Positions 1-64,000 of a stretch of 64,000 nt of DNA are shown in pieces. Under the pieces are notes generated by a model that saw nothing but the letters and a program-made list of their open reading frames with translations, ran no database searches and was not told the DNA's origin. Source of the DNA: Acidobacteriota bacterium (GTDB taxonomy: Bacteria > Acidobacteriota > Thermoanaerobaculia > UBA5066); NCBI GenBank assembly GCA_029781975.1, contig JAKOVQ010000009.1:62001-126000 (forward strand), written 5' to 3'. Both the position numbers and the translations under genes were made by a program. How positions within the stretch are numbered: the first letter of the stretch is position 1; every line of letters starts with the position of its first letter.

Positions 1-129
1 CGCGGGCGACGGGGCCGCGGCGATGGGCGCGGAGGCCGCTCCGGGGCTGGAGGTCGGCTTCGAGGGGTCCTGGCCGAGGAGGGGGAGCGCGACCGCGGCG
101 AGCGCCGCGGCGCAGATACGCAATCTCAT
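1..129 (-). CDS. Secreted protein, N-terminal end only (cut by window edge)
   Basis: The frame is open from an ATG at 129 leftwards to the window edge, giving 43 residues. The start MRLRICAAALAAVALPLLG is a textbook signal peptide and is followed by a linker rich in Pro, Ser and Ala. An AGGAGG Shine-Dalgarno sequence lies about 8 bases before the ATG, and a TATCAT box on the minus strand (191-196) would place the mRNA start roughly 55 bases before the gene. The function cannot be told because the mature domain lies outside the window. An overlapping plus-strand frame starting at 23 is a shadow. Confidence 0.7.
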   Translation of the reverse strand, partial: MRLRICAAALAAVALPLLGQDPSKPTSSPGAASAPIAAAPSPA

Positions 130-190
130 CGGATCGTGCCTCCTGTGCGCGGTCCTCTCGGAGGAGCGAAGGCCGGCCGCGCGACCGGTC

Positions 191-196
191 ATGATA
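191..196 (-). promoter_or_regulatory. -10 box for the secreted protein gene at 1-129
   Basis: TATCAT on the minus strand, about 62 bases before the ATG at 129. The resulting transcript would carry the AGGAGG ribosome binding site, so this gene is leadered, unlike its divergent neighbour. Confidence 0.4.
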
Positions 197-249
197 GTCG
201 CCGAAGGCGGACGGCGGAGCGTCCGGACCACGCGGCCGCACCGCGCGCC

Positions 250-255
250 GATAAT
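250..255 (+). promoter_or_regulatory. -10 box, leaderless start of EamA transporter
   Basis: GATAAT ends 8 bases before the GTG at 264, so transcription should begin at or next to the start codon. No good -35 is visible. Confidence 0.5.
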
Positions 256-263
256 CCCGGCCC

Positions 264-1157
264 GTGCGCGAGATGGTCGTCTCCGCCTTCTTCTTCGCGG
301 TGATGGCCGCCTGCGCCAAGGTGATCGGCTCGCGGATCCCCGCCCAGGAGATCGTCCTGGTCCGCGGGCTGATCAACGTCGCGTTCATGCTCCTCTGGCT
401 CCGCCGGAAGGGGATCCCGTGGCGCCCGCACCGGCCGGGGCTCCTCGTCCTGCGCGGCGCGCTCGGCCACTTCGCGCTCTCGGCCTACTTCTGGTCCGTC
501 GCCCACCAGTCCCTCGCCAGGGCCGTCCTCCTCCAGCAGGTCCACCCCGTCTTCACGGCGGTCTTCGCCGCGTGGTTCCTCGGCGAGAGGCCGGGGCGGC
601 GCTTCCTCCCCGCCTTCCTCCTCGCCGCGTCGGGGGTCGCCCTCCTCCTTCCGCGCGGAGGCGGGGCGGGTCCGGCGAGCGGCCTGGTGCCGCTGGCCGT
701 CGGCCTGACGGGGGCGCTCCTGTCGGCTGCGGCCTACGTCACGGTGCGCGACGCCTCGCGGACGGAGCGGCAGGAGACGATCGTCCTCTTCTTCCCACTC
801 ACGTCGGTGCCGCTCGCCGCCCTCGGGACGCTGGTGGAGGGGCCGGTCGTCCCCGCCGCGGGCGACTGGACCTGGCTCCTCTTGGTCGCGGCCACCGGGC
901 AGCTGGGGCAGCTCTACCTCACGCGGGGGCTGGCGCGCGTCCCCGCCGGCCGCGCCACCCTGGCGAACCCGCTCACCATCCTCTTCGGCGCGCTCCTCGG
1001 GTGGGCGGCGTTCGCCGAGCCGCTCCACGCCGGCGTCGCGATGGGAGGGGTGGCGATCGTCGCGGCGGTCCTCCTGGCGGGATCGAGCGGCGGAGGGGAC
1101 GAGGGCGCGGCGCGACAGCGCCCGGCCGGGGAGGCCGGCCCTACACTCGGCCCATGA
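264..1157 (+). CDS. EamA/DMT-family transporter
   Basis: A 297-residue integral membrane protein with two tandem EamA halves (about residues 5-135 and 148-275), which in this superfamily gives ten membrane helices. The conserved 'Q-x-V-H-P-V' type segment after helix 3-4 and the ARA-rich turn (SLARAVLLQQ) are typical of the EamA fold. Members export or exchange metabolites across the inner membrane; the substrate cannot be read from the sequence. The start is taken as GTG 264 because a GATAAT box ends 8 bases upstream; ATG 273 is in frame and is the alternative. The C-terminal tail is polar and Gly/Ala-rich. The stop overlaps the start of the next gene by four bases. Confidence 0.88.
   Translation: MREMVVSAFFFAVMAACAKVIGSRIPAQEIVLVRGLINVAFMLLWLRRKGIPWRPHRPGLLVLRGALGHFALSAYFWSVAHQSLARAVLLQQVHPVFTAVFAAWFLGERPGRRFLPAFLLAASGVALLLPRGGGAGPASGLVPLAVGLTGALLSAAAYVTVRDASRTERQETIVLFFPLTSVPLAALGTLVEGPVVPAAGDWTWLLLVAATGQLGQLYLTRGLARVPAGRATLANPLTILFGALLGWAAFAEPLHAGVAMGGVAIVAAVLLAGSSGGGDEGAARQRPAGEAGPTLGP
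1142..1147 (+). promoter_or_regulatory. -10 box, leaderless start of SRPBCC gene
   Basis: TACACT lies inside the end of the transporter gene, with 6 bases to the ATG at 1154. Confidence 0.4.
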
Positions 1158-1786
1158 GGACCCTTCGCCGCGTCTCCGTCGCCCTCTCGCTCGTCGTCGT
1201 GACGATCGCAGCGTCGTGGACGGCGATGGCGCTCCTGAGGACGCCGTTCTCCGGGACCGAGGCCGAGCGCGCCGCGGTGCGGGACGCCGCCGCCGCCATC
1301 GGCGTCCCCGCCGAGGGGTGGAAGACCCTCGCCGTCGGCGCGACCGCGGTGGCCGCGGCCCCGCGGGAGGCGGTCTGGGCGACCTTCTCGCGTCTTCCGG
1401 ACTGGCCCCGCGTCACGCCGGGCCTCGTGGTCTCCGCCCGCTGGCTCGCCGAGCCGGGCTTCGCGGCCGGGGCGCGCTTCGAGCAGACGCTCGCCCTCGG
1501 GTTCCCGCTCGGGACGGTCGTCTCGCGCGAGGTGGTGACGCAGGTGGTCCCGGGCCGGCAGGCCCTCTGGTGCAAGGACGAGGCGGGGGTCGCCTCGTGC
1601 CACCTCTGGCGCTTCGACGACGTCGGTCCGGGAAGGACCCGGATCGTGAACGTCGAGGTCCTCCACGGGGAGCCGATCGGGGCCGTCGCGCCGTTCGTGA
1701 CCTCCCGGTGGAGCCGGGCGTTCCAGGACGCGGCGTCCGGGCTCGCCGAGGCCGCGGAGCGAGCCGGTGCGCCCCCGGGACGCTGA
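1154..1786 (+). CDS. SRPBCC-family (START/Bet v1-like) membrane-anchored protein
   Basis: 210 residues. Residues about 8-27 form a hydrophobic anchor or uncleaved signal. The rest matches the polyketide-cyclase/SRPBCC pattern: 'PREAVWATFSRLPDWPRVTPG', a strand around 'GARFEQTLALGFPLG' and a C-terminal helix (WSRAFQDAASGLAEAAE). These domains bind hydrophobic ligands in a deep pocket; the ligand is unknown. TACACT (1142-1147) ends 6 bases before the ATG, predicting a leaderless start inside the end of the transporter gene. A frame extending upstream to 23 in the same phase is not coding. The family call is by pattern, so moderate. Confidence 0.75.
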   Translation: MRTLRRVSVALSLVVVTIAASWTAMALLRTPFSGTEAERAAVRDAAAAIGVPAEGWKTLAVGATAVAAAPREAVWATFSRLPDWPRVTPGLVVSARWLAEPGFAAGARFEQTLALGFPLGTVVSREVVTQVVPGRQALWCKDEAGVASCHLWRFDDVGPGRTRIVNVEVLHGEPIGAVAPFVTSRWSRAFQDAASGLAEAAERAGAPPGR

Positions 1787-1816
1787 GCCCCTCCCGGGCC
1801 CGGCTCGGAGGGCGGC

Positions 1817-2176
1817 CTAGTCGGCGCCCTTCGCCTGGGTCTCGGCGCGCTTGAGGGCCTTCTCGGCCCGCTGCGCGTCCTGCTTCGCCTTCTCGGCGGA
1901 CTCGCGGGCGTCGCGCGCGGCCTCGCTCCGCGCCGCGCGGCTCTTCCGTTCGGCCAGCTCGGCGGCCTCCCGCGCCGCCTTCGCGGCTTCCTCGCCCGTC
2001 CTCTTCGCCTTCTTCCCGAGGTCGTCGAGGGCGCGGTCCACCGACTCGCCCGCCTTCTCGAACGCGCCCTTCCGGCGGCAGCCGGCGGGCGCGAGGAGGA
2101 GACAGGCGACGAGCGCGACGGCGGCGATGGCGCGGTGGGGCGCGAGGGGCGCGTGGGGCTGCAGGGCGCGTCGCAT
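1817..2176 (-). CDS. Small coiled-coil lipoprotein
   Basis: 119 residues. The N-terminus has a basic stretch, a hydrophobic core and a lipobox (LLLAPAGC), so the mature protein should start at Cys33 and be lipid-anchored. The remainder is one long charged helix rich in Ala, Glu, Lys and Arg with heptad-like spacing (EEAAKAAREAAELAERK...), resembling the low-complexity YtxH/apolipoprotein-like or murein-lipoprotein-like coiled coils. No enzymatic motif is present. A minus-strand TAATCG-like box and a GAGGGAG stretch precede the ATG. It may tether or stiffen the envelope, but that is inference. It converges with the SRPBCC gene. Confidence 0.7.
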   Translation of the reverse strand: MRRALQPHAPLAPHRAIAAVALVACLLLAPAGCRRKGAFEKAGESVDRALDDLGKKAKRTGEEAAKAAREAAELAERKSRAARSEAARDARESAEKAKQDAQRAEKALKRAETQAKGAD

Positions 2177-2227
2177 CCGAGGTCTCCCTCGCGATTATCG
2201 CCCGGTCGCATCCTCTGCGCCGCGGCC

Positions 2228-2233
2228 TAGAAT
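2228..2233 (+). promoter_or_regulatory. -10 box, leaderless start of cyclase-domain gene
   Basis: TAGAAT ends 7 bases before the ATG at 2241. Confidence 0.5.
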
Positions 2234-2240
2234 CGCGTCG

Positions 2241-2876
2241 ATGCCGAAGCCGCCGGGCGAGGGAGAGCTGAAGGGGAGCGCGGTCCGCCTCTGGAGCCTG
2301 ATCGACGAGCGGACCCGCGCCGGGGCCGACACCGCGCGGATCGACGCGCGGATCTGGGACCTCTTCGGCGAGGAGTGGGCGGTGATGTTCACCGACCTCT
2401 CCGGCTTCTCGCGCCAGGTGGCGGCGTTCGGGATCATCCACTTCCTCCAGGTCATCCACGAGCAGCGCAGGCTGCTCCTTCCGCTCGTCGCGGAGCACGA
2501 CGGCATCCTCATGAAGGAGGAGGCCGACAGCTTCCTCATCCTCTTCCGCCGCCCGGCCACGGCCCTCGCCTGCGCGATCTCCATGCAGCGGGCCTGCCGG
2601 AAGGTCAACGCGCGGCGGGTGCCCGAGGAGCGGATCCTCCTCTGCCTCGGCCTCGGCTACGGAAAGGTCCTCCGGATCGGCGACGCGGACGTCTTCGGCG
2701 CCGAGGTGAACGCGGCCTCGAAGCTGGGAGAGGACACGGCGCGGTCGTACGAGGTCCTCGCCACCGACGCCTTCCGGGAGGGGGCGGGGGAGCTCCCCGG
2801 CGTCTCCTGGGAGCCTCTCGACGTCGTGATCCCGGGGGCGAGCAAGGTCTGGCAGGTGAGGTACCCGGCGGGCTGA
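2241..2876 (+). CDS. Divergent class III nucleotide-cyclase-domain protein
   Basis: 211 residues with a single class III adenylate/guanylate cyclase homology domain from about residue 45. The first metal Asp is D52 in FTDLSGFS. The second metal region reads K92-E-E-A-D96 in place of the usual K-x-x-G-D. The late block GAEVNAASKLGED keeps Asn157 but has Lys161 where catalytic cyclases have the transition-state Arg. It may therefore be a weakly active cyclase or a binding/regulatory domain. There is no transmembrane segment, so it should be cytosolic. The start is set by the TAGAAT box; the longer open frame upstream has no support. Confidence 0.8.
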   Translation: MPKPPGEGELKGSAVRLWSLIDERTRAGADTARIDARIWDLFGEEWAVMFTDLSGFSRQVAAFGIIHFLQVIHEQRRLLLPLVAEHDGILMKEEADSFLILFRRPATALACAISMQRACRKVNARRVPEERILLCLGLGYGKVLRIGDADVFGAEVNAASKLGEDTARSYEVLATDAFREGAGELPGVSWEPLDVVIPGASKVWQVRYPAG

Positions 2877-2916
2877 GCCGGATACGGGGCCCCGGGCCGC
2901 GCCGTTGCCGGGCGCG

Positions 2917-3528
2917 TCAGCTCCCGTCGCCCCGCTCGAGGGCCGAGGTGCGAAGGGAGAGCTCCCGCCCCGCCCAGCAGTGCATCCCGACGGGGACGAA
3001 CCCCGCCCTCCGGAAGGCGCGGCGATACCAGCGGGACGGACGGGGGAGGAACCCCTCCAGGTCGCCCATCAGGTCGTCGTCGGCCGTGAAGCACTCGAGG
3101 TAGGCCACGCCCGACGCCAGCCGCGCGAGCTCGGCGACCCCCGCGACGAGCTCGGCGTCGGGGACGTAGTGCAGGACGTCGCAGCAGACCACGAGGTCCC
3201 ATCCGGGCGCGAGCCCGAGCGACGGCAGGGTCCCGAGCTCCCCGAGGCGGAGGTTGCGCCTCCGGCCGAATCGGCGGACAGCCCACGCGCTCGGGTCGAC
3301 GCCGAGATAGCGGATCCCGGGCCGCTCGCGCGCGAGGACGGGCTGCCACGCCCCCTCGCCGCAGCCGACGTCGAGGACGCTCCGCACCTTCCGCTCGAGG
3401 AGCGCCTCCGCGACCGCCAGGGCGAGCCGGACCTTCCGCGCCCGCCCGGCCGCCGAGAGGACCCGGAAGCGCGGGTCGTGGTACCAGCGGCGGAAGTAGG
3501 AGGCGTCGTAGCGCGCGGTGTCGCTCAT
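2917..3528 (-). CDS. Class I SAM-dependent methyltransferase
   Basis: 203 residues. Motif I is VLDVGCGEG at 51-59, followed by an acidic motif II (YLGVDPS) and motif IV (DLVVCCDVLHYV), which is the standard Rossmann methyltransferase layout of the Methyltransf_11/12/23 type. An N-terminal segment (ARYDASYFRRWYHDPRFR) is common in small-molecule methyltransferases of this group. The substrate is unknown. The start lies 16 bases downstream of the small secreted protein gene on the same strand, so the two are probably cotranscribed. It converges with the cyclase gene, 40 bases apart. Confidence 0.82.
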   Translation of the reverse strand: MSDTARYDASYFRRWYHDPRFRVLSAAGRARKVRLALAVAEALLERKVRSVLDVGCGEGAWQPVLARERPGIRYLGVDPSAWAVRRFGRRRNLRLGELGTLPSLGLAPGWDLVVCCDVLHYVPDAELVAGVAELARLASGVAYLECFTADDDLMGDLEGFLPRPSRWYRRAFRRAGFVPVGMHCWAGRELSLRTSALERGDGS

Positions 3529-3544
3529 CCCCGGCCCGGGGGCG

Positions 3545-3853
3545 TCAGACCTTCGTCCCCGGACCCGTCAGGATAGCCGCGCCCGGGCCGACCTGCCCGG
3601 GGGTCGCAGCGCCCCGCCCGGCACCGGCCGCGTACGGACAGCGGAGCTCGGGCGCGCCCTGACCGGAGACGGAGGGGTGCGCCCCCCTCCCGGAGAGGTA
3701 CGGGCAGCGGGAGGCGTCGTCCGATCGGTCCGCCCGCGCGACGGCGGAGCCGGCTGGGACGGTCCCGACCGCGAGGGTCGCGGCGGCACCGGTGGCGAAG
3801 CCGAATGCGGCCCCGAAGGCCGCGGCGACGAACGAGCGGGCGCGAGCGGGCAT
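3545..3853 (-). CDS. Small secreted protein with two Cys-Pro-Tyr motifs
   Basis: 102 residues. A signal-peptide-like N-terminus (RSFVAAAFGAAFGFATGAAATLAVG) precedes a Gly/Pro-rich tail that carries two similar segments, RCPYLSGRG and RCPYAAGAG, about 23 residues apart. I do not recognise the family. An AGGAGG ribosome binding site sits 7 bases before the ATG, which is the main reason to accept the gene. The paired Cys could form a disulfide or bind a metal, but nothing proves it. It lies just upstream of the methyltransferase and divergent from the large peptidase. Confidence 0.5.
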   Translation of the reverse strand: MPARARSFVAAAFGAAFGFATGAAATLAVGTVPAGSAVARADRSDDASRCPYLSGRGAHPSVSGQGAPELRCPYAAGAGRGAATPGQVGPGAAILTGPGTKV

Positions 3854-3908
3854 GGCGAGCCCTCCTGGCGAGAGCTACGCCCCTCGATGTCTCCCGGATG
3901 ACGGCCCC

Positions 3909-3914
3909 TATCAT
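3909..3914 (+). promoter_or_regulatory. -10 box, near-leaderless start of gluzincin gene
   Basis: TATCAT ends 9 bases before the GTG at 3924. Confidence 0.45.
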
Positions 3915-3923
3915 GCCGGGACC

Positions 3924-6764
3924 GTGCGCCGCCTCGCCCGCCCCCTCCGCCGCTTCCGCCACTTCCGCCGCTTCCGCCGCTTCCGCGACTCCCGCCCCGC
4001 CCTCGCGCTCCTCCCCGTGGTCGTCGCCGTCTTCGCGCTCGTGGCGCCGCGCGCACGGGGCGCCGAGGCGGGGAGCGCGAGGGTCCAGGGGCCGGACGCA
4101 CCCTGGAGGACGATCGTCACCGAGCACTACCGGATCCACTACCCCTCGCGGCCGGAAGGGGACTTCGCGCCGTTCGCCCGGGACGTCGCGTCGCGGATCG
4201 AGGGGATCCACCGCGTCGTCGTCGCGGCGGTGGGATGGGAGGCGAAAGGCCCGATCCAGGTGGTGATCCGGGACCCGGTCGGCGAGGCCAACGGGCTCGC
4301 CGTCCCGCTCGTCGGCCAGCCGCTCGTGGAGCTCTGGCGGACCGAGCCCGAGTCCGACTCGTCGCTCGGGCACGAGCGCTCGTGGGCCGAGCTCGTCACG
4401 ACGCACGAGCTCGTCCACATCCACCATCTCCTGCGCCCGCAGAGCGCGCCGACCCTCCTCGAGAAGCTGCTGGCGCTTCCCGTGGGCCCCCTCGCGCGGA
4501 AGGCGCCCCGGTGGGTGGTGGAGGGGTACGCGACCCTCCTCGAGGGGAGGCTGACCGGGACCGGCCGTCCGTCGAGCCCGTACCGCGCCGCCGTCCTCCG
4601 CGAGTGGGCGCGGGAGGGGAAGCTCCCGGCGTACGACGCCCTCTCGCGGACGGGGGGCTTCCGCGGGGGAGGGATGGCGTACCTCGTCGGCTCCGCGTTC
4701 CTCGAGTGGCTCGAGCGGCAGGAGCCGGCGACGCCCGACGTCCTCGTCGGTCTCTGGAAGCGGCTCGCCTCGCGGAGGAGGCGGGGTTTCGACGACGCGT
4801 TCCGCGCGACGTTCGGCCGATCGGCGCGCGACGCCTACGACCGCTTCCGCGCCGAGGTGACGCACGACGCCCTGGAGCTCGAGCGCGCCGCTCGGACGCG
4901 CGGAATCGTGGAGGGGACTCCCTTCACTCGGGTCGAGGGCGATCTCACCGACCTCGCGGTCAGCCCCGACGGCACGCGGCTCCTCGCGCGCGTCCTCCCC
5001 CGGAAGGGGCCGGGCCTCGCGGTCTGGGACCTGGACGGAGCCCGGCCGGCAAGGAGGGAGCGGACGGGGGCACGGGACGCGGACGTCGAGAAGCGGCCGG
5101 CGCCCGACGCGCCCGCCGACGTCGCCCCGCGCGTCCCCGTCGTCGAGCCCGCCTCGTTCCTGCCGCGCGTGGACGGAGCCGTCGGCGGCCAGCCGCGCTG
5201 GCTCGACGCGGAGCGGGTCGGGCTCTTCCTGAAGCGGCCGGACGCCGAGGGAGTCCTCGTCCTCCGTCCCGCCGTCTGGACGCCGGGGGAAGACCGGCTC
5301 AGGGAGGGAGTCCCGCTTCCGCCCGCCCCCGTCTCCGTCGAGCGGGACGGCGCGGGGTTCCGCGCGAGGGTCGACGGCGTCGAGCTCTCCCTGCCGTTCG
5401 AGCCGATCGGGCCGGTCGCCGTCGACGCCCGCCGCCGCTTCGTCTGGGGAACGGCGACCGTCGACGGGATCTGGAACGTCGTCCGAGCCCCGCTCGGGAG
5501 GGGCGCGGACGGGCTCTCCGCGGGGCCGGTCGAGGTGCTGACGCGGACCGCGGCCGCCTGCTGGGGGCCGGCGCCGGTGCCCGACGGGTCGGCGGTCTTC
5601 TTCGCCCGGCTGACCGCCACGGGCGTCGAGGTGAGGCGCCTCGCCGCGCCCGCGCCCCTGCCGGGGGCGGAGGCCCCCCTCGCCTCCGCGTCGCCCCCCT
5701 TCGCCCCGGGAACGGTCCTCCCCCCTCCCGGGGGCGCGGACCTCCTCCCCCCGCCGGTCGAGCCTCCCTCGTCGGCCCCGTACGACGCATGGGCGGAGAC
5801 GAAGGTCCGCTCCCGCTCGACCCTCTCGATCTCCCCGTCCGGCACGTCGTACGGGATCGGCGTCGGGGGGCGCGACGTCATCGGGCGCCTTGCCTGGCAG
5901 CTCCTCGGCGTCCTCGGCGACGGCGCGGGTCCCCGCGGGGCCTCGGGCGCGCTCGCCTACCGCGGGCTCCCGTTCGCCCCCGCCGTCCGCCTCTTCTCGC
6001 TCCTCGAACGCCCCTCGTCCCAGCGCTTCGTCGCCGTCGAGGGGGTGGACAGGCAACGGACGGGAGGGGAGCTCTCCTTCGAGTGGCGCTCGCTGGCGTC
6101 CACGCGCCTGACCCTTCGCCCGGCGCTCGCCGCGGAGAGGATCGCGCCCCAGGAGCCCTCCTCCCCGTCGGCGACGCGGCTCGTCGCCGGTCTCGACGCG
6201 TCGGTGGCCCGCTCCGTCTCCCGGGGCGACAGCTGGGGGCTCTCGGCCGCGGCCGCCGCCACGCTCCAGGCCGGGAGGACCTCGGGCGATCCGTGGAGCC
6301 TCCTCCGCGTCCGCGCCTCGCTCGGGCTCGGGACCCCTCTCGCGCCGTTCGGCGCGCGGGTCGAGGCGGGGTGGCTCGGGGGGACGCCGGGGACGTACGA
6401 CCTCTTCCGGCTCGGGGGACCCGACGCCCGCCTCACCGCTCCGTCGCTCGAGGCCGTCGACCTCGCGCAGGCCGCGCTCCCCTCCTTCCTCGCCACGGGC
6501 GATCGCCTCCTCTCGCTCCGCGGGTGGGTCGGGGGGACCGTCCGGCTCTACCTGGAGCACGCCGCCGTCTGGAGCGACCCCTCCGGCCGCCCCGCCTTCC
6601 AGAGGATCGCGGGGCTCGAGCTCTCCCTCGACCGCCTCGTCTCCGGCGGCACGGTGGAGACCTTCCTGGGACGGCTCGGCCTGACGGCCGGCCTCCACCG
6701 GACGCTCGACGGCGAGCTCCGGGGCCGGACGGTCGCGACGCTCGTCCTCACCGCGGAGCCGTAG
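3924..6764 (+). CDS. Secreted gluzincin metalloprotease with beta-propeller and C-terminal beta-barrel-like domain
   Basis: 946 residues. After a strongly basic n-region (repeated Arg-Arg-Phe) there is a hydrophobic signal segment ending near APRARGAEA (about residue 48). A peptidase-MA-like gluzincin domain follows: HELVH at 161-165 gives two zinc His and the catalytic Glu, and E200 in VVEGYA fits the third zinc ligand. Residues about 315-640 contain TolB/WD40-like strands (DLAVSPDGTRLLARV). From about residue 640 the pattern of alternating hydrophobic strands (STLSISPSGTSYGIGVGG...) resembles an outer-membrane beta-barrel. The combination suggests a surface-anchored protease. Starting at GTG 3924 rather than the longer frame gives a correct signal peptide. 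Confidence 0.82.
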   Translation: MRRLARPLRRFRHFRRFRRFRDSRPALALLPVVVAVFALVAPRARGAEAGSARVQGPDAPWRTIVTEHYRIHYPSRPEGDFAPFARDVASRIEGIHRVVVAAVGWEAKGPIQVVIRDPVGEANGLAVPLVGQPLVELWRTEPESDSSLGHERSWAELVTTHELVHIHHLLRPQSAPTLLEKLLALPVGPLARKAPRWVVEGYATLLEGRLTGTGRPSSPYRAAVLREWAREGKLPAYDALSRTGGFRGGGMAYLVGSAFLEWLERQEPATPDVLVGLWKRLASRRRRGFDDAFRATFGRSARDAYDRFRAEVTHDALELERAARTRGIVEGTPFTRVEGDLTDLAVSPDGTRLLARVLPRKGPGLAVWDLDGARPARRERTGARDADVEKRPAPDAPADVAPRVPVVEPASFLPRVDGAVGGQPRWLDAERVGLFLKRPDAEGVLVLRPAVWTPGEDRLREGVPLPPAPVSVERDGAGFRARVDGVELSLPFEPIGPVAVDARRRFVWGTATVDGIWNVVRAPLGRGADGLSAGPVEVLTRTAAACWGPAPVPDGSAVFFARLTATGVEVRRLAAPAPLPGAEAPLASASPPFAPGTVLPPPGGADLLPPPVEPPSSAPYDAWAETKVRSRSTLSISPSGTSYGIGVGGRDVIGRLAWQLLGVLGDGAGPRGASGALAYRGLPFAPAVRLFSLLERPSSQRFVAVEGVDRQRTGGELSFEWRSLASTRLTLRPALAAERIAPQEPSSPSATRLVAGLDASVARSVSRGDSWGLSAAAAATLQAGRTSGDPWSLLRVRASLGLGTPLAPFGARVEAGWLGGTPGTYDLFRLGGPDARLTAPSLEAVDLAQAALPSFLATGDRLLSLRGWVGGTVRLYLEHAAVWSDPSGRPAFQRIAGLELSLDRLVSGGTVETFLGRLGLTAGLHRTLDGELRGRTVATLVLTAEP

Positions 6765-6839
6765 CCGAACGGCGCAGGCCGCACGGACGTAAACTCCATG
6801 GTTTTCTGGGCGCTCGAACGCCCGAAAGGAGCAGCACAG

Positions 6840-7640
6840 GTGAGAAGGTTCCTCCTCCCCGCCCTCGTCGGGCTCGTCGTCGCCGGTCCCGCCCTCGGAC
6901 AGTTCCAGGGCGTCCTCGAGTTCAAGGTGACCGGCAAGGAGATGAACGGTACCGGGAAGTCCTGGGTCTCGAAGAAGGGGACCCGAGGCGAGATGGAGAT
7001 GACGGCCACCTCGGCCCGGGCGCAGGGCCACGGGGCCGGCACGATGAAGATGACGGTCATCCAGCGCTTCGCCGAGCCGCACAAGGTCTACATGGTGAAC
7101 GACGCGACGAAGAGCTACTCGGTCATCGACACCGAGAAGATGCGGGGCCAGGCCCCCAAGCGCGACGACGAGACCTACACGGTGAAGAAGCTCGGCACGG
7201 ACGCCGTGGCGGGCTACTCGTGCCAGAACGTTCTCGTCACGGCCTCGAGCGGCAACAAGTTCGAGGTCTGCGCCGCCAGGGAGCTCGCGATGGGCGACAG
7301 CGGCTCCTGGTTCGCCGGGATGGGACGGCGCCAGCAGAGCGACAGCTCGATGCTCAAGGCGATGAAGGAGGCGGGCGTCGAGGGGGCCCCCGTCAGGATG
7401 GTGGTCTACGAGAAGGGGAGCACCGAGAGGCAGATGACGATGGAGCTGGTCAAGGCCGAGAAGAGGCCGGTCCCCGACTCGGTCGTCGAGGTCCCCGCCG
7501 GCTACAAGGAGACCGACATGATGGGGGCGATGCTCTCCCCCGAGGCCCAGAAGCAGCTCGACGAGGCGATGAAGAACATGACGCCCGACCAGCGGAAGGC
7601 CTTCGAGGAGATGATGAAGAAGAGGACGGGCGGACAGTAG
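6840..7640 (+). CDS. DUF4412-domain secreted protein
   Basis: 266 residues with a cleavable signal peptide (LLPALVGLVVAGPALGQ). The body matches DUF4412: a beta-rich first part reading out a small-molecule or lipid-like fold (VLEFKVTGKEMNGTGKSW...), the 'KSYSVIDTEKM' segment and the 'LGTDAVAGYSCQNVLVTA' strand pair, followed by Met-rich C-terminal helices (MLSPEAQKQLDEAMKNMTP). The family is periplasmic or exported and functionally uncharacterised; it resembles LolA/LppX-like scaffolds in secondary structure, which is inference. An AAAGGAG site precedes GTG 6840, and TAAACT at 6790-6795 gives a leader of about 38 bases, so ATG 6798 is rejected. Confidence 0.8.
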   Translation: MRRFLLPALVGLVVAGPALGQFQGVLEFKVTGKEMNGTGKSWVSKKGTRGEMEMTATSARAQGHGAGTMKMTVIQRFAEPHKVYMVNDATKSYSVIDTEKMRGQAPKRDDETYTVKKLGTDAVAGYSCQNVLVTASSGNKFEVCAARELAMGDSGSWFAGMGRRQQSDSSMLKAMKEAGVEGAPVRMVVYEKGSTERQMTMELVKAEKRPVPDSVVEVPAGYKETDMMGAMLSPEAQKQLDEAMKNMTPDQRKAFEEMMKKRTGGQ

Positions 7641-7656
7641 CCCGCGCGGCCCCGGC

Positions 7657-9240
7657 TCAGCGCCGCGCGGCCCTCGTCCTCGCCGCCCGCCGTCCCGGCG
7701 CCGCGCCGCCGGGGCGGCGGAGTGGCGGGCGGTCCGGTGCGGCCGCCTTCGTGGGAGGTTCCGCCGTCGGCGGCGCGGGGAGGGCCGGGGCGACGAGGTC
7801 CGCCGGAAGGGCGGCCGGGGCGTCGAAGTGGGCCGCCCACTCCACGAGGGCCTGGACCTCCTCGCCGAAGGCCCGGGCGATCGACTCGGGGTCCGGGACG
7901 AGCCGGGCGTCGGTCGCGACGCCGACCACGACGTTCCCGTCGTAGCTGAAAATGCTGACGCCGAGCCCCATCCGGCCCGATTGCGGGACCCAGAACATCA
8001 CCGTCCGGATCGGCTGACCGCCGAAGTAGATCGTCTGCCTCGGCCCGATGACGTTCGTCATCACCGCGGTCGACTTGGAGCCGAACATGTCGACGAGGAG
8101 GTCGGCGACCTCGACCGGGGCGACGCCGAGCGCGTTGAGGAGCTGGAACGCCACGAAGGGCTCCGGCGTGTGCTTGATGGCGTCCATTCGCTTCTTGACC
8201 GTCCGGAGACGCTCGGCCGGGTCGGACGTGCCGACCGGGAGCGTGAGGTAGATGAGCCCGAACTGGTTCCCGAGGTCGTCGGCCTTCTCGGGGGGCCGCA
8301 GGTTCACCGGGACCATCGCGTTGATCTCGACGCCGACGGCGCGGTCGCCACGGAGGAGGAGGTAACGCCGGAGCGCTCCGCAGACGGCGGTGAGAAGGAC
8401 GTCGTTGACCGTTCCGCGGACCTTCCGGGCCACGTCCTTCACGGTTGCCACGGGGACGGGAGAGGACCAGGCCGCCCTCTTCTGGACGCCGAGGGAGCCC
8501 TTGAAGACCGTCACCGGGTCCGCGGGGCGGACGATCATCTTCAGGAGGACCCCGGCCCCTTCGGCTGCCGTCTGCGCGACGTCGAGGAGGTGGGTCGGGT
8601 GGAGGAGCGAGTCGACTCCCTGCTCCAGGATCGTGCCGGTGAGCCGGCGCGTCGTCTTGACCGTCCGCCGGACGACGGCGCGCGCGTCGTCGAAGAGCGA
8701 GACGATCCGGCTCTTCACGTCCTTCTCGAACGGCCGGAACCCCTTCGGCCTGGGCCAGGCGGCGTCCGGGGCCCGGTCGGTCGCGGAGAGGAGGACGTGG
8801 ACCAGGGCGAGGCCGTCGCCGATGCAGTGGTGGAACCGGAGGAGGACGCCGCATCCCTCGCCGTAGTCCTCGAGGAGGTGGCATTGCCAGAGCGGCTTGG
8901 AGAAGTCGAGGGGAGTCGACATCAGGTCGCTCACCACGTCGCGCAGGACCGCCTCGTCGCCGGGGGCGGGGAGGGCGATCCGATGGACGTGGGCGTTGAT
9001 GTCGAACGTCGGGTCGCGCACCCACCAGGCGCTCGACCCCTCCTGCCTGACCCGGTGCCGCAGGCGGGGGAACCGTTCTGCCATCCGCACCTGGAAGGTG
9101 TCGCGGAGCCGGTCGAACGAGACGGGCTGGTCGAAGAGGAAGATCCCCGTCACCATCATCAGGTTCGTCGGGTCTTCCATGTGGAGCCAGGCGGTGTCGA
9201 CGTTCGTCAGAGGCGTGCCGTGGCGCACCTTGTCCGGCAT
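7657..9240 (-). CDS. Wax ester synthase / diacylglycerol acyltransferase (WS/DGAT)
   Basis: 527 residues. The catalytic HHxxxDG motif is HHCIGDG at 137-143. Other family blocks are present: PLDFSKPLWQ before the motif, NDVLLTAVCGALRRYL, the 'PVNLRPP' segment and the C-terminal 'NVIGP...GVSIFSYDG' region. These enzymes esterify fatty alcohols or diacylglycerol with acyl-CoA to make storage lipids at the membrane face. The last 50 residues are an Ala/Pro/Arg-rich tail not typical of the core. The start is supported by a TAGCAT box ending 6 bases before the ATG. It is divergent from the macro-domain gene. Confidence 0.93.
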   Translation of the reverse strand: MPDKVRHGTPLTNVDTAWLHMEDPTNLMMVTGIFLFDQPVSFDRLRDTFQVRMAERFPRLRHRVRQEGSSAWWVRDPTFDINAHVHRIALPAPGDEAVLRDVVSDLMSTPLDFSKPLWQCHLLEDYGEGCGVLLRFHHCIGDGLALVHVLLSATDRAPDAAWPRPKGFRPFEKDVKSRIVSLFDDARAVVRRTVKTTRRLTGTILEQGVDSLLHPTHLLDVAQTAAEGAGVLLKMIVRPADPVTVFKGSLGVQKRAAWSSPVPVATVKDVARKVRGTVNDVLLTAVCGALRRYLLLRGDRAVGVEINAMVPVNLRPPEKADDLGNQFGLIYLTLPVGTSDPAERLRTVKKRMDAIKHTPEPFVAFQLLNALGVAPVEVADLLVDMFGSKSTAVMTNVIGPRQTIYFGGQPIRTVMFWVPQSGRMGLGVSIFSYDGNVVVGVATDARLVPDPESIARAFGEEVQALVEWAAHFDAPAALPADLVAPALPAPPTAEPPTKAAAPDRPPLRRPGGAAPGRRAARTRAARR

Positions 9241-9246
9241 GAGGTC

Positions 9247-9252
9247 ATGCTA
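9247..9252 (-). promoter_or_regulatory. -10 box, leaderless start of WS/DGAT gene
   Basis: TAGCAT on the minus strand with 6 bases to the ATG at 9240. Confidence 0.5.
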
Positions 9253-9356
9253 GCACCGGCGTCCGAGGCGGCGACGACCCGATCGCCCGCGGGGCGGGAC
9301 GCCTATGATGGCCGCGAGCGGCCGCGCCTTCGGGCCGCAGGCCGCATGGAGGCCCG

Positions 9357-9887
9357 ATGGTCGAGCGGCGCGGACGGATCGTGATCCTCGAGGGGGACAT
9401 CACCCGGCTCGACGTCGACGCGATCGTCAACGCGGCCAACTCCTCGCTCCTCGGGGGCGGAGGCGTCGACGGGGCGATCCACCGCGCCGCCGGGCCGCGC
9501 CTGCTCGAGGAGTGCCGGGCGATCGGCGGCTGCTCGCCGGGCGACGCGAAGCTCACCAGGGGCTACGACCTCCCGGCGCGCTGGGTCATCCACACGGTCG
9601 GGCCGGTCTGGCACGGCGGGGGACAGGGGGAGGACGAGACCCTGGCGCGCTGCTACAGGGCGAGCCTCTCGCTCGCCGAGTCGCAGGGGCTCCGGAGCGT
9701 CGCCTTCCCGGCGATCTCGACGGGCGTCTACGGGTTCCCCCTGGCGAGGGCCTGCCGGATCGCCCTCCGGGAGGTCGACCGCTTCCTCGAGCGGGCGAGG
9801 CACGTCGAGGAGGTCGTCTTCGTCGCCTTCGGCGCGGACGCGCTCGACGCGTACCTCAGCGCCGAGCGCGAGCGGGCCCTCGGCTAA
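9357..9887 (+). CDS. Macro-domain O-acetyl-ADP-ribose deacetylase
   Basis: 176 residues, the usual length of the YmdB/MacroD class. Ligand-binding motifs are all present: GDIT near residue 13, [18 protein letters not shown] (the Asn and GGGVDGAIH loop binding the distal ribose), the '[22 protein letters not shown]' block and [10 protein letters not shown] around the phosphates. Such enzymes remove O-acetyl-ADP-ribose or mono-ADP-ribose from proteins in the cytosol. A GGAGG site precedes the ATG and TATGAT at 9304-9309 gives a leader of about 40 bases. Its TAA stop is reused as part of a -10 box for the next gene. Confidence 0.92.
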
Positions 9888-9926
9888 GATGACCGGGTCG
9901 CCCGACACTTCGCCGCGAGGTGCGTC

Positions 9927-10700
9927 ATGACGGACCAGCCGCCCTTCGAGCCCCCTTCGCCGATCGCGCCCCCCCCGCCACCCCCGGGCGGCTACGCGCC
10001 GCCTCCTCCGCCGCCGGGCGGGGGCTGGGGAGCCCCGCCGCCTCCGGCGGCCGCGCCCCTCCCGTGGGACGTGAGGAACACGATCGGCGTCGTCCCGGCC
10101 TTCGCCGAGACGCTGAAGCTGCTGATCACCAGGCCCGCGGAGGCGTGGGCGAGGACACGCGAGTCGGGCGACCTCGGGGGACCGGTCCTCTTCTCGATCG
10201 CGGTCTCGTGGGCGGGGGTCGCCCTGTCGAGCGTCTGGAGCCTGGCCTTCGGCAACCCGTGGATCGCGCTCCTCCCCCCGGAGATGCGCGACCGCCTCGG
10301 GGGGGCCATGATGGCTCACGCGGGGGGCGTCCTGATCCAGCTGGCGATCGCGCCGATCGTCCTTCTGATCGCCCTCTTCGTCTGGGCCGCCATCCAGCAC
10401 GTCTCGTTCCTGATCGTCGGGGCGCTCAACCAGTCGACGGCGGGCTTCGAGGGGACGGTGCGCGTCCTGGCCTACTCGTCCGTCGCGGACCTCGCGAACG
10501 CGGTCCCGATCGTCGGCGGCCTCGCGGCTCTGGTCTGGAAGATCGTCCTGATGGTCCTCGGCGCCACGCGGCTCCACCGGACGACGCAGGGGAAAGCGAT
10601 CTTCGGCATCCTCCTCCCCCTCGCCCTCTGCTGCGTCTGCCTCGTGGGCGTGATCGCCGTCGCCATCGGATGGGCGGTCACCGCCTTCTCGCACCGCTGA
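9927..10700 (+). CDS. YIP1-family membrane protein
   Basis: 257 residues. Residues 1-50 are a Pro/Gly-rich cytosolic tail (poly-Pro runs). The rest carries five predicted membrane helices in the Yip1 pattern, including 'GLAALVWKIVLMVLGATRLHRTT', where bacterial family members have a conserved W-x-x-x-L then H-x-x-x turn. Bacterial YIP1 proteins are membrane proteins of unknown role. TAAGAT at 9885-9890 overlaps the stop of the macro-domain gene and a GAGGTG site lies before the ATG. The 3-prime end overlaps the DUF2752 gene by 31 bases in another frame. Confidence 0.82.
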   Translation: MTDQPPFEPPSPIAPPPPPPGGYAPPPPPPGGGWGAPPPPAAAPLPWDVRNTIGVVPAFAETLKLLITRPAEAWARTRESGDLGGPVLFSIAVSWAGVALSSVWSLAFGNPWIALLPPEMRDRLGGAMMAHAGGVLIQLAIAPIVLLIALFVWAAIQHVSFLIVGALNQSTAGFEGTVRVLAYSSVADLANAVPIVGGLAALVWKIVLMVLGATRLHRTTQGKAIFGILLPLALCCVCLVGVIAVAIGWAVTAFSHR

Positions 10701-11161
10701 GGCGCCGAGCGCCGGCGTCCGGCGGCGCGGACGCGCCGCCCCGGGACGGCGAGAGGACGCCGGCCGGTCCCCCGGCCGACGCCCTGGCCCGGACGTGGGC
10801 GGGGCTCGCCCTTCTGGCCTCGGCGCTCCTGGCGTTCGCTCCTCCCTCGTTCCTCGCCGCCGCCTCCCGCGCCCTCCCCGGCTGCCTCTGGAAGGGCCTC
10901 ACCGGCGTCCCCTGTCCCGGCTGCGGGAGCGGCCGCGCCGCCCTCGCGCTCGCCTCGGGGCAGATGGCGGAGGCGTTCCGGCTCAACCCTCTCTTCGCGG
11001 CCTCGCTCCTCGTCTTCGTGGCGGCGGGTCTCGTCGCCGGAGCCCTCTCCCTCTCCGGGAGGCCGCTCCGCGAGCCCCGCCGGCTCCCGCGCTGGCTCTT
11101 CCTCCTCCTCGTCCTGGCCGTGGCGGCGAACTGGGGGTGGCTCCTTTCGGACGGGCGCTGA
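10670..11161 (+). CDS. DUF2752 membrane protein
   Basis: 163 residues. The diagnostic DUF2752 block is present: GVPCPGCGSGRAALALASGQ followed by EAFRLNPL, i.e. a C-P-x-C-G-x-x-R loop after the first helix, with two further helices downstream. Family members are small membrane proteins of unknown function, often close to YIP1 or zinc-ribbon membrane proteins, as here. The only ATG in frame is at 10670, inside the end of the YIP1 gene, implying translational coupling. About 45 residues before the first helix look unstructured, so a downstream non-ATG start cannot be ruled out. Confidence 0.75.
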   Translation: MGGHRLLAPLRRRAPASGGADAPPRDGERTPAGPPADALARTWAGLALLASALLAFAPPSFLAAASRALPGCLWKGLTGVPCPGCGSGRAALALASGQMAEAFRLNPLFAASLLVFVAAGLVAGALSLSGRPLREPRRLPRWLFLLLVLAVAANWGWLLSDGR

Positions 11162-11176
11162 CGCACCGTCCGGGCG

Positions 11177-11791
11177 TCAGCGCCCGTCCGGCGCAGTCCC
11201 CTGCGCCGGCTCTCCCGGAAGGCCCGGGAGCCGGCCGGCTGCGGCCAGGTCGTAGAGGTCCCGGAAGGTCGCCCTCAGGTCGCCTCCCCTGAGCTCGAAG
11301 GCCGCGCGGGCCGCGGCGAGGGCAGGAGCCTGGGGCGGGCCGCCGAGGAGCTCGGCGAGCAGCTCCTCGAGGAGCGCGAGGTCCGTCCCGCAGGTCGCGA
11401 GAGTCGGGAGGAGGCCGGGCCGGTGGGTCGTCACGACGAGACCGGCCGCGCGGGCCGCGACGATCCGCAGACGGAGCCAGGCGAGGCGCGGGAGCCGCTC
11501 GGCCGAGTCGAGGAGCACGACGTCGGCCCGGGCGGGGGGCGGGTCGAGCGTCCATCCGACGCCCGCCCCCTCCGGGGCGCTGCGGAGGAGGACCGGAACG
11601 CCCTCGCTCGAGAGGCGCGCGGCGAGCTCCTCGAGGAGCGTCGTCTTGCCCGAGCCGCGCGGCCCGACGAGCGCGCCGCGAAAGCGGAGCTCCCGGAGGC
11701 GGCGGAGGAGCCCGTCCCACGTCTCGCTGCGGAAGCGGTAGCTGAGGGAGACGACTCTCTCGCTCCGGAACGGGTTGTCGGCCGGCCTCAC
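11177..11791 (-). CDS. P-loop ATPase of a three-gene operon
   Basis: 204 residues. The N-terminus NPFRSERVVSLSYRF is followed by a Walker A loop GPRGSGKTT (43-51) and a Walker B-like strand VVLLDSAERL (91-100, acidic D95). The arrangement resembles small AAA/ExeA-type ATPases, but no sensor or DNA-binding domain is visible. It probably uses ATP to drive or gate something linked to its two upstream partners. The start is a GTG whose last two bases are shared with the TGA of the upstream gene (GTGA overlap), so it is coupled. Substrate and partner are unknown. Confidence 0.75.
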   Translation of the reverse strand: MRPADNPFRSERVVSLSYRFRSETWDGLLRRLRELRFRGALVGPRGSGKTTLLEELAARLSSEGVPVLLRSAPEGAGVGWTLDPPPARADVVLLDSAERLPRLAWLRLRIVAARAAGLVVTTHRPGLLPTLATCGTDLALLEELLAELLGGPPQAPALAAARAAFELRGGDLRATFRDLYDLAAAGRLPGLPGEPAQGTAPDGR

Positions 11792-12162
11792 GTGGTCGAC
11801 AGGGGAGTCAGGACGATCTCGCGGCCGGTCGGCGAGACCACGAGCCCGAGCGCCGCGGACTCCAGCGACGGCTCGACGACGGCTTCCACCGCCCAGGCGA
11901 GGGTGATCAGCGTCCCCGAGAAGCTGTAGGGCCCGTCGGGAAGGAGGAAGCGGAAGGTCCCCCCCTCGCTGGCGACGCCCGGGCGGGAGAGCCTGAGGAC
12001 GTCGACGACGCCGACGTCCCGGGTCCCTTTCCCCGACGTGTGCCAGAAGAGGCGGACCTCGAGGGCCTCGGGCTCGTGGTCGAGGCTCCAGGAGAGGGAT
12101 CCCTCGAGCGTCTCGCCGGGGGCGTAGCGGTCCCGTCCGTCGCGCAGGGCGATCGAGAGCAT
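11788..12162 (-). CDS. Arrestin-like beta-sandwich protein
   Basis: 124 residues, no signal or membrane segment. The pattern 'RDRYAPGETLEGSLSW', then 'LEVRLFWHTSGKGTRDVGVV', then 'FRFLLPDGPYSFSGTLITLAWAVEAVV' follows the strand order of arrestin/Spo0M-like folds: a Y-x-P-G-E-x-L-x-G turn, a G-K-G-T loop and a 'P-Y-S-F-S-G' block. No annotated family is certain. The ATG overlaps the TGA of the upstream DUF3592 gene by one base (TGATG), with GGGGAGG before it, and its own stop overlaps the ATPase start. The three genes are one translationally coupled operon. Confidence 0.65.
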   Translation of the reverse strand: MLSIALRDGRDRYAPGETLEGSLSWSLDHEPEALEVRLFWHTSGKGTRDVGVVDVLRLSRPGVASEGGTFRFLLPDGPYSFSGTLITLAWAVEAVVEPSLESAALGLVVSPTGREIVLTPLSTT

Positions 12163-13364
12163 CACACGCCTCCCCGCTCCGGCGCGAGCGGCAGGACGAC
12201 GATCGGGAACTTCGCCTCCACCCGCGGCTTGCGCAGCGTTTCCCCGATCAGGTCGAGCGTCCAGACGACCTTGTTGTGCTCGGCGTCGAAGGTCGGGACG
12301 CACCCCGCGGGGACGAGGACCTCCGCGTCCCCCTGGACGACGCCGTAGGGATCGGCCGTCAGGACGACCGGGACGGACGCGAAGACCGACTTGTCCGTGA
12401 CCGAGTCGGTCCCGCGGCGGTAGGTGGCCTCCTCGTGGCCGGTCAGGACGATCCGGAGCTGCTGGAGCCTCGCGGTCCTCCCCGTGAACCGCCACGAAAC
12501 CACGGCCCGAGCTCCCAGCCGGACGGCGCCGGGGGTGAGGGTGAGGGCGGGGACGGGGTTGAAGAGGGCGCGCGCCGCGTCGAAGGTCTTCCAGACGAGG
12601 GCGAGGCCCACCAGGACGAACGGCAGGAGGAAGAGGCCGACGCCCCAGGGAGGCCCCTCCCCGTGGAGCCACCCGTAGACGGCGAAGCCGACGAAGAGGG
12701 AGACGATGCCGTTCCAGAAGAGGGTGGCGAGGAGGCTGCAGCCGAGCGCCTTCGCGGGGGTTTCGGTCGGCTTCAGCTCGACGGGGCTCCACGGGTCGGC
12801 CGGTGGGCCGGGAGACCCGGGAACGCCGGGGGGAGCGGCGGCGGCGCGGGACGACCGCTTCCGGGCGCCGAAGACGGCCCAGGCGAAGCCCCCGCCGCCG
12901 ACGGCGACGAAGACGAGGGGGAAGAGGCCGATGAGGAGGAAGAGCCCGGGGTCGCGGTCGAGCACCGCCTCCGAAGGCTGGCGGGGATCCACCCAGCAGG
13001 TCGCATCCGAGCCGGGCGGGTAGCGGTCGACGATCGCCTGCTTCCCCGCGCGTCCGCTCGAGGAGGCCTCGAAGAAGTCGTACCGGTCCGACTCGTAGAG
13101 CTTCCCGTCGTAGACGTAGGAGTAGCGGACCCTCGGCCGGAAGGTGTCGCCGTCGCTCGAGGCGACGACGTCGCTCGACAGGACCCGGCAGTCCCTCTTC
13201 TCCCAGCCCCGGGCGGCGACGATCCGTCCGGCCGGCCGGAGGACGAGGAACCAGAGCATCACCAGCCCGGCGACGAGGAAGATCGAGAAGAAGAGGGCGA
13301 GGCACCCCCAGGGGGTCTTCGCGGGGGTCGCCAGGGACAGGGGCTTTCCGCGAGAGCGCGCCAT
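12162..13364 (-). CDS. DUF3592-domain membrane protein with C-terminal arrestin-like domain
   Basis: 400 residues. An N-terminal helix (about 18-45) leads into a DUF3592 domain (about 45-165: 'CRVLSSDVV...PRVRYSYVYDGKLYESDRYDF', 'YPPGSDATCWVDP'). Two further hydrophobic segments lie near 210-260. The last 130 residues (PVPALTLTPG..., ending 'GCVPTFDAEHNKVVWTLD') look like the second half of an arrestin fold, which matches the downstream 124-residue protein. First gene of the operon; TAAACT at 13414-13419 and a GAGAGGTGAG site precede the ATG. Function unknown. Confidence 0.75.
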   Translation of the reverse strand: MARSRGKPLSLATPAKTPWGCLALFFSIFLVAGLVMLWFLVLRPAGRIVAARGWEKRDCRVLSSDVVASSDGDTFRPRVRYSYVYDGKLYESDRYDFFEASSSGRAGKQAIVDRYPPGSDATCWVDPRQPSEAVLDRDPGLFLLIGLFPLVFVAVGGGGFAWAVFGARKRSSRAAAAPPGVPGSPGPPADPWSPVELKPTETPAKALGCSLLATLFWNGIVSLFVGFAVYGWLHGEGPPWGVGLFLLPFVLVGLALVWKTFDAARALFNPVPALTLTPGAVRLGARAVVSWRFTGRTARLQQLRIVLTGHEEATYRRGTDSVTDKSVFASVPVVLTADPYGVVQGDAEVLVPAGCVPTFDAEHNKVVWTLDLIGETLRKPRVEAKFPIVVLPLAPERGGV

Positions 13365-13413
13365 CTCACCTCTCTGCGAGATCTCGACCCGGGACCGCTT
13401 CCGTGGGTACTCG

Positions 13414-13419
13414 AGTTTA
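13414..13419 (-). promoter_or_regulatory. -10 box of the DUF3592 operon
   Basis: TAAACT on the minus strand about 50 bases before the ATG at 13364. A perfect 16-base palindrome (13422-13437, CCGGCCGCGCGGCCGG) sits directly upstream where a spacer or operator would be, but such palindromes are not rare at this GC content. Confidence 0.35.
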
Positions 13420-13496
13420 GCCCGGCCGCGCGGCCGGACGGCCCGGTTTCGTCTCCCGACCGGTTCCTCCTGATAATGTCGCCGGGGTCTTTCGCG

Positions 13497-13580
13497 ATGG
13501 CGCCCGACGTCCTCTGCAAGATCGCCCGGGTGGGGCAGGAGGGGTCCGTGGCGGACCTCCTGACGGAGCGGTCCGCGTGA
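13497..13580 (+). CDS. Possible 27-residue small ORF ahead of the DUF2062 gene
   Basis: An ATG at 13497 opens a 27-codon frame (MAPDVLCKIARVGQEG...) that ends at TGA 13578-13580, overlapping the GTG of the DUF2062 gene as GTGA. A GATAAT box lies at about 13471-13476. The overlap resembles the other coupled pairs in this window. There is no homology I recognise and the frame is short, so it may be chance. Confidence 0.2.
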   Translation: MAPDVLCKIARVGQEGSVADLLTERSA

Positions 13581-14242
13581 ACGCCCCGGCGGAGCGCCGC
13601 CCCGGCCGGATCCGCCGCGACCTGAAGCGGCGCCTTCTCGACCCGGTGGCCGACCAGCTCACCCGGGGCCTCTCTCCGGACGCCGTCGCGCTGACGCTGG
13701 CCCTCGGCCTCTGGCTGGCCGTCATCCCGGTCGTCGGGGCGACGACGATCCTCTGCTTTCTCGCGGCGCTGGCCTTCCGGCTCAACCAGCCGCTGATGAT
13801 GGGGGTCAACTACCTCTCCGGGCCGCTCCAGCTCGTCCTCCTCGTCCCCTTCCTCAGGCTGGGACGGGTCCTCTTCGGCGCCTCGGAGCCGACGCCGAGC
13901 CTCTCCGAGCTGGCCCGCCTCGTCGCGCAGAGCCCGGCCCGCGCCATCCAGACGTTCTGGGTGGCGACCGCCCACGGCGTCGTCGCCTGGCTCCTGGTCG
14001 GTCCCTTCCTCTTCGCCGCCCTCTTCCTGGCGCTTCGCCCGGTCCTCCGGGCGGCGGCGCGGAAGCTGGGCGTCTCCGCGGCGACGCGGGCCCGAAGGGC
14101 GGCGCCCGAAGCGGACGCGACGGCCCGCGCCGCTCCCGATGAGAGCACGGCGGAGCTCGGCCCGGCGCTGGCCCCGGGCCTTTCCCCGACGCTCTCTCCC
14201 GCCCTCGCCCCCGTCCTCGTCGAAGACGAGCGTGCTCGCTGA
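13577..14242 (+). CDS. DUF2062-domain membrane protein
   Basis: 221 residues. The DUF2062 signature is clear: 'LLDPVADQLTRGLSPDAVALTLALG' followed by 'IPVVGATTILC' and 'FRLNQPLMMGVNYLSGPLQ', then two more helices near 110-160. DUF2062 proteins are inner-membrane proteins of unknown role, sometimes fused to glycosyltransferases. The last 60 residues are Ala/Pro-rich and low complexity. The GTG start overlaps a possible small upstream ORF. Confidence 0.82.
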   Translation: MNAPAERRPGRIRRDLKRRLLDPVADQLTRGLSPDAVALTLALGLWLAVIPVVGATTILCFLAALAFRLNQPLMMGVNYLSGPLQLVLLVPFLRLGRVLFGASEPTPSLSELARLVAQSPARAIQTFWVATAHGVVAWLLVGPFLFAALFLALRPVLRAAARKLGVSAATRARRAAPEADATARAAPDESTAELGPALAPGLSPTLSPALAPVLVEDERAR

Positions 14243-14446
14243 GGCCCGGAGGCTCCCCGGCCGGGGGACGTTCCTCGCGCTCGACGCCCCCGCCCCGATC
14301 CTCCCCTTCCTCGTCCGGGTCGCGGGGACCCCGGCCACGGAGAGGCAGGCGGTGAGGACGAAGGGGGACGCCTGCCGCGCCTGCCGGAGGCGAACCCGGG
14401 CCTTCGTCCCCTGGTTCCCCCGCCGCGACGGAGAATAGGCGCTTCG
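14243..14446. other. Intergenic stretch without a convincing gene
   Basis: 204 bases between the DUF2062 and methyltransferase genes. A 68-codon frame from GTG 14232 to 14438 is open, with one CRAC motif, but it has no ribosome binding site, no recognisable domain and lies in a region where all frames stay open. I see no hairpin or promoter strong enough to report apart from an AT-richer spot just before 14447. Confidence 0.4.
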
Positions 14447-15484
14447 ATGTGGTACGACCCGCTGCTCGAGCGCCGGCTCGCCCCCGACCTCCTGATCCGG
14501 CGCGAGGTCAGGAAGCGCCTGCGGCGGCTCCTCGCGGACGGGAAGGCGGACGACGCGGAGCGAGCGCAGGACGGGCTCCGCGCCCTCCTCGCGACGATGA
14601 GGGAGAGCCCCGTGGCCGGGGCTGGCGGCGGGGGGGCCGAGCCGCGCGAGGAGGTGCCGCCGGCCTTCTTCGAGCTCGCCCTCGGCGCCCGGCTGAAGGA
14701 CTCGTGCGCCCTCTTCGGGCCGGGGGTCGCCTCGCTCGGGGAGGCGGAGGAGGCGATGCTGGCGCTGACGTGCGAGCGGGCGCAGCTGGCGGACGGCCAG
14801 AACGTCCTCGAGCTCGGCTGCGGCTGGGGCTCGCTCACCCTCTTCATGGCCGAGCGCTACCCCGCGAGCCGGATCGTCGCCGTCTCGACCTCGAAGGTCC
14901 AGCGCGACTTCCTCGAAGCGCGCGCGAAGGAGCAGGGGATCGCGAACGTCAAGGTGGTCACCGCCGACATGAACGTCTTCGACCCGGCCACGGGCCCCGA
15001 GTTCGACCAGGTCGTCTCGGTGGAGACGCTCGAGCGGATGCGGAACTGGCCCGAGCTCCTCGGGCGGATCGCCACCTGGATGAGGGCCGACGCGCGCCTC
15101 TTCGTCCACGTCGGGGCCCACCGGGACGCGTCGTTCCTCGCGGAGCCGCGGGGCGAGGAGGACGGGTCGGTCCGGCCGCTCGTCCCGGGCGGGCTGACGC
15201 CGTCCGACGCCCTCCTCCTCCACTGCGCCGACCACGTCGTCGTCGAGGACCACTGGCGCCTCTCGGGCGTCCACTACCGGAGGACGGCGGAGGCATGGGT
15301 CGCGAACCTCGACCGGAACCGGCGGAAGCTCCTCGCGCTCTTCCGCGGCGTCCACGGGCGCGAGGGCGCGCGGAGGAGGCTCCTGGCGTGGCGGGTCGCC
15401 TTCCTCGCCCGCGCGGAGCTCTGGGGCTTCCGGGGCGGGAACGAGTGGATCGTCTCGCACTACCGCCTGAGGCGGCGCCGCTGA
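14447..15484 (+). CDS. Cyclopropane-fatty-acid-synthase-like SAM methyltransferase
   Basis: 345 residues. Motif I is VLELGCGWGS at 120-129, with the C-G-W-G-S signature of the CFA synthase / mycolic acid cyclopropane synthase / coclaurine N-methyltransferase group. 'LKDSCALF' upstream corresponds to the family's Y-S-x-A-x-F region in altered form, and 'YPASRIVAVSTSKVQ' fits motif II. The C-terminal helical part (EAWVANLDRNRRKLLALF) is also characteristic. Bacterial members methylate lipids or small amines; the altered substrate-side motif means the reaction cannot be stated. Soluble, no signal peptide. Confidence 0.82.
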   Translation: MWYDPLLERRLAPDLLIRREVRKRLRRLLADGKADDAERAQDGLRALLATMRESPVAGAGGGGAEPREEVPPAFFELALGARLKDSCALFGPGVASLGEAEEAMLALTCERAQLADGQNVLELGCGWGSLTLFMAERYPASRIVAVSTSKVQRDFLEARAKEQGIANVKVVTADMNVFDPATGPEFDQVVSVETLERMRNWPELLGRIATWMRADARLFVHVGAHRDASFLAEPRGEEDGSVRPLVPGGLTPSDALLLHCADHVVVEDHWRLSGVHYRRTAEAWVANLDRNRRKLLALFRGVHGREGARRRLLAWRVAFLARAELWGFRGGNEWIVSHYRLRRRR

Positions 15485-15520
15485 GGCCGTGACCGGCGGG
15501 GGCGGAAGGGGAGGGCGGCG

Positions 15521-16480
15521 GTGGAGGTGACGTTCCTCGGGACGAGCTCCGGGACGCCGACGCGCGAGCGGAACGTCTCTTCGGTGGCCCTCCAGCTGCC
15601 GCAGCGGCGCGAGGCGTGGCTCTTCGACTGCGGCGAGGGGACGCAGCACCGGCTCCTGGCGAGCCGCGTGAGGATCAGCTCGATCCGGCGGCTCTTCCTG
15701 ACGCACCTCCACGGCGACCACCTCTTCGGCCTGATGGGCCTCCTGACGACGCTCGGCCTCTCGGGGGACCCCGAGCGCGTCGACGTCTACGGTCCAGAAG
15801 GGCTCGAGGAGTACGTCGAGACGAGCGCCCGGATCTCGGGGACGAGCTTCGACTATCCGCTCGGGATCCACGCCGTCCGCGGCGGGACGGTCTTCGAGGA
15901 CGCCGAGTACGCCGTCACCGCGGCGCTCCTCGCGCACAGGATCCCGGCTTACGGCTACCGGGTCGCGGAGAAGCCGAGGCCGGGGACCCTCGACGCCGGG
16001 CGGGCGCTCGCCCTCGGCGTCCCTCGCGGGCCTCTCCTCGGTCAGCTGAAGGAGGGGCGCGACGTCACGCTCGACGACGGGAGGGTCGTCCCGGCGTCTG
16101 AGGTCTGCGCGCCGCCGGCGCCGGGGCGCGTCTTCGCCTACCTCACCGACACGACGTTCTGCGAGGCATCGGTCCGCCTGGCGCGCGGGGCCGACCTCGT
16201 GGTCCACGAGGCGACCTACGGCTCGGAGGCGGCTCGCCTCGCCGTCGAGCGCCTCCACAGCACGACGGAGATGGCGGCCGAGGTGGCGCGACGCGCCGGG
16301 GCCCGGCGCCTCTTCCTCACCCACTTCAGCCCGCGCTACGAATCGCCGGAGCCGCTCGTGGAGGAAGCCCGGGCGATCTTCCCGGCGACGGAAGCGGCAG
16401 CGGACCTCCTGACGGTGGAGATCCCGCGCCGCGATTCTCCGGAGGGCGGGCCGAACGTCGCCGGCGGCGCTCCGGGCTGA
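15521..16480 (+). CDS. rnz: Ribonuclease Z (tRNA 3-prime endonuclease)
   Basis: 319 residues, normal for short-form RNase Z. The metallo-beta-lactamase motif THLHGDHLFG (61-70) supplies H62, H64, D66 and H67. Further ligands are in the 'AYLTDTTF' strand (Asp) and the C-terminal 'LTHFSPRY' block (His), and 'HSTTEMAAEVA' matches the family's conserved His-Ser-T region. The enzyme cleaves the 3-prime trailer of tRNA precursors in the cytosol. It starts at GTG 15521 behind a GGAAGGGGAGGG purine-rich site and lies 36 bases after the methyltransferase gene, so they may be cotranscribed. Confidence 0.93.
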   Translation: MEVTFLGTSSGTPTRERNVSSVALQLPQRREAWLFDCGEGTQHRLLASRVRISSIRRLFLTHLHGDHLFGLMGLLTTLGLSGDPERVDVYGPEGLEEYVETSARISGTSFDYPLGIHAVRGGTVFEDAEYAVTAALLAHRIPAYGYRVAEKPRPGTLDAGRALALGVPRGPLLGQLKEGRDVTLDDGRVVPASEVCAPPAPGRVFAYLTDTTFCEASVRLARGADLVVHEATYGSEAARLAVERLHSTTEMAAEVARRAGARRLFLTHFSPRYESPEPLVEEARAIFPATEAAADLLTVEIPRRDSPEGGPNVAGGAPG

Positions 16481-16493
16481 GCGGTCGCGGCCT

Positions 16494-17081
16494 TCAGCCC
16501 GCTTCGCGGCGGCGCCCGCGCGACAGCTGCGCCACCGTCCCCGCCAGGGCGAGGAGCCCGAAGAGGACGAGGAGCCAGGGGCGGCTCGCGAGGGGGGCCA
16601 GGCCGTCCGGAGTGGGGGCGGCGCCGGGGCGCGGCCCCCCGGCGGGTGCGGCGGCGGTCACCACCATCAGCGCCCCGTACAGCGCCGTGGCGACGCTGAG
16701 AGCGACCCTCTCCAGGAACCGGGCGAGGAGGGCGCCCACCAGGGCGACCGCCGCGAGGACGGCGACGCGGGGCGCGGTCTCGGTCGGGAGGAGGGACGGG
16801 ACCTGGAGCGCCAGGAGGACGAGAGCCGCGGCGCCCAGGAGGAGGACCCCCAGGCGGTAGACGGCCAGGACGACGAGCGCCGCGACGAGGCCGGCACCCA
16901 GGACGAGGGCCGGCGCCGCCCAGGCGGGATCGCGCGGGAGGAGGTCGGCCCGGAGCGTCGCGGCGTGGGCGCCGACGAGGAAGGCCGTCAGGGCGAGGGC
17001 GACCCGGAAGGCGGAGTAGCCCCGGAAGCAGACGACGAGGCCGGCGGCGGCGATGACGATGCGGAGGAGAAGCGGGTCCAT
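16494..17081 (-). CDS. DUF4203/TM198-like multi-pass membrane protein
   Basis: 195 residues with six or seven predicted membrane helices and almost no soluble part except a Pro/Gly loop near residue 150. The order of short helices beginning 'CFRGYSAFRVALALTAFLVGAHAA' (an aromatic-Gly-x-x-x-F/R-x-x-L then G-x-x-x-G) resembles TM7SF3/TMEM198-type DUF4203 proteins. No catalytic residues are evident and no function is known. It converges with rnz and is divergent from the HD hydrolase gene. Confidence 0.65.
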   Translation of the reverse strand: MDPLLLRIVIAAAGLVVCFRGYSAFRVALALTAFLVGAHAATLRADLLPRDPAWAAPALVLGAGLVAALVVLAVYRLGVLLLGAAALVLLALQVPSLLPTETAPRVAVLAAVALVGALLARFLERVALSVATALYGALMVVTAAAPAGGPRPGAAPTPDGLAPLASRPWLLVLFGLLALAGTVAQLSRGRRREAG

Positions 17082-17140
17082 CGGTTCGGTCCGCCGCGGG
17101 CGGACGCGGGGATCATCCCACGTCCCCCGCGGGGCGCTGC

Positions 17141-17146
17141 TAACAT
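17141..17146 (+). promoter_or_regulatory. -10 box, leaderless start of HD hydrolase gene
   Basis: TAACAT with 6 bases to the ATG at 17153. Confidence 0.5.
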
Positions 17147-17152
17147 CCCGCC

Positions 17153-17698
17153 ATGGGGCTCCTCCTCAAGCGCGCCCTCGACACCGCGGCCGTCTGGCAC
17201 AGCGGACAGCGGCGCAAGTACCCGGGTGTCGAGGTCCCCTACGTGAGCCACCTGGCCGGGGTCGCGGCGATCCTCTCGCGCCACGGGTTCGACGAGGAGG
17301 TCGTCGCCGCCGGCGCCCTCCACGACTGCATGGAGGACCAGGGGGTCACCCACGCGCAGCTCGTGGAGCTCTTCGGCCCGAGGGTCGCCGACCTCGTCCG
17401 GGACGTCACCGAGCCCGACAAGTCCCTCCCCTGGGAGGAGCGGAAGTCGGCCTACCTGGCGCGGTTCCCGGGCAAGCCCTGGGACGCCCAGGCGATCACG
17501 CTCGCCGACAAGATCGACAACTTCCTCTCGATCGTCGTCTGCGCCCGCCAGTACGGCGACCCGTGGCCGATGTTCCGGAGGGGGCGGGAGGCCCAGCTGT
17601 GGCGTTTCGCCGCGCTCGAGGCCCTCCTCCCGGCGCTCGACCCGCACCCGCTGATCGACGAGTACCGCACGGTCCTCGGCCTGGTCCGGGAAATCTGA
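17153..17698 (+). CDS. HD-domain hydrolase, small alarmone hydrolase type
   Basis: 181 residues made of one RelA/SpoT-like HD domain. Metal and catalytic residues are visible: H33 in VSHLAGVA, H57-D58 followed by E61-D62 (ALHDCMEDQG), and LADKIDN near 118-124, in the order found in Mesh1/SAH hydrolases. Proteins of this type hydrolyse ppGpp or related nucleotides. It lacks synthetase and regulatory domains, unlike the full-length Rel at 60384. Substrate not proven; a generic nucleotide phosphohydrolase is the alternative. Confidence 0.82.
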   Translation: MGLLLKRALDTAAVWHSGQRRKYPGVEVPYVSHLAGVAAILSRHGFDEEVVAAGALHDCMEDQGVTHAQLVELFGPRVADLVRDVTEPDKSLPWEERKSAYLARFPGKPWDAQAITLADKIDNFLSIVVCARQYGDPWPMFRRGREAQLWRFAALEALLPALDPHPLIDEYRTVLGLVREI

Positions 17699-17808
17699 GG
17701 CCGGCGGCGCCGGTCCCGGGTCCGCGCGGCCGCCCCTCGCGGTATCGTCCCCGTTCGGCCCGGAAGGGCGACCGTCGCCCGCGCCCGCGGGCATCCGCTG
17801 GAGGTCCC

Positions 17809-20800
17809 ATGACCCACCGACCCGGCTTCTTCGCAGCCGCTGCGCTCGCCGCCGGCCTCGCCACGGCCGCCGCCGCTCCGCCGGCCCGCGCCGCCGTCCC
17901 GGCCCTGCCGCGGACGCCGGCGCCGTCCCCCGACGGCTCCTCGATCGCGTTCTCGTGGCAGGGCGACCTCTGGATCGTCCCCTCCGCGGGCGGCCCCGCG
18001 CGCCGGATCACGGCGAACCCCGGCTACGACTTCGCCCCCGTCTGGTTCCCGGACGGCAGGCGGATCGCCTTCGCCTCCGACCGGGGCGGGAGCGACGACG
18101 TCTGGGTCGTCGACCTCGGAGGCGGCGAGCCGCGCCGGCTCACCTGGCACGAGGCGGCCGACGTCCCGCGGGGCGTCCTCGGCGACGACGTCCTCTTCAC
18201 CTCGCGCCGGCACGAGGCGTGGGACAGGAAGCCGGCCCTCTACCGCGTCCCGGCCTCGGGCGGGACCGAGCGGCTCGCGGCGGACGTCCTGGCCCTCGAG
18301 GCCGCCCCGTCGCCGGACGGCACGCGCCTCCTCCTCGTGAGGGGGGGGACGCCGGCCGACCGCCGCCACTACCGCGGCGCCGCGAACCGCGAGCTCTGGG
18401 TCCTGACGCTGGCCACGGGCGCCCTCGAGCGGCTGACGACGACCGCGTGGGACGAGGATGGCGCCGGCTGGGCCGGCGACGGCGCGATCGTCTACCGGAC
18501 CGACGGCGGCGACGCCGACCGGAACCTCTTCCGGATGGAGCTCGCGACGAGGGCCGTCACGCCGCTGACGCGCCACCAGGGCGCGGACGTCAGGAGCCCG
18601 CGGGTCTCGGCCGACGGGAAGCTCGTGGCCTACGAGCTCTGGGACGCCCTCTGGGTCGTCCCGACCGACGGCTCGGCCCCGCCCCGGAAGCTCGCGATCG
18701 ACGTCCCCGCCGACGGGCTGGAGCCCTCGACGGCGCGGTCGACCCTGAAGGCGGACGCCGACGAGGTGGCCGTCTCGCCCGACGGCTCCCAGGTGGCGCT
18801 GGTGGTGAAGGGGGACGTCTTCGTCGTGGCGCGCCGCGCCAAGGAGCTCGCGGGGGTCTCCGAGCCGCCGACGGTCCGCGTGACGGCGACCCCCGGGCGC
18901 GAGATGGACCTCGCCTGGAGCCCGGACGGCAGGACGCTCGCGTACGCGTCCGAGAGGAACGGGAGCTGGGACGTCTACGCCGCCCGCGCCGAGGGGCGGG
19001 GCGACGGCAAGCTCTGCAAGGCGGTGAAGGTGTCCGAGACGCGCGTCACCTCGTCGCCCGACGACGAGCACGGCCCGCTCTTCTCCCCCGACGGGAAGTC
19101 GCTCCTCTACCGGAAGGGGCCGGGCGGCCTGGTGGTCGCGGCCGCCGACGGCTCGAAGCCGCGCGTCCTCTTCGAGCACTGGGGCGAGACGGGGGCGGCG
19201 TGGTCCCCCGACAGCCGCTGGATCGCCTTCTCGCGCGAGGACCAGGGACACAACCCCGAGGTCTTCCTCGTCCCCGCCGAGGGGGGGACGCCGGTGAACG
19301 TCTCCCAGCACCCGTCGGACGACGTCCGTCCCGCCTTCTCGCCGGACGGCCGGTGGCTCTACTGGCTCTCCAAGAGGCACGGCGGCACGCTCGATGCCTG
19401 GCGCGTGGCCCTGTCGAAAGCGGACCACGAGCGGAGCCTCGAGGAGTGGGTCCAGCTCTTCGAGGACGAGAAGGCGAAGAAGGGGAAGAAGGGCGACGAG
19501 CCCGAAGGGGGCGGCTCCGACCAGCCCGCGGACAAGAGCGCAGACAAGAGCGCAGACAAGAGCGGAGACAAGAGCGGAGGCAAGAGCGGAGACAAGGGTG
19601 GCGCCGGGAAGGCGGCCGTCAGGCCGATGGCCGTGGACCTCGACCGGATCCACGAGCGCGCGCGCCTCCTGAAGGCCCTCCCGGGCGACGTCAGCGAGGT
19701 GGCGGTTTCGCCCGACGGGCAGACGGTCGCGCTCGTCGCCGAGCTCGAGGGGGAGAGCGAGCTCTACTCGGTCCGCTGGGACGGCAAGGAGCTCAAGCGG
19801 CTGACGACGGGCGGAGCGAAGCCGACCCAGGTCGCCTTCTCGAAGGACGGGAAGACCCTCTTCTACCGGAGCGGGAAGGGGACGGTCGGGAGCGTGACGG
19901 TGGCCGACGGGAAGGCCGGCGACCCGGTTCCGTTCTCGGCCCGGCTCGACGCCGAGACCGAGGCGGTGCGCGCCGAGGTCTTCGACGAGGCGTGGCGCGA
20001 GCTCGACCGGGCGTTCTACGACCCGGGTTTCCACTCGGTCGACTGGAAGGCCGTGCACGACCGCTACCGGCCGCTGGCCCTCGCCGCCTCCTGCCGGCGC
20101 GACTTCGACGACGTCGTGAACCTGATGCTCGGCGAGCTGAACGCCTCCCACATGGGCTTCCGCCCGCCGATGCGCCCGCCTTCGACCCGCGCGCAGACCG
20201 GGGCCCTCGGCGTCGAGCTCGAGCCGGCCGCGGGCGGGAAGGGAGTCCGGGTGACCGAGGTCCTCCCGGACACGCCCGCGTCGCGGACCGACGTCGCCCT
20301 CGCGAAGGGGGACGTGATCCTCGCCGTCGGAGGACGGGAGATCGGCCCCTCGACGAACGTCTTCGAGCTCCTCGAGGCGACGGCCGGGGAGAGGATCCTC
20401 CTGAGGGTCCGGACGGCGGCGGGAGCCGAGAAGGACGTCGCCGTCACCCCGGAGAAGCTGGACGCCGCGCGGGAGGCCCGGTACCGGCTCTGGGTGCGGG
20501 AGCGCCGCGCCCTCGTGGAGAAGCTCTCGGGCGGCAAGCTCGGCTACGTCCACATCCAGGGGATGAGCGCGCCGTCGCTCGAGGAGTTCGAGCGGGACCT
20601 CACCGCCGCCGCGAACGGCAAGGAGGGGCTCCTGATCGACGTCCGCAACAACGGCGGCGGGTGGACGACCGACTACCTGATGGCCATCCTGAACGTCAGG
20701 CGCCACGCCTGGACGGTCCCGCGCGGGGGAGACCCGAAGGTCAAGGGCTACCCGCAGGACCGGCTCCCGCTCCCCGCCTGGACGCGTCCGGCCGCGGCGC

Positions 20801-21135
20801 TCTGCGACGAGGCGAGCTACTCGAACGCGGAGATCTTCTCGTGGGCCTTCCAGACGCTCGGCCGGGGAAAGCTGATCGGTCAGCAGACGTTCGGGGCCGT
20901 CATCTCCACGGGGGCCGCCCGCCTCGTCGACGGCTCGACGGTCCGGCTCCCGACGCGCGGCTGGTACGTGGCCGGCTCGGGGACCAACATGGAGCACAAC
21001 GGGGCGCGCCCGGACTACGTCGTGGAGCAGCCTCCCGTCGAGGACCTGTCGGCGACGGCCGACACGCAGCTGGCGAAGGCGGTGTCGGTCCTCCTCGGCG
21101 AGCTGCCGAAGGACCCGGCGCAGCTCCCGTGGTGA
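17809..21135 (+). CDS. Tricorn protease homologue (S41 peptidase with beta-propellers)
   Basis: 1108 residues with a signal peptide (about 1-28), so periplasmic or exported. Domain order: TolB/WD40-type beta-propeller blades (about 30-560, repeated 'SPDG' turns), a Lys/Ser-rich linker (574-595), a further propeller part, the C1 helical domain (DEAWRELDRAFYDPGFHSVDW, about 725-745), a PDZ domain (about 796-880) and an S41 core with the catalytic Ser in ASYSNAE (about residue 1005). This is the Tricorn arrangement: the propellers gate peptides produced by other proteases. GGAGG precedes the ATG. Exported Tricorn-like proteins are common in Acidobacteriota, which supports the taxonomic guess. 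Confidence 0.93.
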   Translation: MTHRPGFFAAAALAAGLATAAAAPPARAAVPALPRTPAPSPDGSSIAFSWQGDLWIVPSAGGPARRITANPGYDFAPVWFPDGRRIAFASDRGGSDDVWVVDLGGGEPRRLTWHEAADVPRGVLGDDVLFTSRRHEAWDRKPALYRVPASGGTERLAADVLALEAAPSPDGTRLLLVRGGTPADRRHYRGAANRELWVLTLATGALERLTTTAWDEDGAGWAGDGAIVYRTDGGDADRNLFRMELATRAVTPLTRHQGADVRSPRVSADGKLVAYELWDALWVVPTDGSAPPRKLAIDVPADGLEPSTARSTLKADADEVAVSPDGSQVALVVKGDVFVVARRAKELAGVSEPPTVRVTATPGREMDLAWSPDGRTLAYASERNGSWDVYAARAEGRGDGKLCKAVKVSETRVTSSPDDEHGPLFSPDGKSLLYRKGPGGLVVAAADGSKPRVLFEHWGETGAAWSPDSRWIAFSREDQGHNPEVFLVPAEGGTPVNVSQHPSDDVRPAFSPDGRWLYWLSKRHGGTLDAWRVALSKADHERSLEEWVQLFEDEKAKKGKKGDEPEGGGSDQPADKSADKSADKSGDKSGGKSGDKGGAGKAAVRPMAVDLDRIHERARLLKALPGDVSEVAVSPDGQTVALVAELEGESELYSVRWDGKELKRLTTGGAKPTQVAFSKDGKTLFYRSGKGTVGSVTVADGKAGDPVPFSARLDAETEAVRAEVFDEAWRELDRAFYDPGFHSVDWKAVHDRYRPLALAASCRRDFDDVVNLMLGELNASHMGFRPPMRPPSTRAQTGALGVELEPAAGGKGVRVTEVLPDTPASRTDVALAKGDVILAVGGREIGPSTNVFELLEATAGERILLRVRTAAGAEKDVAVTPEKLDAAREARYRLWVRERRALVEKLSGGKLGYVHIQGMSAPSLEEFERDLTAAANGKEGLLIDVRNNGGGWTTDYLMAILNVRRHAWTVPRGGDPKVKGYPQDRLPLPAWTRPAAALCDEASYSNAEIFSWAFQTLGRGKLIGQQTFGAVISTGAARLVDGSTVRLPTRGWYVAGSGTNMEHNGARPDYVVEQPPVEDLSATADTQLAKAVSVLLGELPKDPAQLPW
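19530..19595 (+). repeat. 12-base tandem repeat inside the Tricorn gene
   Basis: About five imperfect copies of a 12-base unit (gacaagagcgca/gga) encode Asp-Lys-Ser-(Ala/Gly) repeats. They form a flexible charged linker between propeller blades. Copy number is likely to vary between strains. Confidence 0.8.
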
Positions 21136-21169
21136 CGGCCGCCCGAAGCTGACGCCCCACGGCGCCGGG

Positions 21170-21204
21170 GCGTGGCCGCGGCCCGGATCGGGCCGCGGCC
21201 ACGC
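21170..21204. terminator. Perfect 16-bp hairpin between convergent genes
   Basis: Left arm 21170-21185 and right arm 21189-21204 pair perfectly around a 3-base loop. It lies between the stops of the Tricorn (+) and M64 (-) genes, so it can act in both directions. There is no T-tract on either side. Confidence 0.7.
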
Positions 21205-21219
21205 TCGCTCCCGGCCTCG

Positions 21220-22698
21220 TCAGCGCGTCTGGGTGTCGATGACCCGCTCGATGGCGCGGCGGCAGACGGGGCAGAAGCCGCCGGTCGTCCGGGTGAACAT
21301 GATGCAGTCGACGCTCGGCCGGTAGAGGCCGTGGGCCTCGTACGAGGCCCCCTCGAACGCGCCGACCTTCCCGAGGTACTTCTCCGCCGAGAAGAACCGC
21401 TTCTCCGCCTCCCGCTGCTCGCGGAAGAGGGCGTCCACCTCCGACGGAGCGGCGCCCCCCGCGAGGAGCTTCTTCCTCCGGGCCTGGTAGGCGAGGCTCT
21501 GCTTCTCGAACGCCTCCTTGCTCCAGGGGGTCGGCAGCGGCGTCCCGGCGGCCACCAGGTCGCGCCACTTGAGCGCGTCCGGGTCCTTCAGCGCCGTCAC
21601 GTTCGGCTCCCACGGCTCGGGGAAGTCGCCTCGCCCCGTCTCGTACGCCACGTCCGACGTGTAGTACTCGTCCCCGAGCCCCGCGAAGGCGTGCCCGAAC
21701 TCGTGGACGAAGACGTAGTCGGCAAAGCCGGTGCCGGCGGCGCACGTCGCCTGGTCGTTGTAGATCCCGCCGCCGCCGTAGACGGAGTCGTTCACGAGGA
21801 TCGCGATCGCGTCGTAGGGCGCCTGGGCGGCGGCCTCCCGGAGGGCCTGGTCGTCGTAGGTCAGGACGTACCGCTCCGAGCCGAAGACGTCGTACTGCAC
21901 CGAGAGCGGCGTCCTGAGGTAGACGCCGGACTGCGGGCGGAGGACGCCGCTCTGGGGGGACGGGACGTCGAGCGCCCGGACGTTGAAGTCCGCCTGGCGC
22001 GACTTGAAGGGCTCGTAGGTGAAGAGGACCCCGACCAGCCTCTTCACGTCGTCGTGGAACTTCGGGAGGTCCTTCGAGGAGTAGCCGTCTCCCAGGACGA
22101 GGAGGTCGACCTTCGTCTCCGTCGGGCCGTTCTCGAAGACGGTCCAGACCGAGCCCTGCTGCGGCGGCGAGGCGAGGTTGACCTCCCGGGCCGACGGGTC
22201 GACGAGCTGCGTGAAGAGCTCGTGGAAGAGGTTCTGCTTGTCGCGTCTCTTCACGACCACCTGGACGGGGCGGCGCGGCCACGGGAAGCGGACCGACTCC
22301 CGGAGCGTCCGGTGGACGCTCTTCGCCTCGGCCGTGGTCTCCCACTCGCCGAAGAGCGACGAGTACCCGCGGGAGTAGAGGAGGCGCTGCGTCGGCGGGT
22401 CGAGGACCTCGACGAGGTAGGCCCCGAGACCGAGCTCGTCGACGAGCTGGGTCCGGCTGCCGGCCCAGGGTCCGTCGTCCCGGATCCCCTCGACCGCGAG
22501 GATCTCCACCCCCTTCCCTCCCGTGTGGAAGAGGTTGATCCGCATCGTCCGCGGCAGGAAGTCGCGGGAGAAGGCGTCGGGCGCCGGGGCCGCCGGCGCT
22601 CCCGCGACGGGCGCGGCCGTGGAGAAGGAGAGGGCAGGGAGAAGGAGCGCGCCCGCGAGGGCCGCGCGGGCACGGACGGGCCGGGTCGGAGCCTTCAT
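21220..22698 (-). CDS. Secreted M64-family metallopeptidase
   Basis: 492 residues. The zinc motif HEFGHAFAGLGDEY is the M64 signature (HExxHxxxxxxxE/D), and the family's upstream 'KVDLLVLGDGYS' and downstream 'IMFTRTTGGFCPVCRRAIE' segments are present with their conserved Cys. An N-terminal prodomain of about 180 residues precedes the peptidase. M64 was named for a clostridial IgA peptidase, but environmental members are general secreted proteases. ATG 22698 is chosen because it has GGAGG 6 bases upstream and yields a signal peptide; the ATG at 22716 lies within the TAGCAT -10 box. Confidence 0.92.
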   Translation of the reverse strand: MKAPTRPVRARAALAGALLLPALSFSTAAPVAGAPAAPAPDAFSRDFLPRTMRINLFHTGGKGVEILAVEGIRDDGPWAGSRTQLVDELGLGAYLVEVLDPPTQRLLYSRGYSSLFGEWETTAEAKSVHRTLRESVRFPWPRRPVQVVVKRRDKQNLFHELFTQLVDPSAREVNLASPPQQGSVWTVFENGPTETKVDLLVLGDGYSSKDLPKFHDDVKRLVGVLFTYEPFKSRQADFNVRALDVPSPQSGVLRPQSGVYLRTPLSVQYDVFGSERYVLTYDDQALREAAAQAPYDAIAILVNDSVYGGGGIYNDQATCAAGTGFADYVFVHEFGHAFAGLGDEYYTSDVAYETGRGDFPEPWEPNVTALKDPDALKWRDLVAAGTPLPTPWSKEAFEKQSLAYQARRKKLLAGGAAPSEVDALFREQREAEKRFFSAEKYLGKVGAFEGASYEAHGLYRPSVDCIMFTRTTGGFCPVCRRAIERVIDTQTR

Positions 22699-22793
22699 CG
22701 GAACCTCCGCGCCCATGCTAGTCGAGGAGGCGCCCGGGCGGCGACCTCCTTGAGCCGCGCCCCTCCACCCGTTAACCTCGCCGAGGTCCCGTC

Positions 22794-23384
22794 GTGAGCC
22801 AACCCGCGCCCGTCCGCTGCTTCGTCGCCGTCGTCGTCGAGGACGCCGACGTCGTCCGGCGGCTGGGCGAGGCGCGCCGGCTCGTCCCTGAGGACCGGGG
22901 CGTGAAGTGGGTCGCGCCGCACCAGCTCCACTTCACGCTGAAGTTCCTCGGCGGGATCGAGCCCGGCCGCCTCGAGGCCGCCGCCCGGGCCCTCCGCGAG
23001 GCGGCGGGCGGCGCCGCCCCGTTCGTCCTTCGGCTCGAGGGCCTCGGCGTCTTCCCGCCTTCGGGGGCGGCCCGGGTGGTCTGGGCCGGCTGCTCCGAGG
23101 GGCGGGCCGGCCTGGAGTCCCTGGCGGCACGGGTGGAGGCGGCGTTCGCCGCCGAGGGCTTCCCGCGCGAGGAGCGCCCCTTCTCCCCCCACCTGACGAT
23201 CGCCCGCGTGAAGGACCCGTCGGCGGGACGCCACCTCTCCCGCTCGCTCCCCGGGGGCCCGGCTCCGGCGTTCGGACGGGTCGAGGTCAGGGAGGCGGTC
23301 CTGATGAGGAGCGACCTCGCGCCCTCGGGGCCCGCCTACACGCCGCTCGTCCGGACGGCGCTCTCCGGCTTCGCGGCCTCCTGA
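22794..23384 (+). CDS. thpR: RNA 2-prime,3-prime-cyclic phosphodiesterase (2H family)
   Basis: 196 residues, the usual length of ThpR/LigT. Both catalytic HxTx motifs are visible: HFTL at 46-49 and HLTI at 133-136. The first is in 'QLHFTLKFLGG', the second in 'FSPHLTIARVK', both typical. The enzyme opens 2-prime,3-prime-cyclic phosphates to 2-prime-phosphates and can ligate tRNA halves in vitro. Cytosolic. Start GTG 22794 is preceded by a GAGGTCCC site. Divergent from the M64 gene. Confidence 0.93.
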   Translation: MSQPAPVRCFVAVVVEDADVVRRLGEARRLVPEDRGVKWVAPHQLHFTLKFLGGIEPGRLEAAARALREAAGGAAPFVLRLEGLGVFPPSGAARVVWAGCSEGRAGLESLAARVEAAFAAEGFPREERPFSPHLTIARVKDPSAGRHLSRSLPGGPAPAFGRVEVREAVLMRSDLAPSGPAYTPLVRTALSGFAAS

Positions 23385-23437
23385 GGGCGTCCCCGGAGCG
23401 CGCGGAAGGTTTCCGTCCCCCCGGCCCCGTCCGGCGC

Positions 23438-23443
23438 TAGAAT
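23438..23443 (+). promoter_or_regulatory. -10 box of the acyl-CoA dehydrogenase gene
   Basis: TAGAAT, 49 bases before the ATG at 23493, giving a leader of about 43 bases. Confidence 0.45.
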
Positions 23444-23458
23444 TCGCTGCATTGCACA

Positions 23459-23476
23459 ACGGCCCGCACGGGCCGT
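23459..23476. promoter_or_regulatory. 18-bp palindrome in the acyl-CoA dehydrogenase leader
   Basis: ACGGCCCG and CGGGCCGT arms around a CA centre, located just downstream of the predicted transcription start. It is placed where a repressor operator or a short RNA hairpin would act, but palindromes of this size occur by chance at this GC content. Confidence 0.25.
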
Positions 23477-23492
23477 ATCGACGGGGGGGACG

Positions 23493-24638
<1,146 letters not shown>

Positions 24639-24674
24639 GCTGCTTTCACCCCTTCCCTCCGGACGGCGGCCGAC

Positions 24675-24680
24675 TACAAT
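24675..24680 (+). promoter_or_regulatory. -10 box, near-leaderless start of FHA-GAF-cyclase gene
   Basis: TACAAT ends 9 bases before the ATG at 24690. Confidence 0.5.
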
Positions 24681-24689
24681 CCGCCGTCG

Positions 24690-26303
24690 ATGCCTTTCCT
24701 CGTCCGAAATCCCGGTGCCGGAGCCCTGGAGGAGCGGTACGCGCTGAAGCCGGGCTCCAACACGGTCGGCCGGTCGCGGAACAACGACGTGGTCATCGTC
24801 CACGCGAGCCTCTCCCGGCAGCACGCCCGGTTCGACGTGGGGGAGAACGGGACCCTCGTCATGGACCTGGGGAGCCGCAACGGCACCTTCGTCGGAGGCC
24901 TCCGCGTCCTCCAGTGCCGGCTCAAGAACGGCGACAGCATCCAGCTCGGCGAGATCGCCCTCACCTACGCTGAGGAGCGGCAGGCGCCTCGCCCGGTCTC
25001 CGGGGTGACGAACCTCGAGGTGACCCTCCGCCAGCTCGTCGGCGCGGGCAAGGAGCCAGACCTGACGTCCGCCATCCGCGTCAGCGGGGCGCTCCCCATC
25101 CAGCGGTCGGAGGCGAAGCTCCGGATCCTCCTCACGGTCAGCCAGATCCTCTCCTCGCCCGAGCCGCTCGACAAGATCCTCCCCAAGATCGTCGACCTCC
25201 TCTTCCAGGTCCTCGACGTCGACCGCGCCGCCCTCCTCCTGAAGGAGGAGGGACGGGACGACCTCGTCCCGAAGATCGCGCGGTCGAAGCGGAAGGACGT
25301 CGAGGTCGACACCTTCTACAGCCGGAGCATCGTCACCCACGTCTTCCAGCGGGGCGAGGGGCTCGTGAGCGACGACGCCCAGGTCGACCCGCGCTTCGCC
25401 GAATCGGCCACGGTGGTCGGCTCGTCGATCCGGTCGTCGATGGCCTGCCCCCTCAACGCCAAGGAGGAGACGATCGGCGTCCTCTACGTCGACCACCGGT
25501 CGATCCCGAACCGCTACGGCCCCGAGGACCTCGAGTTCCTCTCGGCCTTCGCGGCGCAGGCCGCCACCGCCGTGGAGAACGCGCGGCTCTACGCCCGCCT
25601 CGAGCGCGAGGCCTCGCGGCGGTCGAGCCTCCTCCGCTTCTTCCCTCCCGCCGTGGTCGGGCCGCTGATGGACGCGCCCGACTTCGGCCAGCAGGTGAGG
25701 GACGCGGAGGTGACGGTCCTCTTCTCGGACATCACCGGGTTCACCGCGCTCTCGTCGCGCCTCGCCCCGCGCGAGGTCGTCTCCATGCTCAACTCGTACT
25801 TCCCCCCGATGGCGGAGGTGGTCTTCCGGCACGAGGGGACCCTCGAGAAGTACATCGGGGACGCGCTCATGGCGATCTGGGGCGTCCCCGTCTCCCACGA
25901 CGACGACGCCGACCGGGCCGTCCTGGCGGCCCTCGAGATGCGGGACGCGCTCGCGCTGATGAACCGGCAGCTGGGCGACGGGAACACGCTCCAGATCCAC
26001 GTCGGGCTGAACACGGGCCCGGTCGCCTTCGGGAACATCGGGTCGCCGGACTACGTGCAGTTCGCCGCGATCGGCGACACGACCAACGTCGCGAGCCGGG
26101 TCTGCAACGTGGCGCAGGCCGACGAGGTGGTGATCTCGGAGGCGACGCGGCGGAAGCTCCGGACGGGCCTGTTCGCCCTCGAGCCGCTCCCGCTCGTGAC
26201 CGTGAAGGGGAAGGCGGAGCCGCTCCAGCTCTACCGCGTCTCCCGCCGCGCGGTCGACGAGACGTTCCCGATCGCGCCCGTCTCGGAAGCAGCTCCGGGC
26301 TGA
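24690..26303 (+). CDS. FHA-GAF class III adenylate/guanylate cyclase
   Basis: 537 residues, cytosolic. FHA domain at about 1-100 (TVGRSRNNDVVI, SLSRQHARF, GSRNGTF), a phosphothreonine-binding module. GAF domain at about 150-300. Cyclase domain at about 340-515 with the full catalytic set: D347 in FSDITGF, K387 and D391 in EKYIGD, and the late TTNVASR block with Asn and Arg. Unlike the protein at 2241 it should be an active cyclase making cAMP or cGMP. The FHA module suggests control by a Ser/Thr kinase; one is encoded at 30059, but a direct link is inference. Confidence 0.95.
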   Translation: MPFLVRNPGAGALEERYALKPGSNTVGRSRNNDVVIVHASLSRQHARFDVGENGTLVMDLGSRNGTFVGGLRVLQCRLKNGDSIQLGEIALTYAEERQAPRPVSGVTNLEVTLRQLVGAGKEPDLTSAIRVSGALPIQRSEAKLRILLTVSQILSSPEPLDKILPKIVDLLFQVLDVDRAALLLKEEGRDDLVPKIARSKRKDVEVDTFYSRSIVTHVFQRGEGLVSDDAQVDPRFAESATVVGSSIRSSMACPLNAKEETIGVLYVDHRSIPNRYGPEDLEFLSAFAAQAATAVENARLYARLEREASRRSSLLRFFPPAVVGPLMDAPDFGQQVRDAEVTVLFSDITGFTALSSRLAPREVVSMLNSYFPPMAEVVFRHEGTLEKYIGDALMAIWGVPVSHDDDADRAVLAALEMRDALALMNRQLGDGNTLQIHVGLNTGPVAFGNIGSPDYVQFAAIGDTTNVASRVCNVAQADEVVISEATRRKLRTGLFALEPLPLVTVKGKAEPLQLYRVSRRAVDETFPIAPVSEAAPG

Positions 26304-26339
26304 GCGGCCCGCGGGGAGCCCGCGCGGGGCGACGGTCCG

Positions 26340-27446
26340 TCAGTCCCCGAAGCAGATCCCGAGGTCGCGGGCCGTCAGGATCGTGTCGCCGTCGAGGCGG
26401 ACGGCCTTCATCCGCCGGGTCGCCTCCTCGAGCGGGACGTAGTTCACCGTGGGCGGGTTGAGGGCGACCATGATGCCGCTCTGTCCTTCGTCGAGCGCCC
26501 GCACGGCCGCCGCGCCGAACCTCAGGCCGAGGAGCCGGTCGAACGTCGAGGGGGAGCCCCCCCGCTGGACGTGGCCGAGGACGACGCTCCGGACCTCCTT
26601 GTCGACGAGCTGCGCAAGCCCGTGCGCCACGCGCTCGGCCGCGCCGCCGAGCCGCTCCATCGCCCCCTTCTCGCGCTCGCCGAGGGTCGAGACCGTCCCC
26701 CCCTTCGGCTTCGCTCCCTCGGCCACGACGACCAGGACGTGGCGGATCCCGCGCTCCTCGAGCGCGCGGACCTTCTCCGCGACCTTCGCCAGGTCGTAGG
26801 GGACCTCGGGGATGAGGATGACGTCGGCCGAGCCCGAGATCCCGGTGTTGACCGCAATGTGCCCAGCGTAGCGCCCCATCACCTCGACCACCATGACGCG
26901 CCGGTGCGCCTCGGCCGTGGAGTGGAGCCGGTCGAGGCACTCGGTCGCGAAGTTGACGGCCGTGTCGAAGCCGAACGTGATGACCGTCTTGTCGAGGTCG
27001 TTGTCGATCGTCTTCGGGACGCCGACGACCTTCAGCCCCTTCTGCGCCAGGACGTTCGCGATGGTGAGCGAGCCGTCGCCGCCGATCGCGACGAGGGAGT
27101 CGATGTCGTGGAGCGCAAAGAGGCGGATCAGCTCGTCGGTCCTGTCGACCTCCTCGACGGTCCCGTCCGGCCGCGTGACCGGGTAGTGGAGCGGGTTCCC
27201 CCGGTTCGTCGTCCCGAGGATCGTCCCTCCCAGCGACGTGATCCCCTCGACCGACTCGGTCGTCAGCGGGACGAGCCCTCCGCCGACGTACTGCTCGGGA
27301 AGGAGCAGGCCGTTGTAGCCGTCGCGGATCCCGATGACCTTCCATCCCCTCCGGAGGGCCGAGAGCGTGGCGGCGCGGACGACGGCGTTCAGGCCGGGTG
27401 CGTCGCCGCCGCCCGTGTTGATGGCGATCTTCCGGGTCTTCGGCAT
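26340..27446 (-). CDS. pfkA: 6-phosphofructokinase, GGDGS/PKTIDND type
   Basis: 368 residues. Phosphoryl-donor loop IGGDGS (121-126) and catalytic PKTIDND (144-150, D148 as base) are clear, as is 'MGRYAGHIA' and the substrate loop 'QRGGSPS'. The donor-selectivity positions are mixed: Gly125, as in ATP-dependent enzymes, but Lys145 in PKTIDND, as in pyrophosphate-dependent ones. Enzymes with this Gly/Lys pair are usually ATP-dependent members of the PPi-like clade. It catalyses the committed step of glycolysis in the cytosol. An AGGAG-type site precedes the ATG at 27446. No pathway neighbours. Confidence 0.93.
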   Translation of the reverse strand: MPKTRKIAINTGGGDAPGLNAVVRAATLSALRRGWKVIGIRDGYNGLLLPEQYVGGGLVPLTTESVEGITSLGGTILGTTNRGNPLHYPVTRPDGTVEEVDRTDELIRLFALHDIDSLVAIGGDGSLTIANVLAQKGLKVVGVPKTIDNDLDKTVITFGFDTAVNFATECLDRLHSTAEAHRRVMVVEVMGRYAGHIAVNTGISGSADVILIPEVPYDLAKVAEKVRALEERGIRHVLVVVAEGAKPKGGTVSTLGEREKGAMERLGGAAERVAHGLAQLVDKEVRSVVLGHVQRGGSPSTFDRLLGLRFGAAAVRALDEGQSGIMVALNPPTVNYVPLEEATRRMKAVRLDGDTILTARDLGICFGD

Positions 27447-27513
27447 GGCTCCTCCGCGGGGTGAAGGCCGCGAGCCGCCCCGGGGCCGCCGGGCGGGCGG
27501 CTCGCCGGGGGAC

Positions 27514-28851
27514 CTACGTGAGCGCGAGGGCGCGGTCGAGGTGCTCGATCAGGACGTCCGCCCCTTCGAGGCCGACGGAGAGGCGGATGAGGCCGGGGGT
27601 GATCCCCCGGGCGAGGCGGTCGGCCTCGGGGACGACGGCGTGGGTCATCGACGCCGGGTGCTGGATGTAGCTGATGGCGGACCCGAGGCTCACCGCCAGC
27701 TCCATCGGTGTGTCCTTCCGTCCGAAGTAGTTCATCACCACCTCGCCGGCGGCCGCGCCCCCCTTCACCTCGAAGGTGACGAGACCGCCCCCCGAGCGCA
27801 TCTGGCGGCGCGCGAGGTCGGCCTGCGGGAAGCCCGGAAGGCCGGGATAGGTGACGGTCGCGACCTTCGGATGTGTCGAGAGGAAGACGGCGATCCTCTC
27901 CGCGGACTCGCACTCCTGCGCCTGCCGCACGGCGAGGCTCTGGACGGTCATCGAGTTGAGCCACGAGTCGAACGGCGACGGCGTGGCGCCGACGTCCTTG
28001 TACCAGGGGAAGAAATCGGCCTTCATGAAGCGGAACGGCCCCAGGAGCGCCCCGCCGATGGAGGTCGAGTGGCCGTTCACGTACTTCGTGAGCGAGTGGA
28101 CGACGAGGTCCGCCCCGAGCCGGAACGGCTGCTGGAGGTAGGGTGAGCAGAAGGTGTTGTCGACGACGAGGAGGATCCCGCGCGGCTCGGTGAGCCGCGA
28201 GATCGCCTCGATGTCGGCGAGCCGCAGGGTCGGGTTCTCGGGTGACTCGAGGAAGACGAGCGAGACGTTCGGGTGCTCGGCGAGGGCCTTCTCCACCTCG
28301 GCGGCGTCCCCCATGTCGCAGAAGACCGCCTCCACGCCGAACTTGGCGAGGCCCCGGAGGAACGAGTCGGTGCAGCCGTAGATGTTCCCGGCCAGGACGG
28401 CGTCCCCCGCCCGGCAGACGGCGAGGATCAGCGTGGAGATGGCCCCCATCCCCGAGCCGAAGATGAGGGCGCCGATCGTCGGCTCCCTCTCGTCGACGGC
28501 GAGCGCCTTCTCGATGACGTGGTGCGCCTCGAGCTGGAAGAGGACCCGCTCGAGGTACTCGGAGGTCGGGTTCCCGAGCCGCGTGTAGATCCGCGCGTAG
28601 GGCCTCTCGCCCCCCTTCGCCATCCCGAGGAAGCGGTCCGCCCCGTCCTTGACGTTGTGGAACGCGAAGGTCGATTTCTGATAGATGGGCGGGAGCCCCG
28701 TCCCGGCGGCGATCGCCCGGAAGACCCCCTCGTCGAGCTGCTTCACCGGGTCGCGGACCCAGCGGCTCTTCCGGTCGACCCACCACTCCCACCAGGCCCA
28801 GCGATCGGCTCCCCGGACGGTCTTCTCTGTCGCGAAATCTGCGGTCGCCAT
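27514..28851 (-). CDS. Cys/Met-metabolism PLP-dependent enzyme (gamma-lyase/synthase family)
   Basis: 445 residues. PLP-binding Lys256 lies in HSLTKYVNGH, D231 in VVDNTF contacts the pyridine nitrogen, and YTRLGNPT (90-97) supplies the phosphate-binding Tyr-Arg of the neighbouring subunit. This places it among methionine gamma-lyase, cystathionine gamma-synthase/lyase and O-acetylhomoserine sulfhydrylase. The N-terminal 45 residues (a Trp-rich stretch) are longer than usual. The exact reaction cannot be chosen from motifs alone. TAACAT ends 6 bases before the ATG. Confidence 0.9.
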   Translation of the reverse strand: MATADFATEKTVRGADRWAWWEWWVDRKSRWVRDPVKQLDEGVFRAIAAGTGLPPIYQKSTFAFHNVKDGADRFLGMAKGGERPYARIYTRLGNPTSEYLERVLFQLEAHHVIEKALAVDEREPTIGALIFGSGMGAISTLILAVCRAGDAVLAGNIYGCTDSFLRGLAKFGVEAVFCDMGDAAEVEKALAEHPNVSLVFLESPENPTLRLADIEAISRLTEPRGILLVVDNTFCSPYLQQPFRLGADLVVHSLTKYVNGHSTSIGGALLGPFRFMKADFFPWYKDVGATPSPFDSWLNSMTVQSLAVRQAQECESAERIAVFLSTHPKVATVTYPGLPGFPQADLARRQMRSGGGLVTFEVKGGAAAGEVVMNYFGRKDTPMELAVSLGSAISYIQHPASMTHAVVPEADRLARGITPGLIRLSVGLEGADVLIEHLDRALALT

Positions 28852-28857
28852 CCGGCT

Positions 28858-28863
28858 ATGTTA
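28858..28863 (-). promoter_or_regulatory. -10 box, leaderless start of PLP enzyme gene
   Basis: TAACAT on the minus strand with 6 bases to the ATG at 28851. Confidence 0.5.
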
Positions 28864-28902
28864 GCGCCCGGGAGCGGGCGGGGAGGACGCGAGGACCCGG
28901 TC

Positions 28903-29967
28903 TCAGGCGCGCACCGCCCACCGCAGCTTCGCCGGCCGGCTGCGCGGGTTCGCTCGCTGCTCCTCCCCCGACGCGCGGACCGGATCGGGCGAGATCCGGG
29001 CCCAGACGCCTTCGCGCAGCCCGTCCCGGAACGCCTTCTTCACGAGCCGGTCCTCGCCGGAGTGGAAGGAGATCACCGCGACCCGCCCGCCTGGCCTCAG
29101 GGCGCCGGGGAGGGAGCGGAGGAAGGTCTCGAGCGCCGTCCGCTCCTCGTTGACCTCCATCCGGAGGGCCTGGAAGACGCGCGCGTGGGAGGAGTCGCCC
29201 AGCTCGTCCCTCTCGCGAGGAGGGAGGGCCGCGAGCGCGGCGTCGACGGCGGCGGCCAGCTGGCGGGTGGTGGCGATCGGCCCGGCGAGGCGGGCGGCGA
29301 CGACGGCGCGCGCGATCGCCTCGGCGTGGGGCTCGTCGGCGTTGTCGCGCAGGAGCGCGGCGAGGCGGCTCTCGGAGAGCGAGGCGAGGAGGGCCGAGGC
29401 CGGCTGTCCGCGGTCGGGGTTCATCCGCATGTCGAGCGGCCCGTCGGCCTTGTGCGTGAAGCCGCGCGCGGGGTCGTCGAGCTGCATCGAGGAGACGCCG
29501 AGGTCGGCGAGGACGAGGTCGACCGCGTCGAGGCCGAGCGACGCGAGGACCTTCGGGAGGCCGGCGAAGTTCGACCGGCGGACGGCGAGGAGCTCCTCAC
29601 CCCAGCCGCCCGCCCGCAGCCGCGCCTCGGTCCGCGCCAGCTCCCTCGGGTCGGCGTCCAGGGCGACGAGCCGGCCGCCCGGCTGGAGGAGCGGCAGGAG
29701 GGCAACCGCGTGCCCGCCGAAGCCGAGCGTCGCGTCGGCGGCGACCTCGCCGGGGCGGGGAGCGAGCGCCGCGAGGACCTCGGCGACGAGGACGGGGCGG
29801 TGGGTGCCGGCAGGCGTCTTTCCGGAGGCGAGGACTCTGGCTACCGTGTCGGGGTAGCGGTCCGGGTCGCGCTCCTTGTACCGCTCCTCGAATCGGCGCG
29901 GGTTGCGGCCCCGGTAGCGGGGGCGACGGGGAGGGCGATCAGGGCTCGACGGGTCGGCGGGATGCAC
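28903..29967 (-). CDS. rsmH: 16S rRNA (cytosine1402-N4)-methyltransferase
   Basis: 354 residues. The RsmH motifs are complete: 'THRPVLVAEVL', 'ADATLGFGGHA' (motif I), 'LADLGVSSMQLDDPARGF', the 'LDMRMNP' block and C-terminal 'VISFHSGEDRLVKKAF'. It methylates C1402 in the ribosomal P site. An unusual N-terminal extension of about 60 residues rich in Arg and Pro (PRRPRYRGRNPRRFEERY) precedes the core and may bind RNA. Here rsmH is not beside ftsL/ftsI or mraZ, so the usual dcw cluster is broken. GTG 29967 is chosen because a CACAAT box ends 6 bases upstream. Confidence 0.92.
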   Translation of the reverse strand: MHPADPSSPDRPPRRPRYRGRNPRRFEERYKERDPDRYPDTVARVLASGKTPAGTHRPVLVAEVLAALAPRPGEVAADATLGFGGHAVALLPLLQPGGRLVALDADPRELARTEARLRAGGWGEELLAVRRSNFAGLPKVLASLGLDAVDLVLADLGVSSMQLDDPARGFTHKADGPLDMRMNPDRGQPASALLASLSESRLAALLRDNADEPHAEAIARAVVAARLAGPIATTRQLAAAVDAALAALPPRERDELGDSSHARVFQALRMEVNEERTALETFLRSLPGALRPGGRVAVISFHSGEDRLVKKAFRDGLREGVWARISPDPVRASGEEQRANPRSRPAKLRWAVRA

Positions 29968-29973
29968 GGGGAG

Positions 29974-29979
29974 ATTGTG
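29974..29979 (-). promoter_or_regulatory. Weak -10 box of rsmH
   Basis: CACAAT on the minus strand, 6 bases before GTG 29967, in the same geometry as the better boxes elsewhere in the window. Confidence 0.3.
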
Positions 29980-30030
29980 GCCCGTCCGTCCATCGGGAAG
30001 GGAGACGAGCACGTTCGGGTGGCGGTCAAA

Positions 30031-30036
30031 TAGAAT
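30031..30036 (+). promoter_or_regulatory. -10 box of the Ser/Thr kinase gene
   Basis: TAGAAT, 22 bases before GTG 30059. Leader of about 16 bases. Confidence 0.45.
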
Positions 30037-30058
30037 CACGAGTCGAGCCGAGCGAGCC

Positions 30059-32827
30059 GTGCGGTCCGATCCGTCGACCGATTCCGTCTCTCCCGCGGGT
30101 GCGGGCGGCGGGGGCATTCGGATCTTCGCGCCCGGGACCGAGATCGGGCGGCGCTTCGAGATCCGGAGGGTGCTCGGGACGGGGGGCTCGGCCGTCGTCT
30201 ACGCCGCCTTCGACCGCGAGCTGAAGCGCGAGGTCGCCCTCAAGGTGCTGCGGGCGGACCGGACGACGGAGACCTCGCTCAAGAGGTTCCGCCGGGAGGT
30301 CGCGGTCGCGCGCGATGCCAACAGCCCGCGGCTCGTCCGGATCTTCGACATCGGCGAGGCCGGAGAGGTCGTCTTCCTGACGATGGAGCTCGTGGAGGGA
30401 GAGTCCCTCCGCGCCCTCGTGACGCGGGGACCGCTGGAGGAGCGCGAGGCCCTGAGGATCGGCGCGGAGATCCTTCGCGCCCTCGACGTCCTCCACCGGC
30501 TGGGGATCGTCCACCGCGACGTGAAGCCCGGGAACGTCCTCGTCACCCCCTCGGGCGAGGTGAAGCTCGCCGACTTCGGCCTGGCCCGCCGCTGGGACGG
30601 GAGCGAGACGCGGGCGACGGAGACCGAGGGGCTGGTCGGGACGCTCGAGTACCTGGCGCCGGAGCAGGCGCTGGGACGCGCCGTCGACGCCCGGACCGAC
30701 CTCTACTCGGCCGGAGTCGTCCTCTTCGAGCTCCTCACCGGCTCGCTCCCGCTGAAGGGGGGGTCGCCCCTGGGGGCGCTGGTCGCCCACCTGAAGGCCC
30801 CGCCGCCCGACCTCCGGAAGGTGCGCCCCGGGACGGCGCCGTGGCTGGCGGCATTCGTGGCACGGCTCCTGGAGAAGGAGCCGGGGCGAAGGTACGCGTC
30901 GGCGGCCGAGGCGCTGGCCGACCTGGAGGCGCGGCGGGCGCGGCGGCGCCTCAGGTGGCGAACCGTCGCCGGGGCCGCGGCCGTCGCCGCCGCCCTCGCG
31001 GGGGTCGCGCTCGTCCCGGTCTGGCCCTGGAACCGCCCCGTCCTCGCCAGGATCGAGCCGGCGCCCACCCGGCCGGGCAAGACCTCCGCCGGGGTCCGGG
31101 CGATCGACGGACGGGGCCGGACGCTCTGGGAGCGCGACGACGTCGGCCCGCTGACGTCCGCCGTGGTGAGACGGCGGGGGGGCTCCCCCCGGGTGGCGGC
31201 GATCATCGGGACGAACGAGTCGAAGGGCGTTCCCGGGGAGGACTTCAGCGGACAGCGGGTCCTCTCGATCCTCGACGGAAGGACCGGCGCTCCCGTCGAG
31301 CGCGTCTCGCTGCCGCTCCCTTCGTCCGCCTTCTCGGGTTACGAGATGCGGTTCAACGCGGCGCAGGTCGCGTCGGTCGACGTCGACGGCGACGGGAACG
31401 ACGAGGTGGTGGTCGTCTACGTCCACTGGCTCTTCTGGCCCTGCTACGTGGTGATGTACGAGCCGGCGACGAAGCGGACTCGCCTCCTCCTCCTCGCCTC
31501 GGGGCATCACCGGCTGCGGGGAGCGTTCGATCTCGACGGAGACGGCCGGAAGGAGCTGGTCTTCGTCGGGATGAACAACCGGATGGGACAGCTGGCGGCG
31601 GTCGCGGCCGTGAAGGTCCCGTCGTCCGAGGGGCACGGAGAGGGCTGGCAGACCGACTACCCGGCGTCGACGCCGGACGCCTCCTGGGGGACGTCGGTCC
31701 CCGAAGCGCTCCTCTGGTACGCGCTCGGCCCCCCCTGGGGAGGACGGGGCAGCGAAGACGGGGCGGTCCGCTTCGACGGGGACCGCCGGCTCCTCACCGT
31801 CCCGATCCCGGGCGCGAGGAGCCTGCTCCTCACACCCGACGGTTTCTTCGCCTCGGAGCCGGGCGGGGAGCCCGCCGCCTCGCGCGTCGCGGACAGGGCG
31901 AGGGCCTACGACCTCCTGCGCCAGGCGAGCCGACTCGACCTGCAGGGGGACCGCTCCGGGGCCGCCGCGGCGGCCGGGGACGCGGAGCGCGTCGCGCGCG
32001 CCGGCGGACCGTGGCTCACGGAGTGGAGCCGCCGCGTCGAGGCGCGCGAGCTGGCCCTGGCGGGTCGCACCGCGGAGGCGACGGCCCTCTTCTCGGACCT
32101 CTTCCGCTCCCCCGAGGTCGCGTCCGACGTCGCGTTCGACGCCGGGACGGCGTTCCACCTCGCGGGCGAGGTCGACGAGGCGATCGCCTGGTTCCGCCGC
32201 GGCCTCCTCGCCGCGCGGGATCCGATCGCGGGCCGGCCGGCCGTGGACCTCGCGGAAGGCCTGATCCTCGCGCTGGGGGAGCTGGGTCGCTGGGGGGAGG
32301 CGGACGACGTCGCCACCCGTTTCGCGCAGGAGACCGGCCACGACGACCGGATCCCGTCGTTCCACGAGTACGTCGCGTGGCGCCGCGGGGACCGGAGCGT
32401 GCCGTGCGTCGCCTGGTCGACGAACCTCGAGGACATCCGTCGCTACTGGAACCTCGAATGCCGCTTCGCGCGCGGCGAGGCCCCGGCGAACCTCCGGGAG
32501 AAGGTGGCGGTCTCCATGGGAGCCTCCTCCGGTATCCGCGACCTCCTCCGGTCGTTCCTCTCCGAGCTCGATCGGCGCGACGGCCGCCTGCAGGACGCCT
32601 ACGCGGAGGCGCGGTCGGCATTCGAGGCGGTGACCGCGGCGGCGCCCCGCGACCTCACGGCGCGGGTCCACCTCGACGTCGTCGCCGGGCGTTACGCGGC
32701 GGCCGCCCGGGCCCTGGGGCGGAACGACGAGGCGGCGGCCGCCCTCCGCTCTGCGGGCGACCTGCTGCGGCCGGTCCGGCCGGAGCCGCCTAGAGCCGCG
32801 GCGTCCCGACCGCGTCCGGGAGCGTGA
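30059..32827 (+). CDS. Membrane Ser/Thr protein kinase with extracytoplasmic FG-GAP and TPR regions
   Basis: 922 residues. Kinase domain at about 33-290: glycine loop LGTGGSAVVY, K62 in ALKVL, HRDVKPGN with catalytic D154, DFG at 172-174 and APE in YLAPEQA. One membrane helix follows near 300-322. The outside part contains VCBS/FG-GAP-like blades with D-x-D-x-D-G calcium loops (VDVDGDGNDEVV and FDLDGDGRKELVF) and then TPR-like helices from about 620 to the end. The sensor half is probably periplasmic. GTG 30059 replaces a longer frame that would run into the rsmH promoter. It overlaps the convergent phosphatase gene by 38 bases. Confidence 0.92.
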   Translation: MRSDPSTDSVSPAGAGGGGIRIFAPGTEIGRRFEIRRVLGTGGSAVVYAAFDRELKREVALKVLRADRTTETSLKRFRREVAVARDANSPRLVRIFDIGEAGEVVFLTMELVEGESLRALVTRGPLEEREALRIGAEILRALDVLHRLGIVHRDVKPGNVLVTPSGEVKLADFGLARRWDGSETRATETEGLVGTLEYLAPEQALGRAVDARTDLYSAGVVLFELLTGSLPLKGGSPLGALVAHLKAPPPDLRKVRPGTAPWLAAFVARLLEKEPGRRYASAAEALADLEARRARRRLRWRTVAGAAAVAAALAGVALVPVWPWNRPVLARIEPAPTRPGKTSAGVRAIDGRGRTLWERDDVGPLTSAVVRRRGGSPRVAAIIGTNESKGVPGEDFSGQRVLSILDGRTGAPVERVSLPLPSSAFSGYEMRFNAAQVASVDVDGDGNDEVVVVYVHWLFWPCYVVMYEPATKRTRLLLLASGHHRLRGAFDLDGDGRKELVFVGMNNRMGQLAAVAAVKVPSSEGHGEGWQTDYPASTPDASWGTSVPEALLWYALGPPWGGRGSEDGAVRFDGDRRLLTVPIPGARSLLLTPDGFFASEPGGEPAASRVADRARAYDLLRQASRLDLQGDRSGAAAAAGDAERVARAGGPWLTEWSRRVEARELALAGRTAEATALFSDLFRSPEVASDVAFDAGTAFHLAGEVDEAIAWFRRGLLAARDPIAGRPAVDLAEGLILALGELGRWGEADDVATRFAQETGHDDRIPSFHEYVAWRRGDRSVPCVAWSTNLEDIRRYWNLECRFARGEAPANLREKVAVSMGASSGIRDLLRSFLSELDRRDGRLQDAYAEARSAFEAVTAAAPRDLTARVHLDVVAGRYAAAARALGRNDEAAAALRSAGDLLRPVRPEPPRAAASRPRPGA

Positions 32828-34577
32828 CGCCGACGAGCCTGCCGAGCGTCGGCGCCAGGTCGTACGGGGTCGACGGGCTCTCGACCGTCGACGGAGCGAA
32901 CGGCCTGCCCCAGAAGATGAGCGGGACGTGCGTGTCGTTCTCCCACTGCGAGCCGTGGCCGGTGCCGCGCGCCGGGTCCCAGTGGATCAGGACGTTCGGG
33001 CGGGGGACGAGGATCGCCTCGCCGGAGCGCTGCGGGTCGTAGTCGTTCCTCACGAAGGAGACCGCCGGGTCCTTCCCGTCCCACGTCGCCCGCTTCGAGG
33101 CGAGGAGGACCTCCTGGACCTCCTCGTGGAAGAGGCGGTCGACGACGGTCGGAAGGACGCGGTCGATGTCCTCGCGCGTCACCTCGCGCCCCTCGGGGCC
33201 GCAGGTCCCTCCGATCGTCCGCAGCGCCGGGAGCGCGGGGAGGTTGTACTTCAGGTCGAACCCCTCCGTGCCGTGGATGGGACGCGCCCCCTCGGGGAGG
33301 CAGAGCTCCTGGCAGAGGGCGCGGTTCAGGCGGGCCGGGAAGCCCGTCATCGCGTACTTGCCGTAGACGAGCCGCCCGCCGGTGAAGAGCTTGTCGCGCT
33401 TCTTCTCGGCTTCGGGGATCACGAGGAAGCCGTGGTCCGCCGAGAGGGCGAGGACCACCTTCCCCTCGGGGAAGGTCCGGTCGAGGGTGAACAGGAGCCG
33501 CCCGAGCTGGACGTCGAGGCGCCTCAGGACGTCGAGGTTCTCCTCCGACTCGGGGCCGTAGTTGTGGGAGACCGTGTCCTGCGCCGAGAAGGAGATCCCG
33601 AGGACGTCGGGGACGTCCCGGTGGCCGAGCTCGAGGTCCGTGTCGGCCAGGGTGGCGAGGGCGAGGTCGGCCACGAGCTCGTCCACGAACGGGCTGTAGT
33701 AGACGCCGGAGAAGTAGCCCTTCTGCGCCCGGGAGAGGTCGTGGTCCCACCCGAGGCCGACGGACGGGACCTGGTAGGGCTCCATGTCGAACGCGGGCGC
33801 GGGGCGCGTCAGCTCCGCCTCCTGCCCGGGGGTGAGGCCGAGGGGGTCTCCCATCTTCCGCCAGAGGAGGCCGACGCGGCGGGGGAGCTGCCCTCCCGCC
33901 ATCTTCTCGTTGAAGCGCCTGACGAGCTTCGCCATGACCGCCCCCTCCGGCGAGGTCGCGTCGTAGGCGGGGGAGGTGACGAACGTCCCGGTCGCCTCGT
34001 CGAACCAGTAGGGCGCGTGCCTGGGGTCCTTCCCGGCGAGGAAGATGGCTGCCCTGTCCTTCCCGGAGAGGGTGACGACCCGGGCCTGGGGGAACTTCTC
34101 GACCAGGCGGTCGCCGAGGGTCGGGATCCGCAGGTTGCCCGGTCCGGGCACGACCTTGGCCTTCTTCGAGACGGCGTCGGTCACCTCCTGGTCGGTGCAG
34201 TAGACCGGCCGGAGCGACCCGTCGGCGCGCGGCTCGTACCAGTTGTTCGCGATGATCCCGGTCCGGCTGGGCGGCGCCCCGGTCCCGAGCGCGGCGTGGC
34301 CCGGTCCCGTCTCGGTGTTGATGTGCAGGTAGCGGCACTGGGCCTCGACCCGCCCCTCGTCGAAGAGGCGCTTCAGCCCGGCGGTGAAGTAGGGCCTGTA
34401 CGAGGCGAGGCGGCTCGCGTTCAGCCCGTCGACCGCGACGACGACGAGGAGGCGCGGCTCGCGGGCGGGGCGGGCGGCGGGACCCTCGCGGCGCGAGGCC
34501 TGGCCGACGGCGAGGAAGGAGGCGGCGAGGGCGGAGGCGGCGAGGAGGGCGGGAAGGCGGAAGCTCTTGGTACTCAT
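32790..34577 (-). CDS. PafA-like alkaline phosphatase / phosphodiesterase
   Basis: 595 residues with an N-terminal signal peptide (FRLPALLAASALAASFLAVGQA). Alkaline-phosphatase superfamily motifs: VVVAVDGL with metal-binding D50, the Thr-nucleophile loop NTETGPGHAALGTG (87-100), 'SADHGF' and the distal 'GSQWENDTHVPLIFWG' His. This is the layout of the calcium-activated PafA group of periplasmic phosphomonoesterases, related to nucleotide pyrophosphatases. It releases phosphate from organic phosphates outside the cytosol. ATG 34577 is chosen over 34643 because TAGAAT at 34609-34614 gives a transcript starting near 34602. Confidence 0.9.
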   Translation of the reverse strand: MSTKSFRLPALLAASALAASFLAVGQASRREGPAARPAREPRLLVVVAVDGLNASRLASYRPYFTAGLKRLFDEGRVEAQCRYLHINTETGPGHAALGTGAPPSRTGIIANNWYEPRADGSLRPVYCTDQEVTDAVSKKAKVVPGPGNLRIPTLGDRLVEKFPQARVVTLSGKDRAAIFLAGKDPRHAPYWFDEATGTFVTSPAYDATSPEGAVMAKLVRRFNEKMAGGQLPRRVGLLWRKMGDPLGLTPGQEAELTRPAPAFDMEPYQVPSVGLGWDHDLSRAQKGYFSGVYYSPFVDELVADLALATLADTDLELGHRDVPDVLGISFSAQDTVSHNYGPESEENLDVLRRLDVQLGRLLFTLDRTFPEGKVVLALSADHGFLVIPEAEKKRDKLFTGGRLVYGKYAMTGFPARLNRALCQELCLPEGARPIHGTEGFDLKYNLPALPALRTIGGTCGPEGREVTREDIDRVLPTVVDRLFHEEVQEVLLASKRATWDGKDPAVSFVRNDYDPQRSGEAILVPRPNVLIHWDPARGTGHGSQWENDTHVPLIFWGRPFAPSTVESPSTPYDLAPTLGRLVGVTLPDAVGTPRL

Positions 34578-34608
34578 CGTGATCGGGGCCGTGGAGCCCG
34601 AAGGGGGG

Positions 34609-34614
34609 ATTCTA
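34609..34614 (-). promoter_or_regulatory. -10 box of PafA-like phosphatase gene
   Basis: TAGAAT on the minus strand, 31 bases before ATG 34577. Confidence 0.45.
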
Positions 34615-34743
34615 GGCCAACGAGGCCCGGCCGAGCCGCGCACGCCGGAGCCCTCGGCTCCCGCGTAGCGGCAGCCGGAGGAGGTGGGGGAGGGCGGGGA
34701 GCAGGCGCGTGACGTGCTGGCGCCGTCGGAGAGGGCTTCGGGG

Positions 34744-36006
34744 TCACGACCTCGCGGGCCGCGAGAACCGCCCGTAGACGTAGCTCCCGCAGCAGCGGGC
34801 GCAGATCGGCAGAGGCTCGCGCGCCAGCTTCTCGCGGAACCGCGCGGCGCGGTCCGACAGCCAGACGTCGCGGAAGCTCTCGCGGCGGACGTTCCCGATG
34901 ACGTAATCGGGGAAGTCGCCGCAGAAGCAGACGTCGCCGTCCGGCTCGACCTGGGCGAAGTACCACGCGACGGGACAGAGGTCGTGGCCGAACGTCCTCG
35001 TCGGCTCGGTGAAGTAGGCGGGGACGTCGCGCGCGGCGACGTCCGGGACGAAGGAGGTCCACGGCCGCCCCTTCACCTCGTCGAGGAGGCGGCGCCTCCG
35101 GATCGCCGCGAGGAGCCTGACCAGCTGCGCCATCCGGGGCGTCCGCGCGGCGTCCGAGCCGCCGGGCCAGGAGAACTCGAATCCGGTCCACGAGGTCGCC
35201 TCGACGCCGAACTCCTCCTTCATCACCTTCTGGTACTCCTTGCCGGCCTCGGTCGGGACGAACCAGCGGAGCCCGAGGTTGACCGTGTCGACGGGAAGGG
35301 CCTGGAGCGCCTCGATCCCGGGCCGGATCTGGTCCATGTTCAGCTCGGTGACCGGGAAGATGGCGACCGTCATCGGCGCCGCGCGACCGAGCTTCCGGCG
35401 CCACCCGTCGACCGCGCGCAGTCCCGCGGCGATCCTCTCGAAGCTCCCGTCGGCGCCGCGGATGGCGTCGTGGACGTCCGGGGTCCCGTCGACCGAGACG
35501 GAGACGACGTCGATCCCCGCCTCCACCAGGTCCCGGGCCACCGTCTCCAGGCGCGAGCCGTTCGTGATCATCGTCAGGGCGAGCCCCCGGCGCTTGATCT
35601 CCCGGACCAGGGGGACGACGTCCGGGTAGAGGAGCGGCTCGCCGCCGAAGAGGCTGACGACGGGGTCGAACGGCGCGATCTGGTCCAGGAGGGTGCCGTA
35701 CTCGGCAAGCGTCAGCTGGCGGCCGAGCCCGAGCAGCTCGCGGATCCTGCTCTTCTCGCTCTCGCCCTCGGTGGTGGCGGGGGCGGACGAGAGGGACCGG
35801 TAGATCCCCGTGTCGCCCCACTGCCCGCACATCTTGCAGCGGAGGTTGCAGAGGTTCGTCAGGCGCAGCTGGACGAACGTGGGCATCGGGACCCCGGCTC
35901 CAGGGTGGCGGGAGAGGTGCGTCTCGACGGCGCGCCGCCCCCGCCGCATCCGGCGGAGGATCCGGCTCCCGACCCGGGCGAGCTGGAGGCCGCGCCTCAG
36001 GCCCAT
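34744..36006 (-). CDS. Radical SAM protein with SPASM-like C-terminal cluster
   Basis: 420 residues. The radical SAM cluster motif CNLRCKMC (C53, C57, C60) is followed by the GGEP motif (LFGGEPLL) and SAM-binding strands. The last 90 residues contain a Cys-rich region: CPVAW, CFCGDF and CARCCGS, as in SPASM/twitch auxiliary Fe-S domains. Such proteins modify peptides or small molecules; no precursor peptide or recognisable partner is beside it, so the reaction is open. An unusual Arg-rich N-terminus of 40 residues precedes the barrel. Cytosolic. Confidence 0.87.
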   Translation of the reverse strand: MGLRRGLQLARVGSRILRRMRRGRRAVETHLSRHPGAGVPMPTFVQLRLTNLCNLRCKMCGQWGDTGIYRSLSSAPATTEGESEKSRIRELLGLGRQLTLAEYGTLLDQIAPFDPVVSLFGGEPLLYPDVVPLVREIKRRGLALTMITNGSRLETVARDLVEAGIDVVSVSVDGTPDVHDAIRGADGSFERIAAGLRAVDGWRRKLGRAAPMTVAIFPVTELNMDQIRPGIEALQALPVDTVNLGLRWFVPTEAGKEYQKVMKEEFGVEATSWTGFEFSWPGGSDAARTPRMAQLVRLLAAIRRRRLLDEVKGRPWTSFVPDVAARDVPAYFTEPTRTFGHDLCPVAWYFAQVEPDGDVCFCGDFPDYVIGNVRRESFRDVWLSDRAARFREKLAREPLPICARCCGSYVYGRFSRPARS

Positions 36007-36078
36007 GGGGCGGGGCGCCGGCGTGTGACGCGCATCACCGGGATCTTAGCGGAGGTGCCCGTGGCGGCGTCGTCCCGG

Positions 36079-36084
36079 TAGAAT
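36079..36084 (+). promoter_or_regulatory. -10 box of the secreted protein gene at 36122
   Basis: TAGAAT, with an AAGGAAGGAG ribosome binding site between it and the ATG. Confidence 0.45.
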
Positions 36085-36121
36085 CGCCGGCGAACGGTCA
36101 GAAGGAAGGAGAACCTCAGAG

Positions 36122-36715
36122 ATGAATTCCGTTGCGTTCCGCCGCCTCTCGCTCCTCGGGCTCTCGGTCCTGGTTGCGGGCTCGCTCGCGCTTCCCGCGG
36201 CGGCCGGCAGCAAGAAGTTCGTCGACTCGGACGCCGCCAAGGAGAAGGACGAGCCGCAGTCGTTCCTCCCCGACTACGACAAGCTGGTCGAGGGGAGCGA
36301 GGCCGACTGGGTCTACTTCAACGGCTACGACGCCAAGGCGATCAAGACGGTCAAGATCAAGGAGTACGGAGTCACCGGGAAGGGGCGCGAAACGAGGGAC
36401 GCCGCCGAGGACGGCCCCGAGTACCTCGACCAGTGGATCTCCCGGTCGAAGAAGCTGGGCTGGGAGGTCGTCAAGAGCGGCAAGGCCGACCTGACGATCG
36501 AGGGGAACGTCGCCCACGCCTGGGAGCCGAGCGGGGCCGCGCGCTTCTGGGGCGGCTGGTACGCGAACCCGGGCGTCGTCCAGGAGCTGATCGGCAAGGA
36601 CGCCTCCGGGAAGATCATCTTCGAGATCCGCCACAAGTCGAAGGGCTCCACGATCCGCGACGCCGTCGAGAACGGCCTCGAGGACGTCGTCAAGACGCTC
36701 GAGAAGGGGAAGTGA
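36122..36715 (+). CDS. Secreted protein of unknown function (DUF4410/DUF3313-like pattern)
   Basis: 197 residues with a clear signal peptide (LSLLGLSVLVAGSLALPAAAG). The mature part is alpha/beta: 'DYDKLVEGSEADWVYFNGY' followed by 'KADLTIEGNVAHAWEPSGAARFWGGWYANPG' and a C-terminal helix 'AVENGLEDVVKTLEKG'. The last pattern resembles envelope proteins of the DUF4410/DUF3313 type that read like a GNA1162-type fold, but I am not certain. Strong AAGGAGGAG-like site before the ATG. Divergent from the radical SAM gene. A strong hairpin follows it. Confidence 0.75.
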   Translation: MNSVAFRRLSLLGLSVLVAGSLALPAAAGSKKFVDSDAAKEKDEPQSFLPDYDKLVEGSEADWVYFNGYDAKAIKTVKIKEYGVTGKGRETRDAAEDGPEYLDQWISRSKKLGWEVVKSGKADLTIEGNVAHAWEPSGAARFWGGWYANPGVVQELIGKDASGKIIFEIRHKSKGSTIRDAVENGLEDVVKTLEKGK

Positions 36716-36726
36716 CGCCCTGACCG

Positions 36727-36759
36727 GGGGGGCCGCGGCGCCGTGCCGCCCGGCCCCCC
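36727..36759 (+). terminator. GC hairpin after the secreted protein gene
   Basis: Nine-base-pair stem GGGGGGCCG/CGGCCCCCC (36727-36735 with 36751-36759), loop of 15. No T-tract. Confidence 0.55.
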
Positions 36760-36840
36760 GGGCCCGGGTCGCCACGGTCCCTCCTCCGACGGCGAAGGGG
36801 GCGCGGCGGTTCCGTTCCCCGCTCCCTTCCGAGTTCAGGC

Positions 36841-36858
36841 GGAGGCCGGGCGGCCTCC
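36841..36858 (-). terminator. GC hairpin after the HpnR-like gene
   Basis: GGAGGCCG and CGGCCTCC arms with a 2-base loop, 10 bases past the stop of the minus-strand gene. Short, so moderate. Confidence 0.4.
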
Positions 36859-36867
36859 GGGCGGCGG

Positions 36868-38319
36868 TCAGGCGCTGAGCGCCCTGTCCGGCAAGGGCTG
36901 GATCTCCTTGGCCCGGATCCCCTCCTCGTGCTCGGCCATGTACGCGCCGGCCTTCATCATCCGCTGGGTCCGGAGGAGCAACCGCGTGAGGGCGGGGAAG
37001 TAGGACGGGCGGACCTGCCGGAGCCAGTCGAGGAGGCTCTTTTCCCCGGAGGTGTTCAGGATCGAGCGCCGCCACGTCTCGGCGTAGAGCTCGAAGAAGC
37101 GGCGGGCCCCCAGCTTCGGCTCCCAGAGGACGTGGTGCATGTCGTACTTGAACCAGGGCTGGCCGTCCAGGACCGAGGAGAGCTGCCGGAAGAGCTCCGT
37201 GCCGGGGAGGGGGGTGAGGATCGTGTACCCGGCGCGCTGGAGCTTGTGGGTGGCGACGAACTCCCAGAGCTCCTCGAAGTCGTGCTCGTCCCAGGCGGGG
37301 TCGACGAGGAAGTTGCCGGTCACGCCGTAGCGCAGGGAGCGGGCGAGCTCGCAGGCGGCGACGGTCTCCTTGACGGAGAGGTCCTTCGTCACGCTGGCCA
37401 GCCCCTTGTCGGTGGCGGCCTCGAGGCCGAAGAAGACGTCGAAGTCCTGCGCGAGGTCGCGCCATGCCTCGAGGAGCTCCGGGTGGCGGGAGACGAGGTC
37501 CGTCCGGCTCTGGACGAGCATCCAGCGCTTCCGGACCCCCCGGGCCTTCAGGGCCTTCGCCAGCTCGAGGCTGCGCGCCGGGTGGTTCCAGAAGAGGTCG
37601 TCGACGACGAAGACGTGGGGGCCGGCCGCCGCGAAGTCGTCGACGACCGCGCCGATGGACCGCTCCCGGAAGGAGCGGCCGTAGAGCGACCAGACGGAGC
37701 AGAACGAGCAGCGGAAGGGGCAGCCGCGCGCCGTCTCGACGACCCAGATCGGGCGGAAGAGGAGGCACTGGTACCGCTTCCGGTAGCGCTCGACGAGGTC
37801 CCGCGCGGGGAGGGGGACGGCGTCGAGCGGGGTCCTCCGCGAGAGCGGCGGCGTGGTGGTCCACTCGCTCCCGCCGACGTGCAGCCGGAGCCCCTCGACC
37901 CCCGTCAGGGGTCGTCCCTTCTCCAGGGCCTCGACGAGCGCGGGGGCGATCTCCTCGCCGTCGTCGAGACTGACGGCGTCCACCTCCGGCGCCTCCAGGG
38001 GGCCCGGGTAGGCCGCGGCGGCGTGGCCGCCGACGAGCACGAACGTCTCCGGCGAGAGCCGCTTCACCGTCCGGGCCGTCTCGAGGACGCGGTCGAACTC
38101 GAGGGCGTGGATGTTGGAGATCCCGACGACGCGGGGGCGGACGCGGCGGATCCAGGACGCGAGGCCCTGCCCGAACCTCTCGTCCACGACGGTGCTCTCG
38201 ACGCCGCGGGCCCTGAGGGCGGCGGCGACGTACTCGAGGCCGAGCGGCTCGGCCCGGAAGAAGGGGCCGAGGCCGAAGCGCTCGTTTCCGGGGTCGGGCC
38301 TGACGAGGAGGACGTTCAT
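36868..38319 (-). CDS. B12-binding radical SAM protein, HpnR-like
   Basis: 483 residues. A cobalamin-binding-like Rossmann domain (about 1-140) precedes the radical SAM barrel with cluster motif CPFRCSFC (C200, C204, C207). The N-terminus (LGLEYVAAAL) and the blocks 'WNHPARSLELAKALKARGVRKRW', 'FFGLEAATDKGLASVTKD' and 'LRYGVTGNFLVDPAWDEHDFE' read very like the hopanoid C-3 methylase HpnR, which transfers a methyl to C-3 of bacteriohopanoids. No squalene-hopene cyclase or other hopanoid gene is in the window, so a related lipid methylase is also possible. An LpxL-like acyltransferase is divergent to it, which supports an envelope-lipid role. Confidence 0.82.
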   Translation of the reverse strand: MNVLLVRPDPGNERFGLGPFFRAEPLGLEYVAAALRARGVESTVVDERFGQGLASWIRRVRPRVVGISNIHALEFDRVLETARTVKRLSPETFVLVGGHAAAAYPGPLEAPEVDAVSLDDGEEIAPALVEALEKGRPLTGVEGLRLHVGGSEWTTTPPLSRRTPLDAVPLPARDLVERYRKRYQCLLFRPIWVVETARGCPFRCSFCSVWSLYGRSFRERSIGAVVDDFAAAGPHVFVVDDLFWNHPARSLELAKALKARGVRKRWMLVQSRTDLVSRHPELLEAWRDLAQDFDVFFGLEAATDKGLASVTKDLSVKETVAACELARSLRYGVTGNFLVDPAWDEHDFEELWEFVATHKLQRAGYTILTPLPGTELFRQLSSVLDGQPWFKYDMHHVLWEPKLGARRFFELYAETWRRSILNTSGEKSLLDWLRQVRPSYFPALTRLLLRTQRMMKAGAYMAEHEEGIRAKEIQPLPDRALSA

Positions 38320-38390
38320 GCGTGACGGTCTCGCTTGGGCCCCGCAGGTCCGGGCGCGAGCCGCTCGGACCGGTAGCCGCGTGGCAATCC

Positions 38391-38396
38391 TAAACT
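38391..38396 (+). promoter_or_regulatory. -10 box of the acyltransferase gene
   Basis: TAAACT ends 10 bases before the ATG at 38407. Confidence 0.45.
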
Positions 38397-38406
38397 ACAC
38401 GGCCTG

Positions 38407-39327
38407 ATGGAGGGAGGGTCGCAGCGCGGGCGGAAGAAGTGGGTGCGTCACGGCCTCTCGAACGCCGTCGTCTACGGGGGGCTCTTCCACGGAGCGGCGA
38501 GGCTCCCGATGCCCGTCCTCGACGCGATCAACGTCACCGGGAACTCCCTCGCGATCGTCCTCCTGCGCCGGACCGTGCGCGACGTGGCCGACAACTTCGA
38601 GAAGGCGCTCGGCGTGCCGCCGCGCGAGGCGCGGCGGCTGGCGCGCGCCCTCTTCTTCGAGTACGGGCGGAACACGATCGACTCGTGGCGGTGCCGGACG
38701 GGGATCGAGCGGCTGGTGCCGCGCCTCGCTTCGTTCGACGAGGACGAGGCCGTCCTCGCGAGCGCGCGGAGGGACGGTCGGGGCTTCCTCCTCGTCTCCG
38801 CCCACGTCGGCAACTGGGAGATGGGGGCCGTCTCCCTCCGGGCTCACGGCCTCGTCCCGGCCGTGGTCGGCCAGCCCGAGCTCGACCCGGCCGTCCAGAG
38901 GATGAGGCGGGAGATCCGGGACCGGCTCGGCGTCGAGTCGATCGACATCGGCTCCTCGATGGCGACGGCGCTCAGGGTCCGCGCCGCCGTCGACCGCGGC
39001 TGCGCGGTGGCCCTGGTGGCCGACCGCGCCTACGAGGAGGACCACGTCGTCGTCAGCCTCTTCGGGCGCCCCACGCGGTTCCTGAGGTCGCCCGCTCTCC
39101 TCGCCCGCTTCTGCCGCTGTCCCATCCTCCCCGGCTTCTTCCTCCGCGGGCCCGACGGGAGCTACCGGAGCGCGTGGGGCGAGGTGCTCGAGCCGGACGA
39201 CCGCCTCGACCCCGACGCGGACGCGGCCCGCCTCATGGGCGCCGTCGCGGCGACCGTCGAGCGCGTCGTCCGGGAGGGACCGACCCGGTGGTTCAACTTC
39301 TACCGCTACTGGGGCGACGCGCCGTGA
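38407..39327 (+). CDS. LpxL/HtrB-family lysophospholipid acyltransferase
   Basis: 306 residues. The catalytic HxxxxE motif is HVGNWE (H133, E138) in 'SAHVGNWEMG', and the family's N-F-x-x-A region (NFEKALG) and 'LVADRAYEEDHVVVSLFGRP' block are present. LpxL/LpxM/HtrB enzymes add secondary acyl chains to lipid A on the inner membrane; PatA-like mycobacterial enzymes act on glycolipids. Without Lpx neighbours the acceptor is uncertain. Near-leaderless by its -10 box. Its 3-prime flank carries the palindromic tandem repeat. Confidence 0.85.
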   Translation: MEGGSQRGRKKWVRHGLSNAVVYGGLFHGAARLPMPVLDAINVTGNSLAIVLLRRTVRDVADNFEKALGVPPREARRLARALFFEYGRNTIDSWRCRTGIERLVPRLASFDEDEAVLASARRDGRGFLLVSAHVGNWEMGAVSLRAHGLVPAVVGQPELDPAVQRMRREIRDRLGVESIDIGSSMATALRVRAAVDRGCAVALVADRAYEEDHVVVSLFGRPTRFLRSPALLARFCRCPILPGFFLRGPDGSYRSAWGEVLEPDDRLDPDADAARLMGAVAATVERVVREGPTRWFNFYRYWGDAP

Positions 39328-39386
39328 CCCGGCCCGGCCCCCGGAACCCGGCCTCCCCCTGATTCACCGACAGGCGCTGATCGCTC

Positions 39387-39451
39387 GGAGGGGGGTTCGG
39401 GGGGCACCGGCGGCAGGCCCGAAGGGCCCGGGTTCCCCCTGATTCGCTTCA
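39387..39451 (+). repeat. Palindromic repeat, copy 1 (65 bp)
   Basis: First of two copies (64 of 65 identical) separated by 19 bases. Each contains an inner GGCCC-GAA-GGGCC hairpin; in copy 2 the outer arms GGGGGAACC and GGTTCCCCC are complete, here one base differs. A partial third copy (CTCCCCCTGATTCACC) lies just upstream, near 39352-39368. Confidence 0.85.
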
Positions 39452-39470
39452 GGAGAGGTCGAGCCCGGTG

Positions 39471-39535
39471 GGAGGGGGGTTCGGGGGGAACCGGCGGCAG
39501 GCCCGAAGGGCCCGGGTTCCCCCTGATTCGCTTCA
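39471..39535 (+). repeat. Palindromic repeat, copy 2 (65 bp)
   Basis: Second copy, differing from copy 1 at one base. Outer stem GGGGGAACC/GGTTCCCCC encloses the inner GGCCC-GAA-GGGCC stem. Its last four bases supply the TGA stop of the LuxR-family gene on the minus strand. The pair lies between convergent genes, so it could serve as a bidirectional terminator or be a dispersed REP-like element. Confidence 0.85.
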
Positions 39536-40198
39536 AATGAGCTGGTTCTGGTACGCGTAGACGACCGCTTCCAGCTTCGAGTGGACGCCCAGCTTCCGGA
39601 GGATGTTCTGGATGTGGTTCCGGACCGTCACGTCGCTGATGAACAGCTGCTCGCCCATCTCCTCCGTCTTCTTCCCCTCGGAGAGGAGCCGGAGGACCTC
39701 GCGCTCGCGCTTGGTGAGCGGGGCCGGCGCGGGGCGGGGCGGGGTGATCTGCGCGAGGGACGCCTGCGGGAGCGGGCCGGAGAACCGGGCGAAGAAGCCG
39801 CCGGGGTCGGGGTGCGCCGAGCCGGAGTCGGAGAGGATGTGGACCAGCGTCGTCAGCTCCGGCCGCTGCCCGGGGATCGAGAGGATCGAGCAGCGGAGGC
39901 GCCGAGGGCCGTCGTTCCGCGACTCGAGGACGATCTCGAACGGCTGGATCGTCTCCCCGCGGTCCCGCATCTTCAGGATGGGGCACTCGGCGAAGCAGTA
40001 CCGGTTCCCGTAGACGTCGCGGCCCGAGAGGGCGCCGTAGCAGTTGCGCCCGAGGACGTCCGCGGCGGCGTACCCGAGGAGCCGCTCCGCCCCGATGTTC
40101 CAGAGGACGATCCGGTCGCTCGAGTCGATCGCGAAGACCGCCTTTCCGCTCTGGGAGAGGAGCTCGAGAAGGTCCTCGTGGCTGTCGGGCGCGTGCAT
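39533..40198 (-). CDS. PAS-LuxR response regulator-like transcription factor
   Basis: 221 residues. An N-terminal PAS domain (about 8-120, 'AVFAIDSSDRIVLWNIGAERLLGY') is joined to a C-terminal LuxR-type helix-turn-helix (about 160-215, 'LTKREREVLRLLSEGKKTEEMG' and 'SDVTVRNHIQNILRKLGV'). Cys residues in the PAS part (RNCYGAL, YCFAECPIL) might bind a metal or haem, which is inference. It should be a cytosolic transcription regulator that senses a small ligand. ATG 40198 sits 10 bases after a TAGAAT box; the longer frame starts upstream of the box. The stop codon lies in the repeat. Confidence 0.9.
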   Translation of the reverse strand: MHAPDSHEDLLELLSQSGKAVFAIDSSDRIVLWNIGAERLLGYAAADVLGRNCYGALSGRDVYGNRYCFAECPILKMRDRGETIQPFEIVLESRNDGPRRLRCSILSIPGQRPELTTLVHILSDSGSAHPDPGGFFARFSGPLPQASLAQITPPRPAPAPLTKREREVLRLLSEGKKTEEMGEQLFISDVTVRNHIQNILRKLGVHSKLEAVVYAYQNQLI

Positions 40199-40208
40199 GG
40201 GCCGCGGG

Positions 40209-40214
40209 ATTCTA
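40209..40214 (-). promoter_or_regulatory. -10 box of the PAS-LuxR gene
   Basis: TAGAAT on the minus strand, overlapping the stop of the pterin dehydratase gene, 10 bases before ATG 40198. Confidence 0.5.
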
Positions 40215-40556
40215 GCGTCCGTTCCCGGGACCGGCACCCCGGGGATCCCCGCCGGGCGCGCCCGCCGCAGCGGCGGCGTTCTCGAGCTGGGCCGCCAGGC
40301 GGAAGTCGAGCTCGGTCACCCCGCCCGCGTCGTGCGTCGAGAGGGAGACCGAGACCCGCGAGTAGACGTTCGTCCATTCCGGATGGTGGTCCATCCGCTC
40401 GGCGGCGAGCGCTCCGCGGGTCATGAACCCGAAAGCCTCGGAGAAGTCGCGGAAACGGTAGTCGCGGTGGAGGGCGCCGTCCGCGAAGGACCACTCAGGG
40501 AGCGCCGCGAGGCGTTCGGAGATGGCGGCGGAGTCCAGGCGGGGAGGGCGGGCCAT
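40212..40556 (-). CDS. phhB: Pterin-4-alpha-carbinolamine dehydratase
   Basis: 114 residues, the usual length of PCD/DCoH. The catalytic block 'MDHHPEWTNVYSRVSVSLSTHDAGGVTELDF' is present: the two adjacent His, the later His and the Asp-x-Gly-Gly-Val-T turn all match. It dehydrates 4a-hydroxytetrahydrobiopterin to quinonoid dihydropterin; in bacteria without phenylalanine hydroxylase it may serve molybdopterin or folate metabolism. No hydroxylase gene is adjacent. TAGAAT at 40571-40576 precedes the ATG by 14 bases. The C-terminal 25 residues are a non-conserved Gly/Ala tail. Confidence 0.93.
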   Translation of the reverse strand: MARPPRLDSAAISERLAALPEWSFADGALHRDYRFRDFSEAFGFMTRGALAAERMDHHPEWTNVYSRVSVSLSTHDAGGVTELDFRLAAQLENAAAAAGAPGGDPRGAGPGNGR

Positions 40557-40570
40557 GGTCGACGAGCGGG

Positions 40571-40576
40571 ATTCTA
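40571..40576 (-). promoter_or_regulatory. -10 box of phhB
   Basis: TAGAAT on the minus strand, 14 bases before ATG 40556, back to back with the mnmA promoter. Confidence 0.45.
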
Positions 40577-40599
40577 ACGGACGGATGTCGGGCAGGGGG

Positions 40600-40605
40600 T
40601 AAACT
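40600..40605 (+). promoter_or_regulatory. -10 box of mnmA
   Basis: TAAACT, 10 bases before GTG 40616. Confidence 0.45.
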
Positions 40606-40615
40606 GATCGGTTCG

Positions 40616-41749
40616 GTGCGCGTCGCTGTAGCGATGTCGGGCGGCGTCGACTCCTCGGTGGCCGCGCTCCTCCTCCTCCGCCAGGGATTCGAGGTGGTCG
40701 GGATCTCGATGCACCTCTGGGACCACGACCGCGACGGCGCGGGCGACCGCGAGGGGCGCTGCTGCACCGCCGAGGACCTGTCGACCGCCCGGCGGGCGGC
40801 CGACGTCGTCGGCATCCCCCACTTCGTCTTCGACCTCACCTCCCGTTTCGAGCAGGCGGTGGTCCGCCCGTTCGTCGCGTCCTACCTGGCCGGCGAGACC
40901 CCGATCCCCTGCCTCGCGTGCAACACCGACGTGAAGTTCGAGAGCCTGCTCGAGAAGGCGCGCGCCCTGGGCTGCGAGGCCGTGGCGACGGGCCACTACG
41001 TCCGCCTGGAGCGCGCCCCGGGGGGAGGGGCGCCCCGGCTGCGCAAGGCGCGCGACCTCGCCAAGGACCAGTCCTACTACCTGTACGGCCTCGACGCCTC
41101 CCAGCTCGAAGCCGCCCTTTTCCCCCTCGGGGAGCTGACCAAGGACGAGGTCCGGCGCCTGGCTCGAGACGCGGGGCTCCCCAACTGGGACAAGCCGGAC
41201 TCGCAGGAGATCTGCTTCGTTCCGGCCGCCGACGGCCCGTCCGGCTTCATCCGCCGCGAGGGCTCCGCCCTCGGCTTCGACCTCCCCGCGTTCCCGGCCA
41301 GCCGGCCCGGCCCGGTGACCGACGGATCGGGTCTTCCGGTCGGGCGGCACGAGGGCACCTTCGCGTTCACCGTCGGCCAGCGAAGGGGCCTCGGGATCGC
41401 GACGGGGGAGCCCCTCTACGTCGTCGACGTCCTTCCCGACGAGGCGCGCGTCGTCGTCGGGCCCCGGGAGGCGCTCGAGACGCGCGAGGTCGTCCTGCGG
41501 GAGGTCCGCCTCGCGGCGGAGGCGCCGCCGTCGGGCCAGCTGCAGGTGCGGGCGCGGATCCGCTCGAGGCACCCCGACGTCCCCGCGCGCCTCCTCCTCG
41601 ACGAGCGGGGCGGCCCGCGCGAGGCGACGGCCCGCCTCCTCTTCGACGAGCCGGTTCGCGCCGCGGCCCCCGGCCAGGCCGCGGTCTTCTACGACGCCGC
41701 CGAGCACGACCTCCTGGTCGGGGGCGGCCTCATCTCGCGCCCCCGCTAG
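40616..41749 (+). CDS. mnmA: tRNA 2-thiouridine synthase
   Basis: 377 residues. PP-loop SGGVDSS at 8-14 binds ATP; the catalytic and persulfide Cys pair is C102 in PCLACN and C200 in SQEICF; 'HEGTFAFTVGQRRGLGI' starts the C-terminal barrel. MnmA thiolates uridine 34 of Glu, Gln and Lys tRNAs, taking sulfur from IscS through a relay; no IscS or Tus gene is adjacent. Start GTG 40616 follows a TAAACT box. Cytosolic. The next gene starts 122 bases later with its own promoter. Confidence 0.95.
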   Translation: MRVAVAMSGGVDSSVAALLLLRQGFEVVGISMHLWDHDRDGAGDREGRCCTAEDLSTARRAADVVGIPHFVFDLTSRFEQAVVRPFVASYLAGETPIPCLACNTDVKFESLLEKARALGCEAVATGHYVRLERAPGGGAPRLRKARDLAKDQSYYLYGLDASQLEAALFPLGELTKDEVRRLARDAGLPNWDKPDSQEICFVPAADGPSGFIRREGSALGFDLPAFPASRPGPVTDGSGLPVGRHEGTFAFTVGQRRGLGIATGEPLYVVDVLPDEARVVVGPREALETREVVLREVRLAAEAPPSGQLQVRARIRSRHPDVPARLLLDERGGPREATARLLFDEPVRAAAPGQAAVFYDAAEHDLLVGGGLISRPR

Positions 41750-41821
41750 CCCCGCCGGTCTCGACCCGGGGGGCGCCGCCGTCCTCGGGCCGGTTCCATG
41801 AACCCTCGGACGAGACGGTGC

Positions 41822-41850
41822 TTGACTTGCGACTGACTTACGTCTATCTT
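41822..41850 (+). promoter_or_regulatory. Canonical -35/-10 promoter of the radical SAM gene
   Basis: TTGACT (41822-41827), a 17-base spacer and TATCTT (41845-41850). It is the only promoter in the window with both elements at consensus spacing that I noticed, which sets this gene apart. Confidence 0.65.
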
Positions 41851-41871
41851 GCGTCTCATGGGGGAAAGGCC

Positions 41872-42639
41872 ATGAGCATCGCCGAGGCCGCCCGCCTCGA
41901 AGCGGGCCAGGAAGGGAGTCCCGATGGGTCCGCGCCGTCCGCCGCAGGCGGGGTCCGGCGCAGGATGGCCGAGGACCTTCGGACCATGGAAGGACTCGTC
42001 GTCACGGGAGCGGGGGGGAGGAGGATCCTGCGCCTCCTCGTCCCCGGGAGCTGCCGCCACGCGTGCCCGGAGTGTCCGATGGCGGACCAGTCCTTTCTTT
42101 CCCCGCCGGGGAATCCGGAGCGGGTGGCCAGGCTCGCCGTCCTGGCGTTCCGGCGGGGGCTCTGCGACGGAATTTTCCTCTCCTGCGGCCTTCCGCTCGA
42201 TCCGGTCGCTGCGGCCGAACGCCAGCTCCGGCTGGTCCGGTATCTCCGGATCCGGCTCGGGTTCCGCGGCTACCTCCACGCGAAGGTGCCGCCGGGGGCC
42301 GGGGAGCAGCAGGTCGCCGGGCTCCTGCACCTGGTCGATCGTCTCTCGCGCGAGCCCGAGGGGATCTGCCGGTCCGCCTCCGCGCCGCCGATCCAGGGGT
42401 TGTCGGGTCCCGCATGGAGACCGGTCCGGCCGGCTCCTTCCCGGGGGAGGGGATGGCAGCTTCCGCTCTGGTCCCCTCTCGGCGAGGCGCGCCATCGTGG
42501 CGCTTCGTCACGGTTGACGGAGCTGGCGAAGGTGGAGGCGCGCCCCCGGCGATCGGGAGGCGAAGCCGCTTCGGAAGCGGGCGCGAGGACGGCTCCGAGG
42601 CCAGGAGCAGACTCCACAGGCCGACTCCGGTCGGTCTGA
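41872..42639 (+). CDS. Truncated or divergent COG4277-like radical SAM protein
   Basis: 255 residues. The iron-sulfur motif CRHACPEC (C61, C65, C68) and the run 'GIFLSCGLPLDP...VRYLRIRLGFRGYLHAKVPPGAGEQQ...VDRLS' follow the N-terminal half of the 'putative DNA modification/repair radical SAM' family (COG4277), which is normally above 400 residues with a C-terminal HhH region. After residue about 160 the match stops and the remainder is Arg/Pro/Ser-rich and unlike the family. It may be a short functional form or a decayed gene. A strong promoter and GGGGGAAAGG site precede the ATG. It lies directly upstream of the AlkD-like gene. Confidence 0.6.
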   Translation: MSIAEAARLEAGQEGSPDGSAPSAAGGVRRRMAEDLRTMEGLVVTGAGGRRILRLLVPGSCRHACPECPMADQSFLSPPGNPERVARLAVLAFRRGLCDGIFLSCGLPLDPVAAAERQLRLVRYLRIRLGFRGYLHAKVPPGAGEQQVAGLLHLVDRLSREPEGICRSASAPPIQGLSGPAWRPVRPAPSRGRGWQLPLWSPLGEARHRGASSRLTELAKVEARPRRSGGEAASEAGARTAPRPGADSTGRLRSV

Positions 42640-42657
42640 GATTGGCGCGCCGTGTGC

Positions 42658-42663
42658 TAGAAT
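42658..42663 (+). promoter_or_regulatory. -10 box of the AlkD-like gene
   Basis: TAGAAT, 15 bases before ATG 42679. Confidence 0.45.
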
Positions 42664-42678
42664 AGCAGGGCGCGTCCT

Positions 42679-43455
42679 ATGGGCAAGAACTCGAACCCCG
42701 CAGCCGCCACCATCATCAAGGAGATCCGAGCAGCCCTCGACGATCGCGCCGAGGACAAGGCCCGGACCAGCCCGCAGAAGGGCCCGGTGAAGGTGCTCGG
42801 CGTCCGCCCGGCCAGCGTGAAGACGGTGGCGAGGGAAATCGCCGTGAAGCACCGGATGGACCTCGACTACGGCGGGGCCGTCGCCGTCCTGGACGCTGCC
42901 GCGGCGCGGAAGACCCGCGAGGAGATCCTCGTCGCGGTCGAGCTGGTCGACCGCTGCCGAAAGGACTTCGAGCCGTCCCTGATCGGCCGGCTCGACAAGT
43001 GGATCGGCCTGGCGGACGACATCGAGCTCGCCGAGGCGCTCGGGGCGCGGCTCGGCGCGCCGGCGCTCTCGCTCGATCCCGGGAAGATCGCGACGGTCCG
43101 CAAGTGGGCTCGATTCCGTAGCGTCGGCAGGAAGCGGATGGCGCTCCTGACGGCTGCCGGCCTCGTCACCGAGGGGCGGCGGGACGCCGCCCTGGCGCTC
43201 GACCTGTGCGAGATCCTCCTCAACGAGGAGCACCCGATCCTCGTCGGCGAGGTGGCGTCGCTGCTGAGGACGACGACGAAGATCGACGCGAAGGCGGTCC
43301 AGGATTTCCTGTTCCGCCGGTCGGTGGACGGGAATCCGGACATCCTCCGGGCAGGGTCGGAGAACCTCGACGCCGCGCGCCGCGCCGCGCTCATCGCGAA
43401 GCTGGAGGCGCAGGCGAGCGTCTCCTCGACGCTCGCGACGGCCAGCGGCCGCTGA
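42679..43455 (+). CDS. AlkD-like DNA alkylation repair family protein (HEAT repeats)
   Basis: 258 residues, all helical. The pattern 'VKVLGVRPASVKTVAREIA', then 'REEILVAVELVDRCRKDFEPSLIGRLDKWIGLADDIELAEAL' and 'GKIATVRKWARFRSVGRKRMALLTA' matches the DNA alkylation repair (AlkC/AlkD) HEAT-repeat family, where helices grip DNA around damaged bases. The catalytic Asp of AlkD cannot be placed with certainty. With the COG4277-like gene it forms a small repair-type locus, by context. Cytosolic. Confidence 0.75.
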   Translation: MGKNSNPAAATIIKEIRAALDDRAEDKARTSPQKGPVKVLGVRPASVKTVAREIAVKHRMDLDYGGAVAVLDAAAARKTREEILVAVELVDRCRKDFEPSLIGRLDKWIGLADDIELAEALGARLGAPALSLDPGKIATVRKWARFRSVGRKRMALLTAAGLVTEGRRDAALALDLCEILLNEEHPILVGEVASLLRTTTKIDAKAVQDFLFRRSVDGNPDILRAGSENLDAARRAALIAKLEAQASVSSTLATASGR

Positions 43456-43468
43456 GCGCTCCGGTCGG

Positions 43469-44422
43469 CTAGTCCGCGGCGGCGAGCAGCTTCTCGGCGG
43501 CGGCCCGCTCCTGGCCGGTCAGCCGGGACGAGAAGGGAAGCGACCGCCAGCGGGCGATCCGCTGTTCCGCGGGGAGGGTTCTCAGCTGGCGGATCTCGCT
43601 CGTCACCCTGGCCCTCTCGTCGGGCTCGAGGGAGCGGAGGCGCACCCCGAGCCGCCTCGCCCCGGCGGCTTCCTCCGGGCCGAGGGCCGAGACCCGGCTC
43701 CAGCGACCTTCGAGGGTCCTCTGCTGGTCTGCCGGGTAGGCAGCGAAGGCGCGGTTCAGCGCGACGAGCCGATCCTGGCTCGCCTTCGGCAGGCGCCGGA
43801 ACGCGAGCACCTTGTCGGCGAGGGCCTCCGGCGAAAGGGGCGTGGGCGACGGCAGCGGGAGCGGCGTCGGGAGCGCCGGGCCGTACATCGGGCCGGAGGC
43901 CAGGTCGGCCTGGAAGAACGGGTCGAGGCCGGCGAGCGCCTCGAGCGAGCCGAGGAAGTCGACGTCCCGCAGGCCTCCCACGATGGCCCGCTCCTGCTCC
44001 GTGACCGGCGAGTCGAGAAGGCCGGATCCGTCGGAGAGGAGGGGTGCCGCCACCGTCGCGGGGGCTGGAGCGACCGCGGTTCGGGACGACGGAGCCGGCC
44101 CCCGGAGCAGAAGGTAGCCCGCCCCGGCGGCGATCGCCGCTCCTGCCGCGACGAGGCCGACGATCGGGAGCCTGCTCGGCGCCGGGGGGCGCGGGGCCGT
44201 CGGCCTCTCCACGGCGGAGATCAGACGGCGATGGATCCGGACGTCGAGGTCCCGCGGCGTGTCGCCGCTCCCGGCCTTCAGGAGACGCTCGATCTCGGCG
44301 TACGCGCGAGCGGCCTCGCGGCAGCCCGCGCACTCTTGGAGGTGGGTCACGACCGGGGCGTGCCCCCCCTGCTGGGCCGATTCCGGGTCGACGAGCCGCG
44401 TCCGCGTCTCGGCGCAGGTCAC
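43469..44422 (-). CDS. Zinc-finger anti-sigma factor with DUF3106-like periplasmic domain
   Basis: 317 residues. N-terminal zinc anti-sigma motif HLQECAGC (H27, C31, C34) with a further Cys near residue 3, then one membrane helix (about 83-106), then an extracytoplasmic part whose C-terminal third (RRLPKASQDRLVALNRAF ... LPAEQRIARWRSLPFSSRLTGQERAAAEKLL) follows the DUF3106 pattern. It should hold the ECF sigma factor encoded just upstream at the membrane and release it on a signal. The GTG start shares bases with the TGA of the sigma gene (GTGA overlap), a sure sign of coupling. Confidence 0.82.
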   Translation of the reverse strand: MTCAETRTRLVDPESAQQGGHAPVVTHLQECAGCREAARAYAEIERLLKAGSGDTPRDLDVRIHRRLISAVERPTAPRPPAPSRLPIVGLVAAGAAIAAGAGYLLLRGPAPSSRTAVAPAPATVAAPLLSDGSGLLDSPVTEQERAIVGGLRDVDFLGSLEALAGLDPFFQADLASGPMYGPALPTPLPLPSPTPLSPEALADKVLAFRRLPKASQDRLVALNRAFAAYPADQQRTLEGRWSRVSALGPEEAAGARRLGVRLRSLEPDERARVTSEIRQLRTLPAEQRIARWRSLPFSSRLTGQERAAAEKLLAAAD

Positions 44423-45021
44423 GAGGTCCGGCTCCCGGTGCCGTCGGCGGGAAGGGGCGGGGGAAGGGGCGGAGGAACGGGCGGAGTGACGGGCGGAAGC
44501 GAGGCGGGGAGCTCGAGCAGGGGCTCGAGCGCGCCCGCCAGCCGATCCATCGCGTCGACCAGGAGCCGCCGGACCTCGGAGGGGGGGGCGTCGAGGACCT
44601 GGGCCGTTTCCGCCACCGTCAGGCGGGCGATCCGGGTGAGAAGGAGCGCGGCGGCGGCCGAAGGGGGGAGACCGGCCACCGAAGCCCGGACGAGAGCCGT
44701 CCTCGCGGCGGCGGACTCGCGCAGGCGTGCCGCGGGAACGGAGGTCACGGGAGGGGGAGGCGCCTCCGAGAGGACCTGGGCGGCGATGCGCCAGAGCCAG
44801 ACGGGGAACGCGACCGACGGGTCGAAGCGTCCGGCGGACGCGCGTAAGCGGACGAAGGTTTCCGCCGTCAGGTCGATCGCGCCGGACGGCTCGTGGGCCC
44901 TCTCGAAGAAGGCGTAGAGGAGGTCCCTCCACCGTCCGAGAAGGCGCTCGAGGGCGAGCGGGTCGTTCGCCGCCACGAGGAGCAGGTCTCCGGAGTCGGC
45001 GTCGTGCATCGACTCCGGCAT
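44419..45021 (-). CDS. ECF-type RNA polymerase sigma factor
   Basis: 200 residues. Region 2 corresponds to 'RLLGRWRDLLYAFFERAH...ETFVRLR' and region 4 to 'GLPPSAAAALLLTRIARLTVAETAQVLDAPPSEVRRLLVDAM', a helix-turn-helix that reads the -35 element. The linker between is short, as in ECF sigmas. The C-terminus is a Pro-rich tail of about 30 residues that is not part of sigma2/sigma4. It pairs with the zinc-finger anti-sigma encoded immediately downstream. ATG 45021 or 45009 are both possible starts. Confidence 0.85.
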   Translation of the reverse strand: MPESMHDADSGDLLLVAANDPLALERLLGRWRDLLYAFFERAHEPSGAIDLTAETFVRLRASAGRFDPSVAFPVWLWRIAAQVLSEAPPPPVTSVPAARLRESAAARTALVRASVAGLPPSAAAALLLTRIARLTVAETAQVLDAPPSEVRRLLVDAMDRLAGALEPLLELPASLPPVTPPVPPPLPPPLPADGTGSRTS

Positions 45022-45067
45022 TCTGCCACTACCCTGGCGCCACCCCCTCGGCCCGCCCGGGACGGCC

Positions 45068-45661
45068 TCAGTTCCCGGACTGCTCGAACTGACCCAGGAG
45101 CCAGTCCTGGACGGCCTTCTTCCCGTTGGCGGCGGCCCGGGCGACCTCCCCGTCCCGCGTCACGACCGCCGGGTCGAGCTCCTTCGTGGAGACGACGATG
45201 GCGGGGAGCCCCTTGGCGGGGTCGATGCCGTATCGCGCGAGGAGCTCCCGGTTCGGGTTCGAGGGCGAGACGTCGATGAAGACGGGGATGAACTGCTTCA
45301 TGAAAGGTTCGAGGAAGACCGGGTCGTAGATCGCGTCGTTCACGACGCGGCACGCGTCGCAGTCGTTCGTGCCGAAGTTGACCAGGACGCGCCGCCCGGA
45401 GGAGGTGGCGACGCGGCCGGCTGCCGCGATCGCCTTCTCGCCGACGAGATAGCTCTCGTAGATGGGCGGGAGGGCCTTCGGGGTGGCAGACGCCTTCTTC
45501 GGGGCCGGGGCGGCGGGCGTCGACGCCCGTTTCCGGCCCGGAGCCGGGGTCGGCCTGGCGGCCTCGGGCGCGGCGGCGGCGGGGAAGGCGCCGAAGGCTC
45601 CGGCTGCGAAGGCCGCGGCGAAGATTGCACCTGCTCTCCGGGAGATGGCTCGGCTCGTCAC
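45068..45661 (-). CDS. Secreted thioredoxin-like protein
   Basis: 197 residues with a signal peptide (about 1-30) and a basic Pro/Ala linker (about 34-65). The thioredoxin fold starts near 66, with the redox motif C101-D-A-C104 in 'FGTNDCDACRVV' and a cis-Pro block 'KGLPAIVV'. The proximal charged segment 'DVSPSNPNRELLARYGIDP' is typical of the DsbD-gamma/thioredoxin_7 group. It probably reduces or oxidises disulfides outside the cytosol. GTG start with AAAGGA upstream. It sits 20 bases after the DUF3467 gene on the same strand. Confidence 0.85.
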   Translation of the reverse strand: MTSRAISRRAGAIFAAAFAAGAFGAFPAAAAPEAARPTPAPGRKRASTPAAPAPKKASATPKALPPIYESYLVGEKAIAAAGRVATSSGRRVLVNFGTNDCDACRVVNDAIYDPVFLEPFMKQFIPVFIDVSPSNPNRELLARYGIDPAKGLPAIVVSTKELDPAVVTRDGEVARAAANGKKAVQDWLLGQFEQSGN

Positions 45662-45681
45662 GTGGAACGGTCCTTTCTGGG

Positions 45682-46008
45682 TCAGTTGGGGCGCGTCGTG
45701 ACGGCCTCGGTGCGCGGGGGCTCGAAGTCCGTCCGGATGACGCCGAAGCTCTTCTCGTAGATCTCGATGTTCTGCGCCAGCGCCTTCAGGAACTGCTTGG
45801 CGTGGACCGGCGACGTGAGGACGCGGGAGAGGATGCGAACGTCCTGACGGCCCGGCACGACGCGGCCGAAATCGAGGACGAACTCCGCCGGGTTGTGGAT
45901 GATGTTGGCGAAATTGGCGTAGATCCCCGTCGCGACGGTGTCGTCCATGGAGATCTGGAGGGGCGGCGGGCCCTTCCTGTCGTCGGGTTTGGTCGGTTCA
46001 TCAGCCAT
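45682..46008 (-). CDS. DUF3467 protein
   Basis: 108 residues. The family core is evident: 'ANFANIIHNPAEFVLDFGRVVPG', followed by 'VRILSRVLTSPVHAKQFLKALAQNIEIYEKSFG', i.e. the strand with 'N-x-x-E-F-x-L-D-F' and the helix with 'S-P-x-H-A-K'. Small cytosolic proteins of unknown function, widespread in Bacteroidetes and Acidobacteriota. ATG 46008 is chosen: a GAGGTG site and a TAGAAT box (46056-46061) give a normal leader; the longer frame to 46257 overlaps the divergent gene. Likely cotranscribed with the thioredoxin-like gene. Confidence 0.82.
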   Translation of the reverse strand: MADEPTKPDDRKGPPPLQISMDDTVATGIYANFANIIHNPAEFVLDFGRVVPGRQDVRILSRVLTSPVHAKQFLKALAQNIEIYEKSFGVIRTDFEPPRTEAVTTRPN

Positions 46009-46055
46009 CGCGACACCTCGTACGCAGCCGTTCGCCCGGCTGCAAAGCGCGGGCC

Positions 46056-46061
46056 ATTCTA
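46056..46061 (-). promoter_or_regulatory. -10 box of the DUF3467 gene
   Basis: TAGAAT on the minus strand, back to back with the leaderless promoter of the TPR gene. Confidence 0.45.
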
Positions 46062-46090
46062 GGGCAGGCCCGGAACCGGAGCGGGCGCCG

Positions 46091-46096
46091 TAAGAT
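46091..46096 (+). promoter_or_regulatory. -10 box, leaderless start of the TPR gene
   Basis: TAAGAT, 6 bases before ATG 46103. Confidence 0.5.
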
Positions 46097-46102
46097 CTTG
46101 CG

Positions 46103-46999
46103 ATGGAACGACGCGCTGCCGCCCTCTTCCTGGCCGTAGTCGCCGCATTCTCGCTCGGAGCACCGGCGTTCGCCGGCGGGACGGAGGACGCCGCCGCCGC
46201 CGTCGCCGAAGGGGACGCCGCCTGGGCTCGACGCGCCGAGGGGGCCCGGGGCGGCACCGCTCTCCCAGGCCCGATCGAGGCCGCCCTGGCGGCCTATCAC
46301 CGGGCCCTCGACGCGAACCCCGCGTCGCTCGAGGCGCGGTGGCGGATCATGCGGGCCCTCTACTTCCTCGGCGAGCACGCCACCACCGGCGCCGAGGAGA
46401 AGAAGCGGGTCTTCGACCAGGGCAAGGTCCTCGGCGAGGAGACGCTCGCCCTGATCCGGAAGGAGGCGGCGCCGGCGGCCGGGAAGTCGCTCGAGAAGGC
46501 GAGCCCCGTGGAGCTCGTCCCCTTCGTCCGAGGGAGGAAGGACGTCACGGCCTGCTTCCTCTGGGCGGGGGTCGACTGGGGCAAGTGGGCCCTCGTCTTC
46601 GGCAAGTCGCAGGCCGTGAGGCAGGGAGCCGCGGCGAAGATCCGCGACTACGCCACGGCCGTGATCCAGCTCGACCCGTCGTTCGAGGACGGGGGCGGCT
46701 ACCGCGTCCTCGGACGCCTCCACCACCAGACCCCCTCGGTCCCGTTCCTGACGGGGTGGGCGTCGCGGAGCGAGGCGCTCAGGAACCTGCGGCTGGCGGT
46801 CCAGGTGGCGCCGAGGAACTTCGTGAACAGGCTCTACCTCGCCGAGGCGATGTGGGACTACGAGAAGGAGAGGCGGCCCGAGGCCCGGAAGATGCTCGAG
46901 GAGCTCGCGGCCGACACGCCGACCGCGGCCTTCGCGGTCGAGGACGCGCGGGCCCAGGAGGAGGCGCGGCTCCTCCTGGCGTCGTGGAGCAAGGGCTGA
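46103..46999 (+). CDS. Secreted TPR-type protein
   Basis: 298 residues with a signal peptide ([19 protein letters not shown]). The mature protein is almost entirely helical with TPR-like pairs ('[32 protein letters not shown]' and '[29 protein letters not shown]'). The order and the central '[21 protein letters not shown]' segment resemble TatT, the periplasmic helical component of TRAP-associated (TRAP-T) systems, without a transporter gene here. Most likely a periplasmic scaffold. Two bases before cysE, so cotranscribed. Confidence 0.8.
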
Positions 47000-47001
47000 C
47001 G

Positions 47002-47928
47002 ATGAAGGACCGCCTCCGCGCCGCGATCGCGCGCGCCGTCACCGCCGCGTCCTCCCGGCCGCACCTGTCGGCCATCGACGCGGCCGCCCGCCCGCAGAAG
47101 CGGGAGATCATCGAGGTCATCCGCCTCTTCCAGGAGGTGGTCTACCCCGGCTACTTCGGCGACACCGCGCTCTACCGCGACAACCCCCGCGACCACCTTG
47201 GCGACGTCCTTTTCCGCCTCCACCTCAAGCTCGGCGCCGAGGTCGAGAAGGCGCTCGCGCTCGACCGGGGGGCCGAGGCGGCGCGGGGCGACGCCCGCGA
47301 GGTGAGCGCCTCGCTGATGGAGCGGCTGCCGGACCTCGCCGACCGGGTCGCCGAGGACGTCCAGGCCGCCTTCGACGGCGACCCGGCCGCGACCGGCTTC
47401 GACGAGATCATCCTGTCGTACCCGGGGGTGAAGGCGATCTTCACCTACCGGATCGCCCACGAGATCCACCGGATGGGGGTGCGGCTGATCCCCCGGATCA
47501 TGACCGAGTTCGCGCACAACGAGACCGGCGTCGACATCCACCCGGGCGCCCGGATCGGCCGCTACTTCTTCATCGACCACGGGACGGGGGTCGTCATCGG
47601 GGAGACGACGGACATCGGGGACCGGGTGAAGCTCTACCAGGGGGTGACGCTCGGGGCCGTGTCGTTCCCGAAGAACGAGCACGGCGAGCTGATCCGGGGA
47701 GTGAAGCGCCACCCGACGGTGGAGGACGACGTGGTCATCTACGCGGGCGCGACGATCCTCGGAGGCGAGACCGTCATCGGACGCGGCAGCGTGATCGGAG
47801 GGAGCGTCTGGCTGACGACCTCGGTCCCCCCGTACACCCGCGTGACCCTCGCGCGCGACCAGCTCCGCTTCGAGGAGCGGGCCCGGCCCCCGGTCACCGC
47901 CCTTCCCGACCCGGCGTCGGGACGGTGA
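47002..47928 (+). CDS. cysE: Serine O-acetyltransferase
   Basis: 308 residues. An N-terminal helical region (about 1-150) precedes a left-handed beta-helix made of hexapeptide repeats; the active-site His lies in '[15 protein letters not shown]' and '[14 protein letters not shown]', and the loop '[21 protein letters not shown]' completes the site. It transfers acetyl from acetyl-CoA to L-serine, feeding cysteine synthesis. No cysK is adjacent. The start is 2 bases after the TPR gene, an odd partner for an amino-acid enzyme. Its end overlaps the convergent histidine kinase gene by 35 bases. Confidence 0.92.
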
Positions 47929-49870
47929 ACCAGGCCCGGGTGCCGATCCCCCCGGCGCCCGGCTCCAGGCCGATCCGTCCGCCCATCGCCTCGACGAGGA
48001 GGCGCGCGATCGGGAGCCCGAGCCCCGTCCCGCCGAACCGGCGGGCCGCCCCGGTCTCGCCCTGGATGAACTTCTCGAAGACGAGGCTCCTCCGCTCCTC
48101 GGGGATTCCGACGCCGGTGTCCTCGACCTCGAAGAGGAGCTTGCGCTTGCCGTCCGACGCGCGGACGCGGACGAGGACTCCGCCGGTCTGAGTGAACTTG
48201 ATCGCGTTGTCGACGAGGGCCGCGAGGACCTGCCGGAGCCGGGGGCCGTCGGCCCAGGCTCGAGGGAGGTCCGGATCGACGGCGAGCCGGAGGACGAGCC
48301 CCTTCCCGGCCGCCGCCTCGGCTGCGGCGAGGCGCACCTCCTCGGCGACGTGCGCGACGTCGACCTCGCCCGGCTCGAGCTCCACCCGCCCGGACTCGAG
48401 CCGGGTCACCTCGAGGACGCCGTTGACGACCTTCAGGAGCTCCCGCGCGGATCCGAGCACCTGGTCGAGGTAGCTCCGGGCCTCCTCCGGCGAGTCGGCG
48501 GCGCCGTCGCGCACGAGCTGCGTCAGACCGAGGATGGAGTTGAGCGGCGTCCGGAGCTCGTGGGTGACGACCCGGACGAACTCCTCCTTCCCGCGCGAGG
48601 CCGCCGCGAGCTCCTCGGTCCGCCGTTGCAGCTCCTGGGACATCCTCGCCAGCTCGAGCCCCCGCGCGTTCAGCCTCTCCTCGAGAGAGCGCCGCGCCGC
48701 CCCCAGCTCGACGCGGGCCGAGCGGAGCGGCTCGAGCGCTTCCGCCAGAGCCCGCCCGACGTCGTCCATCTCCGGGACGCTCTTCGTCTGCGGCGGCGGG
48801 ACCGTCCGGCCTTCCTCGCCGGTCGTGCGGGTCCAGGCCGCGAGGGCCGCCAGGTCCCCGGCGACGGCCCGGCGGGTACCGGCCGCCGCCGCGCGCGTCG
48901 CGATCGCCACCACGCCGGCTCCGGCGGCGGCGGCGAGGAGGACGAGCGTCACCGGCGGGGCCTCCGGACGGAGGGGCCGCGCTGCGACCCACCATCGGTC
49001 GGAGGCTCCGTCGATCGGGACGGGAAGGACCTTCGGCCGCACGGACGAGAGGTCGGCGCCGGGGGCGAGGCGGGGAGCGAGGTCGGCGAGGGCGGCGTCG
49101 CTCTCGAGGGGGGCGGTCTCCTCGGCTCCCGCCCGGAGGAAGCGGCGGTCCCGGCTGACGAGAGCCGGGGAGATCGGTTCCGCCCGTCGAAGAGGCGCCC
49201 GGAGGACGTCGAGGCCGTAGAGGATCCGGACGACCCCGAGGGGCGCGGCCCGGCGGTCGGCTCCCGGGATCCGGACCGACACGGCGAAGGTGTCGACGGG
49301 GACGTCCCGGTCGTCCCCCGGAAGCGACACGTCGAACCCGTTCGTGATCGCGGCCCGCCACCAGCGCGCCCCGCCGACCCAGGCCGTGTGGACCGGGTCC
49401 GAGCCCGCCGCGCAGACCCCCCTGGCGTTGGTGAGGAGGGCGGAGGTCGCTCCCGGGAGGGTCGCGACGGCCGCGCCGAGCCGACGGGACGCGGGCCCGT
49501 GAGGCTCGATCAGGTGGGTGGGCGCGAGGCTCTCCTCGAGGGCCGCGAGCCGGGCCGGGTCGGGGCGCGCCTCTGGGCCGGGCAGCGGGTCCGCCTCCTC
49601 GAGCTGCCCGGCCGCGGCCACGAGGAGGGGGTCCCCCGCGAGCAGGCGGGCGGCCGCGAGCCTCTCGTCGACGAGGCGCGAGATCTCCTCGGTCAGCCGC
49701 GTTCCGATCGTCTCGGTCCGGGCCGAGGCGATCGTGGCGGCGTCCCTCGACGTGATCGCCCAGACGGCTCCCCCTGCCGAGAGGGCCGAGAGGGCCGCGA
49801 CGAGGGCGGGAAGCGCCACCCGGGCGCCCCGACCGGACCTCCGGGGACGCGGGCCAGGGCTGCCGCTCAC
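47894..49870 (-). CDS. Cache-domain sensor histidine kinase
   Basis: 658 residues. After a basic N-terminus a membrane helix (about 18-40) leads into a periplasmic sensing region (about 45-320) with the dCache-like pattern ('[17 protein letters not shown]'). A second helix lies near 310-330, then a HAMP-like/coiled linker, HisKA with the phospho-acceptor His in [10 protein letters not shown], and HATPase_c with N box DNAIKF, G1 box DTGVGIPEE and G2 box [10 protein letters not shown]. No response regulator gene is adjacent, so its partner is elsewhere. GTG 49870 is chosen because it overlaps the folK stop as GTGA, implying coupling to folK. Confidence 0.92.
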
Positions 49871-50370
49871 GTCCGCCCGGTCCCGAGGGTCTCCGCCGGC
49901 GGGACCGGCCACCGCTCGACGCGCGAAGGGGGTGCGGCCGCGAGGAGCTCGGAGACGCTCTTCCCGAGGCCCGGCACGAGCCGGTCCGGGAGCAGGTCGG
50001 AGAGGGGGACGAGGACGAACCTCCGGTCCGCGAGCCTCGGATGCGGGACGACGAGGCCGGGAAGGTCGAGCCTCTCGTCCCCGTAGAGGAGGAGGTCGAG
50101 GTCGAGCGGGCGGGGGCGGTTCCGCCCGACCCCCGTCCGGGTCCTGCCCGCGGCCTCCTCGAGCCCCTTCATCCTCGCGAGGAGGTCGAGCGGCGACAGC
50201 GCGGTCCGGCCCGCGACGGCGGCGTTCAGGAAGTCGGGCTGAGGGGGGCCCCCGACGGGCTCGGTGACGTAGAGCGGCGAGAGCCTGAGGGAGGAGACGA
50301 AGGCCCGGAGCCCGTCCACGGCCCTCGAGATCGCCTCTTCCGGCCGCCCCACGTTCGCGCCGAGGGCGAT
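49867..50370 (-). CDS. folK: HPPK (folate pathway pyrophosphokinase), start codon unusual
   Basis: 167 residues if read from ATC 50370. The body is a good HPPK: the ATP/substrate block 'GRNRPRPLDLDLLLYGDERLDLPGLVVPHPRLADRRFVLVPL' has the R-x-R-P-x-x-x-D-x-D motif and the distal H-P-R. The first strand (VAIALGANVG) needed for the fold is encoded just before the nearest usual start, GTG 50352, but no ATG, GTG or TTG exists there; an ATC with GAGG five bases upstream is the best candidate. It transfers pyrophosphate from ATP to hydroxymethyl-dihydropterin. It lies 43 bases after the FYDLN gene. Confidence 0.85.
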   Translation of the reverse strand: MALGANVGRPEEAISRAVDGLRAFVSSLRLSPLYVTEPVGGPPQPDFLNAAVAGRTALSPLDLLARMKGLEEAAGRTRTGVGRNRPRPLDLDLLLYGDERLDLPGLVVPHPRLADRRFVLVPLSDLLPDRLVPGLGKSVSELLAAAPPSRVERWPVPPAETLGTGRT

Positions 50371-50413
50371 GGCGACCTCGTGGCCTCCCGGGGCCGGATC
50401 GGACCTCCTGCCG

Positions 50414-50746
50414 TCAGTAATCGTCCTCGCTCTCGGTCTCCGCCGCGTCGAGGCTCGGCCCTTCGCCGAGGGGGAGCTCCTCCTCGTCGGTCAGCAGCTT
50501 GGCGGAAGGGTCCTCGGGCTCCAGGCCCGGCTCTTCCTCGTCGCGCGAGCGGTCGAAGAGGTCCGGGTCCGCGAACTCGTCACGCTTGGCGCGCCGGGCG
50601 GCGATCAGCGCTGCCGGCGACGTCTCGCGCGGCGGCGCGTCCTTCTGGTCGGCCCCGCACTTCGGGCAGAGGACAGGGCTGCGCCTCAGGTCGTAGAACT
50701 TCGTCGCGCAGCGGAAACATTCGTGCTTGAGTCCGAGATCCGGCAT
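50414..50746 (-). CDS. FYDLN acid-domain zinc-ribbon protein
   Basis: 110 residues. Two CxxC pairs (C10/C13 in ECFRCATKFYDL and C27/C30 in LCPKCGA) form a zinc ribbon, and the FYDL segment is diagnostic of the TIGR02300-type family. The rest is a long acidic tail rich in Asp and Glu. These proteins are cytosolic and of unknown role; the acidic tail could mimic nucleic acid. TATGGT at 50772-50777 and a GAGGGTG site precede the ATG. It is the first gene of the FYDLN-folK-histidine kinase operon. Confidence 0.85.
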   Translation of the reverse strand: MPDLGLKHECFRCATKFYDLRRSPVLCPKCGADQKDAPPRETSPAALIAARRAKRDEFADPDLFDRSRDEEEPGLEPEDPSAKLLTDEEELPLGEGPSLDAAETESEDDY

Positions 50747-50771
50747 TCACACCCTCGAAAAAAGACGCCGG

Positions 50772-50777
50772 ACCATA
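50772..50777 (-). promoter_or_regulatory. -10 box of the FYDLN-folK-kinase operon
   Basis: TATGGT on the minus strand, 25 bases before ATG 50746. Confidence 0.4.
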
Positions 50778-50892
50778 GCATCGGCCCACAGGCCGGTCAA
50801 CGGACCTCCCCGCCGGCCCGCGGCGCTCGCGCCCGCTAGACTCCGCGGGTGAGACCGGAACGCACCCAGAGGGACCCGGACCGGACCGAATC

Positions 50893-52017
50893 GTGCTCGC
50901 CTTCGAGGTGACGGCGCGACGGGGGGCGGCGCGGCTCGGCCGGCTCGCCCTGGACCACGGCGTCGTGGAGACGCCCGCGTTCATGCCGGTCGGGACGGCA
51001 GGGGCGGTGAAGGCCGCCACGTGGGGGGACCTCGAGGACGCCGGGGCGGGGATCGTCCTGGCGAACACCTATCACCTGATGCTCCGGCCCGGAGGCGAGA
51101 CGATCCGCCGGCTCGGAGGGCTCCATCGCTTCGTTGGGTGGGACCGCCCGATCCTGACCGACTCGGGGGGCTTCCAGGTCCTTTCGCTGGCCGCGAACCG
51201 AAAGCTCTCGGAGGTGGGCGTGCTCTTCCGGAGCCACCTCGACGGCGCGTCTCACGAGCTGACCCCGGAGCGAGCGGTGGAGCTGCAGGTCGCCGACTTC
51301 CGGGTCGACGTCGCGATGGCGCTGGACGAGTGCCCTCCCTGGCCGGCGTCGGAGGAGGAGGCGCGGCTCTCCATGGAGCGGACCCATCGGTGGGCGGCGC
51401 GGGGCCGGGAGGCGTTCCTGAGGACGCGGCCCGCCGGGAGGAGCGCGCAGTTCGGGATCGTCCAGGGCGGGATGTATCCGTCGCTCCGGGCGGAGAGCGC
51501 CGCCGCGATCGCCGCCCTCGGGTTCGAGGGGATCGCCTGCGGCGGCGTCTCGGTCGGGGAGCCGAAGGAGCTGATGAGGGCGACGGTCGAGGCCACCGCG
51601 CCGCTCCTCCCGGCGGAGAAGCCCCGGTACCTGATGGGGGTGGGACGACCCGACGACCTCCTCCACGCGGTCGGGAAAGGCTTCGACCTCTTCGACTGCG
51701 TCCTGCCGACGCGGGCGGCCCGGCACGGGCTCCTCTACACGTCGGAGGGGGCGCTCGCCATCAAGCAGGCCCGGTACCGGGAGGACCCCGCTCCGCCCGA
51801 CCCTGCGTGCTCGTGCCCCACGTGCAGGTGCCACTCCCGCGCCTACCTCAGGCACCTCTTCCTCCTCGGCGAGCCGACGGCGGCGATCCTCCTGACCCGC
51901 CACAACCTCCAGGCCGTCCTTGACTTGATGCGCGCGATCCGCGAGGCTCTCGCGGCGGATCGCTTCGAGGAGTACGCGGCTCGGGCCGCGGACCGCTTCT
52001 CTCCCGGAAAGGTGTGA
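50893..52017 (+). CDS. tgt: tRNA-guanine transglycosylase
   Basis: 374 residues, full length. Motifs: TPAFMPVGTAG near the start, 'TDSGGFQVLSL' with the substrate-binding Asp, GIVQGGMY and the zinc site CSCPTCRCHSRAYLRHLF (three Cys and a His). It swaps guanine 34 for preQ1 in tRNAs with GUN anticodons during queuosine synthesis. First gene of the tgt-yajC-...-secF run; TAGACT at 50837-50842 is the likely -10, leaving a leader of about 44 bases. GTG 50893 is the only start giving the usual N-terminus. Its TGA overlaps a GTG that could start yajC. Confidence 0.95.
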   Translation: MLAFEVTARRGAARLGRLALDHGVVETPAFMPVGTAGAVKAATWGDLEDAGAGIVLANTYHLMLRPGGETIRRLGGLHRFVGWDRPILTDSGGFQVLSLAANRKLSEVGVLFRSHLDGASHELTPERAVELQVADFRVDVAMALDECPPWPASEEEARLSMERTHRWAARGREAFLRTRPAGRSAQFGIVQGGMYPSLRAESAAAIAALGFEGIACGGVSVGEPKELMRATVEATAPLLPAEKPRYLMGVGRPDDLLHAVGKGFDLFDCVLPTRAARHGLLYTSEGALAIKQARYREDPAPPDPACSCPTCRCHSRAYLRHLFLLGEPTAAILLTRHNLQAVLDLMRAIREALAADRFEEYAARAADRFSPGKV

Positions 52018-52019
52018 GG

Positions 52020-52355
52020 ATGAACGTCACCCCCCTCCTGCAGGCCGCCCCCCCGTCACCGGGGATGGCCGGCGGGCTGCTCCAGCTGGCCCCCTACGTC
52101 CTGATCTTCGTGATCTTCTACTTCGTGCTCCTCGCGCCGATGCGCAAGCAGCAGAAGAAGACGAGAGAGATGCTCGCCGCCCTGAAGAAGGGGGATCGCG
52201 TCCTGACCTCCGGCGGGATCTACGGGACGATCGCGCAGATCGAGGACCAGGTCGTCTGGGTGAAGCTCGCGGACACCGTGAAGGTCAAGATGGCCCGGAG
52301 CGCGATCACGGGCGTGGTCAACGAGACGGAGGGCCCGAAGGACGCCTCCAGCTGA
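52020..52355 (+). CDS. yajC: Sec translocase accessory subunit
   Basis: 111 residues. One membrane helix (about 22-45, 'PYVLIFVIFYFVLLAP') is followed by the conserved 'MRKQQKKTREMLAALKKGDRVLTSGGIYGTI' and a small beta domain, the full YajC pattern. YajC joins SecD and SecF in the inner membrane. ATG 52020 is used; GTG 52014, which overlaps the tgt stop as GTGA, would add two residues and fits the coupling seen at other genes here. Between tgt and secD as is usual, but with two extra genes in between. Confidence 0.92.
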   Translation: MNVTPLLQAAPPSPGMAGGLLQLAPYVLIFVIFYFVLLAPMRKQQKKTREMLAALKKGDRVLTSGGIYGTIAQIEDQVVWVKLADTVKVKMARSAITGVVNETEGPKDASS

Positions 52356-52368
52356 GGACGCCTTCCCC

Positions 52369-53586
52369 GTGACCGGTCCGGCGGGCGCCCCCCTGGTGCT
52401 ACTGCAGTCGTCGGACTGGCACGTCGGCTCGCCCCTCCTCTTCCGGAGCCTCGGCCTCCCGGAGGAGCTCCGGGCGAGCCGACGGGAGGAGCTCGACTCG
52501 GTCCCGGAGCGGGCGGTCCTTGCCGCGATCGACATCGGGGCCGACGGCATCCTCCTCCCCGGCGATCTGTGGGATTCCGAGAGCGTCCCCCCGTCGACCC
52601 TGCACCGCGTCGTCGAGGCGCTCTCGGCCTTCGATCCCCGGCCCGTGTTCGTCGCCCCGGGCAACCACGACTTCGGTGGGACGGGGGGCTTCTACGACCC
52701 GCTGGTCCTGGAGTCCCTCGGGATGAGGGCGTGGCCCCCCAACGTCTTCGTCTTCCGGAGCGACGAATGGACCGCGATGCCGTTCCCGGGCCGTCCGGAC
52801 GTGACGGTCGTCGGCCGGGCGTTCCTCTCGAGCGCCGTCGAGAGCCGAAGGCCCCTGGCGCCCCCCCCGACGCGTCCCGAGACCCCCCTGGCGCTCCTCC
52901 TGCTGCACGGCTCGCTCGAAGGCTACGGGGGGCCCGACGCCCCGGCCGGGGCGAAGCGGACGGCCCCGTTCTCCCGCGAAGAGCTCGAGGGAGCCGGGTT
53001 CTCCTGGGCGGCCGTCGGGCATCACCACGCCTTCGAGGTGATCGAGGGCCGGGGAGCGACTCCCCTGGGGGCCTACGCGGGCTCCCCTGTGGGGCGCGGG
53101 CTGGACGAGACGGGGCCCCGGTCGTTCGTCGCGGTCACCCTCCGGCACGGCGAGCCGCCCCGGGTCGATCGGATCGCCTCGGATCCGCGCAGCGTCTGGG
53201 ACCTCGGGCTCGACGCCGGAGGGATGGAGGCCCCGAGGCTCCTCGAGGCCGCCCGTGAGCTCCTGCGCACCTCGGGGGTCGCCGCCTCCGACCTGGTCCG
53301 GATCACGGTTTCGGGCCGGCAGCCCTACGGGGCCCGTCCGTCGGCGGCGCTGGAGGGGCTGAGGAGCTCCATCGCGCACCTCACCGTCAGGGACCGGACC
53401 TCCCCCGTCGCCGGCTCCAAGCCCGATCCGGCCACCGCCGAGGGCCGTTTCGCCGCCGACCTCCTCGCGCGCCGGGAGCAGGCGGCGGACGAACGGAGCC
53501 GACGCGTGATCGACCTCGCCCTCTCCCTCGGGCGCGACGCCCTGGCCGGGCGCTCCGTCGTCCCGCCGGCACCGGAGGACCTCTGA
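52369..53586 (+). CDS. SbcD/YhaO-like DNA double-strand-break repair nuclease
   Basis: 405 residues. Metallophosphoesterase motifs in order: SSDWHVG (metal Asp and His), LPGDLWD, PGNHDF with the catalytic His, LLLHGSL and VGHHHAFEV. The C-terminal cap matches the YhaO/SbcD subfamily that pairs with a coiled-coil ATPase. The complex cuts hairpins and protein-blocked DNA ends in the cytosol. Starts at GTG 52369, 13 bases after yajC, and ends overlapping its ATPase partner by four bases (CTGA). Placed inside the Sec operon, which is unusual. Confidence 0.9.
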   Translation: MTGPAGAPLVLLQSSDWHVGSPLLFRSLGLPEELRASRREELDSVPERAVLAAIDIGADGILLPGDLWDSESVPPSTLHRVVEALSAFDPRPVFVAPGNHDFGGTGGFYDPLVLESLGMRAWPPNVFVFRSDEWTAMPFPGRPDVTVVGRAFLSSAVESRRPLAPPPTRPETPLALLLLHGSLEGYGGPDAPAGAKRTAPFSREELEGAGFSWAAVGHHHAFEVIEGRGATPLGAYAGSPVGRGLDETGPRSFVAVTLRHGEPPRVDRIASDPRSVWDLGLDAGGMEAPRLLEAARELLRTSGVAASDLVRITVSGRQPYGARPSAALEGLRSSIAHLTVRDRTSPVAGSKPDPATAEGRFAADLLARREQAADERSRRVIDLALSLGRDALAGRSVVPPAPEDL

Positions 53587-56540
53587 GGATCGAGAGGATC
53601 CGGATCGAGGGATTCGGGGCCCTCCAGGGCCTCGACGTCCCGTGGCCCGAGGACGAGCTCCTCCTGGTGGTGGAGCCGAACGAGAGCGGCAAGAGCACGC
53701 TGTGCGAGGCGATCGTCGCGGCCCTCTACGGCTTCCCCCGCTCGAAGGGAGGGGCCCTCCGTCCGCGGGACCAGAGGCGGCCGAGGGGAGGGGCGCCCCT
53801 CCGCCTGGGGCTCGACGTGGAGGCGGACGGGACGCGCTGGGCGGTCGACCGGGACCTCGACGAGGGGACGCTCCGGGTCGTGGACCGGGACCGGGGAGAG
53901 GACCGGACGCGCGACTTCCTCAGGCCGGGAGGGCGCGACGTCTTCGGGGAGCAGGTGACCGGCCTGACGGAGGCGCTCTTCCGGACGACGGCCTACGTCG
54001 GCCAGAACGTCCTCGACGGGGACGAGCTCGACTCCACGCTGACCGTGGAGCTGGCGCGGATCGCCGATTCCGGAGGGGGAGAGGCGACGGTCGTCCGGGC
54101 GCTCCGCGCCCTGGAGGCCGTCCGCGCCCGGATGCCGCTGTCGTCGACGGGGCCCGCCGTCTCGGTGGAGACGGAGGTCGTCCGGGCCGGGCGGCGCGTG
54201 GAGGAGCGGCGGGCCGAGACGCTCCGCCTGGCGAGGGCTCGCGAGGCGGGCCGGGAAGCCGCGGCGCGCCTCGCCGCGGCGACCGCCCGCCGCGACGAGG
54301 CGGCGCGGGCCGCCGCCCTGGCGGAGGCTGCGGTGCCGGAGACCGAGCGGCGGCTCCTGGCCGAGCACCTGGCGGAGGAGGGCCGGACAGCCGAGGCGCG
54401 GGCGGCTCTCCTGTCGGAGGCGGCCCGCCTCGAAAGGGACGCGGAGCTCTTCACGCCCCAGGCGCTCGCGGAGATCGACGCCCTCCGTCACGAGCGGGGG
54501 AACCGCCCCGAGGCGCTCGCCCGGGAACGGAAGGAGATCGAAGCCGACGCGAAGGCGCTGGAGGAGGACTGGAAGGCCACGGCGCGCCGCATCGGCGCCG
54601 CGGCGACCCTCGACCTCGCGGAGAGGGCCCGGGTCCGCGGCCTCCTGGCCTCGGCGATCGAGAACGCAGCCGAGGAGGCGACGGCGGCGGCCGCCGTGGC
54701 CGCCCAGTGGGAGGAGCTCCGCCGGGAGGGGCTGGCGGAGGACCTCCAGCGGCTGGCGACGCTCCCCCCCGAGGAGCGCGAGCTCGTCGCCGGCGCAGAG
54801 GAGGAACGGCAGGCGCTGGAGATCGAAGGGATCCGCCTGGACAAGCTGGCGGCCGAGGCCCTGGCCCAGGCGTCGATCGCGAGCGCCGAGCGGCGGGTGA
54901 GGGTCCGCCGCTCCAGGGGCCTCGTCGTCCTCGGGGCCGTCCTCGCCCCGGTGGCCGTAGTCCTGCTCCTCGCCCGGACGCTCCTTCCGCTGCCGGTGGC
55001 GGTCGCGACGGCGGTCTTCTCGGTCAGCGTCGCCCTCTTCGGCGCCGTCGCCTGGCTCCGTGCGAACGGGCACCGGGTCGAGGACGAGGAGAGGTCCCGC
55101 GAGGCGGAGGCCCGGGCCCGCGAGGAGGCGGTCCGGACGCGCAAGAAGCTCTCCGACCTGAGGCTGCGGCTGGACCAGGCTGCCCGCTCGGCCGGGTTCC
55201 GGGACCCGGTCAGCCTCGTGAAGGCCCAGCGGAAGGCCCGGCTGGCAGAGGAGAAGCGCCGGACGCTCGTCGAGCGGGAGGTGCGGCTCGAGGCCGTGCG
55301 GGAGCGGACCGCCGCGCTCGAGCGCGAGCTCGCCGGGCACCGCGACCCGCTCGGGCTCTCCGGCGCGGTCCCCACGCCGGACGAGGCGAGAGCGGTCCTC
55401 GCCCAGCTCGCGGACGCCGACCGCGCGGAGCAGGGGCGGACGGCCCGCGCGGAGGCGCTCCGGCTCAGGGGAGAGATCCTGAACCGTCAGACCGCCGAGC
55501 TGAACGAGGTGGAGCTCCGCCTCTGGTCCGTCCTGGCGCGCCTCGAGATCCCGTCGGGGCTCGGCCTCTCAGACGCCCTCCTGATGGCGGAGGCCGGCAG
55601 GGCACGTGCCGCCCGCCGGAGGGAGATCCTGGAGGTCGAGCTTCCGGCCCTGGAGGCCCGGATGGGGGCCGACGTCGTGGCGCTCGCCGGGAGGATCGCA
55701 GAGCTCAGGGACGAGGTCGCGGCGCGCGTGGCGTCCCTCGGGGTGCGGCAGGAGGACCTGGCGGTCGCCTCGACGCCGGAAGCGGCGCGACGCGCCGCCG
55801 AGGAGGCCCGCGCGAGGGAGAAGGCGGCGGAGGAGGAGCGGCTCGCGGCCGAGCGCGAGGTGGCGGCCCGCTCGCGCGAGGGGGGGCAGACGGCGCGCGA
55901 GGCGGAGGAGGCGCTCCTCGAGGCGGAGGGGGTGCTCGAGAGGGCCCTCCTCTTCCGCGACGCCCTCGACCTGGCTCGCGAGGCGCTCGCCGCCGCCGCG
56001 TCCTCGGCGTACGGCGACTTTCGCCGGGGGCTCGCCGAGGCGTCGCGCCGGATGATGACGGCCTGCGGCCTCCCCTACGAGGGGCTGGAGTTCGGGGAGG
56101 ACCTCTCGGTGACGCTCGTGGCCCGCGGCGGTCGCGTCCTGACCCGGGCCGAGCTGGCTGCAGCGGTGTCGACCGGGACCCGCGAGCAGGTTCACCTCCT
56201 CGCCCGGCTCGCCGCCCTTCGCCACCTCGGGACCGGCAGCCGGGGAGTCCCCCTGCTCCTGGACGACGCTCTCGCCGGGGCGGACGACGTCCGCTTCTCG
56301 TCGGTGATGAGGTTCCTGGTCGAGGACGTCCGGAAGGAGCGCCCGGTGCTGGCCGTCTCCTGCCACGGCTGGCGGCACGACCGCTGGCTCGCCGAGCTGC
56401 CGCCGGAGCTGCGGGACCGGGTCCGCCGCGTCGCGCTGGGAAGGTCGCGGGGCTCCTCCGAAGGGGATCGGCAGGCGCCGGACGACTCGGTCGGGGAGCC
56501 CGAGGGCGGCTCGGCGGCGCTCGGCCGGGCGGCGGATTGA
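53583..56540 (+). CDS. SbcC/YhaN-like coiled-coil ATPase, CTG start
   Basis: 985 residues. Read from CTG 53583 the N-terminus is (M)RIERIRIEGFGALQGLDVP, exactly the YhaN/SbcC beginning, then Walker A EPNESGKST (31-39). A long coiled-coil region flanks a hydrophobic double stretch (about 449-494), a YhaN feature, and the C-terminus has an ABC-signature-like block (TREQVHLLARLAAL) and Walker B LLLDDALAGAD near 890. It partners the SbcD-like nuclease. The nearest ATG/GTG downstream would delete the first beta strand and half of the P-loop lead-in. GGAGG lies 4 bases before the CTG. Confidence 0.9.
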   Translation: MRIERIRIEGFGALQGLDVPWPEDELLLVVEPNESGKSTLCEAIVAALYGFPRSKGGALRPRDQRRPRGGAPLRLGLDVEADGTRWAVDRDLDEGTLRVVDRDRGEDRTRDFLRPGGRDVFGEQVTGLTEALFRTTAYVGQNVLDGDELDSTLTVELARIADSGGGEATVVRALRALEAVRARMPLSSTGPAVSVETEVVRAGRRVEERRAETLRLARAREAGREAAARLAAATARRDEAARAAALAEAAVPETERRLLAEHLAEEGRTAEARAALLSEAARLERDAELFTPQALAEIDALRHERGNRPEALARERKEIEADAKALEEDWKATARRIGAAATLDLAERARVRGLLASAIENAAEEATAAAAVAAQWEELRREGLAEDLQRLATLPPEERELVAGAEEERQALEIEGIRLDKLAAEALAQASIASAERRVRVRRSRGLVVLGAVLAPVAVVLLLARTLLPLPVAVATAVFSVSVALFGAVAWLRANGHRVEDEERSREAEARAREEAVRTRKKLSDLRLRLDQAARSAGFRDPVSLVKAQRKARLAEEKRRTLVEREVRLEAVRERTAALERELAGHRDPLGLSGAVPTPDEARAVLAQLADADRAEQGRTARAEALRLRGEILNRQTAELNEVELRLWSVLARLEIPSGLGLSDALLMAEAGRARAARRREILEVELPALEARMGADVVALAGRIAELRDEVAARVASLGVRQEDLAVASTPEAARRAAEEARAREKAAEEERLAAEREVAARSREGGQTAREAEEALLEAEGVLERALLFRDALDLAREALAAAASSAYGDFRRGLAEASRRMMTACGLPYEGLEFGEDLSVTLVARGGRVLTRAELAAAVSTGTREQVHLLARLAALRHLGTGSRGVPLLLDDALAGADDVRFSSVMRFLVEDVRKERPVLAVSCHGWRHDRWLAELPPELRDRVRRVALGRSRGSSEGDRQAPDDSVGEPEGGSAALGRAAD

Positions 56541-56559
56541 CGCCCCCGGGGCACCCGAA

Positions 56560-56582
56560 TAGACTCCCCGGGTTGTCCCGGG
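56560..56582 (+). promoter_or_regulatory. Possible internal promoter and hairpin before secD
   Basis: TAGACT at 56560-56565 could start a separate secDF transcript near 56572. A CCCGGG-TTGT-CCCGGG hairpin (56567-56582) lies at the predicted 5-prime end. It would let secDF be expressed apart from the repair genes. Confidence 0.35.
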
Positions 56583-56667
56583 CGAGCCGGGCACGATTCT
56601 GGCGCGGGCCGCGAGTCAGGGAGGCCCTCCCTCCCGCCGGCCCGGTCCGCCTGCGGAGGTCGCATCC

Positions 56668-58299
56668 GTGAAGAAACCAACGGGCTGGCGCATCGCGCTG
56701 ACGCTCGCCGTCCTCGTCGGGTCGGTCGTCGCCTATCTCTGGCGCGGTCGCGAGGCTCTCAAGGTGAGCCCGACGGCCCCCCCGAACCCGACGATCGCGG
56801 ACGTCCTCAAGAACGGCCTGAAGCTGGGCCTCGACCTGAAGGGCGGGATCCACCTCGTCATGCAGGTGAAGACCGCGGACGCCCTCCGCCTCGAGGCGCA
56901 GGACGCGGTCGAGCACCTGAAGGCCGAGGCGGGCAAGAAGGGCGTCGCGCTCGGCCCGATCTCGGTGGCCGACGAGAACGGGTTCGCCATCACCCTCACC
57001 GACGCGACCAGCCCCTCGGCGCTGAAGGACCTCCTCAAGTCGTCGCTCTCGCCGACGGACTGGCAGATCGAGGAGCGCGGCCGCGAGTGGAAGGTCGTCT
57101 ACCGCGACGGCGCCCGGCTCGACATCGAGGCCCAGGCCGTGCGCCAGGCCGTCGAGACGATCCGGAACCGCGTCGACGCCCTCGGGGTGGCCGAGCCGGC
57201 CATCCAGGCCCAGGGCGCGGACCGGATCGTCGTCCAGCTCCCGGGCGTGGACGACCCGGCCCGGGTGAAGGAGATCATCGGGACGACCGGGCTCCTCGAG
57301 CTGACGCTCGTGGACGACAAGGGCGGGCCCTACTCCTCGATGGACGCGGCCCTCCAGGCGTACGGCGGGAAGATCCCGGACAACCTCCACGTCGTCGAGG
57401 GCTTCAGCGAGGACGCCGACACGAGGACGCGGACCACGGTCTACTACGTCCTGCAGAGGGCCGCGGCCGTCACGGGCCGCGACCTGAAGAACGCCCGGGT
57501 CGGGCAGGACAAGTTCAACCAGCCCGCGGTCGAGTTCTTCCTCAACGCGCAGGGAGCCGCGAAGTTCGGGCGCGTGACGGGCGACAACGTCGGCAAGCGC
57601 CTGGCCATCGTCCTCGACAAGCGGGTCCAGTCCGCGCCGGTCATCAACAGCCAGATCAAGGACAACGGGATCATCGAAGGGAACTTCACCGCGGAGCGGG
57701 CCGACTCGCTGGCCCTCGTCCTGAGGTCGGGGGCGCTGCCGGCCGAGATGGTCGTCCTCGAGGAGCGGACGGTCGGCCCGTCGCTGGGCCTCGACTCGAT
57801 CCGGCAGGGCATCCTCGCCTCCGTCGTCGGGATGCTCCTCGTGTTCGTCGCGGTGGGCCTCTACTACAGGCTCGCGGGGCTGAACGCGATCCTGGCCCTG
57901 ATCCTGAACTCCATCCTCCTCCTCGGGGCGATGGCCTGGATCAACGCCACCCTGACCCTGCCGGGGATCGCGGGCTTCATCCTGACCGTCGGCATGGCGG
58001 TCGACTCGAACGTCCTGATCTTCGAGCGGATCCGAGAGGAGCTCGAGGGCGGGAAGATGCCCAAGATCGCCATCGACCTCGGCTTCAAGCGCGCCTTCGG
58101 CACGATCGTCGACACCCACGTCACGACCATCGCCGCGGCGGCCTTCCTCTTCCAGTTCGGCACCGGCCCGGTGAAGGGCTTCGCCGTCACGCTCGTCATC
58201 GGCCTGGCCGCCTCCATGTTCACGGCGGTCTTCGTCTCGCACCTCCTCTTCGACCTCGTCTACGGGTCGAAGGAGAAGGTCGAGGCCGTCTCCATCTGA
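56668..58299 (+). CDS. secD: Protein translocase subunit SecD
   Basis: 543 residues. An N-terminal membrane helix is followed by the periplasmic P1 domain (about 40-330, with the conserved 'GLDLKGGIHLVMQV' and 'RNRVDALGVAEPAIQAQG' blocks) and five C-terminal helices with 'SLGLDSIRQGILASVVGM' and 'ILTVGMAVDSNVLIFERIREE', the SecD signature. It uses the proton gradient to pull proteins out of the Sec channel. GTG 56668 has CGGAGG nine bases before it. 127 bases separate it from the repair ATPase, and 19 bases from secF. Confidence 0.96.
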   Translation: MKKPTGWRIALTLAVLVGSVVAYLWRGREALKVSPTAPPNPTIADVLKNGLKLGLDLKGGIHLVMQVKTADALRLEAQDAVEHLKAEAGKKGVALGPISVADENGFAITLTDATSPSALKDLLKSSLSPTDWQIEERGREWKVVYRDGARLDIEAQAVRQAVETIRNRVDALGVAEPAIQAQGADRIVVQLPGVDDPARVKEIIGTTGLLELTLVDDKGGPYSSMDAALQAYGGKIPDNLHVVEGFSEDADTRTRTTVYYVLQRAAAVTGRDLKNARVGQDKFNQPAVEFFLNAQGAAKFGRVTGDNVGKRLAIVLDKRVQSAPVINSQIKDNGIIEGNFTAERADSLALVLRSGALPAEMVVLEERTVGPSLGLDSIRQGILASVVGMLLVFVAVGLYYRLAGLNAILALILNSILLLGAMAWINATLTLPGIAGFILTVGMAVDSNVLIFERIREELEGGKMPKIAIDLGFKRAFGTIVDTHVTTIAAAAFLFQFGTGPVKGFAVTLVIGLAASMFTAVFVSHLLFDLVYGSKEKVEAVSI

Positions 58300-58318
58300 C
58301 CGGGACGAAGGAGCCCTC

Positions 58319-59536
58319 GTGCGCCTCTTCCACAAGACGAACATCGACTTCCTCGGCGCCAAGAAGGCGTTCATCGCCACGTCGATCGCCCTCATCCTGA
58401 TCGGCACCGCGGCCCTCGTCTACCGCCGCGGACCCAACTGGGGAGTCGACTTCACGGGCGGCGCCCAGATCGTCTTCGCCTTCTCCTCCAGGCCGGACGA
58501 GAACCAGGTCCGCGGCATCGTCGAGAAGGCGAAGGTCCCGGTCCAGTCCGTCCAGCGCTACGACCGCCCCGAGAAGAACCAGGTCCTCCTCCGCGTCCCC
58601 CTCCAGGCCAAGGAGGGGCGCGACGTCGCGGGGGAGGCGACGCGGGCGCTGACGGCCGCGCTCTTCCCGAAGGGCCTCGAGCCCGGGACCTTCGACCTCA
58701 ACCTCCAGGGGGCCGGCCCGCTCGAGGCCAAGCTCGAGCAGGACGACCCCGAGAAGCTCGCGGAGCGGCCGAACGCGGACCCGAAGGCAGAGTACAAGCG
58801 GATCGCCGCCGCGATCATCGGCCAGCGCTCCTCCAGGGCGCTCTTCGCTTCGATCGATCAGGCGGCGGCCACGCCGGGGGTCTCGCCTGCCGTGGCGCAG
58901 TGGCTGAAGGAGAAGACCGTCGTCGGGCCGTTCACGCTGATCTCGGCCGACAACGTCGGCCCGCAGGTCGGGCACGACCTCCGGCGGAAGGGCGCGTGGG
59001 CCGTCATCCTCTCGTGGGCGGCGATGCTCGCGTACATCGCTCTGCGGTTCCGCTCTCCCTCCTTCGGGACGGCTGCGGTCGTGGCCCTGATCCACGACAC
59101 CTGGATCACGCTGGGCCTCTGCGCCATCTTCCAGGTCGAGATCTCCCTCACGGTCGTGGCGGCGTTCCTGACGCTGATCGGCTATTCGGTCAACGACACG
59201 GTGGTCGTCTACGACCGGATCCGGGAGAACCGCGAGAAGTCGCGGAAGGAGCCGCTCGCCCAGCTGGTGAACCGCTCCATCAACGAGACGCTCTCGCGGA
59301 CGGTCATCACCTCCGGCCTCACCTTCCTCGTCGTCCTCGCCCTCTTCTTCCTCGGGGGGGAGGTCCTCCGCGGGTTCTCCTTCGTCCTCCTCTTCGGGAT
59401 CATCGTCGGCACCTACTCCTCGATCTTCATCGCGGCCCCGCTCGTCATCATCTGGGAGGAGTGGAAGGCGCGGCGGGCCGCGGCCAAGCCGGCCCCCGCG
59501 GCCGTGGCCGCCGGGAAGGCGTCGAGAGGCCGCTGA
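58319..59536 (+). CDS. secF: Protein translocase subunit SecF
   Basis: 405 residues, six membrane helices. Signature regions: 'GVDFTGGAQIVFAF' after helix 1 and 'LIGYSVNDTVVVYDRIREN' in the conserved C-terminal half, followed by 'SINETLSRTVITS'. A long insert of about 100 residues sits in the first periplasmic loop (KEGRDVAGEATR ... NADPKAEYKR), longer than in E. coli. It acts with SecD and YajC. GTG start with an AAGGAG-type site. Followed by a bidirectional hairpin terminator. Confidence 0.96.
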   Translation: MRLFHKTNIDFLGAKKAFIATSIALILIGTAALVYRRGPNWGVDFTGGAQIVFAFSSRPDENQVRGIVEKAKVPVQSVQRYDRPEKNQVLLRVPLQAKEGRDVAGEATRALTAALFPKGLEPGTFDLNLQGAGPLEAKLEQDDPEKLAERPNADPKAEYKRIAAAIIGQRSSRALFASIDQAAATPGVSPAVAQWLKEKTVVGPFTLISADNVGPQVGHDLRRKGAWAVILSWAAMLAYIALRFRSPSFGTAAVVALIHDTWITLGLCAIFQVEISLTVVAAFLTLIGYSVNDTVVVYDRIRENREKSRKEPLAQLVNRSINETLSRTVITSGLTFLVVLALFFLGGEVLRGFSFVLLFGIIVGTYSSIFIAAPLVIIWEEWKARRAAAKPAPAAVAAGKASRGR

Positions 59537-59576
59537 TTCCCGGGGGGTTCCCCCCCTCCGTTCCCGCTCCCCGATC

Positions 59577-59609
59577 GAGCCCCGGTCCGGCCCGCGCCGA
59601 CCGGGGCTC
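59577..59609. terminator. Perfect 11-bp hairpin between secF and the DedA gene
   Basis: GAGCCCCGGTC (59577-59587) pairs with GACCGGGGCTC (59599-59609) around an 11-base loop, between convergent genes. A short T/C-rich stretch follows on the plus strand. Confidence 0.75.
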
Positions 59610-59627
59610 TCGTCCTTCCGGACCGCG

Positions 59628-60317
59628 TCAGCCGGCCTGGCGGGCCTTCCCTCCGGCCTGCTCGTCGCGGCCGCTGCCGGCGTCCGCCGGGCTGCGGCCC
59701 CTGCGCCGAGCCTTCCACGCCTCCCAGGCGATCGGCAGGACCGACACGACGATGATGCCGAGGACGACCCACTCGATGTGCTTCTTCAGGCCGGGGAAGC
59801 TCTGCCCCAGGAGGAACCCGCCGCCGACCATCGCCCAGACCCAGGCGAGGCCCCCCGCGACGTTGTAGAAGACGAACTTCCGGTAGTCCATCTCGGCGGC
59901 CCCGGCGACGGTGGGCGCGAAGGTCCGGATGATCGGGACGAACCGGGCGAGGAAGATCGTCTTCCCTCCGTACCTCTCGTAGAACTCGTGGGCGGCGATC
60001 AGGTGCTTCCTCTTGAAGAAGCGCGAGTCCTCGCGCTTGTAGAGAGCGTGGCCGGCCTTGCGGCCGATCAGGTACCCGACCTGGTCGCCGAGGACCGCCG
60101 CGATCGACAGGGAGACCAGGAGCACCCAGACGTCGAGGACGCCCACGGACGCGAGGAACCCCGCGGTGAACAGGAGGGAGTCTCCCGGGAGGAAGAAGCC
60201 GACGAGGAGGCCGGTCTCCGAGAAGACGATGGCGATGAGCCCGGGGTAGCCCGCGAGGCGGACGAGGACCTCGAGGTCGCGGTACCGGGCGAAGAGCTCT
60301 TTGAGGCTTTCGATCAC
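59628..60317 (-). CDS. DedA-family membrane protein
   Basis: 229 residues. The DedA pattern is clear: 'ETGLLVGFFLPGDSLLFTAGFLA' (E-x-x-x-x-x-x-P-G-D), 'GDQVGYLIGRKAG' and 'FYERYGGKTIFLARFVPIIRTFAPTVAGAAEMDYRKF' (the F/Y-x-x-x-x-G-x-x-x-x-x-x-R-x-x-P-x-x-R block). DedA proteins are undecaprenyl-phosphate or phospholipid flippase-type proteins needed for envelope integrity. GTG 60317 is chosen: a TATGCT box (60325-60330) covers the ATG at 60329, so a leaderless GTG start is more likely. The C-terminal 25 residues are polar. Confidence 0.9.
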   Translation of the reverse strand: MIESLKELFARYRDLEVLVRLAGYPGLIAIVFSETGLLVGFFLPGDSLLFTAGFLASVGVLDVWVLLVSLSIAAVLGDQVGYLIGRKAGHALYKREDSRFFKRKHLIAAHEFYERYGGKTIFLARFVPIIRTFAPTVAGAAEMDYRKFVFYNVAGGLAWVWAMVGGGFLLGQSFPGLKKHIEWVVLGIIVVSVLPIAWEAWKARRRGRSPADAGSGRDEQAGGKARQAG

Positions 60318-60324
60318 GGCGCGG

Positions 60325-60330
60325 AGCATA
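60325..60330 (-). promoter_or_regulatory. -10 box, leaderless start of the DedA gene
   Basis: TATGCT on the minus strand, 7 bases before GTG 60317. It overlaps the upstream ATG, which therefore cannot lie in the transcript. Confidence 0.45.
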
Positions 60331-60370
60331 GCGTCTGGAGACCCCGGGCGCCGCCGGAGGCGTCCGCCTC

Positions 60371-60376
60371 CATAAT
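60371..60376 (+). promoter_or_regulatory. -10 box, leaderless start of rel
   Basis: CATAAT, 7 bases before GTG 60384. Confidence 0.5.
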
Positions 60377-60383
60377 CGGGACC

Positions 60384-62567
60384 GTGCTGAGGTTCGAGGA
60401 CATCCTCGACGCGGTGGAGCGCTATCATCCGAAGGCCGACGAGGACCTTCTCCGCAGGGCGTACATCTACTCGGCGCACGCCCACCGCGACCAGCTCCGG
60501 TCGTCCGGCGAGCCGTACCTCGTCCACCCCATCGGCGTCGCCATGATCCTCGCCGAGCTGAAGCTCGACGAGGTGTCGATCGCGACCGGCCTCCTCCACG
60601 ACGTCCTCGAGGACACCCACACGACGAAGGAGGAGCTGGCGGCGCTCTTCGGCGGCGAGGTCGCCGAGCTCGTCGACGGGGTCACCAAGATCGGGAAGTA
60701 CGCCTACACCTCCCGCGAGGCGCAGCAGGCGGAGACCTTCCGGAAGATGCTCCTGGCGATGACGTCCGACGTCCGCGTCATCCTGGTGAAGCTGGCGGAC
60801 CGCCTCCACAACATGCGGACCCTCGAGCACCTCCGCGAGGACAAGCGGCGGACGATCGCGGCGGAGACCCTCGAGATCTACGCCCCCCTCGCGAACCGGC
60901 TCGGGATGGGCCGGATGAAGGGGGACCTCGAGGACCTCTCGTTCAAGTACCTCTACCCGGAGGAGTACGCCTCGCTGACGGCGGCGGTGGACGAGCGGAT
61001 GCGGGCGTCCGCGGCCGCGGTCGAGCGCCTGCGGCAGGAGCTCCTCGCCAAGGCGGCCGAGGCGGGGATCGACGCAGAGGTCTCGGGTCGGGTCAAGAGG
61101 TACTGGTCGATCCGCCAGAAGCTGATCCGCCAGTCGATCCCGCTCGACCAGCTCTACGACGTCCTCGCCTTCCGCGTCCTGGTCGACTCGGTCCGGGACT
61201 GCTACACGGTCCTCGGCGTCGTCCACCAGGCCTGGCGCCCGGTCCCGGGCCGGTTCAAGGACTACCTGGCGATGCCGAAGCAGAACTTCTACCAGTCGCT
61301 CCACACGACGGTGGTGCCGGAAGGGGCGCCCCCGTTCGAGGTCCAGATCCGGACGCGGGAGATGGACATCGTCGCCGAGCAGGGGATCGCGGCCCACTGG
61401 AAGTACAAGGAGGGACGCCTCGACCCGAAGGTCGACGAGGCACGGATCGCGGCGCTGCGCCAGATCCTGGAGACGACGAAGGACGTCGCGAACCCGCGCG
61501 AGTTCCTCTCGTCCCTGAAGATGGACCTCTTCCCGGAGGACGTCTACACCTTCTCCCCGAAGGGGAAGGTCCTCTCCTTCCCGAGGGGGGCGACGCCCGT
61601 CGACTTCGCCTACCGGATCCACACGGACGTCGGCCATCACTGCGTCGGGGCCCGACTGAACGGCCGGCTCGTGCCGCTCAAGACCCCGCTGAAGAACGGC
61701 GACATCGTCGAGGTCCTGACGGCTCCGAACGCCCAGCCCTCGAGGGACTGGCTCTCGTTCGTGGCGACCTCGAGGGCCCGGAACAAGATCCGCGCGTTCC
61801 TCAACACGAAGGAGAAGGAGAAGTCGACCGAGATCGGGCGGAGGCTCCTCGAGCGCGAGCTGAAGAAGGCCCGGAAGAGCCTCGGGAAGCTGATCGAGGC
61901 CAGGGCCTTCGACCCTCTGCTGCCCGAGCTCGGGGTGGCCCGGATGGAGGACCTGTTCGCCGAGGTCGGCTACGGGAAGGTCGCCCCGCGGCTGGTCGTG
62001 GCCCGGCTCTTCCCGGCGGCCGAGCCCCCGGGGCCGGAGAGGTCCCCGGGGCGCGCGGACGCGATCCGGAAGGCCGTGAGGAAGATCCTGCCGATCGGAA
62101 GCCCGGGCATCCGGGTCCGGGGGGAGCACGACCTCCTCGCCACCCTGGCGACCTGCTGCCGGCCCGTTCCCGGCGAGGAGATCGTCGGCTACGTCACGAG
62201 GGGCCGGGGCGTCTCGGTGCACGCCACGGCGTGCCCGAACGTGAGGAACCTCCTCTTCGACCCGAGCCGGGAGATCGAGGTCGAGTGGCAGTCGTCGCGC
62301 GACGCCTCGTTCACCGTCGACCTCGAGGTGGACGCGGAGGACCGGCCCGGGATCCTGGCGAAGGTCACCCAGGTGCTCTCGGCGGCGAACTCGAACATCG
62401 AGGCGCTGGAGGTCCGGACCCGGCGGGGCGACGCCGCCCTGATCACCGGAAGCGTCACCGTCCCGGACCGCAAGCACCTGGACAAGCTCCTGGCGGCGAT
62501 CCGCGGGGTCGCCGGAGTGACCGGCGTGCGGCGGAAATTCAACGTCTCGAGACTGTCGGGGGAGTAG
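60384..62567 (+). CDS. rel: Bifunctional (p)ppGpp synthetase/hydrolase
   Basis: 727 residues in the full RelA/SpoT order. HD hydrolase near 40-190 (HDVLEDT about 70-76, 'LADRLHNMRTL'); synthetase near 230-350 with 'PGRFKDYLAMPKQNFYQSLHTTV', where the R-F-K-D sequence (290-293) marks the bifunctional rather than the hydrolase-dead RelA type; TGS near 385-445 ('YTFSPKGKVLSFPRGATPVDFAY'); a Cys-rich helical/RIS part ('CCRPVPG'); and a C-terminal ACT domain. It makes and breaks (p)ppGpp in the stringent response on ribosomes. Start GTG 60384, divergent from the DedA gene across 66 bases. Confidence 0.95.
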   Translation: MLRFEDILDAVERYHPKADEDLLRRAYIYSAHAHRDQLRSSGEPYLVHPIGVAMILAELKLDEVSIATGLLHDVLEDTHTTKEELAALFGGEVAELVDGVTKIGKYAYTSREAQQAETFRKMLLAMTSDVRVILVKLADRLHNMRTLEHLREDKRRTIAAETLEIYAPLANRLGMGRMKGDLEDLSFKYLYPEEYASLTAAVDERMRASAAAVERLRQELLAKAAEAGIDAEVSGRVKRYWSIRQKLIRQSIPLDQLYDVLAFRVLVDSVRDCYTVLGVVHQAWRPVPGRFKDYLAMPKQNFYQSLHTTVVPEGAPPFEVQIRTREMDIVAEQGIAAHWKYKEGRLDPKVDEARIAALRQILETTKDVANPREFLSSLKMDLFPEDVYTFSPKGKVLSFPRGATPVDFAYRIHTDVGHHCVGARLNGRLVPLKTPLKNGDIVEVLTAPNAQPSRDWLSFVATSRARNKIRAFLNTKEKEKSTEIGRRLLERELKKARKSLGKLIEARAFDPLLPELGVARMEDLFAEVGYGKVAPRLVVARLFPAAEPPGPERSPGRADAIRKAVRKILPIGSPGIRVRGEHDLLATLATCCRPVPGEEIVGYVTRGRGVSVHATACPNVRNLLFDPSREIEVEWQSSRDASFTVDLEVDAEDRPGILAKVTQVLSAANSNIEALEVRTRRGDAALITGSVTVPDRKHLDKLLAAIRGVAGVTGVRRKFNVSRLSGE

Positions 62568-62633
62568 CGGGGGAGGGCCGTCCGGGCCACGTCCGGCGGG
62601 CGCCGGGCGAGGACGGGCGAGGGCGGGGTCGCC

Positions 62634-62665
62634 CCGGAGAAGCGGCCGGCGGGCCGCTTCTCCGG
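62634..62665. terminator. Perfect 14-bp hairpin between rel and rpmB
   Basis: CCGGAGAAGCGGCC and its exact complement around a GGCG loop, between the convergent stops of rel and rpmB. No T-tract. Confidence 0.75.
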
Positions 62666-62678
62666 CGACCGCCCGGGA

Positions 62679-62873
62679 TCAGCGGACGACCTTGGAGACC
62701 TTCCCGGAACGGAGGCAGCGCGTGCAGACGGTGATGCGCCGCGATCCGCCGGGGACGGCGGTGCGGACCCGCCTCAGGTTCGGGCGGAACTGCCTGTTCG
62801 AGACGTTGTGGGCGTGGCTGACCCGGCGGCCGGCGACCGGGACCTTTCCGCAGGATTCGCAAGTCTGGGGCAT
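62679..62873 (-). CDS. rpmB: Ribosomal protein bL28, zinc-binding form
   Basis: 64 residues. The sequence 'CESCGKVPVAGRRVSHAHNVSNRQFRPNLRRVR' then 'CTRCLRSGKVSKVVR' is bL28 with two CxxC pairs, the zinc-containing (C+) form. Usual partner rpmG is not adjacent. ATG 62873 with an AGAGGA site; the frame extends further but the preceding residues are not L28-like. It sits alone between rel and pilM. Confidence 0.95.
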   Translation of the reverse strand: MPQTCESCGKVPVAGRRVSHAHNVSNRQFRPNLRRVRTAVPGGSRRITVCTRCLRSGKVSKVVR

Positions 62874-63163
62874 CGGAAGGATTCCTCTCGATCTCGACGT
62901 GATCTCGACCCGATCCCGACGTTCGCTCGGGACGAAAAAGGGGGACCCCCGCGCCGCCGCATGCGGAGAGAGGGGTCTCCCGAACTGCGACTTATACCGC
63001 TTCGTCCGCTTCCGCGCAAGGGGCGTTCGGGCCAAGGTCTTTCCTTGACAGGGACGGGGGAGTCCGCGCAACAATAGCTGGCACAAAGGCTTTTGCTGGG
63101 ACTCCTCTGAAGAGAAAAGAGCGCCGCGTCGGTTCCGGAGCGTAAAGGGAGGGAGACCGCACC
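62874..63163. other. 290-base intergenic region upstream of rpmB and pilM
   Basis: No gene is evident. It must hold the rpmB promoter on the minus strand (an AT-richer patch, CTTATACC, lies near 62990-62998 on the plus strand) and the pilM promoter on the plus strand. Around 63075-63120 the sequence is lower in GC (GGCACAAAGGCTTTTGCTGG with inverted AAAG/CTTT arms), which may be a small leader hairpin. Confidence 0.4.
63045..63075 (+). promoter_or_regulatory. Probable promoter of the pil operon
   Basis: A consensus TTGACA (63045-63050) is followed by AACAAT (63070-63075) at a long spacing of 19. The leader to pilM would be about 80 bases. Confidence 0.4.
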
Positions 63164-64000
63164 GTGCTATTCCGCAAGCCCAAGAACCTCGTCGGGCTCG
63201 ACATCGGCTCCTCGGCCGTCAAGCTCGTGGAGCTCAAGGAGGCGAAGGAAGGCAAGTACCAGCTCGTCAAGGCCGGGCTGGAGAGCCTCTCGCCGGAAGC
63301 GATCGTCGACGGCGCCATCATGGATTCGTCCCTCGTCGTCGAGACGATCTCCCGCCTCCTCGCGTCGACCAGCGTCAAGAACCCGAACGTCGCCGTCTCG
63401 GTCTCGGGCCACTCGGTCATCGTCAAGAAGATCCAGCTTCCGGCGATGCCCGAGGAGGAGCTCTCGGAGTCGATCCGCTGGGAGGCCGAGCAGTACGTCC
63501 CGTTCGACATCAACGACGTCTACCTCGATTACGTCGTCCTGGAGCCCGGTGCGGCCGGGGAGACGATGGGCGTCCTGCTCGTCGCCGCCAAGAAGGAGAA
63601 GGTCGACGACTACAAGAACGTCGTGACCCAGGCCGGGCGGGTCCCGTCCCTCGTCGACGTCGACGTCTTCGCCCTCCAGAACTGCTACGAGGCGAACTAT
63701 GGGCTCGACCCGACGCGGGTCGTCGCGCTCGTCAACATCGGCGCCTCGGTCATGAACGTCAACATCGTCGCCAACGGCCAGACGGTGTTCTGGCGGGACA
63801 TCACCTTCGGGGGGAACCAGTTCACCGACGCTTTGCAGAAGGCCTTCTCGCTCAACTTCGAGCAGGCGGAGGCGCTCAAGCGAGGCGAGCCCGTCGGGGG
63901 GCAGACCGCCCAATCGATCCAGCCCGTCCTCGGGGGGGTCTCCGAGGACGTGGCGGGCGAGCTCCAGAAGACGATCGACTTCTTCCAGGCCACCTCGGGC
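63164..64000 (+). CDS. pilM: Type IV pilus assembly protein PilM (N-terminal 279 residues, cut by window edge)
   Basis: The open frame runs from GTG 63164 to the end without a stop. The start LFRKPKNLVGLDIGSSAVKLVEL is the PilM/FtsA-like actin-fold phosphate-1 loop, with further blocks 'SVSGHSVIVKKIQLPAMPEEELSESIRWEAEQYVPF', the hallmark PilM segment, and 'VALVNIGASVMNVNIVANGQTVFWRDITFGG'. PilM binds the PilN N-terminus and links the inner-membrane platform to the motor. pilN, pilO, pilP and pilQ are expected just past the edge. A GGGAGGGAG site precedes the GTG. Confidence 0.93.
   Translation, partial: MLFRKPKNLVGLDIGSSAVKLVELKEAKEGKYQLVKAGLESLSPEAIVDGAIMDSSLVVETISRLLASTSVKNPNVAVSVSGHSVIVKKIQLPAMPEEELSESIRWEAEQYVPFDINDVYLDYVVLEPGAAGETMGVLLVAAKKEKVDDYKNVVTQAGRVPSLVDVDVFALQNCYEANYGLDPTRVVALVNIGASVMNVNIVANGQTVFWRDITFGGNQFTDALQKAFSLNFEQAEALKRGEPVGGQTAQSIQPVLGGVSEDVAGELQKTIDFFQATSG

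Follow-up and report, generated by a model that had tools for sequence, protein, structure and literature searches.

What does an arrestin-like protein do in a bacterial operon in which its gene overlaps that of a membrane protein on one side and that of a P-loop ATPase on the other? Arrestins and Vps26 are central adaptors of eukaryotic cells. Their bacterial relatives are known mostly through Spo0M, whose role is unsettled (PMC5325327, PMC2515105). The locus lies in the window, the stretch of 64,000 nucleotides of an Acidobacteriota genome that was analysed here, where a preliminary description had placed a set of three overlapping genes at 11177–13364. Its coordinates, minus strand and overlaps are all confirmed. 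Gene 1 (12162..13364, ATG start, 400 aa; sequence, Pfam and model) encodes a DUF3592 membrane protein with an arrestin C-lobe as its C-terminal part; gene 2 (11788..12162, ATG, 124 aa; sequence and model) a soluble arrestin N-lobe; and gene 3 (11177..11791, GTG, 204 aa; sequence and Pfam) a putative AAA-like P-loop ATPase. The TGA stop of gene 1 (12164–12162) shares one base with the ATG of gene 2 (12162–12160), and genes 2 and 3 share four bases, which contain the stop of the former (11790–11788) and the GTG of the latter (11791–11789). GC at the third codon position is 93–95% in all three frames, so the genes look coding. The observation in the preliminary description was thus correct, and its interpretation is for the most part supported by the results below.

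Profile matches and the predicted model show the order of the putative parts of gene 1, all on the minus strand: one DUF3592 domain between two transmembrane (TM) helices, followed by a TM hairpin and the arrestin C-lobe. The DUF3592 domain (PF12158) claimed for this protein is clearly present, scoring 61.6 bits against a gathering score of 25.3 (E 1.1e-16). It spans residues 59–139 (12948..13190), is predicted to be extracytoplasmic from Pfam, topology and alignment, and contains Cys59 and Cys123, both kept in 57 of 72 aligned homologues. Model and hydropathy place the flanking helices at residues 19–51 (13212..13310) and 148–175 (12840..12923). After a short strand at residues 195–197 (12774..12782), which in model and structure comparison falls inside the range aligned with Vps26 and arrestin C-lobes, the C-lobe is interrupted by the hairpin (residues 203–266, 12567..12758; model, hydropathy and alignment), which carries a conserved WNG at 217–219. 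The C-lobe beta-sandwich follows at residues 271–391 (12192..12554; model and structure comparison) and is predicted to be cytoplasmic. Among 85 proteins, 37 combine two DUF3592 copies with six TM helices and 31 combine one copy with four; the count is even in either case, which puts the two ends of the protein on the same side. The positive-inside rule assigns that side to the cytoplasm in 65 of 75 proteins with an even count, the window's own protein having a small margin (4.0 vs 3.5). The hairpin probably keeps the C-lobe at the cytoplasmic face of the membrane. As a side observation, the gene 1 model matched the BK-channel beta-4 subunit (6v22 and others) in Foldseek at E 3e-5 over 204 columns, with low TM-scores of 0.22 and 0.35.

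Are the two lobes really arrestins? Both gene 2 and the tail of gene 1 had been called arrestin-like, and the predicted structures bear this out. In AlphaFold2 models made singly for each protein (pLDDT about 90 for gene 1, with 95–98 in the C-lobe region, and 94.7 for gene 2), an arrestin-type beta-sandwich (arrestin clan, Pfam CL0135) is present in the gene 2 protein and a further one in the C-terminal part of gene 1. The top Foldseek matches of gene 2 were ARRDC3, Vps26B and TXNIP, with Spo0M at E 8e-6; by structural Z-score it resembles Vps26 N-lobes and Spo0M (13.0 to Vps26A, 12.0 to Spo0M), and the gene 1 tail resembles Vps26 C-lobes. The names N-lobe and C-lobe are soft, as the matches of gene 2 include beta-arrestin C-lobes, and those of the C-lobe, which has the same Z of 12.5 to the Vps26B C-lobe and to the ARRDC3 N-lobe, include the Spo0M N-lobe. 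By sequence profile, arrestin matches come from relatives: Pfam gave no match for the gene 2 protein alone, and neither window lobe alone matched arrestin profiles. At E up to 1, Arrestin_N was found in 19 of 71 N-lobe relatives (best 4e-6; the next unrelated family reached three members, best 0.11) and Arrestin_C in nine of 77 C-lobe relatives (best 3.5e-5). Against the PDB at E up to 10, all ten matches of the N-lobe profile belong to the arrestin clan (best 0.01), and none of the eight matches of the C-lobe profile is an arrestin, the best being a cell surface protein at E 3.6e-4. When the lobe profiles are aligned with each other by hhalign, with a probability of only 12% and E 0.0024, the conserved N-lobe loop T-x-GKGT-x-D (residues 42–49, 12016..12039; alignment) falls opposite the conserved hairpin tip of the C-lobe, EEATYRRGT (residues 311–319, 12408..12434; alignment).

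Spo0M is a single soluble chain of two lobes. The B. subtilis protein (PF07070; structure 5cl2) shares the arrestin fold with both lobes, as reflected in the Z of 12.0 to gene 2 over 105 residues and a Z of 10.5 to the C-lobe over 115; unlike in Spo0M, the lobes here are separate genes, one of them in the membrane, and come with an ATPase. PF07070 matched neither the window proteins nor anything in the window's genome, in a search whose control matched in three of 14 genomes, and among relatives it gave weak matches in one of 71 N-lobes (0.025), four of 77 C-lobes (best 0.0014) and six of nine class-B proteins (see below; best 3e-6). Vps26, found in retromer and Retriever, is eukaryotic, soluble and single-chained, with Vps35 as partner; gene 2 aligns to its residues of about 11–154 and the C-lobe to about 156–300, at 7–20% identity in the structural comparisons. 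The alpha-arrestins ARRDC3 and TXNIP, which recruit ubiquitin ligases to membrane proteins via PPxY tails, are the top Foldseek matches of both lobes and the top PDB profile matches of the N-lobe and of class B.

The lobes also occur naturally fused, in both orders. C–N fusions occur in three loci plus one further genome, and in a second class of loci, class B, the ATPase accompanies a single protein that runs N-lobe, TM hairpin, C-lobe (N-TM-TM-C). The class-B alignment (A12) holds nine of the 11 arrestins adjoining their ATPase, L317 and L325 being left out; Arrestin_N matched nine of these nine and Arrestin_C six (E up to 0.01), and the first member exceeds the Arrestin_N cut-off. Against the PDB, the class-B profile retrieved nine chains of the arrestin clan, all with E 0.0004 or lower; next came Piezo2 (0.026), Spo0M (0.097), a designed protein and PsbM. 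The class-B ATPase is homologous to that of the trio (hhalign E 2e-15). The existence of such fusions suggests that the two lobes may pack together as one unit, and gives further backing to the earlier idea of a two-part arrestin with one half bound to the membrane.

The third partner had been described as a P-loop ATPase, and its motifs agree with this: G43, G46, G48 and K49 of Walker A (GPRGSGKT, residues 43–50, 11642..11665) and Asp95 of the Walker B region (VLLDSAE, residues 92–98, 11498..11518) are present in all 59 aligned ATPases. Alignment also picks out GDLR (residues 170–173, 11273..11284), which we take to be sensor-2-like and whose Arg is kept in 58 of 59. The trio ATPases (class A) lack the catalytic Glu adjoining the Walker B Asp, having DG.E with an acid at +3 in 54 of 59, whereas DE is found in 11 of 11 class-B ATPases. 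For this reason we term gene 3 AAA-like, and ATP hydrolysis is not assured. Small P-loop ATPases of the AAA_16/AAA_22 type share Walker A, an N-terminal NPF and the GN/DxR motif with gene 3; unlike them, gene 3 stays under the Pfam gathering scores (the best 25 of 34 AAA matches all lie under the cut-offs), has a family consensus of DGAE for DE and is tied to arrestins. NCBIfam had no match for genes 1 and 2, and the best 25 of 43 families for gene 3 all lay far under their cut-offs.

Does the trio persist beyond this genome? The gene order DUF3592/C-lobe, N-lobe, ATPase is found again in Acidobacteriota, Planctomycetota, Verrucomicrobiota and further groups, and the arrangement exceeds chance: where gene 1 is followed by 1400 nt or more, 55 of 73 homologous loci contain the whole trio in order, counting an N-lobe that is fused or at most 400 nt away and an ATPase at most 800 nt away. 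The count leaves out the duplicates L010, L012 and L013 (genomes of L064, L066 and L109) and the class-B loci L014 and L015; fused or cut-off rows, such as L072 (A4), L113 (A7), L041 (A5) and L111 (A6), were left out of the alignments. With starts taken as the start codon closest to the HMM start, genes 1 and 2 overlap in 46 of 71 loci and lie within 30 nt in 66, and genes 2 and 3 overlap in 30 of 56 and lie within 30 nt in 49. As judged from these sequences, the comparison shows that the three genes are inherited together. The preliminary description had named two outcomes that would speak against it, models lacking a beta-sandwich and a gene order not kept in relatives, and neither came about.

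The ATPase had also been proposed to serve the arrestin pair, and its distribution, nested among genomes with lobes even where the genes are unlinked, supports this. In 240 Verrucomicrobiota genomes, the ATPase was found in ten, each of which has an N-lobe too, and the N-lobe in 15, each of which has a C-lobe; in 363 Planctomycetota genomes, 63 have the C-lobe, among them all 47 with the ATPase, and the two are linked in 42 of these 47. The hairpin tip of the C-lobe follows the ATPase as well. Its strict motif occurs in ten of ten Verrucomicrobiota C-lobe genomes with the ATPase and one of 13 without. For Planctomycetota, where the forecast was fixed beforehand, the figures are 20 of 47 and 0 of 16, so that specificity held but 27 of the 47 ATPase genomes lack the strict motif; a looser motif, defined afterwards, gives 45 of 47 against three of 16. 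On the tree only three independent contrasts bear the association out, a mean of 2.8 in the same direction and none opposite (sign test p 0.25).

We consider it rather probable that the locus encodes a bacterial arrestin that is split, anchored in the membrane and provided with an ATPase of its own, the assembly of the lobes and the action of the ATPase being the inferred parts. The DUF3592 domain would face the periplasm and sense something there, while at the cytoplasmic face docking of the N-lobe on the anchored C-lobe would create a two-lobed arrestin clamp. The ATPase, docking near the conserved YRRGT tip, might spend ATP on loading, releasing or reshaping the N-lobe, and as a result the clamp would grip a membrane or cytoplasmic client only upon a signal. 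More tentatively, the family may represent an undescribed class of bacterial membrane machine, in which an arrestin, often encoded as two genes, has both lobes tied to the inner membrane by a TM hairpin, its own AAA-like ATPase as gate and a periplasmic DUF3592 sensor that reads it out.

But could the parts also act apart? The two arrestin-fold proteins might work separately, for instance as homodimers on different partners, sharing only the operon, with the ATPase acting elsewhere. Parts do occur alone in Verrucomicrobiota, where the C-lobe protein lacks an N-lobe match in eight of 23 genomes and the N-lobe an ATPase match in five of 15. ATPase absences are soft in all these genome counts, where only the best 13 or nine candidates per genome were scored. 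We nevertheless regard this as unlikely, given the lobe fusions in both orders and the lack of the strict tip motif in all eight C-lobes from genomes without an N-lobe match. The pairwise distances of the three proteins also correlate over the 55 loci (r 0.49–0.62; 500 shuffles gave no more than 0.26), which shared descent alone could produce.

Less plausible still is a retromer-like coat or sorting unit, whose lobes would bind the tails of membrane proteins and polymerise, with the ATPase dismantling the coat. Both lobes have Vps26 among their best structural matches, and the C-lobe is found in those 63 Planctomycetota genomes, a phylum rich in internal membranes; however, fixation in the membrane sets the C-lobe apart from Vps26, the set also occurs in phyla for which we know of no internal membranes, and the Vps35 profile PF03635 had no match in the window's genome, where its control profile, too, matched nowhere. 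A conflict or anti-phage defence module, with a STAND-like ATPase as the switch of a membrane effector, is the least likely: an operon with a membrane protein, a patchy distribution (23 of 148 genomes of the class including the window's own, none of 13 others of its family and none of five of its order) and matches of nSTAND_NTPase5 to 42 of 59 ATPases (E up to 0.01) would suit it, but PADLOC had none for genes 1 and 2 and P-loop-region matches only for gene 3, one pattern scan of viral contigs found no relative, no toxin-like domain was seen, no neighbour beyond the trio recurs across lineages among the 25 largest clusters listed, and the tree tracks phyla (15 label changes vs 33 shuffled).

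For the patchiness of the split arrestin itself we prefer, without regarding it as proved, loss plus mostly vertical descent. Horizontal transfer as its chief cause is disfavoured by the tree, where the window's trio groups with four others from the same class and phylum (95, starred).

The combination of the three genes appears to be undescribed: among the papers listed from open-access PubMed Central full text, we found none joining DUF3592 with arrestin and none with phrases on bacterial or split arrestins. With a widespread, compact unit whose partners are evident, the role of arrestins in bacteria becomes testable, and DUF3592, a domain of unknown function, gains a molecular context. If the more tentative reading of a membrane machine is true, it would provide an ATP-driven arrestin, the only one known to us, and place the arrestin/Vps26 fold in a bacterial setting. 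Complete trios are carried by named organisms such as Haloferula rosea KCTC 22201 (L096) and Planctomycetales bacterium ZRK34 (L048). Around the trio, close relatives of the locus have their flanks in common, and the largest neighbour cluster comprises nine loci with an ABC-transporter-like protein, by reading of its sequence, at scattered positions.

Three consecutive genes on the minus strand of the window, of 400, 124 and 204 codons in order, overlap by 1 and 4 bases, their coordinates confirming the overlaps claimed in the preliminary description. Gene 1 (window 12162-13364) encodes a membrane protein with a DUF3592 domain (Pfam, E 1.1e-16), whose tail we call the C-lobe; gene 2, which alone has no Pfam match, encodes the soluble N-lobe, and gene 3 a putative AAA-like P-loop ATPase that matches AAA families of Pfam below the family cut-offs.

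The predicted folds bear out the earlier suggestion that both lobe proteins are arrestin-like. The gene 2 model (69-row alignment; pLDDT 94.7) is all beta, and Foldseek relates it to ARRDC3 (7e-7), Vps26B (1e-6), TXNIP (4e-6) and Spo0M (8e-6), with VIA giving Z 13.0 against Vps26A (2.9 Å, 120 residues) and 12.0 against Spo0M (2.1 Å, 105 residues). The gene 1 model (72 rows) reaches pLDDT 90.3 overall and 95-98 in the C-lobe; its C-terminal part matches ARRDC3 (5e-8) and Vps26 (1e-6) in Foldseek, and the C-lobe aligns with the ARRDC3 N-lobe (Z 12.5, 131 residues, 3.8 Å) and the Vps26B C-lobe (Z 12.5, 127 residues, 2.4 Å). Since the Vps26 alignments begin at residue 187-193, ahead of the TM hairpin at 203-266, and a strand lies at 195-197, the hairpin appears in the model to interrupt the C-lobe behind its first strand. 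Foldseek also relates the gene 1 model to BK-channel beta-4 subunits (E about 3e-5, 204 columns), perhaps through its TM-DUF3592-TM part.

Assignment of the window proteins to the arrestin clan comes from these folds; sequence matches were found in relatives, not in the window proteins, which do not fall into the Spo0M family either. As for retromer, the Vps35 profile (PF03635) had no match in the window's genome and likewise none in the control. At E up to 1, Arrestin_N matches 19 of 71 N-lobes (best 4e-6) and Arrestin_C four, while among 77 C-lobes Arrestin_C matches nine (best 3.5e-5), Arrestin_N five, Rgp1 five and Spo0M four. Searched against the PDB, the gene 2 profile returned only arrestin-clan matches up to E 10 (10/10, best 0.01), and the eight matches of the C-lobe profile included no arrestin. 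The two lobes align with each other over 110 columns at 12% probability (E 0.0024).

Simple hydropathy predicts six TM segments in 37 proteins with two DUF3592 copies and four in 31 with one copy, of 85 in all, which places the N-terminus and the C-lobe on the same side. By the positive-inside rule this side is cytoplasmic for 65 of the 75 proteins whose TM count is even and for 67 of 85 overall, the margin being small for the window protein (4.0 against 3.5). Judged from sequence, the DUF3592 domain would thus lie outside, which fits its cysteine pair, complete in 57 of 72 homologues. Two Verrucomicrobiota genomes (L203, L206) carry a hairpin C-lobe without DUF3592 beside an N-lobe; the core is therefore the hairpin C-lobe plus the N-lobe.

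How widely is the trio kept? Among 60 genomes searched with gene 2, seven gave a match, that of the window counted, but none of the 13 other genomes of its family or the five of its order did; a profile matched 23 of the 148 genomes in its class, again including its own. A scan for the gene 1 family yielded 96 relatives, 80 of them retained and mostly from MAGs, whose record titles place them in Acidobacteria, Planctomycetes, Verrucomicrobia, Lentisphaerae, Kiritimatiellia, Omnitrophota, Hydrogenedentota, Desulfobacteraceae, Bdellovibrionales and others. HMMs run on the ORFs of these loci found the trio's gene order in most relatives: where 500 nt or more lie beyond gene 1 (77 loci), the N-lobe adjoins or is fused in 73, and where 1400 nt or more do (73 loci), the full trio is present in 55. 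Gene 1 served as the seed of the scan, so these counts give independent information for genes 2 and 3 only. Contigs end shortly after gene 1 at L059 and L068. Among 13 genomes without an adjoining ATPase, ten encode one elsewhere (E 1e-10 or better), in one case as a partial match; two genomes with an adjacent ATPase, included in this search, were both recovered. In Rubritalea profundi (L072), the N-lobe ORF is down to 79 aa, two ORFs share the DUF3592 part and the ATPase lies about 1 Mb away, possibly a decaying copy.

Within phyla, the parts are nested. Among 240 Verrucomicrobiota genomes (the phylum of Haloferula rosea by record title, centre counted), 23 have the C-lobe, 15 the N-lobe and 10 the ATPase, each set strictly within the previous one (hypergeometric 2e-14 and 2e-18, uncorrected for kinship). 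Among 363 Planctomycetota genomes (the phylum of Planctomycetales ZRK34, centre counted), all 47 with the ATPase fall among the 63 with the C-lobe, at a distance of 2.5 kb or less in 42; an N-lobe match lies in the fetched stretches of all 47 and of 11 of the 16 other C-lobe genomes. Single ATPase absences are soft, as scoring was confined to the best 13 or 9 candidates in each genome.

The conserved tip of a C-lobe hairpin, EEATYRRGT, co-occurs with the ATPase across genomes. Its degeneration was first noticed in C-lobes without an N-lobe; six of eight such Verrucomicrobiota genomes were read (L197-L202), all with a degenerate tip and no N-lobe downstream. Three of these (L197, L201, L202) have a 89-103 aa ORF and then a 539-aa oxidase, presumably nadB-like, behind the C-lobe gene. 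As a regular expression, the strict motif occurs in 10/10 Verrucomicrobiota C-lobe genomes with the ATPase versus 1/13 without (p 1e-5, ignoring kinship); on the tree, three independent contrasts remain, of which a mean of 2.8 agree in direction and none run counter to it (sign test 0.25). For Planctomycetota the prediction was set down before the data were inspected, and the motif was found in 20/47 versus 0/16 (p 0.001); in this phylum the strict form was thus never seen without the ATPase, but most ATPase genomes carry a looser one. A looser pattern, chosen post hoc, gives 45/47 versus 3/16. The tip is a putative contact site for the ATPase or the N-lobe.

The lobes also occur on one chain. 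DUF3592-C-lobe-N-lobe fusions are found at L073, L084, L102 and L204, and a second architecture, class B, consists of an ATPase followed by a single N-lobe-TM-TM-C-lobe protein, overlapping it or up to about 0.8 kb apart. Three genomes from the class to which the window belongs (L014, L015, L038) have it, as do eight Planctomycetota loci (L317, L319-L321, L324-L325, L332-L333), whose aligned proteins have an extra C-terminal region. Of the 11 proteins, nine were tested against profiles: all match Arrestin_N (best 2.7e-18), six Arrestin_C (best 7.9e-9) and six Spo0M (best 3e-6), and the leading PDB matches of the class-B profile are ARRDC3 (2e-7), TXNIP (9e-7) and Vps26C (2e-5). The ATPases of class B and of the window-type trios (class A) are homologous (168 columns, hhalign E 2e-15, probability 98.5), with Walker B reading DE in all 11 class-B ATPases and DG.E in class A; class-B C-lobes mostly have SGSGT at the tip position. 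Six of the 16 Planctomycetota genomes counted as lacking the class-A ATPase have the class-B one. Two Planctomycetota genomes (G1001, G1009) contain both classes.

Built on the observed parts, predicted folds, gene order and co-inheritance of the trio, the most likely mechanism is a putative one in which periplasmic DUF3592 would act as sensor, the hairpin would transmit its signal, and the anchored C-lobe and the soluble N-lobe would come together as an arrestin clamp under the control of the ATPase, which would govern their assembly. The fusions argue for pairing of the lobes; nesting and motif suggest that the ATPase acts on them. No described system of this composition had been known to the preliminary description, and in open-access full text, the literature covered, no paper among the matches listed combines DUF3592, an arrestin lobe and an ATPase.

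In the 5.37 Mb draft genome, the trio resembles its surroundings in GC (73.7% versus 73.2% for the window), with 93-95% at third positions of its frames. A wax ester synthase/DGAT (7657-9240, minus strand) and a CMAS-type methyltransferase (14447-15484, plus strand) lie nearby, with no sign of a connection to the trio, and the stretch read at 10717-11161 has no Pfam match. Beyond gene 3, two plus-strand genes converge on the trio: one (9357-9887) encodes a Macro-domain protein (Pfam E 2.7e-48), the other (9927-10700) a Yip1-domain membrane protein (Pfam E 4.8e-13).
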